A stretch of DNA of 35,689 nucleotides from an uncultured Prevotellaceae bacterium. Its GTDB lineage: Bacteria > Bacteroidota > Bacteroidia > Bacteroidales > Bacteroidaceae. Positions within the stretch are counted from its first letter, which is position 1, and every line of letters begins with the position of its first letter. This document shows positions 1 to 35,689 of the stretch, piece by piece. Where the stretch lies: contig CAMKMK010000002.1 of the NCBI GenBank assembly GCA_946413885.1, positions 1 through 35,689 of the forward strand, read 5' to 3'. The notes beneath the pieces were generated by a model. It was not told the DNA's origin. It saw nothing but the letters and a program-made list of their open reading frames with translations, and searched no databases. Both the position numbers and the translations under genes were made by a program.

Positions 1-48
1 ATTAGCGCCATCCTGACGAGCCTGGGAGTCAGCAGCTGTTTGATGTAA
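1..48 (+). CDS. C-terminal fragment of an unidentified upstream CDS (…ISAILTSLGVSSCLM*)
   Basis: Frame 1 is open from base 1 to TAA at 46-48; the other two + frames hit stops early. A terminator-like hairpin follows immediately. Confidence 0.4.
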   Translation: MSAILTSLGVSSCLM

Positions 49-62
49 GAGAGAAAAAAAGT

Positions 63-113
63 GAAGAGGGTGTGTCAAAAAAAGCGCCCTCTTCTCATTT
101 TACTTCCTCTTTT
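63..113 (+). terminator. Rho-independent terminator of the upstream gene
   Basis: Inverted repeat GAAGAGGG (63-70) / CCCTCTTC (87-94) followed by a T-rich tract (tcattttacttcctctttt). Confidence 0.6.
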
Positions 114-115
114 CT

Positions 116-145
116 TTTGGGAATCAACAAAAATTCGTAAATTTG
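116..145 (+). promoter_or_regulatory. Bacteroidetes-type promoter for the FAS1 gene
   Basis: TTTG (116-119), N18, TAAATTTG (138-145), matching the TTTG/TAnnTTTG consensus. Confidence 0.6.
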
Positions 146-176
146 TGCTTTGAAACCGATGAAAAACGGATATGGA

Positions 177-2303
177 ATGATGAAAAATCGCGCTACTGCT
201 ATCGTCAAAGGAGCCGCCGTGCTGTTGATGCTGGTATTCTTTCATGCCTGCACCGAGAATGTCGATACCTCGGCCCGATATGTTTTTACCGAAAAGACCA
301 TCCTCGACTACCTCTCTTCGCACGACTGCTACAGCGAGTACACACGCCTGCTTGCCGCCGTGCCTGCCGGTCCCTACAGCACGACCAAGGTGGGGCAGCT
401 GCTCTCAGCCCGCGGACATTACACCGTCTTCGCTCCCACCAACGAGGCCATCTATGCCTACCTGGACACGCTGGTGGCTGACAGCGTCATCGACTATCCC
501 TCGTGGGAGGCGTTCACGGACAGCGCCGATCTCGATTCCATCAGGAAGGTTATCGTGCTGAACAGCATCATCGACAGCGGCGACGATGGCCAGGGACTCG
601 AGACCTCTGACTTCCCTGAGATTAGCGGACGCGAGTTTGTGCTGAGCAACATGAACGACCGCAAGCTATCGACCTACTATACGGACAATCCCAACGACAT
701 CCTCATCAACGGCTGGTATCCCGTGGATTCCATCAACCGCGACATACGGCTGCTCAACGGATACGTCCACCAGATGAAGGGCGTGATAGCTCCCCACACC
801 ATCACCGCCGCCACCTATCTGGCGAAGATCGTCAGGGAGAAGCGTGAGGGGTTCCTCGTGACGGCAAGGGTCATCGAGGCCTGTGGACTGATGGACACCC
901 TGAACTGCTGGCGCGACGAGGCCTACGAGACTCTCTACCAGCAGGGCATCATCCAAGACCTGCCGAACATCAACCTGCTGGGCTTTGCTGACAGCGGCAT
1001 GGCCTACGCTCCACGCCACCGCCTCATCGGATTCACCATCTTTGCCGAGCCTGACAGCTTCTGGCGCTCCCAGGGCTTCGACCCTGAAGACCCCGACCTG
1101 CTGGCCAAACTGCAGCAATGGGTCCTCGACCAGCAGCTCATCTCGATGGACGACAAGTTCACCCTCGACGACAACTATTCCTCGCCCGACAACCTGCTGA
1201 ACCTGTGGATTACCTATCACATCCTGCCCATGCGCATCCCTTCCGACAAGCTGGTCATCCATCACAACGAGAGCCGCTTCAGCATCAACAAGCCTTACTC
1301 CTTGGGTATGTTTGCTGAGGAGCTCTACACCTCCATGGGACGACGCAGGCTCCTGAAAATCTACGAGAGCCGAGAGAGCGAGGGAGTCTTCCTGAACCGC
1401 TTCCCTGAACTCGACTGCGGACGTCGCGGAACGGGGGGCGAGCTCCGTTGCGACGAGGACAAGGTGGGATGCCGAGTGGACAGAGAAAGCCGCAATGCCG
1501 TGCTGAGCGACATCATCAACTGCTGCATCTATCCCATCGACAAACCGCTGGCCTATACTGACGACGTGCGCGACAACCTCCATCGCCAACGCTTGCGCAT
1601 CGACGGGCTGGGTATGCTCCCCGAGTCCATCACCAACGACATACGCAAAAAGTCATCCTCCCAACAGAGGTATCAGCAGGTGTACATCCCCAAGCAAAGC
1701 ATCTATCAGTATTTCAACGACATGTGGATGAACGACGACTGCAACATGGTCTATTTCAACGCCTACGCCTACACCTGGCCAGGCAAGAACGGCGACGAGA
1801 TGAAGGCTGTAGGCCGCTACGAAGTCACCTACCGCCTGCCGCCCGTTCCCCGCAGGGGCATCTACGAGCTGCGCTACGCCATCATAGCCACCGATCGGCG
1901 AGGCGTGGCACAAATCTATTTCGGCGACAACTTCAACAAACTCAACGTGGCGGGCATCCCCATGGACTGGACCATCCCTCCCCAGAACCACATTACAGCC
2001 TGGGAGGCCGACACCAATGACGACGACTACAATGCTGAGATAGACAAACGCATGCGCAACAACGGCTACATGAACGGCGACAAGAGCAACTGCGTGCTGG
2101 GCGACCCCAACAACTCTCTCCGCGAATACACATGGGCCATGAGACGCATCCTGCTGCGCCAGTACATGGACCCTGACAAGACCTATTATATACGCATGAA
2201 ATCCATCATCGACTCTGACGCCAAAGAGTTCTACATGGACTACATAGAACTTTGCCCCAAGGAAGTGTTCGACAACCCAGAACGACCTGAAGACATCTGG
2301 TGA
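177..2303 (+). CDS. FAS1 (fasciclin-like) domain lipoprotein; the listed ORF begins at 150 with TTG but the start is probably ATG 177 or 180
   Basis: Signal peptide with lipobox (LVFFHAC|TEN). FAS1-like segments 'GHYTVFAPTNEAIYAYLD' and 'LLNLWITYHILP'. Stop TGA at 2301-2303. Confidence 0.8.
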   Translation: MMKNRATAIVKGAAVLLMLVFFHACTENVDTSARYVFTEKTILDYLSSHDCYSEYTRLLAAVPAGPYSTTKVGQLLSARGHYTVFAPTNEAIYAYLDTLVADSVIDYPSWEAFTDSADLDSIRKVIVLNSIIDSGDDGQGLETSDFPEISGREFVLSNMNDRKLSTYYTDNPNDILINGWYPVDSINRDIRLLNGYVHQMKGVIAPHTITAATYLAKIVREKREGFLVTARVIEACGLMDTLNCWRDEAYETLYQQGIIQDLPNINLLGFADSGMAYAPRHRLIGFTIFAEPDSFWRSQGFDPEDPDLLAKLQQWVLDQQLISMDDKFTLDDNYSSPDNLLNLWITYHILPMRIPSDKLVIHHNESRFSINKPYSLGMFAEELYTSMGRRRLLKIYESRESEGVFLNRFPELDCGRRGTGGELRCDEDKVGCRVDRESRNAVLSDIINCCIYPIDKPLAYTDDVRDNLHRQRLRIDGLGMLPESITNDIRKKSSSQQRYQQVYIPKQSIYQYFNDMWMNDDCNMVYFNAYAYTWPGKNGDEMKAVGRYEVTYRLPPVPRRGIYELRYAIIATDRRGVAQIYFGDNFNKLNVAGIPMDWTIPPQNHITAWEADTNDDDYNAEIDKRMRNNGYMNGDKSNCVLGDPNNSLREYTWAMRRILLRQYMDPDKTYYIRMKSIIDSDAKEFYMDYIELCPKEVFDNPERPEDIW

Positions 2304-2341
2304 GGCCCCATGTGACACGTCAGAGCCGCTGGCTCAACACG

Positions 2342-3283
2342 TCAGAATCCAGGATTCGACACGCCGATATCCACATCCGCCACAAGAGAGAAGTCGCGGA
2401 ACTGGCAGGTGACGTCGAACGTACCAGGAAGCTCCCATCCGAAATTCATCCCCTGGATGCTGAAATCATCCACGGAAGAGTCGGTCAGGAAACCCTTCAA
2501 ATGTAAAGATTTTATCGCATCATCGATAGCTGCCTTCACGTTGACTTTTGCCTTGTGCCACCTGTGGTCGTTGAAGTTGATTTCCCCATAGACATCCTTG
2601 CCTGCCAGCTGATGAATGTAGGTACTGGTTCCCACGTCCCAATGGGTGGAAGCATTCGCCAGGAGCCCGCCTGAGCCTCGATTGTCGAAACAGCCCATGC
2701 CCAGCCACAACGCCTTGCCATAATCCGAGGAAGTGGGATTGGTGTTGCGCACATACAGGTAGCCCAGGCATTGGGCGGCATGAATGGACGTGTCGTAGAA
2801 GGTTCCCATGCGATTGCGGCAACGCATGATGCGCAGGCTGTAGGAGAACGTTACCGTCTGGGCTTTCCCAACAGGCAGGGAACCGAAATCCGTCTCGACG
2901 AGGAAGTTGATCCAGGGCTGGCTCGATGAGGTCCTGTGAGCCTCGTACACCTTGCTGGCATCGACCTTCATGGTAAACGTTCCCTTCGCGTCGCGGGCAA
3001 AGAGGAAGGAATCGTCGGCATAGGTGATGCCATACTTTGTATGCGCAGGATTGTCGCCTGAGAGTTTGGTGGAAAAATCCCAGGAACAAAGCCGCCAGAG
3101 GGGAGGTTCGCTGTTCCTGTCGAAACGGAGCGTATCGATCTTCACCCCCACCCCATTCACGGGTTTGGGAGCCAGGAGAGCCACCCCTTGCTGCATGGCG
3201 GAGTCCACGTAGAGCTGAAATCCGTCGGCTCGCGAAAGAACGGGAGCCACCACCAGAAGAACCGCCAAAAGTGTCTTTCTCAT
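2342..3283 (-). CDS. Secreted protein of unknown function
   Basis: Signal peptide MRKTLLAVLLVVAPVLSRA. 313-aa uninterrupted ORF with a canonical promoter upstream. No family recognised by eye. Confidence 0.75.
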   Translation of the reverse strand: MRKTLLAVLLVVAPVLSRADGFQLYVDSAMQQGVALLAPKPVNGVGVKIDTLRFDRNSEPPLWRLCSWDFSTKLSGDNPAHTKYGITYADDSFLFARDAKGTFTMKVDASKVYEAHRTSSSQPWINFLVETDFGSLPVGKAQTVTFSYSLRIMRCRNRMGTFYDTSIHAAQCLGYLYVRNTNPTSSDYGKALWLGMGCFDNRGSGGLLANASTHWDVGTSTYIHQLAGKDVYGEINFNDHRWHKAKVNVKAAIDDAIKSLHLKGFLTDSSVDDFSIQGMNFGWELPGTFDVTCQFRDFSLVADVDIGVSNPGF

Positions 3284-3311
3284 ATTGGGCAGAAAATGAA
3301 AAGTTACGCTC

Positions 3312-3339
3312 CAAAGTTACCATTTTATTTGTAAACAAA
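3312..3339 (-). promoter_or_regulatory. Minus-strand Bacteroidetes promoter for the 2342-3283 gene
   Basis: Reverse complement gives TTTG-N16-TAACTTTG (-33 at 3336-3339, -7 at 3312-3319). Confidence 0.5.
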
Positions 3340-3391
3340 TGTTCTTTTTGGCAGATAAATGTTACAAAAGGTTGCTTTTTAATCCTCCTGC

Positions 3392-3422
3392 TTGCGAATA
3401 CAATTTAATTGTATTATCTTTG
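3392..3422 (+). promoter_or_regulatory. Promoter of purM with an embedded palindrome
   Basis: TTG (3392-3394), N20, TATCTTTG (3415-3422). The perfect inverted repeat AATACAATT-T-AATTGTATT spans 3397-3415. Confidence 0.55.
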
Positions 3423-3445
3423 CACTCCAAATACGAACAACGCGA

Positions 3446-4612
3446 ATGAGTAACCAACGATACATGATGCGGGGTGTGAGTGCTGCCAAGGAGGACGTGC
3501 ACAACGCCATCAAGAACATCGACAAGGGAATTTATCCCCAAGCATTCTGTAAAATCATCCCTGACATCCTGGGAGGCGATCCTGAATACTGCAACATCAT
3601 GCATGCCGACGGAGCAGGCACGAAGAGTAGCCTTGCCTACATGTACTGGAAGGAGACGGGCGACCTGAGTGTCTGGAAAGGCATTGCCCAGGATGCCCTC
3701 ATCATGAACACGGACGACCTGCTTTGCGTGGGGGCTGTTGACAACATCCTGGTAAGCTCGACCATCGGACGCAACAAGATGCTGATTCCAGGCGAAGTGA
3801 TCAGCGCCATCATCAACGGGACAGACGAGCTGCTGCAGGAGATGCGCGAGATGGGTATCGGCATCTATGCCACAGGAGGCGAGACAGCCGATGTGGGCGA
3901 TCTGGTGAGGACCATCATCGTGGACAGTACCGTGACCTGCCGCATGAAGCGAAGCGACGTGATCGACAACGCCAACATCCGCCCAGGAGACGTTATCGTG
4001 GGACTGAGCAGCTGCGGAAAGGCTACCTATGAAAAGGAATACAACGGCGGAATGGGCAGCAACGGACTGACCAGCGCCCGCCATGACGTGTTCTCGAAAT
4101 ACCTGGCAGGGAAGTACCCTGAAAGTTTTGACCACGCCGTGCCTGAGGAACTTGTGTACAGCGGAAAATACAGGTTGACAGACCCCGTTGAGGGCAGTCC
4201 CATCGATGCAGGCAAACTGGTGCTTTCCCCCACACGTACCTACGCTCCTGTCGTCAAGCAGATGCTGGACGAGCTGCGTCCCAAGATTCATGGCATGGTG
4301 CATTGTACGGGTGGCGCGCAGACGAAAGTGCTGCATTTCGTGGGCGAGAATTGTCGCGTCATCAAGGACAACATGTTCCCCGTTCCTCCTCTCTTCAAGG
4401 CTATCCAAGACTGCAGCGGAACGGACTGGGCAGAGATGTACAAAGTCTTCAACATGGGCCATCGCCTCGAAGTATATGTGGCTCCTGAGGATGCAGAAAA
4501 AGTCATCAGCATCAGCAAGAGTTTCAACATCGACGCTCAGATCGTAGGCCGCATCGAGGAAGGCAAGAAGAGCCTCCTCATCAAGAGCGAGTTCGGCGAA
4601 TTCGAATATTAA
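3446..4612 (+). CDS. purM: Phosphoribosylformylglycinamidine cyclo-ligase (AIR synthase)
   Basis: MSNQRYMMRGVSAAKEDVHNAI…; AIR synthase-like motifs 'MHADGAGTKSSLAY', 'GGETADVGD', 'VGLSSCGKATYEKEYNGGMGSNGLTSARHDV'. In-frame ATG 3446 preferred over the ORF-track start at 3392. Confidence 0.85.
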   Translation: MSNQRYMMRGVSAAKEDVHNAIKNIDKGIYPQAFCKIIPDILGGDPEYCNIMHADGAGTKSSLAYMYWKETGDLSVWKGIAQDALIMNTDDLLCVGAVDNILVSSTIGRNKMLIPGEVISAIINGTDELLQEMREMGIGIYATGGETADVGDLVRTIIVDSTVTCRMKRSDVIDNANIRPGDVIVGLSSCGKATYEKEYNGGMGSNGLTSARHDVFSKYLAGKYPESFDHAVPEELVYSGKYRLTDPVEGSPIDAGKLVLSPTRTYAPVVKQMLDELRPKIHGMVHCTGGAQTKVLHFVGENCRVIKDNMFPVPPLFKAIQDCSGTDWAEMYKVFNMGHRLEVYVAPEDAEKVISISKSFNIDAQIVGRIEEGKKSLLIKSEFGEFEY

Positions 4613-4623
4613 AAACAGACGTT

Positions 4624-4722
4624 ATGGTATACATATCTTTACTTGCACTACTCGTCATCATGTTCTTTGCATGGCGTCAGTTCTACCTTACTCAAAAGAA
4701 AAGGAAGAATGGCAGAAAATAA
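4624..4722 (+). CDS. Candidate 32-aa single-pass membrane microprotein
   Basis: ATG 4624 to TAA 4720-4722: [32 protein letters not shown]. Hydrophobic N-terminus plus basic tail; overlaps the prfA start by 14 nt. Absent from the ORF track, whose shortest listed entry is 60 aa. Confidence 0.5.
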   Translation: MVYISLLALLVIMFFAWRQFYLTQKKRKNGRK

Positions 4723-5821
4723 TCACTTGTTGGACAAGCTTGACGGCCTGGTGAGCCGTTTCGAAGAGGTCAGTACGATGATTACTGACCCAGCCGTCAT
4801 AGCTGACCAGAAACGATACGTCAAGCTGACAAAGGAATACAAGGACCTGGGGAAAATCGTAGCGGCCCGCAAGGAATACATCGGCTGCCTCCAGAACCTC
4901 TCTGACGCGAAAGAGATGATGGCAATGGAGGACGACCCTGAGCTGAAGGACATGCTTCGTGAAGAGTTGGCTGAAAGCGAGAAACGCATCCCTGAACTGG
5001 AGGAAGAGATAAAGCTGATGCTCGTACCTGCTGACCCAGAGGACGACAAGAATGTCATCATGGAGATTCGTGGCGGTACAGGTGGCGACGAGGCTGCCCT
5101 GTTTGCTGGTGACCTGTTCCGCATGTACTCGAAATTCATCGAGATGAAGGGATGGAAGATGGCCGTGAGCAGTTACAACGAAGGAACCGCAGGAGGCTAC
5201 AAGGAAATCATCTTCAGCGTGACGGGTGAAGGCGTCTATGGGATTCTGAAGTACGAATCAGGCGTACATCGCGTTCAACGTGTGCCTGTCACAGAAACGC
5301 AGGGACGGGTTCATACCTCTGCCGCAACGGTTGCCGTATTGCCAGAAGCCGAGGAATTCGACGTGGAGATCAACGAGGGTGCCATCAAGTGGGACACGTT
5401 CCGTTCGAGTGGTGCAGGAGGACAGAATGTCAATAAGGTAGAATCAGGAGTCCGTGCGCGTTACGTGTGGAGGAATCCTTTTACCAATCAAGACGAGGAG
5501 ATTCTGGTGGAATGTACTGAGACACGCGACCAACCCAAGAACAAGGAGCGCGCCCTGGCTCGCCTGCGTACCTTCATCTATGACAAGGAACACCAGAAGT
5601 ATCTGGACGACATCGCCTCGAAGCGCAAGACGATGGTCTCGACAGGTGACCGCTCGGCTAAGATCCGCACCTACAACTATCCCCAAGGTCGCATTACAGA
5701 CCATCGCATCGGCTACACCATCTACAACCTGAACTCTTTCATGGACGGCAACATCCAGGATTGCATCGACCACCTCATCGTGGCAGAGAATGCTGAGAGA
5801 ATGAAGGAGAGTGAATTGTAA
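4709..5821 (+). CDS. prfA: Peptide chain release factor 1
   Basis: GGQ motif in '[21 protein letters not shown]'; RF1-like '[20 protein letters not shown]'. Start ATG 4709 ([14 protein letters not shown]). Confidence 0.95.
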
Positions 5822-5835
5822 AAGAAATTCAAGAA

Positions 5836-6657
5836 ATGACAAGACAAGAACTCATAGACAACATACGAAGGAAAAAGTCTTTCCTCTGCGTAGGCCTCGA
5901 TACCGACCTGAAGAAGATTCCTGAGCATCTGCTTAGGGAAGAAGAAGACCCCATCTTTGCCTTCAACAAGGCCATCATCGATGCCACAGCTCCTTATTGC
6001 GTCGCCTATAAACCGAATCTGGCTTTCTACGAGGCGTTTGGGTTGGAAGGACTCATCGCTTTCGACAAGACCGTAAGATATCTTCGCGAGAACTATCCTG
6101 ACCAGTTCATCATAGCAGATGCCAAACGAGGCGACATCGGCAACACGAGTGCCATGTATGCCCGCACCTTCTTCGAGGAATACGAGGTAGATGCCGTGAC
6201 GGTAGCTCCCTACATGGGCGAGGATAGCGTGACACCCTTTCTGGGTTACGAAGGGAAATGGGTTATCCTGTTGGCTCTCACCTCCAACAAAGGAAGTCAG
6301 GATTTCCAACTGACTGAGAACACGAAGGGCGAACGTCTCTTTGAGAAAGTGTTGCGGAAAAGTCAGGAATGGGCTGACAGCGAACAGATGATGTACGTGG
6401 TGGGAGCTACACAAGGGCAGGCTTTCGAGGACATCCGCAAGATCGTACCCCATCATTTCCTTCTGGTTCCTGGCATTGGAGCGCAGGGCGGCAGCCTGGA
6501 AGAAGTCTGCAAATATGGAATGACGAAAGAATGCGGACTGATCGTGAACAGCAGCCGTGCCATCATCTATGCCGACAAGACAAAGAATTTTGCCCAAGTG
6601 GCAGGCGAAAAAGCCAAAGAAGTGGCTGACCAAATGGCAGAACTATTAAAATGGTAA
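5836..6657 (+). CDS. pyrF: Orotidine 5'-phosphate decarboxylase (type 2)
   Basis: '[17 protein letters not shown]', '[19 protein letters not shown]', '[11 protein letters not shown]'. Confidence 0.95.
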
Positions 6658-6701
6658 ATGCATAAATTTTAAATCGTAAATCATTAAATAGTAAATAGAA
6701 A

Positions 6702-7751
6702 GTGGAATTTACAGCACAAATGATAGCAGACTTGATAAAGGGAACCCTGGTAGGCGACCCTGATGTCAAGATCAATAATTTTGCCAAGATAGAAGAAGGG
6801 AAGCCTGGTTGCATCAGCTTTCTGGCCAACGATAAATATGAACATTATATTTACGAGACGCAAAGCAGCGTGGTACTCGTAAACCAAGACTTCGAGCCAA
6901 AGAAGGAGATAAAGGCAACACTCATCAAGGTGCCTGACGCCCGCGAGGCTGTAGCCAAGCTGTTGCAATTCTATGAGAGCATGAAACCCAAGCGGGAAGG
7001 CATCAGCGACGTGGCTTTCATTCACCCATCAGCAAAGATTGGCGACAAATGCTATATCGGCCCCTTCGTCGCCATCGCGGAAGGCGTGGAGATAGGAGAA
7101 GGTTGCGTTCTGCATCCACACGTCACGATAGGCAGGAATGCCAAGGTAGGCGCGAATACGGAGATATATAGCAATGCCGTCATCTATCATGATTGTCAGG
7201 TTGGCAATCGTTGTGTGCTTCATGCCGGTTGTGTGATTGGAGCCGACGGCTTTGGCTTCCAACCTACAGAAAAGGGATACGAGAAGATACCCCAAATAGG
7301 TATCGCCATCATAGAGGACGACGTGGAGATAGGTGCCAATACCTGTGTCGATAGAGCCGTCATGGGAGCCACCATCGTTCATAGTGGCGTGAAGATTGAC
7401 AACCTTGTGCAGATCGCCCACAACAATGAGATAGGCAGCCATACCGTCATGTCGGCTCAAGTCGGCATCGCAGGAAGTACGAAAGTGGGAGAATGGTGTA
7501 TGTTTGGCGGTCAAGTAGGTATTGCCGGCCACGCAACTATCGCCAACCGCACGATGGCTGGCGCCCAGGCAGGCATTCCCAACAGCGTGAAAAAGGAAGG
7601 TACAGCCGTCCAAGGAACTCCCGCCATCGAAGGACATAACTTCTGGAGATCCAGCGCCCTCTTCAAGAAACTCCCTGAGATATGGACAGAAATGAACCAA
7701 ATGAAGAAAGAAATCAAAGCTCTGAAAGAACAAGTGGAGCAAAAAGAATAA
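6702..7751 (+). CDS. lpxD: UDP-3-O-acylglucosamine N-acyltransferase; GTG start
   Basis: Start codon GTG at 6702 ([16 protein letters not shown]). Left-handed beta-helix hexapeptide repeats and '[21 protein letters not shown]'. Confidence 0.95.
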
Positions 7752-7803
7752 ATTCACAAAACTCTAAACATTACATCAAAAAGCCAACAATATCATTGCA
7801 AAT

Positions 7804-9189
7804 ATGCTGAAACAAAATACACTCAAAGGAAGTTTCTCTCTCTATGGTAAGGGATTGCATACAGGACTCGACCTGACCATCACATTCAATCCTGCTCCTG
7901 AAAATCATGGATACAAAATCCAACGGATTGATCTTCCTGACATGCCCAAGATAGACGCCATCGCAGAAAATGTGGTAGATACGCAACGTGGAACCGTATT
8001 GGCTACAGGAGACGTGCGATGCAGTACGGTAGAACACGCTATGGCTGCCCTCTATGCCCTTGGGGTGGATAATGTACTCATTCAAGTCAACGGACCTGAG
8101 TTCCCCATCCTGGACGGGAGTTCCGCTACCTATGTAAAAGAAATTCAACGTGTTGGACTGAAAGAACAGAATGCCATTAAGGACTTTTACGTGATTACCC
8201 ATAAGATGGAATTCCGCGACGAGAAGACCAACGCGTGCATCACTTTGCTGCCAGATGAGCAGTTCTCCATCACCTGCATGATTTCCTTCAACGGCAAGAT
8301 ACTGAGCAGTCAGTTTGCCACGTTAGACAACATGGAGGATTTCGCTGATGAGATTGCATCTGCCCGCACATTTGTTTTCGTACGCGAGATAGAGCCTTTG
8401 TTGATGGCAGGTCTGATCAAGGGAGGCAACCTGGATAATGCGATCGTCATTTATGAAACGCAGACAACTCAAGAGAATCTCGACAAGCTGTGCGAACTGA
8501 CCAACGCAGAGAAACACGATGCTAACGAACTGGGGTACATCCAGCATAAACCTCTTGTGTGGGAGAATGAACCTGCACGCCACAAACTGCTTGATATCAT
8601 TGGAGATATGGCTCTGATAGGACGGCCTATCAAGGGTAGAATCATTGCAACACGTCCTGGACACACCATCAACAACAAGTTTGCCCGCATGATGCGCAAG
8701 GAAATCAGGAAACACGACGTACAGGCTCCCACCTACAACCCAGACAGGGAACCAGTTATGGACAACAATCGAATCCGCGAACTGCTTCCCCATCGTTATC
8801 CCATGCAATTGGTTGACAAGGTTATCTCAATAGGCTCGAACAGCATCGTGGCTGTGAAAAATGTGACAGGTAACGAGGAATTCTTCCAAGGTCATTTCCC
8901 CAATGAGCCTGTCATGCCAGGCGTCTTGCAGATAGAAGCTATGGCTCAAACGGGTGGCTTGCTGGTCCTGAACACGTTGGAAGAACCTGAGCGATGGAGT
9001 ACCTATTTCCTACGAATCGATAACGTGAAATTCCGCCAGAAGGTAGTGCCAGGCGACACGCTCATCTTCAAGGTAGAAATGATCACGCCCATTCGTCACG
9101 GAATAAGCAGCATGAAAGGATATGCCTTCGTAGGTGAGAATTGTGTGACGGAAGCCACCTTCACCGCCCAAATGATTAAAAACAGATAA
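7804..9189 (+). CDS. lpxC-fabZ: Bifunctional UDP-3-O-acyl-N-acetylglucosamine deacetylase / 3-hydroxyacyl-ACP dehydratase (LpxC-FabZ fusion)
   Basis: LpxC N-terminal part ('FSLYGKGLHTGLD', 'STVEHAMAALYALGVDN'), FabZ C-terminal part from about 8758 ('LPHRYPMQLVDKV', 'GHFPNEPVMPGVLQIEAMAQTGG'). Confidence 0.95.
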   Translation: MLKQNTLKGSFSLYGKGLHTGLDLTITFNPAPENHGYKIQRIDLPDMPKIDAIAENVVDTQRGTVLATGDVRCSTVEHAMAALYALGVDNVLIQVNGPEFPILDGSSATYVKEIQRVGLKEQNAIKDFYVITHKMEFRDEKTNACITLLPDEQFSITCMISFNGKILSSQFATLDNMEDFADEIASARTFVFVREIEPLLMAGLIKGGNLDNAIVIYETQTTQENLDKLCELTNAEKHDANELGYIQHKPLVWENEPARHKLLDIIGDMALIGRPIKGRIIATRPGHTINNKFARMMRKEIRKHDVQAPTYNPDREPVMDNNRIRELLPHRYPMQLVDKVISIGSNSIVAVKNVTGNEEFFQGHFPNEPVMPGVLQIEAMAQTGGLLVLNTLEEPERWSTYFLRIDNVKFRQKVVPGDTLIFKVEMITPIRHGISSMKGYAFVGENCVTEATFTAQMIKNR

Positions 9190-9204
9190 TCCAAGAAAAT
9201 AGAC

Positions 9205-9978
9205 ATGAGCAAAATAAGTCCATTAGCCTACATCCATCCTGAGGCAATCATTGGAGAGAATTGTGAGATTGGCCCCTTCTGTTATATAGATAAAGGTGTA
9301 GTAATCGGAGACAACAATACCCTGATGAACAGCGTAACCGTTCTTTATGGCGCGCGTATCGGAAACGGAAACATCTTTTTCCCAGGGGCTGTCATCAGCG
9401 CCATCCCTCAAGACCTGAAATTCAAAGGGGAGGACACCACAGCAGAAATTGGAGACAACAACAAGATACGCGAGAATGTGACCATCAATCGTGGCACAGC
9501 TGCCAAGGGAAAAACCATTGTGGGAAGCAACAATCTTCTCATGGAAGGCATGCATGTGGCTCATGATGTGCTTATTGGCGACGGATGCATCTTTGGCAAC
9601 AGCACAAAACTCGCTGGTGAGGTTGTCGTGGATGACAACGCGATCCTGAGTGCCAGCGTGCTTATCCACCAGTTCTGCCGCATCGGAGGTTATACCATGG
9701 TGGGAGGGGGAACACGCTCCAGTCAAGACATTCCTCCATACAGCCTCATCGCACGCGATCCAGCTGCGTTTTGTGGATTAAATACCGTGGGATTAAGACG
9801 CCGCAACTTCGACCGTGAAATCATAAACAACATACATCAGGCCTACCAGATCATCCTGCAAGGTACAGGGAAACTGAACGACTTGTTGCTCCGTGTTGAG
9901 CAGGAAATTCCCATGAGTTCAGAGATTCAGTATATTCTTGACTTCATTCGTTCCAGCAAACGTGGTTTTATCAGATAG
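9205..9978 (+). CDS. lpxA: Acyl-ACP--UDP-N-acetylglucosamine O-acyltransferase
   Basis: Hexapeptide repeats; 'AVISAIPQDLKFKGE'; 'NTVGLRRRNF'. Confidence 0.95.
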   Translation: MSKISPLAYIHPEAIIGENCEIGPFCYIDKGVVIGDNNTLMNSVTVLYGARIGNGNIFFPGAVISAIPQDLKFKGEDTTAEIGDNNKIRENVTINRGTAAKGKTIVGSNNLLMEGMHVAHDVLIGDGCIFGNSTKLAGEVVVDDNAILSASVLIHQFCRIGGYTMVGGGTRSSQDIPPYSLIARDPAAFCGLNTVGLRRRNFDREIINNIHQAYQIILQGTGKLNDLLLRVEQEIPMSSEIQYILDFIRSSKRGFIR

Positions 9979-9980
9979 AA

Positions 9981-10505
9981 ATGACACAAAAAATTACTTT
10001 ATTCAGCCAAGAAGTCGAAGACTTCGTAATGGAAATAAAAATTGATGCAGATGCAACCTTTTATGATCTGCACAAGCTGATTCTGGATGCTTGCAATTAT
10101 GAGGAGCATGAGAATCAACGTTTCATGATTTGCAACGAGGACTGGAAGATAGAACGAAACATTCTCCTGAAGGACAATGGGGAGGCAAGCATTGACGAGG
10201 ATTTATACCTAATGCAAGAGACCACCTTAAAAGAATATCTGGAAGAAGAAGGACAACGATTAGCTTATCTGTTCGATCCAGAAAACAAGAGGTTCTTCAT
10301 GATGGAATTGTCAGAAAATATTTTCGGTCAACCCCAACCTGAACCCGTCGTATCACGCAGGTATGGCACAGCACCCATGCAAACCCTTATTGAGGAAGAC
10401 GTGGTGTCTGCTGAAACGAATACGGAAATAGACGAGAATTTCTATGGCGACGATGGTTTCGAGGAAGACGAGATAGACATGGAAGGCTTCGAAATCAACG
10501 AATAG
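9981..10505 (+). CDS. pRiA4b ORF-3-like / IS1096 TnpR-like domain protein with acidic C-terminus, function unknown
   Basis: '[39 protein letters not shown]…' resembles the pRiA4b ORF-3 fold; acidic tail '[24 protein letters not shown]'. Sits in the lpxA-miaA interval. Confidence 0.6.
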
Positions 10506-10531
10506 TCATCAAGGAACGAGGGAGAGGAAGG

Positions 10532-11425
10532 ATGACATTGTTTGTGCTATTGGGGCCAACCGCTGTAGGGAAAACTGAACTCTCACTCCGGCTGGCAGAG
10601 TTTCTGGGAAGCCCCATTATCAACTGCGACAGCAGGCAGTTTTTCCGAGAGATGAAGATTGGCACAGCTCCCCCAACTCCTGTAGAAATGGAGAGGGTTA
10701 AACATTTCTTCGTGGGTACTCTTGGACTGCAAGACTATTATAGTGCTGCTCAATACGAACAAGAAGCCCTACAACTCATCAAAGAACTCTCAAAGACCCA
10801 TCAAAACCTACTTCTATCTGGGGGAAGTATGATGTACATCGATGCCGTATGCAACGGAATTGATGATATTCCAACCGTGGATGCTGAGACCAGACAATTC
10901 TTGCACGAAAGATTAGAAAAAGAGGGGTTGGATATACTGTTGCAAGAACTGAAACTGGTAGATCCGGAATATTACGAATTAGTGGACAAAAAGAACCACA
11001 AGCGGGTTGTTCATGCATTAGAAATTTATTACACATCAGGTAAAAATTTTTCATCATTCAAAACCAACACAAAGAAGGAACGTCCATTTCGTATCGTGAA
11101 GATTGGACTTAGACGTGAACGGACCGAACTCTTTGGCCGCATAAACCAACGGGTAGAAAAAATGATGAAGGACGGATTGTTGGATGAAGCAAGAAGACTC
11201 TATCCATACCGTAACGAGAATTCATTAAATACCGTTGGTTACAAAGAACTCTTCGATTACTTAGATGGGAAATGGGATCTGACAACTGCTGTGGAACGAA
11301 TAAAAAAGAATACTCGCGTATATGCCAAGAAACAGATGACTTGGTTCCAAAAAGACAAAGAAATAACCTGGTTCCATCCAAATGATTATGCAGAAATAGA
11401 AAAATTTGTGACCAAGAGCATGTAA
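10532..11425 (+). CDS. miaA: tRNA dimethylallyltransferase
   Basis: '[43 protein letters not shown]' and '[17 protein letters not shown]'. Confidence 0.95.
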
Positions 11426-11478
11426 TATAGAAGAAGTTTTGCTATTTTTGTATCAGAAATTTCTATGTACCATACTTC

Positions 11479-13932
11479 ATGATGCTCAAAACATGTTGGA
11501 ATAAAACCAAGAGACTTTTCAAAAAGATATACGGAGGGCCTTGGTATAAGAAAATCCTGGCATGGATTGTCACATTTATGGTTGCGATGATACTGTTTTT
11601 TGCAGCTGTCGAAAGCAACTTCCTCAATCTATTTGGCAAATCTCCAGGCTTCAACGACATCATGAATCCTGTGGTCAACGAGGCTTCTGAAATCTACAGC
11701 GCAGATAGTGTACTTTTAGGCAGATTTTTCAGTCAGAACCGAACTCCCGTTACATACGAAGAAATTTCCCCCATCCTTGTCACAACGTTGATAGATACTG
11801 AGGACGAACGTTTTTACAGGCACCATGGAATTGATGTGGTGGGACTCTTTGCAGCCTTGAAGGATATGTTCCGTGGAGATGCACGTGGCGGAAGTACCAT
11901 CACCCAACAGTTAGCAAAGAATCTTTTCCGTGTCCGAACACAATATTCCACAGGACTTTTAGGAAGAACTCCAGGATTGAAACTGCTGATAATGAAAGTC
12001 AAAGAATGGATTGTGGCAACAAAGTTGGAAGCCGTATTCTCGAAAGAGGAGATTCTAACAATGTACTTCAATACCGTTGACTTTGGAAGCAATTCTTTTG
12101 GAATAAAGACGGCAGCCAGAACATATTTCAGTACCACGCCTGACAAATTGAACTATGAACAGTCGGCCACATTAGTAGGACTATTAAAAGCAACCAGCAA
12201 CTATAATCCTCGCCTCCATCCTGAAAACAGCAGGCTGCGACGTAATACTGTTCTCGATCTGGTTTACCAGCACAATCATATCCTTATAAATGGAAAGAAA
12301 GCTTCCCTAGCACAGTTGGATTCCATCAAAAGTATTCCTGTCACAGTGGAGAACAAAGCAACGGAAAGCAGTTACGATGGTATCGCACCTTATTTTCGAG
12401 AAGCTTTGGTAAACTATATCAGCAGGCTCTGCGAAAAGAAACTTATCAGAGAATATGATAGTGAAACCAAATTAGACCTTTATGCCGATGGCTTGAAGAT
12501 TTACACTTCTTTGGATACCCGTTTGCAAAGATATGCTGAGGAAGCTGTAGAAAAGCAAATGCAAGTACTCCAGCAACGGTTTAATGAACATTGGGGAAAC
12601 AATGCCCCCTGGCGAGACAGGCAATACAGGGAAATACCGAACTTCATAGAAAACCTTACAAAGAAAACACAAGAATACAAATATTTAACAAGCAAATTCC
12701 CTGACAACCAAGATTCAGTAAATCATTATCTGAATTTACCTCATCCTGTGGAATTGTTCACCTATGATGGACCTGTTGAAAAAGAGCTCAGCACAATAGA
12801 CTCCATTCGATATATGACCAGATTCTTGCATTGTGGTTTTGTCGTCATGGAACCAGATACTCGACAAGTGAAGGCATGGGTTGGCGATATTGACTTCAAT
12901 TCATGGAAATACGATAAAGTGTTGGCAAACCGACAACCTGGATCAACTTTCAAGCTTTTCGTCTATACTGAAGCCATGAATCAAGGATTGACCCCTTGTG
13001 ACAGACGTTTGGACGGATTCGTTTCATATAAGGATACCATCAATGGAAAAATCACCATTTGGGCACCCCATAATGCCAACGGATACTTCACAGGAGCCAA
13101 TATGTCGCTGAAGAATGCCTTCGCACAAAGCATCAACAGCGTGGCCGTGAGGATAGGAATGGAAGTAGGTATTCCCAACATCGTTAAGACGGCTCATGCG
13201 ATGGGAATCGAATCGACTCTTAACGAAACGAAATCCCTAACCTTGGGAAGCAGCGACGTGAATCTGCTTGAGATGGTAAACAGTTATTGTACCGTGGTTA
13301 ATGACGGAAAATACAACATGCCTATCATGGTCACTCGCATCGAAGACCGTAAGGGAAGAGTTATCTATCGGGCTAAACTAAAGGAGACACAAGCCATCCC
13401 TTATCGTTCTGCCTATTTGATGCAAACCATGTTGATGTCCGGATTGACAAACCGAGGAGGAACCTCAGCTGCTCTTTGGCGGTTCATACGGCCTTTCAGC
13501 GACACAGATTTCGGCGGAAAAACTGGAACCAGCAACAACCACTCTGATGCATGGTTTATAGGAGTCACCCCCAAATTAGTAGGAGGTGCCTGGGTGGGAG
13601 GCGAATACAGAAGCATACATTTCCGTACTGGCGAATTAGGCCAGGGAAGTCGAACTGCCTTGCCCATCTTTGGCAATTTCATAGAAAGAGCCTTCGAGGA
13701 TCAAAGATTTCAAAGATACCGCAAGAAATTCCCTCCCGCCAAAGGATTGGACGCATCCTTGTGGAACTGTTCAAATTATTATGTTTTACCTGATACTTTT
13801 GAGATAGATTCCATTTACAGCAACACATTGATCTTTGGCCCATCAGTAAGCACAGAGGATGATATTGAGGCAGAAATTCCAGAACAACAAATAGAGGAAG
13901 TTCCCACACAGGAACCCATGGTCGAAGAATGA
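11479..13932 (+). CDS. Class A penicillin-binding protein (transglycosylase/transpeptidase, PBP1a-type)
   Basis: GT51 motifs 'EDERFYRHHGIDVVG' and 'GGSTITQQLAKNLF'; transpeptidase motifs 'RQPGSTFK' and 'GKTGTSNNHSDAWFIG'; N-terminal TM. Confidence 0.95.
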   Translation: MMLKTCWNKTKRLFKKIYGGPWYKKILAWIVTFMVAMILFFAAVESNFLNLFGKSPGFNDIMNPVVNEASEIYSADSVLLGRFFSQNRTPVTYEEISPILVTTLIDTEDERFYRHHGIDVVGLFAALKDMFRGDARGGSTITQQLAKNLFRVRTQYSTGLLGRTPGLKLLIMKVKEWIVATKLEAVFSKEEILTMYFNTVDFGSNSFGIKTAARTYFSTTPDKLNYEQSATLVGLLKATSNYNPRLHPENSRLRRNTVLDLVYQHNHILINGKKASLAQLDSIKSIPVTVENKATESSYDGIAPYFREALVNYISRLCEKKLIREYDSETKLDLYADGLKIYTSLDTRLQRYAEEAVEKQMQVLQQRFNEHWGNNAPWRDRQYREIPNFIENLTKKTQEYKYLTSKFPDNQDSVNHYLNLPHPVELFTYDGPVEKELSTIDSIRYMTRFLHCGFVVMEPDTRQVKAWVGDIDFNSWKYDKVLANRQPGSTFKLFVYTEAMNQGLTPCDRRLDGFVSYKDTINGKITIWAPHNANGYFTGANMSLKNAFAQSINSVAVRIGMEVGIPNIVKTAHAMGIESTLNETKSLTLGSSDVNLLEMVNSYCTVVNDGKYNMPIMVTRIEDRKGRVIYRAKLKETQAIPYRSAYLMQTMLMSGLTNRGGTSAALWRFIRPFSDTDFGGKTGTSNNHSDAWFIGVTPKLVGGAWVGGEYRSIHFRTGELGQGSRTALPIFGNFIERAFEDQRFQRYRKKFPPAKGLDASLWNCSNYYVLPDTFEIDSIYSNTLIFGPSVSTEDDIEAEIPEQQIEEVPTQEPMVEE

Positions 13933-15941
13933 AAGAAAACATCAACATCTCATCACCTGAGTTCCAAAATGCGCTCTCGCTGATTAAGTTTACTCATCAG
14001 TCTGTTTTCCTTACTGGAAAGGCAGGCACAGGAAAAAGCACCTTCTTGCGCTATATTCGGACGGAGGTAAAAAAGAAAAGTGTCGTGCTGGCTCCCACAG
14101 GTATTGCAGCTATCAATGCAGAAGGAAGTACCTTACACAGTTTCTTCAAGCTACCTTTCTATCCTCTTTTGTTAGATGATCCGAAATTCTCAGTTCGACG
14201 CATCCGAGATTTTCTAAAATACAAAAAGAGTCAGATAAAACTGCTCAAACAGGTGGATCTCATTATCATTGATGAGATTTCGATGGTTAGGGCAGATATC
14301 ATCGACTTTATTGACCGTATTCTGAGAGTATATTGTCAAAATATGCGGGAACCCTTTGGAGGGAAACAAATGTTGCTGATAGGCGACGTGTTCCAACTGG
14401 AGCCGGTTGTGAAGTCTGACGAAAGGGAAATATTAAGCAAATTCTACCCCAATCCTTATTTCTTCTCAGCTCACGTGTTCCAGCAGATGAAATTGGTCAG
14501 CATCGAGCTAAAGAAAGTTTTTCGTCAGAAGGATGCCGGTTTCATAGCAGCCTTGGATCACATAAGACAGAACAAGATTACAGATCTGGAACTAAAACTT
14601 CTCAATAGCCGATATGCAGAAGAAGGAGAGATCGTGAAACAAGAAAGCGAGGGACTTAACATCGTTTTGGCAACACGAAGGGACAACGTAGACTTCATCA
14701 ACCAAACCGAGTTGGATAAACTCCCTGGAAACACCGTTCTGATGAAAGGCGTCGTGACAGGGGATTTCCCAGAATCGTCACTCCCTACTCTACTTCAATT
14801 GGAATTGAAAGAGAATGCACAGATTATCTTCATCAAGAACGACCCTGACCACAGATGGGTCAATGGAACGTTAGGTACCATTTCCAGTTTCAACCCTGAG
14901 AATGGATCCATTGAAGTGATCACAGAAGATGGCGATATAGTAAACGTAAGCGAAGAACGATGGAGTAATGTACGATACACCTACAACGAAAAAGAAAAAA
15001 AGATAGAAGAAGAAGAGTTGGGCACTTTCACCCAATATCCTATCCGACTTGCCTGGGCCATTACAATCCACAAAAGTCAAGGTTTGACATTCCAGAATGT
15101 AACCATCGATTTTAGTGGAGGAACCTTTGCTGGTGGACAAGCCTATGTGGCTTTAAGCCGTTGTACAAGTTTAAATGGAATAACCCTAAAGAAAAGAATT
15201 ACTCGCTCTGACATTTTTGTCCGACCCGAAATTATCGAGTTCGCAGCACGTTTCAATGACCAACAAGATCTCCAGCGAGCCCTTATGGAAGCAAAAGCCG
15301 ATACTGAGTACCAAGCCTGTGCAAAAGCTTTCGAGAAAGGAGATATGGCTGCATGTCTGGAACATTTTTTCATCGCCATCCATACTCGATACGACATCGA
15401 GAAACCCACAGTCAAACGTCTAATCAGGAAAAAGCTGAACGTTTTCAAACGCTTGCAACAGCAGCGAGACGAGATAAAACTACAATTGGAGGCTCAGAAT
15501 GAACGCCTAAAGAAATATGCTACAGAATATTACATGATGGGGAATGAATGTTTGACACAAGCACACGCTCCTAAAGCTGCCATAGCAAATTACTCCAAGG
15601 CATTGGAATTGTATCCAAATTACGTAGATGCATTAGTAAGGCGTGGAATAACGTATCTTGATGAAAAACAACTAAATGAAGCGCTTCACGATTTGAACCA
15701 AGCAGTCCAACTGTCACCTCGATCTTTCAAGGCAAACTATAATCGAGGAAAAGTTTTCATGGCAAAAGGGTTCTATGAAGAAGCTGCAAACGATTTCGTC
15801 AAAGCGACCAGTCTAAACACGGAACATGCTCAATCTCATAAACTTGCAGGAGATGCCTTCGCAGCCATGGGAAAGGAAGATACAGCCGCCATGTACTGGG
15901 AATTAGCCGAGCAATTGAGAGACAAAAAGAAAAGAAGATAA
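13929..15941 (+). CDS. PIF1/RecD-like superfamily 1 helicase with C-terminal TPR repeats
   Basis: Walker A 'LTGKAGTGKSTFLRYI', Walker B 'LIIIDEISMV', 'HKSQGLTF', 'AYVALSRC'. TPR-like 'ALELYPNYVDALVRRGITYLDEKQLNEALHDLNQAVQLSPRSFKANYNRGKVF'. ATGA overlap with the PBP gene. Confidence 0.9.
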   Translation: MKENINISSPEFQNALSLIKFTHQSVFLTGKAGTGKSTFLRYIRTEVKKKSVVLAPTGIAAINAEGSTLHSFFKLPFYPLLLDDPKFSVRRIRDFLKYKKSQIKLLKQVDLIIIDEISMVRADIIDFIDRILRVYCQNMREPFGGKQMLLIGDVFQLEPVVKSDEREILSKFYPNPYFFSAHVFQQMKLVSIELKKVFRQKDAGFIAALDHIRQNKITDLELKLLNSRYAEEGEIVKQESEGLNIVLATRRDNVDFINQTELDKLPGNTVLMKGVVTGDFPESSLPTLLQLELKENAQIIFIKNDPDHRWVNGTLGTISSFNPENGSIEVITEDGDIVNVSEERWSNVRYTYNEKEKKIEEEELGTFTQYPIRLAWAITIHKSQGLTFQNVTIDFSGGTFAGGQAYVALSRCTSLNGITLKKRITRSDIFVRPEIIEFAARFNDQQDLQRALMEAKADTEYQACAKAFEKGDMAACLEHFFIAIHTRYDIEKPTVKRLIRKKLNVFKRLQQQRDEIKLQLEAQNERLKKYATEYYMMGNECLTQAHAPKAAIANYSKALELYPNYVDALVRRGITYLDEKQLNEALHDLNQAVQLSPRSFKANYNRGKVFMAKGFYEEAANDFVKATSLNTEHAQSHKLAGDAFAAMGKEDTAAMYWELAEQLRDKKKRR

Positions 15942-16075
15942 TTTTTTCAAAAATTGTCCGTTCTTAACACATTTTGATGAAATAAACCCCTCTTTGCGGA
16001 CACTATTCAAGCATTTTTAAACCATTTTTTGTTAATTTACCTTAAATTCCCATTTCTTAAAGAAGAAGCATGTAC

Positions 16076-16103
16076 TTTGTTTTATAAAAAAAACGTAAAT
16101 TTG
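16076..16103 (+). promoter_or_regulatory. Promoter of the FAS1-SusC-SusD locus
   Basis: TTTG (16076-16079), N16, TAAATTTG (16096-16103), followed by an A-rich leader of about 70 nt before ATG 16181. Confidence 0.5.
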
Positions 16104-16180
16104 CTTGGTATAAATTGTACAAAGCAGTGAATTGCAAGAATAATAACAATTAACAATAACATCAACAAAAACTCTAATTT

Positions 16181-19171
16181 ATGCGTATGAGAAACCGTTT
16201 AAGCAAATGGAGCAGGAAAACCACGAAGATGGTGGCCCTGTTGGCAGCTTGCGGACTGTTGTATGCTTGTAAGGATGAGTACCTACTGGACGACGAAAAG
16301 CCCAGTTGGCTTAATTCTAGCGTATACGAGAGTCTGCAGCAGCGCGGCAATTTCAACACGTATCTGAAATTGCTGGGTGACAAGGATGTCAATCCCGAAA
16401 ACGTTCGTCCGCTTACTGACGTTTTGAGCCGTACCGGTTCCAAGACTGTTTTTGTGGCTAACGACGAGGCTTGGGAGGCATTCTTCAAGAGCAACGCACA
16501 GTTGCCAGAGAAAGATCCCTGGCACACTGCAACAAGTTACGAGAACCTGAGTGTGTCTCAAAAGAAACTTTTGATTCACACCAGTATGCTCAACAACGCT
16601 ATTGTAATGGAGAACTTGGCAAGTAGCCAAGGTAGTGGCAGCAACAGGCCAGTTCGTGGTGAGTACATGCGTCGTTACACCGACGTGGAAGCAACTGACA
16701 CAGTTACTTATGTGGCTCCCGCTGACCTGCCTCACAGTTACAATCCCACCGATAAGGATTTCTGGTGGAGATTCCGTGAGGAGAATGGAGGTAAAGGTAT
16801 CTATGTGGTAAAAGATTCCACCTTGTCCATGATGCTGCACTTCACCAGCGAGCACATGACCAAGAACACCGTAAACGATGATGACTTTGCAAAATTTATG
16901 GGTCGCGAGCGCGTAACGAGCGACGTACATATTTATGACGCTAAGTTGATCGAGAAGGATGGTGTCTGCGAGAATGGTTATGTAAATGTAACAGAAAAGC
17001 CCTTGCGCCCCTTAGCCAACATGGCAGAGGTTATCCGCAGCAACGGTAGGACAAAGATCTTCAGCCACATGCTGGATCGCTACTGCGCTCCCTATTATTG
17101 CTCAGCAATTACCAGAGCTTACAAGATCTTGCATCCTGAATTTGAGGATTCTATCTTCACCTGGAGATACTATTCTGACAACAGTTTCGGCCATCGAGCC
17201 AACACCACTCAACCAGACGGCAATAAATATACTGGTGATGAAAGCGGTGCCAACATCTTCTTAAAGTTCGATCCAGGATGGAACGGATATTATGACGAGT
17301 TGGGTGTACAGCAGGATATGGCTACCATGTTTGTTCCAAGTGACGAAGCTATGTGGACCTATTTCGAAAGCGGTGGTGGTTTGCAGCTTATCGAGACTTA
17401 TGGTGATCCCACAATTGAGTACAATGGCGATTATGAGAAACTCTATCAGAACATCGACCAAATTCCCATCAGTACTCTGACCAGCTTGATTAACGTGATC
17501 ATGTGCCGTAGCTTCGTGGGATCAGTTCCCAGCAAGATGACCAAGCTTCGCGATGATGCCCAAGAGCAGTTGTTCTATGCTGAGGATATCGAAAAGATTG
17601 ACACCTGTCTGCTGGCATGTAACGGTGCCGTTTACATTATGGACGACATCTACGGTCCTGCAGACTACACCTCAGTTACCTCACCTGCTTACATCAGTAA
17701 GACTAACTTGGTAATGAAATGGGCTATCTATAATGGTAGTGATGCCAGTACGGATTACATGGGTTTGAACTACTACGCTTACCTGAAGGCTATGCAGAGT
17801 GAGTTCACATTCTTCCTTCCCAGTGACCAGGCTTTGAATTATTATTACGATCCCACTTCTTTCAAGAGTACACAGAAACGTCTGATTCAATTCTCTTACA
17901 AGAACCAGGCATTCCCCATCGTGACAAGATGTATCAACTACAATCCCGCAACGGGTGAAATTGGCCGTGCATTCACGGGTGCTGGTGCTTCCATCTCACA
18001 ACAAGAGACAACCAACCGTCTGAAGGATATGTTGGAGAGCCACACTATCGTGCATGATGGAACCAACCCCATCCATGGTGAAGATGTATATTTCTTGACA
18101 AAGAACGGTTCTGCCGTAAAGGTTGAAAGGGATGAAAATGGTACCGTTATTAATGTGAAGGGTGGCTTCCAGTTGGAGAATGAGAAAGAAGGCATTGTCT
18201 CTGAAGATCCTGGTGTTGATGTATGTAACGTAACTAAGCCTTTCGACAATCTGAAGAATGGACAGACCTACATCCTCGATGCTCCTATTATTCCTACCAG
18301 CCGAAGCGTTTACAGCATCCTGACTCAAGAAGAAGGATGGACTGAGATGGGCGAAGAGCAGTGGAATGAGGAATGCCCATACTCTGAGTTCTATAAACTG
18401 TGTGAGACCAATGACGAAATCGTTAGAGCATGCGGTCTGGTTGACGAGACCAACCTAAGCACTTCCGAGCAGCGTTCTGCACAGAAAAAATTTGATATCT
18501 TCGTTGCAGGCGACCAATATAATAAGATGTATGGTTTGGACTACGACGTACAGTTCTTCAACAACTACCGTTACACATTGTTTGTTCCCACAAATGATGC
18601 TGTCAAGAATGCAATCGCTGCCGGTCTTCCTACTTGGGAAGATATTGAGGCAGACTACGAGAACTGTGAGAAAGATAGTATTTCTGATGAATTAATCCAC
18701 TCTGAGGATAGTATTCGACTGCAGGCTAAGATTACGTACCTTGTTAATTTTGTACGTTACCACTTCGCAGACAACTCTGTATTCGCAGACAACAGCGTCT
18801 TGGCAGAGAACGAAATGGTAACCTCAAGTTATGACAAGGAACTTGGTCTGTTCTGCAAGGTACATGTTGACCGTATCAAGCAAGGTGGTGAGACCATCCT
18901 GCGAGTACGCGATGACAACGGAGGTGACATGCTGAATATCATCGGCGAGAAGAACATTCTTGCTCGTGATGTTGTATGTTCCGATACTCCTATCAATCAG
19001 CCCATGTCAACCAGTAGCCGTAGAATTACTTTGGATGCATCAAGCTCCGCTGTAATTCACCAGATTGGCGGTATTCTGAACCACACAGATCTGGTAGGCG
19101 GCCGTCATGACAGCACATGGGCAACTACGGAATCAGCTAAGAAATACTTAAAGAGATACGCTATTCAATAA
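16181..19171 (+). CDS. Large FAS1-domain lipoprotein (996 aa, apparently several FAS1 units)
   Basis: Lipobox LLYAC|KDEY. FAS1-like segments 'DVLSRTGSKTVFVANDEAWEAFF', 'MATMFVPSDEAMWTYF', 'FTFFLPSDQALNYYY', 'YTLFVPTNDAVKNAI'. Confidence 0.85.
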   Translation: MRMRNRLSKWSRKTTKMVALLAACGLLYACKDEYLLDDEKPSWLNSSVYESLQQRGNFNTYLKLLGDKDVNPENVRPLTDVLSRTGSKTVFVANDEAWEAFFKSNAQLPEKDPWHTATSYENLSVSQKKLLIHTSMLNNAIVMENLASSQGSGSNRPVRGEYMRRYTDVEATDTVTYVAPADLPHSYNPTDKDFWWRFREENGGKGIYVVKDSTLSMMLHFTSEHMTKNTVNDDDFAKFMGRERVTSDVHIYDAKLIEKDGVCENGYVNVTEKPLRPLANMAEVIRSNGRTKIFSHMLDRYCAPYYCSAITRAYKILHPEFEDSIFTWRYYSDNSFGHRANTTQPDGNKYTGDESGANIFLKFDPGWNGYYDELGVQQDMATMFVPSDEAMWTYFESGGGLQLIETYGDPTIEYNGDYEKLYQNIDQIPISTLTSLINVIMCRSFVGSVPSKMTKLRDDAQEQLFYAEDIEKIDTCLLACNGAVYIMDDIYGPADYTSVTSPAYISKTNLVMKWAIYNGSDASTDYMGLNYYAYLKAMQSEFTFFLPSDQALNYYYDPTSFKSTQKRLIQFSYKNQAFPIVTRCINYNPATGEIGRAFTGAGASISQQETTNRLKDMLESHTIVHDGTNPIHGEDVYFLTKNGSAVKVERDENGTVINVKGGFQLENEKEGIVSEDPGVDVCNVTKPFDNLKNGQTYILDAPIIPTSRSVYSILTQEEGWTEMGEEQWNEECPYSEFYKLCETNDEIVRACGLVDETNLSTSEQRSAQKKFDIFVAGDQYNKMYGLDYDVQFFNNYRYTLFVPTNDAVKNAIAAGLPTWEDIEADYENCEKDSISDELIHSEDSIRLQAKITYLVNFVRYHFADNSVFADNSVLAENEMVTSSYDKELGLFCKVHVDRIKQGGETILRVRDDNGGDMLNIIGEKNILARDVVCSDTPINQPMSTSSRRITLDASSSAVIHQIGGILNHTDLVGGRHDSTWATTESAKKYLKRYAIQ

Positions 19172-19182
19172 TATTCCCTACC

Positions 19183-22100
19183 ATGAACAAGATTATAAAG
19201 CTTTTACTGCTTTGGGTTGTTGCCGCAATGGCACTCCCCGTGAGCGCTCAGCAACGGCGTATCTCCGGTACCGTATCGGATGATATTGACGTCATCATCG
19301 GCGCCAACGTCGTAGAAAAGGATAAGAATAATCGTATTGTCAGCCAGACCATTACTGATATGAATGGTAACTTTACCATGAACATCAAGGATCCTAACAA
19401 TACGTTGGAAATTTCTTATATCGGTTATAAAAAATTCTCTCAGAAATTGTCTGGTAAGACAGTCTACAAAGTTACTTTGCAGGACAACACCAGAACCATC
19501 AAGGAAGTTACTGTCCAGGGTAAGAAGAATGCTCCCACCACAGGTTTGGAGATTCCTGCCCGTGAGTATGCCGGTGCTGTTCAGAAGTTCAGCATGGACG
19601 ATGTGGAAGGTTTGGCATTCGAGTCCGTTGACCAGGCTCTGCAAGGACAGATCGCAGGTTTGGACATCGTGCCCAACTCTGGTAACCTTGGTTCTGGTAC
19701 TACCATGCGTCTGCGCGGTACCAGTACAATTAATGGTAATGCCCAGCCTTTGATCGTTGTTAATGACCACATCTTCGAATTGCCTGAAGATGCTCAGGAC
19801 ATCAACTTCGAGACAATGGATAACGAGGAGCAGTTCTCTACCCTGTTGAACGTGAACCCCGAGGACATCGAGAGTATCACCGTTCTGAAGGATGCTGCCA
19901 CTGCTGCCAAGTGGGGTATCAGAGGTTCTAATGGTGTAATTGAAATCAAGTTACGCCGTGGTCATCGTGGTCCCACCAATGTTGTTTTCAACTACAAGTT
20001 CAGCGGTACTTGGCAGCCCGATGGTTACAAGATGCTCAATGGTGATGGTTATACCATGATGTTGAAGGAAGCTTACTTCAATCCTCACCAGACTCACATC
20101 AGTCTTCCCGAATTGGACTACAATCAGGAATTGCCTTACATCTACAACCACTTCAGCCACAATACAGACTGGGTGGACGCTGTAAAGCAGTTTGGTAAAG
20201 AGCACAAGTACTACATTACCATGTCTGGTGGTGGTGAGAAGGCAACCTTCCGTATCAGTGCAGGTTACGACATGAGTTCTGGTTCTATCATTGGCCAGCA
20301 TCTCGATCGTTTCACCACTGCTACCGCTTTGGACTATTGGGTAAGTGACCGTATCAAGTTCAGCTCTAACATCAACTTGACCTTCACTACTAATAAAAAG
20401 AATTATGGTAATGACATTCTGGCTCGTGCCTACAAGGCAATGCCTAACATGAGTATCTACGAGTTTGATGCACAAGGTAACCCCACAGGTGACTACTTCA
20501 ATATGTTGCCTTTGGCTGCAAACTATGGTACTTCATCTTCTCCTTCCAGAAGCAACGATGGAACCATGACTTCCTACAACCTGAACGACATGTTCTTCAA
20601 CGGAAACCCCGTTGCACGTGCAATGAAGGCATGGAACAAGGAAAAACAATACAACCTGACTCCACAGTTCAGCGTCGAGTACAAGTTGCTGGGTAAGGAC
20701 GATGAACACCATCGTTTGAATTATGTAGGTGATGTTCAGTTGGATATCTTCAATACAAGTAGCGACGAATATGCTCCCAGTGAGTTGAAGACCATGGCCT
20801 GGGTTTGGGGTGGTGACCACGCATCAAGCCTCGGCAGCAACGAGCGTAACTACGTATCCAACCACGAGTACAAATCACTGCAGTTCTCTACCCGTCATGA
20901 TTTGCGCTATTATTCAGCATTTGCCAACAAGGACCACAGCTTGAGCGGCTTGGCTCGTTTCGAGATGACCAGTGGTACCAGTAGCAATCAGACCTTAGGT
21001 TTGTGGAACGTACCCGATGGTATCACCGATCCTACCGTAATAGCCCTGTTGCGTGCTGCAAGTGCCAGCAACAACGAATGGCGCAGCCAGAGCTTCTTCG
21101 AGCAGATTCACTACTCCTACAAGAGCAAGTACTCATTGGATGCTTCTCTGCGTACCGATGGTAGCACAAGTTTTGGTAAGGGTCACAAGTATGGTACCTT
21201 CCCCTCTGTCGGCGGTCGTTGGAATATCAGCGATGAAGGCTGGATGCAGTGGAGCAAGCCCGTGATCAGCATGTTGGCATTCCGTCCCACATGGGGTATC
21301 ACTGGTAATACCGGTGGTGGTGGTTACAACCAATACAACAAGTATGCTACAGCAGGCTATTACAATGGTCACACCGTTGTACAACCCGAAAACCTTTCTC
21401 TGACTGAGATTCGTTGGGAGAAGACAAAGCAGTGGAACCTCGGTTTCAACTTGGGTATGTTCGACGATTTGTTTAACGTAGAATTTGAGGTTTACAACAA
21501 GAAGACTACCGACTTGTTGATGGATAACCTCCGTATCCCCAGTGCCAACGGTTTCAAATACCTGAGCAAGGTTAATGCCGGTACCCTCCGCAACAAGGGT
21601 TGGGAGTTGAATGCCAGCACTGCTAAGATCTGTAAGGTTGGCAAGTTCTCAATGAAACTTCGTGGCAACATTGCTCAGAACTTCAATGAGGTTGAGGAAA
21701 TGAATCCTCTGATTCTGGAGGCTCTGAATGGTAGTGAGACCTATCAGCCTGGTAACTTGAAATACAACCAGCGTGTACAGATTGGCAACGCACTGGGTTC
21801 AATTTACGGTCTGCGCTATTTAGGCGTTTACAGATATGACTACGACCACAATGGCTACACCACAGCTTCCATTGCTTCTTACGGCTATGCAGAGTCTGGT
21901 ACTACTGGTTATGCTGCTAACTCTGACGGTAGCGTCAACTACAACGAGCCTATCAACACTGCTGCCGCAGCCGCTCGTCGTGGCGAAGTCTTTACTTGTC
22001 CCATCGCATACGATGCCGACGGTAACATGTTGACCGATGCCAAGGGTATTCCTCTGCCAATGTACTACTGCTACAACGAGAGCTACCGCTACCAGTTCCA

Positions 22101-22683
22101 AGGTGGTGACGCTATCTACGAGGATGTCAACCACGATGGTCAGATCGACCGTTACGATATGGTTTACCTTGGCAACTCTAACCCCAAGTGCAATGGTGGT
22201 TTCGGTTTCCAACTCTTCTACGAGAGACTCTCTCTGAACACTGGTTTCAACTTCCGTATGGGTAACAAGATTGTGAACTTGGCTCGTATGAACTACGAGA
22301 GCATGCTGAACAACAACAACCAGAGTTTTGCTACCACATGGCGTTGGCGTAAGAATGGCGACGAGACAGTTGTTCCACGTGCATTGAGCCACGTGAATGG
22401 CTACAACAGCTACAACTCTCTGCCCAGCGACCGCTACGTTGAGGATGGTAACTATCTGCGTTTGCAGTACGTTCAGTTGAGCTACGAGTTCGATCCCAAG
22501 AAACTGAAGCAATATGGTATCCGCAACCTGAAGTTGTTCGCTTCTCTGAACAACCTTTGGGTATGGACCAAGTACACCGGTGTTGACCCCGATGTATCTC
22601 CTCAGGGATTCGCAGTTTGTACGGATAACAGCCGTACACCTCGTACGAAGTCATTCACATGTAGTATTAACCTCGGCTTCTAA
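19183..22683 (+). CDS. SusC/RagA-family TonB-linked outer membrane protein
   Basis: Signal peptide ending SAQQ; carboxypeptidase-regulatory-like N-domain; plug motifs 'TTMRLRGTSTINGNAQPLIVVND', 'SITVLKDAATAAKWGIRGSNGVIEIKLRRG'; C-terminal beta-strand ending CSINLGF. Confidence 0.95.
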   Translation: MNKIIKLLLLWVVAAMALPVSAQQRRISGTVSDDIDVIIGANVVEKDKNNRIVSQTITDMNGNFTMNIKDPNNTLEISYIGYKKFSQKLSGKTVYKVTLQDNTRTIKEVTVQGKKNAPTTGLEIPAREYAGAVQKFSMDDVEGLAFESVDQALQGQIAGLDIVPNSGNLGSGTTMRLRGTSTINGNAQPLIVVNDHIFELPEDAQDINFETMDNEEQFSTLLNVNPEDIESITVLKDAATAAKWGIRGSNGVIEIKLRRGHRGPTNVVFNYKFSGTWQPDGYKMLNGDGYTMMLKEAYFNPHQTHISLPELDYNQELPYIYNHFSHNTDWVDAVKQFGKEHKYYITMSGGGEKATFRISAGYDMSSGSIIGQHLDRFTTATALDYWVSDRIKFSSNINLTFTTNKKNYGNDILARAYKAMPNMSIYEFDAQGNPTGDYFNMLPLAANYGTSSSPSRSNDGTMTSYNLNDMFFNGNPVARAMKAWNKEKQYNLTPQFSVEYKLLGKDDEHHRLNYVGDVQLDIFNTSSDEYAPSELKTMAWVWGGDHASSLGSNERNYVSNHEYKSLQFSTRHDLRYYSAFANKDHSLSGLARFEMTSGTSSNQTLGLWNVPDGITDPTVIALLRAASASNNEWRSQSFFEQIHYSYKSKYSLDASLRTDGSTSFGKGHKYGTFPSVGGRWNISDEGWMQWSKPVISMLAFRPTWGITGNTGGGGYNQYNKYATAGYYNGHTVVQPENLSLTEIRWEKTKQWNLGFNLGMFDDLFNVEFEVYNKKTTDLLMDNLRIPSANGFKYLSKVNAGTLRNKGWELNASTAKICKVGKFSMKLRGNIAQNFNEVEEMNPLILEALNGSETYQPGNLKYNQRVQIGNALGSIYGLRYLGVYRYDYDHNGYTTASIASYGYAESGTTGYAANSDGSVNYNEPINTAAAAARRGEVFTCPIAYDADGNMLTDAKGIPLPMYYCYNESYRYQFQGGDAIYEDVNHDGQIDRYDMVYLGNSNPKCNGGFGFQLFYERLSLNTGFNFRMGNKIVNLARMNYESMLNNNNQSFATTWRWRKNGDETVVPRALSHVNGYNSYNSLPSDRYVEDGNYLRLQYVQLSYEFDPKKLKQYGIRNLKLFASLNNLWVWTKYTGVDPDVSPQGFAVCTDNSRTPRTKSFTCSINLGF

Positions 22684-22694
22684 AACTGGATACA

Positions 22695-24578
22695 ATGAAA
22701 ATAAAGAATTTATATAAATCAGCCTGCCTACTTGGTTTGTTAGCCATAGGCACCACCTCGTGCGAGGATTGGCTGACACTGTACCCCCAGGATCGTGTAG
22801 TAGAAGAGAACTTCTGGGAAGACAAGAACGACTTGGAGGGTGTGCGCTATGCCGCATACAAGTCCATGTGCGGCAGTGTGAGAGACTTCGCAGTCTGGGG
22901 TGATTTGAGATCAGACAGTTATGTTCTGAACCCCGTCGACCACAGCGACCAGGGTATGCGTGACACCTACGACGAGATCATGAAGGCAATGCCCGACTCC
23001 AGTATGGACATCTTTGACTGGAGCGATGCATATACCACTATTAATTATTGTAATAAGGTACTCCAGCATGGTGCAGAAGTGTTGGAGAGAGACAAGCAGT
23101 TCACCACTTCCGAGTGGTTGCAGATGCGTGCCGAGATCACAGGTCTCCGTGCCCTGAACTACTTCTATCTGCTTCGTGCTTTCAAGGATATACCTTATAC
23201 AACCAAGGTGATCAACAAGGATGTGGAAATCGAGACCTTCGGCTTAACAAACCAGTTGGACGTGCTTGATTCCATCATTCTGGATGTTGAGAGAGTTAAG
23301 GGACAGGCCCGCAACCGTTTCACCAACAAGAATGACACCAAGGGTCTGATTACCAACAGTGCCCTGTATGCAATGCTGGCAGATATGTACCTGTGGCGTG
23401 CTTCTCTCCACGAGGGTCGCGGACTGACCGAGGACACTGTCGCCACAGATACGGGTCTGGTGGCACACTCTGTCAGAGGTGATTACCAATTGGCAGTCGA
23501 TTACGCAGACCAAGCCTTGTATGCTCTTAACTATCAGAGCGAGCAAAGCAACCAAAACTACGGTACGACGATTGCGCAAAAGCAGAACTACGGTCTCACC
23601 TACTGCGACATGATCAGCAATCGCTTCGAAGAGCAGAATCTGGTTGCTGGCGGATGGGCAACTCTTTATGCCCAAAACAGAATCTTTGATTCTGGCAACA
23701 GCGACGAGAGCATCTTCGAAATTCAGTTCAGCTCGAGTGACAACCGTAAAAATCCTGCAATCCATCACCTCTATGGCTATTCCAACGGCACCCACTTGGC
23801 AGTCAGCGATTATGCAATCTCTGCTTGCTACAATGGTAATGCCGATGCCATGAAGTATGACAGCCGTCTTTGGGTAAGCTACCAGAACCAGATGAGAGGT
23901 GAGAGTGCCACTCTTCAAGGCTATTATTGTCTGAAGTACATGATGCCTGAAATCCGTATCAGTGAGGATAGCCAGAGAAACATCTCTGCCGATCTCGAAA
24001 GTAGTTCCGACTATCTCAATTGGATTGTCTATCGTATGACGGGTGTCATGCTGATGAAGGCTGAGGCATTGGCTTGCTTGGGTGGCGCCGACAACAACAA
24101 AAAGTGCCAGCAGATCGTCAATGCTATTCACCGTCGTTCCTACTGCGACCTGAAAAACGGCAACGTTCCTGACACAGACGTGACCTCCACTTCATCCAAC
24201 ACCGTTGGTAATGCAGTCAGCATGGGTTCCGACTATGTGAAACTGGTAATGAACGAGCGTCAGATTGAGTTGTTGGGCGAAGGTCAGCGTTGGTTCGACC
24301 TCGTTCGATTTGCAGAGCGCAAGGCAGGTGGCATGAATGGTACCGTTGACGAGCGCGAGTGGACCGAAGAGAAGCCCATTGGTAGTGGATTCGCTGGTGT
24401 GACTTTGATGGTGGACACCTATATGAAGAACACCTACAGCAGTCTCTACACGACCCTGAAGAATCGTATGAAGAACCGTTACGGTCTCTACTGCCCCATT
24501 TACTACATGGAGGTGAAGGCCAGCAATGGTGAGATTCAGCAGAACCCTGTTTGGAATAAATCTAAGTATGATAACTAA
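22695..24578 (+). CDS. SusD/RagB-family lipoprotein
   Basis: Lipobox TTSC|EDWL; 'LTLYPQDRVVEENFWEDKNDLEGVRYAAY'; C-terminal 'VMNERQIELLGEGQRWFDLVRFA'. Confidence 0.93.
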   Translation: MKIKNLYKSACLLGLLAIGTTSCEDWLTLYPQDRVVEENFWEDKNDLEGVRYAAYKSMCGSVRDFAVWGDLRSDSYVLNPVDHSDQGMRDTYDEIMKAMPDSSMDIFDWSDAYTTINYCNKVLQHGAEVLERDKQFTTSEWLQMRAEITGLRALNYFYLLRAFKDIPYTTKVINKDVEIETFGLTNQLDVLDSIILDVERVKGQARNRFTNKNDTKGLITNSALYAMLADMYLWRASLHEGRGLTEDTVATDTGLVAHSVRGDYQLAVDYADQALYALNYQSEQSNQNYGTTIAQKQNYGLTYCDMISNRFEEQNLVAGGWATLYAQNRIFDSGNSDESIFEIQFSSSDNRKNPAIHHLYGYSNGTHLAVSDYAISACYNGNADAMKYDSRLWVSYQNQMRGESATLQGYYCLKYMMPEIRISEDSQRNISADLESSSDYLNWIVYRMTGVMLMKAEALACLGGADNNKKCQQIVNAIHRRSYCDLKNGNVPDTDVTSTSSNTVGNAVSMGSDYVKLVMNERQIELLGEGQRWFDLVRFAERKAGGMNGTVDEREWTEEKPIGSGFAGVTLMVDTYMKNTYSSLYTTLKNRMKNRYGLYCPIYYMEVKASNGEIQQNPVWNKSKYDN

Positions 24579-24593
24579 TCTGTAAACACATCT

Positions 24594-24640
24594 CGGGGAC
24601 CTGCCGAAAGTCCAAGCAGTTGAACCGAAAGCTGGTCCCG
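24594..24640 (+). other. Intergenic stem-loop-forming element between susD-1 and the second FAS1 gene
   Basis: GGGACC (24596-24601) pairs with GGTCCC (24634-24639); internal CTGC/GCAG arms; CCGAAAG occurs twice (24604-24610, 24625-24631). Confidence 0.4.
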
Positions 24641-24680
24641 CAAGAGAAGAAAAAGATTAGATAAATAAAATACAAAAACA

Positions 24681-26597
24681 ATGGCTAAAAATAGAATAAA
24701 CAAGTATATCGGAGCATTTGCACTGGGAGCTGTCATCATGGCAATCCCCAGTTGCTCTGACACCTGGGATTCTCACTACGGAACCGTCAACGAGGAGAGT
24801 GAGATAGCAACCCAGACTTTGTGGGAGCAGATCCAAAGCAATCCCAATTTGAGCCGTTTTGCTACCATTGCTCAGAGGGCCAAGTACTACAGGGATGAGA
24901 CTCACCCCATAGCAACCTATACTTTCGCAGACATCCTGAGCAGTAATCGGGTTACCACCGTATGGGCACCCGAGAACGACTGCTTCACCGATGCCGAGTA
25001 TAACACATGGCTCGAGAGATGTGAGACAGACGGCTATAACGTACAGCAGCAATTGTTGGGTAACCACATTGCTCTATGGCGTCACGTGCTTAGTGGCGAC
25101 AGCATTGACACCCTGAAGATGATCAACAGCAAGAACCTCATCTTTGACCGCAAGGCAAGAACCCTTCAGGGACGCCCAATCAATTTGTGCAATATTCCTG
25201 CCACAAATGGTACTTTGCATACCTTGAAAGGTGGTACTACACCTTTTGATTGGAACTTCTACGAGTACATCAAGTTTGCTGGTACACTACCCCTCTTCCG
25301 CGAATATATCGTAGGTAAGGATACCACTTATTTCGTGCCAGGTTCTTCTATTGAAGGTTTGCCCGACGAGAATGGTAACCCAACGTATGTGGATAGTGTT
25401 TACTACACCTCCAACCAGTTATTCCGCACCAGATCCTATCTGCCCCCCAACAATTCAGATCTCTGGATGATGGCAGAAGAAGGTTTCGGAGCAAACCTGG
25501 AAGCTGAGGACTCCATGTTCATCATGCTTCTTCCCACCGATGCAGCGTGGGCTGAGGCAAAGGAAAAACTGTCACAGTACTACATCTATTCTCCCATCTA
25601 TTCTGACAAGCAGAAGGGAAACAACAACTCACCCAACCAGACCGAGGAAGGCGATCCTGATTCTCTGCAGAAGATGAGTCTCGAGATGGATTTGATTTCA
25701 CCATTGGTTTTCAACATCCACAAGCAGCCCAAGATCGGTGGTCAGAAGACAGGTACTCCTTGGACCATGGAATACTTCGTTGAGACCAAGGGTGCCGAGG
25801 CAGAATATCTGCTCAACACTTTCGGAGACACCCTCCGTGCCACCGATTTGTGGGACCAGACAACTCTCTTCAACGGAAAGGTTGTTGAGATGAGTAATGG
25901 CTATGGATACGAGATTGAGCATTGGAACTTCCCAAGTCATTTCTACAAACCCGACGTAGAGGTTGAAATGAGCACAGGTGTATTCTACAACTACGCCAAC
26001 AACTACACGGGTACAGGTAGATTGCAGACCTTCAGCAACGCAGCATTCGCAGACGTAGTTGCAGAGCATGGCAAGGTAAGCCGCAACAACTTCTATGTAA
26101 TGGGACCCCAAGGAACCGGTACGAACCCCAAGGGTGAAGTCAAGCTGAAAGGAAACTTCAACGAAGCATACGTTCCCTATGCAGAAGTAATGAGTGGAAC
26201 TTATGACGTCTATCTGGTCATGGTACCTTATTACTACATTCAGATCGCTGGTGGTGACACCCTGATCACAGATACTTTGGCAAACAAGATCAACCTGCAG
26301 ATCAGCTACAACAACGGTGTTGCCCGCGACGCTACTTCTAACCGTGTTACGGTAACCTACGATGGTGTAAACGTTGATACACTCTTATGTATCCCCGATT
26401 TCACTTTCCCATACTCGTACAAGAACCTGCGTCACAGCTATCCCACTCTGATCATCCAGGGTGCTCCAACATCCTCTGAGATCCGTACCGGTAAGTACAC
26501 ACGTACCTTGTGTATTGACCGTATCATTCTGAAGAGCAAGGAGAACCAGTCAATCATAGAAATCGACCCTAATGACACAGAAGACAATGAAAACTAG
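24681..26597 (+). CDS. FAS1-domain lipoprotein (638 aa)
   Basis: Lipobox AIPSC|SDTWDSHY; FAS1-like 'RVTTVWAPENDCFTDAEYNTWLE', 'SMFIMLLPTDAAWAEAKEKL'. Confidence 0.8.
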   Translation: MAKNRINKYIGAFALGAVIMAIPSCSDTWDSHYGTVNEESEIATQTLWEQIQSNPNLSRFATIAQRAKYYRDETHPIATYTFADILSSNRVTTVWAPENDCFTDAEYNTWLERCETDGYNVQQQLLGNHIALWRHVLSGDSIDTLKMINSKNLIFDRKARTLQGRPINLCNIPATNGTLHTLKGGTTPFDWNFYEYIKFAGTLPLFREYIVGKDTTYFVPGSSIEGLPDENGNPTYVDSVYYTSNQLFRTRSYLPPNNSDLWMMAEEGFGANLEAEDSMFIMLLPTDAAWAEAKEKLSQYYIYSPIYSDKQKGNNNSPNQTEEGDPDSLQKMSLEMDLISPLVFNIHKQPKIGGQKTGTPWTMEYFVETKGAEAEYLLNTFGDTLRATDLWDQTTLFNGKVVEMSNGYGYEIEHWNFPSHFYKPDVEVEMSTGVFYNYANNYTGTGRLQTFSNAAFADVVAEHGKVSRNNFYVMGPQGTGTNPKGEVKLKGNFNEAYVPYAEVMSGTYDVYLVMVPYYYIQIAGGDTLITDTLANKINLQISYNNGVARDATSNRVTVTYDGVNVDTLLCIPDFTFPYSYKNLRHSYPTLIIQGAPTSSEIRTGKYTRTLCIDRIILKSKENQSIIEIDPNDTEDNEN

Positions 26598-29500
26598 AAT
26601 CAGCAATATATTCCTGCGCAAGACCTTCTGTACAGGTCTGTGCTTCATGGTGCTTTCCGGCTTGAGCATCACTAATGCAGTGGCTCAGGACGTAGAGGAG
26701 GAAGACTACGAAGAAGAAGTTGCCGTACGCCGCATTCAGAAGAAAAAACCGGAAAAGCAATATGAGATGAAGACCGTCAAGGGTGTCATCACCGATGACG
26801 CAACTGGCGAGCCTATGGGTGGTGTTCGTGTACAAGCCCTCAGTTTGGAGGCATATTCCACTCTGACCGAGGAAGATGGTACCTACACCCTGGAAATCCC
26901 CACCTTCTCAGATGCTCTCTATGTTTACGCTGAAGGCTACAATCCCTTGCAGATCGCTGTAAAGGATGGAAAGGCAGACGGTAAATTGATGACAACTCAT
27001 TTCATCCCCTTCTATCAGGATGGAACGACAATCACCTCTACCCGTACAGCAACAATTAACGAGAGCTCAAGTGTAGCTATCGAAACCGATATCCAGAATC
27101 TGCTCTCAGGTGATATCCATACCATCAGCCGAAGCGGTATTCCTGGTATGGGCGCTTACATGACCATCCGTGGTGTGAATTCAATCAATGCCAATGCCCA
27201 GCCTCTTATCATTCTGGATGGGAACATGATTGATCCCCAATACGACCGCACTACCCTGCACGAAGGTTATTACAATGACCTTCTGACAGCTTTGGATCCT
27301 GAGACCATCGAGAGTGTACAGGTTCTGAAGAACGGTACTGCACTCTATGGCGCGAAGGGTGGTAATGGTGTGATCATCATCAACACCAAGCGAGGCAAGA
27401 GCATGGCTACCAAGATTGGTGTCCGTATCTTCGGTGGTGTCGAATTGACGCCCAAGAAGTTGGATGTCATGTCTGGTGATCAGTACACTCTGTATTTGAA
27501 CGACATGGTCAGCACCATCAAGAACATGAATGTCAGTGCTTTGAGTAGCTATCGTTTCTTGGACAAGAGTCCCGGTAACTATTATCGCAACATATTCAAC
27601 AACAATACAGATTGGCAGAAGGACATGTACCAAAATGCATTCACTCAGAACTACAAGATCAATGTAGAAGGTGGTGATGACATTGGTATGTACGCCCTGT
27701 CATTGGGTTACACCAAGAGCGAGAGCACAGGTGTTGGTACTGACATGAACCGTTTGAACTTGCGTTTCAATACCGACATTAAGGTGTTCAGTAAGGTGAC
27801 CACAGGTTTGGATATCGCTTACAACCAGACAAGCTACAACATCCTCGACACGGGATGGAGCGAGAATTACGACATGCAGAACGTTGGTTCTACCAATGTG
27901 CTGGGTCTTATCCAGGCTCCTTTCATCAGCCCTTATTCTTATTATTATGATGAGTTCTCTACAGCAGCCTTGTCTTCAGACCGTCTGGCTCTCTCCAAGG
28001 AATATGCTGGAAAGTATGCCTCTACGGGTGGAACTTGGGTACAGAACCCCTTCCGATTTTCAAAGGATTTGGGAATCAACGAGGCTCAGCGTAACCCCTA
28101 CTGGATTATTGAGAATGGTAAGGGAAGCAACAAGAACTATGCTCAGTTGACCCAGATTCACTTGAACGTAAGTCCCAAGTACCAGATCAACAAGAATCTG
28201 TACATCAGCGACCGATTCAATTTCACCATGACTCGTAACAACGAGAAATATTTCCTCCCCATCAATGGTACCACACCGTACTATCTGACCGACCTGGGTA
28301 ACATCACTTCTGTATTGAAGACTCAGTTCGCAAAAGAGACCACGATGAACAATGACCTGCAGATCGGTTGGGGCAACAACTATGGTGCACATACCATCAA
28401 GGCATTCGGTGGCTGGCGTTACAACAACTACTCATATAGCTTCAACTACATGAGAGGTTACAACAACGAGAACGATAAACTGCCCAACCTGAGCAAGGAT
28501 ATGCAGTATATCAACTATGGTGGCACCAATGACAACTGGATCGACATGGCTTACTATTTGGATGCCAGCTATAACTTCAAGAATCGTTACTTTGCAGACT
28601 TTACCGTCAGCAGTCAGGCTGGTAGCCGTTTTGGTGACGACACCAAGGATGGTTTCCAACTGGGTGGCGTAAGTTGGGGCGTATTCCCATCTCTACAATT
28701 AGGTTGGTTGATCAGCAGCGAGAATTGGTTCCAATTGAAGGGTATCGACTATTTGAAACTGACCGCTGGTGTAGATCAGAGTGGTAACGATGACCTCGAT
28801 TACTACGCAGCCCGTACCTATTGGGAAAGCCAGCAGGTAACAGAAAACACCGTAGGTCTGTATCTGAAGAACATCGAGAACAGTACCATCCAGTGGGAGA
28901 CCACTACCAAGTACAACATTGCTCTCGAAGGTAACTTTCTCAACAACCGTCTATATGCAGGTGTTGACCTCTTCTGGCACAAAACAGACAATCTGTTGAC
29001 CGTAAAGGATCTGAGCTACATCTCTGGTATGACCAATTACTGGACCAATGAAGGCCAGTTGAAGAATAAAGGTTTTGAGTTCCATGTCAACACAGCTTTG
29101 ATCAACAAGAAGAACTGGCACTGGGAACTTGGTGCAAGCCTGGGTCACTACAACAACAAGCTCACCAAGCTGCCCAAGACGATCGACAACACCATCAAGT
29201 TCTACACCATCAATCCTGACGGCACTCAGAGCGGTAGTCCTTACACCACTCTCAATGGCTATACATCCAGTATTTATGGCAAGGACAATGTGCTGACCGC
29301 TGTCGGTTATGCTGTAGGCAGTTTCTATGGCTGGCAGACAAAGGGTGTCTTCGCCAACGAGGCAGAAGCAAGCAAGGCAGGTACACAAGGTTATCTGAAG
29401 TATCCTACCGGATTGGCTGAAGATCCCTATCGCGACTTCAAGGCTGGTGATGTTCATTTCGTGGATCAGAATGGTGATGGCGTTATTGATGATTCCGACA

Positions 29501-30021
29501 AGGTTGTCATCGGTAATCCTAACCCCGACATCTATGGTAACATCTTCACGGCTCTGACATGGAAAGACCTGCGTTTGGATGTCAACTTCAAGTACTCCTT
29601 AGGTAATGATGTTTACAACTATCAGCGCAGTATTCTGGAAGGTGCCAACACCACCTACAACCAGACTACGGCTGTACTGCGTCGCTGGACCTACGAGGGA
29701 CAGCAGACCGATATGCCTAAGGCATGCTACACCAACAGCGATGACTGGCGCAACAACGAGCGTATGTCAGACCGTTGGATTGAGGATGGCAGTTATCTGA
29801 AACTGAAGAACGTTCGTTTGACCTACACTGTTCCTTACCGCAACGACTGGTTGCTCGGTCTGAAGTTCTGGGGCGAGGCTAACAACCTCTTCACGTTGAC
29901 CAAGTATTTGGGCACTGATCCTGAAATGAGCAGCAAGAACAGTCCTCTCTACCAGGGAATCGACAATGGTTTGCTGCCCTATGGTCGTAGCTTTAACATA
30001 GGTGTTTCTATCAACTTGTAA
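26587..30021 (+). CDS. SusC/RagA-family TonB-linked outer membrane protein; start probably ATG 26587
   Basis: Signal peptide ending AVAQ; 'VKGVITDDATGEPMGGVRVQAL'; 'MTIRGVNSINANAQPLIILDG'; 'VLKNGTALYGAKGGNGVIIINTKRGK'. Overlaps the preceding gene by 11 nt. Confidence 0.95.
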   Translation: MKTRISNIFLRKTFCTGLCFMVLSGLSITNAVAQDVEEEDYEEEVAVRRIQKKKPEKQYEMKTVKGVITDDATGEPMGGVRVQALSLEAYSTLTEEDGTYTLEIPTFSDALYVYAEGYNPLQIAVKDGKADGKLMTTHFIPFYQDGTTITSTRTATINESSSVAIETDIQNLLSGDIHTISRSGIPGMGAYMTIRGVNSINANAQPLIILDGNMIDPQYDRTTLHEGYYNDLLTALDPETIESVQVLKNGTALYGAKGGNGVIIINTKRGKSMATKIGVRIFGGVELTPKKLDVMSGDQYTLYLNDMVSTIKNMNVSALSSYRFLDKSPGNYYRNIFNNNTDWQKDMYQNAFTQNYKINVEGGDDIGMYALSLGYTKSESTGVGTDMNRLNLRFNTDIKVFSKVTTGLDIAYNQTSYNILDTGWSENYDMQNVGSTNVLGLIQAPFISPYSYYYDEFSTAALSSDRLALSKEYAGKYASTGGTWVQNPFRFSKDLGINEAQRNPYWIIENGKGSNKNYAQLTQIHLNVSPKYQINKNLYISDRFNFTMTRNNEKYFLPINGTTPYYLTDLGNITSVLKTQFAKETTMNNDLQIGWGNNYGAHTIKAFGGWRYNNYSYSFNYMRGYNNENDKLPNLSKDMQYINYGGTNDNWIDMAYYLDASYNFKNRYFADFTVSSQAGSRFGDDTKDGFQLGGVSWGVFPSLQLGWLISSENWFQLKGIDYLKLTAGVDQSGNDDLDYYAARTYWESQQVTENTVGLYLKNIENSTIQWETTTKYNIALEGNFLNNRLYAGVDLFWHKTDNLLTVKDLSYISGMTNYWTNEGQLKNKGFEFHVNTALINKKNWHWELGASLGHYNNKLTKLPKTIDNTIKFYTINPDGTQSGSPYTTLNGYTSSIYGKDNVLTAVGYAVGSFYGWQTKGVFANEAEASKAGTQGYLKYPTGLAEDPYRDFKAGDVHFVDQNGDGVIDDSDKVVIGNPNPDIYGNIFTALTWKDLRLDVNFKYSLGNDVYNYQRSILEGANTTYNQTTAVLRRWTYEGQQTDMPKACYTNSDDWRNNERMSDRWIEDGSYLKLKNVRLTYTVPYRNDWLLGLKFWGEANNLFTLTKYLGTDPEMSSKNSPLYQGIDNGLLPYGRSFNIGVSINL

Positions 30022-30044
30022 AAAAAATAAAGATATACACGGAT

Positions 30045-32315
30045 ATGAAAAGAAAATCCATTATCAGTCTGCTTATCTTCAGCATGGGTCTCGGCATGAT
30101 GACCACTTCATGCGAGGATATGCTGTCACCCGACAGTGAGCGCCATTCATACACCGTGGCTCAGGATACCCTCTACTCTTATTGGGGTATCTTGAAGTCA
30201 CTGCAGAATGTGGCTGAGCGTTACATCATTCTGGGTGAGTGCCGCGCTGATTTGGTCGGCGGCACAAGCTATGTCAGCGATACCATCAATGCTATCCTGA
30301 ACTTTGGACAGAATGGTTATGCTGAGAAGTATAAGGATGGTAGTTGCCGTTATCTGAAAGCCAGCGACTATTATCACATCATCAACAGTTGCAACAGTTA
30401 CATTGCACGTTGCGATACCATTCGTACCACAGGTACCCTCCAGCCTTACATGCTGAAGGAGTATGCTCAGGTAGAAGCCATCCGCGCATGGACCTATCTC
30501 CAGTTGGTTCAGGTTTACGGCAGAGTACCCTTCTATCTGGAGCCTATGCTGACTACGGATGACATCAACGAGTTCATGAGCAACCCCAATCACCCGACTG
30601 TTACTACCGACAATCTGGTTGACATGCTGGGTGACCGTCTGCAAGCTATGTGCAAGGTTGAGAAGCTTTATGGCTATCCTCAATATGAAAATTATGGTAG
30701 AACCCGTACTGTTTGCCACAGCACCAAGTGCATGTTCCCCACCTATCTGGTATTGGGAGACCTCTATCTTGCAAAGGGTGATGCTGCATCTTGTGCCAAG
30801 GCTGCACAGTGCTACTATGACTACATTACTTACCTGCCACCTGAGACCAACTCCATTACTCCCTATTGTGGTCCTTTGAGAGTCAGCTATTACAGTATTG
30901 GTAACATCATGGAGGGTGAGGATGAGCCCGATTACATCCGCACTGGTAACCCTTACACAGAGAGTGGCAAGGTAAGCTACAGCACCGAAGCCATCACTTG
31001 CATCCCCAGCAGCACCAACAAATTGTGGGGTACCGTACTCACAGGTGTTAACCAATTGTTCGGCTTCAATGCTACCATCAGCGTATCTACCTATAGAAAC
31101 AGTAATACTACCGACAATGAGGATGATGATGTCATGACGAGTTCCTCCATATCTCTAAGCATGAACATGGACCGCGAGTTGACTGCCAGCAAGGGTTATG
31201 AGGCTCTCTGTGACTCTCAGAAGTATGAGTGCTACATTGGTACCAGTACTGACCCCATGACTGAACTGATTGTTCTTCCTGACGTAGGCGATGCCCGTCG
31301 ATCCTGGACTCCCGAGTACATTATATACAATGGCGATGAAATGCAGTACGGTCACTTCGTAACGAAGCAGAATCCAGGCGGCAGTTTCACCACTTGCTAT
31401 CCTATGATCTACCGCAAAGCTACCGTATGGCTGCGCTATGCTGAGGCACTCAACCGTGCAGGTTATCCCAGCTATGCATTCGCTATCCTGAAGAGTGGCC
31501 TTTGCAACAACGACAACTGGTACCCCGATCCTGAGACCGATTATGCAATCAAGGACACCATCTTCTGCTATCCTTACGAATACACCAAGGATGAGGAGAC
31601 TATCCAGGATACAGTTCGCGCTACAGGTCGTGAAGCTTTCGTTGCTGCCCTGCAGAAGTTAGTTGCTGAGGAGAAATTGGCAGAGGAAAACTTCAAGGAA
31701 AAAGATGTATTCATAGAGGCAGCTTCCACCTACAACTATCCCGACGAGACAGCAACCGCAGTTTGCTATTATCTGGATAAGCGTGAGGTTTCCAACCTGC
31801 CTCCTTACATGGACTACACTTCTGCTCAGATGAAGACCAATATTACCTCAGTTCCCATCATTTACAAACTCGACACTTATGCAAATGGATATAGTATGAC
31901 CTCATATCCCAGTGGTACAAGTGTAGGTGAGAACTATCTGACAGCAGGTATCCACAGCCGTGGTTGTGGCCGTATCGCTTACGACGAGCGCAACAGCTCC
32001 TTCAATTACGTTGATCAGGTAGCTAAGAAGGTAAAGGAGAATCACGGTATCAACTTGACCAAGAACGACATCTACAGCGGCGACTATGACGACTTCGTTA
32101 AGGAAGCTGTTGAGGACTTGATCATCGACGAGATGGGTCTGGAGTTGGCATTCGAGGGTACACGTTTCTTCGATTTGACTCGCGTTGCTCATCGCCGCAA
32201 CGACCCCAGCTATTTCGCAAAGCATGTTGCCAAGCGTAATGGCGAAATGGACATGAATCTCTACAACATCCTGTTGAACGAGAAGAACTGGTACCTCCCC
32301 TTCCCTGAGGAATAA
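30045..32315 (+). CDS. SusD/RagB-family lipoprotein (756 aa)
   Basis: Lipobox TTSC|EDML; 'EAIRAWTYLQLVQVYGRVPFYLEP'; 'RYAEALNRAGYP'; 'LIIDEMGLELAFEGTRFFDLTRVAHR'. Confidence 0.92.
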   Translation: MKRKSIISLLIFSMGLGMMTTSCEDMLSPDSERHSYTVAQDTLYSYWGILKSLQNVAERYIILGECRADLVGGTSYVSDTINAILNFGQNGYAEKYKDGSCRYLKASDYYHIINSCNSYIARCDTIRTTGTLQPYMLKEYAQVEAIRAWTYLQLVQVYGRVPFYLEPMLTTDDINEFMSNPNHPTVTTDNLVDMLGDRLQAMCKVEKLYGYPQYENYGRTRTVCHSTKCMFPTYLVLGDLYLAKGDAASCAKAAQCYYDYITYLPPETNSITPYCGPLRVSYYSIGNIMEGEDEPDYIRTGNPYTESGKVSYSTEAITCIPSSTNKLWGTVLTGVNQLFGFNATISVSTYRNSNTTDNEDDDVMTSSSISLSMNMDRELTASKGYEALCDSQKYECYIGTSTDPMTELIVLPDVGDARRSWTPEYIIYNGDEMQYGHFVTKQNPGGSFTTCYPMIYRKATVWLRYAEALNRAGYPSYAFAILKSGLCNNDNWYPDPETDYAIKDTIFCYPYEYTKDEETIQDTVRATGREAFVAALQKLVAEEKLAEENFKEKDVFIEAASTYNYPDETATAVCYYLDKREVSNLPPYMDYTSAQMKTNITSVPIIYKLDTYANGYSMTSYPSGTSVGENYLTAGIHSRGCGRIAYDERNSSFNYVDQVAKKVKENHGINLTKNDIYSGDYDDFVKEAVEDLIIDEMGLELAFEGTRFFDLTRVAHRRNDPSYFAKHVAKRNGEMDMNLYNILLNEKNWYLPFPEE

Positions 32316-32339
32316 GATTGAATCTTACATCTATAACAG

Positions 32340-32370
32340 AAAATCCCCAAGCCACTTGGGGATTTTTTTG
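32340..32370 (+). terminator. Strong Rho-independent terminator of the FAS1/Sus operon
   Basis: AATCCCCAAG (32342-32351) loop CCA, CTTGGGGATT (32355-32364) followed by a T run. Confidence 0.92.
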
Positions 32371-32420
32371 TTACCTGTACTCTACCCTCTATCAACCACA
32401 TCAGTAACAAAGGAAAAACA

Positions 32421-32518
32421 CAACGTGTTGAGTCGGTAAAGACAACACGTTGAAACTGCAAAGACAACACGTTGTGTTTGGGTTTTCAACACGTTGTCTT
32501 GATGGTTTCAACGTGTCG
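32421..32518. repeat. Five-unit 22-nt-periodic array of CAAC(AC|GT)GTTG
   Basis: Units begin at 32421, 32443, 32465, 32487 and 32509 (last degenerate: CAACGTGTCG). Spacers are all 12 nt. Larger inverted repeat AAACACAACGTGTTG (32416-32430) / CAACACGTTGTGTTT (32465-32479). Confidence 0.9.
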
Positions 32519-32582
32519 CGTTTTCACTCACGACTGGTTGCCATAAACGAGAGCATTTTATAGAGGAAACGGCACAAAAGAA

Positions 32583-32620
32583 CAACAGCTATACGCTTCG
32601 CTTGAAGTATATAGCTGTTG
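32583..32620 (-). terminator. Inverted repeat downstream of the beta-galactosidase gene, possible minus-strand terminator
   Basis: CAACAGCTATA (32583-32593) / TATAGCTGTTG (32610-32620), followed on the minus strand by TTCTTTTGTGCC. A second perfect 7-bp hairpin, TCAGGTA-TTTC-TACCTGA, is at 32632-32649. Confidence 0.55.
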
Positions 32621-32664
32621 ATGCTATACCATCAGGTATTTCTACCTGAAATTTATCGAAAGTT

Positions 32665-35689
<3,025 letters not shown>

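Follow-up and report, generated by a model that had tools for sequence, protein, structure and literature searches.

At positions 32416 to 32518 of the window, as we call the whole 35,689-nucleotide stretch of DNA analysed here from an uncultured Prevotellaceae bacterium, a row of short near-palindromic cores stands between two convergent genes, which raises the question of what kind of element it is and why its units are so evenly spaced. The preliminary description had reported five cores at exact 22-nt steps, and direct reading of the sequence bore this out (starts at 32421, 32443, 32465, 32487 and 32509). The array and its surroundings are as follows.

30045..32315, plus strand: SusD/RagB-like lipoprotein gene (PF07980), left neighbour
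32338..32368, plus strand: hairpin leading into a T tract where the SusC/SusD operon ends, upstream of the array; -17.8 kcal/mol, z -5.0
32416..32518, no strand assigned: whole array, with spacers that mirror about its middle
32421..32430, minus strand: core 1, CAACGTGTTG, GT orientation, direct read
32443..32452, plus strand: core 2, CAACACGTTG, direct read
32465..32474, plus strand: core 3, CAACACGTTG, direct read
32487..32496, plus strand: core 4, CAACACGTTG, direct read
32509..32518, minus strand: core 5, CAACGTGTCG, one mismatch, direct read
32583..32620, minus strand: beta-galactosidase gene-end hairpin with a downstream T-rich tract, on the opposite flank of the array; -20.8 kcal/mol, z -5.5
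32665..35667, minus strand: beta-galactosidase-like gene, right convergent neighbour, relatives found

The array lies, as had been proposed, beyond the operon terminator and before the 3' end of the convergent beta-galactosidase gene, with hairpins and T-rich tails on both sides. Because each neighbouring gene has a hairpin and T-rich tail of its own, the array sits between two terminator-like hairpins; a terminator scan reported neither of these, and both are visible when the sequence is read and when it is folded. Both extended dyads claimed for the array are present, and since its spacers mirror one another, either strand is able to form a single long two-tier hairpin (folding as RNA gave z values of -2.5 on the plus strand and -4.3 on the minus strand). 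Among the relatives found for the beta-galactosidase, the closest are Bacteroidales MAGs, and several of these come from rumen.

The window array belongs to a lineage-specific family dispersed across the genome, whose members keep a fixed pitch while the core can be swapped. The preliminary description had suggested scanning its own genome (G000, 2.17 Mb) for the exact pair CAACRYGTTG-N12-CAACRYGTTG, and this yielded 135 matches, against 0 for the control, which was the same pattern read backwards. Exact pairs were abundant in three of the 139 genus genomes, namely G000, G015 (255 pairs) and G045 (157 pairs); among the remaining 136, two genomes held one exact pair each and the rest held 0. 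G000 and G015 are sister species in which many syntenic proteins are 92-99% identical, with a median of 88% for reciprocal best hits. In a family-wide sample, four of the tested genomes of a second genus, g30, carried exact pairs (15-33 each), which in three of the four were mostly CAACGCGTTG and in the fourth, G167, were CAACACGTTG with other spacers; none of the 148 other genomes of a phylum sample contained the exact pair. The expectation that the pattern would recur in relatives was therefore right for the 22-nt pitch, which is found more widely, and wrong for the sequence, which is limited to a small clade and is not general in Bacteroidales. Phage or viral carriage was rejected, as no three-unit match was found in IMG/VR, and so was a known RNA family, as no Rfam family reached its gathering score for the array (the CRISPR-DR64 model scored 18 bits, with 40 required). 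Papers containing the CAACACGTTG or CAACGTGTTG strings are unrelated, judging by their titles and abstracts, and our guess is that these occurrences are mostly primer or construct strings.

The spacing of the units is nearly without exception. Across 1.146 Mb of G000 and G015, in which 60 arrays were found, pairs of exact cores no more than 200 nt apart fell at lags of 22 (n = 92), 44 (n = 53), 66 (n = 24), 88 (n = 5) and 110 nt (n = 1), so that 175 of 176 close pairs lay at multiples of 22, the lone exception being at lag 78. The same DNA held 181 exact cores, 34 times the 5.3 expected from dinucleotide frequencies, and 159 of the 181 belonged to arrays. Arrays comprise 2-6 cores, mostly 3-5 in an overlapping first set of 43, and their neighbouring units are often near-identical. 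The spacers had been described as poorly conserved, which is correct at the window locus and incorrect for the family as a whole, where 130 spacers share the consensus AAAYCGCAAAGW; the unit is thus a directional 22-mer, CAACACGTTGAAAYCGCAAAGW, found in either orientation. In most arrays all units point the same way (FFF or RRR), and the orientation switches that do occur within arrays are, by our own count from the listed strings, mostly F-to-R, i.e. an inverted arrangement. Strand bias relative to the upstream gene was small (54 against 41 cores). The outer edges of the arrays are T-rich outward on both sides, and beyond the edge T tract no strong consensus was found over 86 array ends, a small subset of arrays having a common upstream leader.

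Within the core, the inner ACRYGT is near-invariant and variation at the two outermost bases of each arm affects ~7-10% of cores, values that somewhat overstate conservation because they come from chains chosen for consensus similarity. The centre was AC or GT in 227 of 239 cores, and perfectly palindromic centres (AT, n = 4; GC, n = 1) were far rarer than independent positions would give, with the same overstatement applying to these counts. Changes in the core arms comprised 59 single, 15 double uncompensated and 1 compensated, a pattern that fits half-site recognition better than base pairing. The arrays nevertheless fold as RNA better than shuffled sequences on both strands (mean z ~ -2.6).

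The pitch persists while the core is replaced by lineage. In the genus sample, 22 was the top long period among non-coding tandem repeats, and the 22-mers differed among the sampled genomes and, in G100, also among loci. In other species of the genus the 22-nt arrays use other cores, such as CCT(A/T)AGG, and genus g30 uses CAACGCGTTG; the pattern CCTTAGG-N15-CCTTAGG had 104 matches in G104 and 86 in G059, with 0 control matches in both, and CCTTAGG at 22-nt pitch was rare or absent in most other genomes. Bacteroides and Parabacteroides beta-galactosidase relatives have 22-nt palindromic arrays just beyond the gene. Lags from palindrome to palindrome in non-coding DNA peaked at 22 in three groups, the genus and family sets among them, with a further peak at 44 in G000 plus G015 and in the Bacteroidales set; small bumps at 33 and 55 in the latter are not relied upon, and a small class and phylum sample gave no lag-22 peak between non-coding palindromes. 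A sequence-blind test for three strong palindromes in a row proved too insensitive. Two arrays on a Segatella hominis replicon have a pitch of 23, so 22 is not universal.

Several individual loci are recorded here for their form. In a phage-like region of Segatella hominis HDD12 (L271, 19855-19937) an array of TCCCTA..TAGGGA at a pitch of ~23 immediately precedes an HU-HIG-like gene, and in Segatella hominis L273 (19509-19651) GAAGCGCTTC-like cores at 23-nt pitch lie downstream of a two-component regulator gene. At L102 (7680-7780) the palindrome TTTTCCCACACGTGGGAAAA alternates, in steps of 22 nt, with a second one, a core of the GCAACACGC type. On one contig, L071, near-identical 22-nt arrays of TTGCATCTACATGTACATGCAA occupy two loci (3706-3771 and 15130-15195).

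The preliminary description had proposed a test for enrichment in intergenic regions and at convergent junctions; the family proved to be intergenic and enriched at convergent junctions. Among 46 arrays outside predicted genes with both neighbours known, 17 were convergent, 24 tandem and 5 divergent, compared with 64, 252 and 97 background gaps, respectively; genes were called with a simple custom codon model, which makes individual array contexts approximate. Arrays thus favour gene 3' ends and convergent junctions and avoid divergent regions, and most array edges that face a gene 3' end lie within ~135 bp of it. One of 26 intervals between arrays was shorter than 5 kb, compared with 7.3 expected when the same number was placed in gaps with context weighting, an over-dispersion that deletion or recombination between close repeats could also produce. 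A strict array spacing of ~9 kb, suggested by one contig, failed on others, and only the avoidance of close neighbours held. At one syntenic junction G000 and G015 each have four cores, two of which differ by an exchange of the central dinucleotide, and one spacer is the same in both; at another, G015 carries an array within ~240 bp of extra sequence and G000 carries none. The junction that holds the window array is common to neither of the sister species G015 and G045. In both of these the convergent partner of the beta-galactosidase orthologue is a smalltalk ORF and not a SusD gene (L241, G015:C41; L242, G045:C60), with no array seen at either junction; the smalltalk ORF facing the gene in G015 is preceded by HU-HIG.

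Spacing that is kept while sequence is replaced suggests a constraint on geometry, and hence a protein or complex acting on double-stranded DNA at two-turn steps. We infer, with about even confidence, that the arrays are lineage-specific, genome-wide, phased docking arrays for a dimeric protein on double-stranded DNA, dispersed in the manner of REP/BIME elements; they combine the fixed helical pitch, conserved palindromic half-sites and freer spacers of a phased operator array. The near-palindromic core of the 22-bp unit (CAAC, AC/GT, GTTG) would be bound by a putative dimeric DNA-binding protein, and because 22 bp would correspond to two turns at ~11 bp per turn, 3-6 dimers would sit on the same face and could bind cooperatively. 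Past 3' ends or between convergent genes such a bound patch may separate transcription units as a roadblock or insulator, and it may also be an architectural, BIME-like site. In the minority of arrays that lie just past a promoter -7 box, including those before HU-HIG genes, the same binding would repress. Units would multiply through 22- or 44-bp duplication, and arrays would be gained and lost between sister species. The preliminary description had proposed two explanations, a dimeric protein that binds along one helical face and a mobile family of palindromic repeats; each is partly supported here, and the two may be true together. It had also named a partition or replication type of protein, for which nothing was found in support, the arrays being spread over the genome at ~3-36 kb intervals.

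It is possible, though on the unlikely side, that the arrays are a palindromic repeat of REP/BIME or MITE type, mobile or amplified and without a dedicated host function, which spreads by copying and 22-bp duplication and persists where insertion does no harm, at 3' ends. The 135 exact pairs of the own genome, the patchy abundance in three of 139 genus genomes, the array present in G015 and missing from G000 with its ~240 extra bp, the absence of the window junction from G015 and G045, the near-identity of adjacent units and the avoidance of divergent regions all speak for such an element, yet no terminal inverted repeats or target duplication were seen. The Y1 transposase domain (RAYT, PF01797) was not found in G000 (67% complete), G015 (97%), G045 (62%), G104 or the four array-bearing g30 genomes, and a REP mobilised by RAYT was accordingly set aside for the array-rich genomes. 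A mobile repeat also leaves unexplained why the pitch is roughly constant across unrelated cores and why core arms and an AC/GT centre stay constant beside drifting spacers.

Bidirectional intrinsic terminators, or 3'-end RNA stabilisers built of repeated stem arms, would account for the T-rich outward edges at both array ends, for the 3'-end and convergent placement, for the long hairpin fold of the window array and for the mostly inverted (F-to-R) switches, and some arrays of other species end with an inverted unit and a T tract (L077). However, both genes of the window already have a hairpin and T tract flanking the array, most arrays are uniform direct repeats, arm changes are uncompensated, and RNA pairing supplies no reason for an exact 22-nt pitch; this reading is improbable. 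Terminator-like hairpins were about equally frequent in arrays and at control 3' ends. Uncompensated arms and little strand bias favour protein half-sites on double-stranded DNA, and with the undetected RAYT transposase they weaken both the hairpin-RNA and the REP-RAYT readings; an RNA role may still exist, since the arrays fold better than shuffled sequences on both strands. The reading as a chance or private low-complexity sequence, or as a CRISPR array, has nothing beyond a repetitive look to recommend it and deserves practically no credence: the core counts (181 against 5.3 expected) and the 0 control matches in the own genome refute chance, and spacers of 12 nt that share a consensus, with no Rfam CRISPR match over the cut-off, are unlike the identical repeats and unique spacers of at least ~26 nt of a CRISPR array.

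The arrays share features with several known systems. Plasmid replication iterons are direct repeats of ~22 bp that offer a Rep protein its sites along a single face of the helix, and the arrays resemble them in unit length and in the one-face placement that their pitch would give; unlike iterons, they are dispersed over the chromosome at gene ends rather than sited at an origin beside rep, and their units occur in both orientations. REP/BIME elements of enterobacteria are associated with RAYT transposases. The present family is, like them, a short palindromic repeat in many intergenic copies, with units alternating or direct, sites at convergent junctions and gene 3' ends, roughly a hundred copies or more in each genome and a lineage-specific sequence; it differs in its 22-bp unit with a 10-bp core, where REP elements have a longer palindrome (20-40 bp; PMC3733652), in a pitch that is exact across unrelated cores and in the lack of a detected Y1 transposase in array-rich genomes. 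Among described repeats, literature searches yielded only PINSR and BrickBuilt. BrickBuilt of Porphyromonas gingivalis has 19 copies in one species, each an intergenic tandem array of up to ~23 direct repeats of 23 nt with a conserved leader and tail, and is classed as a MITE; the same paper cites 22-nt repeats in strain W83 (PMC4596501). The arrays are likewise intergenic tandem repeats in Bacteroidales with a near-equal unit length, but have 2-6 units, a different core and copies that number around a hundred or more, and in general they show neither the conserved leader and tail nor the terminal inverted repeats of a BrickBuilt-type MITE. PINSR of Prevotella intermedia/nigrescens, in the excerpted text of its description, is a 188-bp intergenic element with ~180 copies and no terminal inverted repeats (PMC4755523). 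It resembles the arrays, as far as that excerpt goes, in being a lineage-restricted intergenic repeat without terminal inverted repeats, and differs in that the excerpt does not describe 22-nt phased palindromes for it (PMC4755523).

Reports on the intergenic palindromic repeats of bacteria usually deal with a single sequence, and here the spacing outlasts the sequence. Identifying the binder would open a way into chromosome organisation in a major gut phylum, and might account for lineage-specific repeats of Bacteroidales, including those of 22 and 23 nt in P. gingivalis.

Because HU-HIG genes of two sister species have an array in their leader, HU-HIG is a candidate binder, a suggestive lead that we nonetheless consider doubtful. 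By coordinates, four array sites in G015 that follow a TAnnTTTG box lie ~134 bp upstream of HU-HIG genes, and three in G045 lie 134, 134 and 178 bp upstream. The sole case read directly is L022 (1379-1843), where a degenerate 22-nt array occupies the leader just past a TACCTTTG box and is followed by HU-HIG and then by a smalltalk ORF. The motif TAnnTTTG is the -7 motif of Bacteroidales; a small subset of arrays begins just downstream of such a box, and across all array ends the box shows no enrichment (4 of 120). These leader arrays may be copies of a single duplicated cassette. In Segatella hominis a palindromic array with a different core stands in the leader of an HU-HIG-like gene, most HU leaders examined from Parabacteroides, Bacteroides and Phocaeicola showed no clear array, and the listed CCTTAGG array positions in G104 do not coincide with the HU-HIG genes of that genome. 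HU-HIG as a general neighbour of arrays found no support beyond the G015/G045 clade and one Segatella replicon. A broader and still less probable conjecture is that Bacteroidales chromosomes carry a network of fixed-pitch (22-23 bp) docking arrays, the core being swapped in each lineage alongside a fast-evolving, multi-copy HU-HIG that controls itself through the same array, which would amount to an architectural or insulator system of swappable specificity. At L050 (7782-7917) in G000, an HU-HIG pseudogene fragment shares an intergenic stretch with an array. Positions 1-43 of the window match the smalltalk ORF region of an HU-HIG cassette at 93%, so a repeated HU-HIG/smalltalk cassette probably marks the end of the contig.
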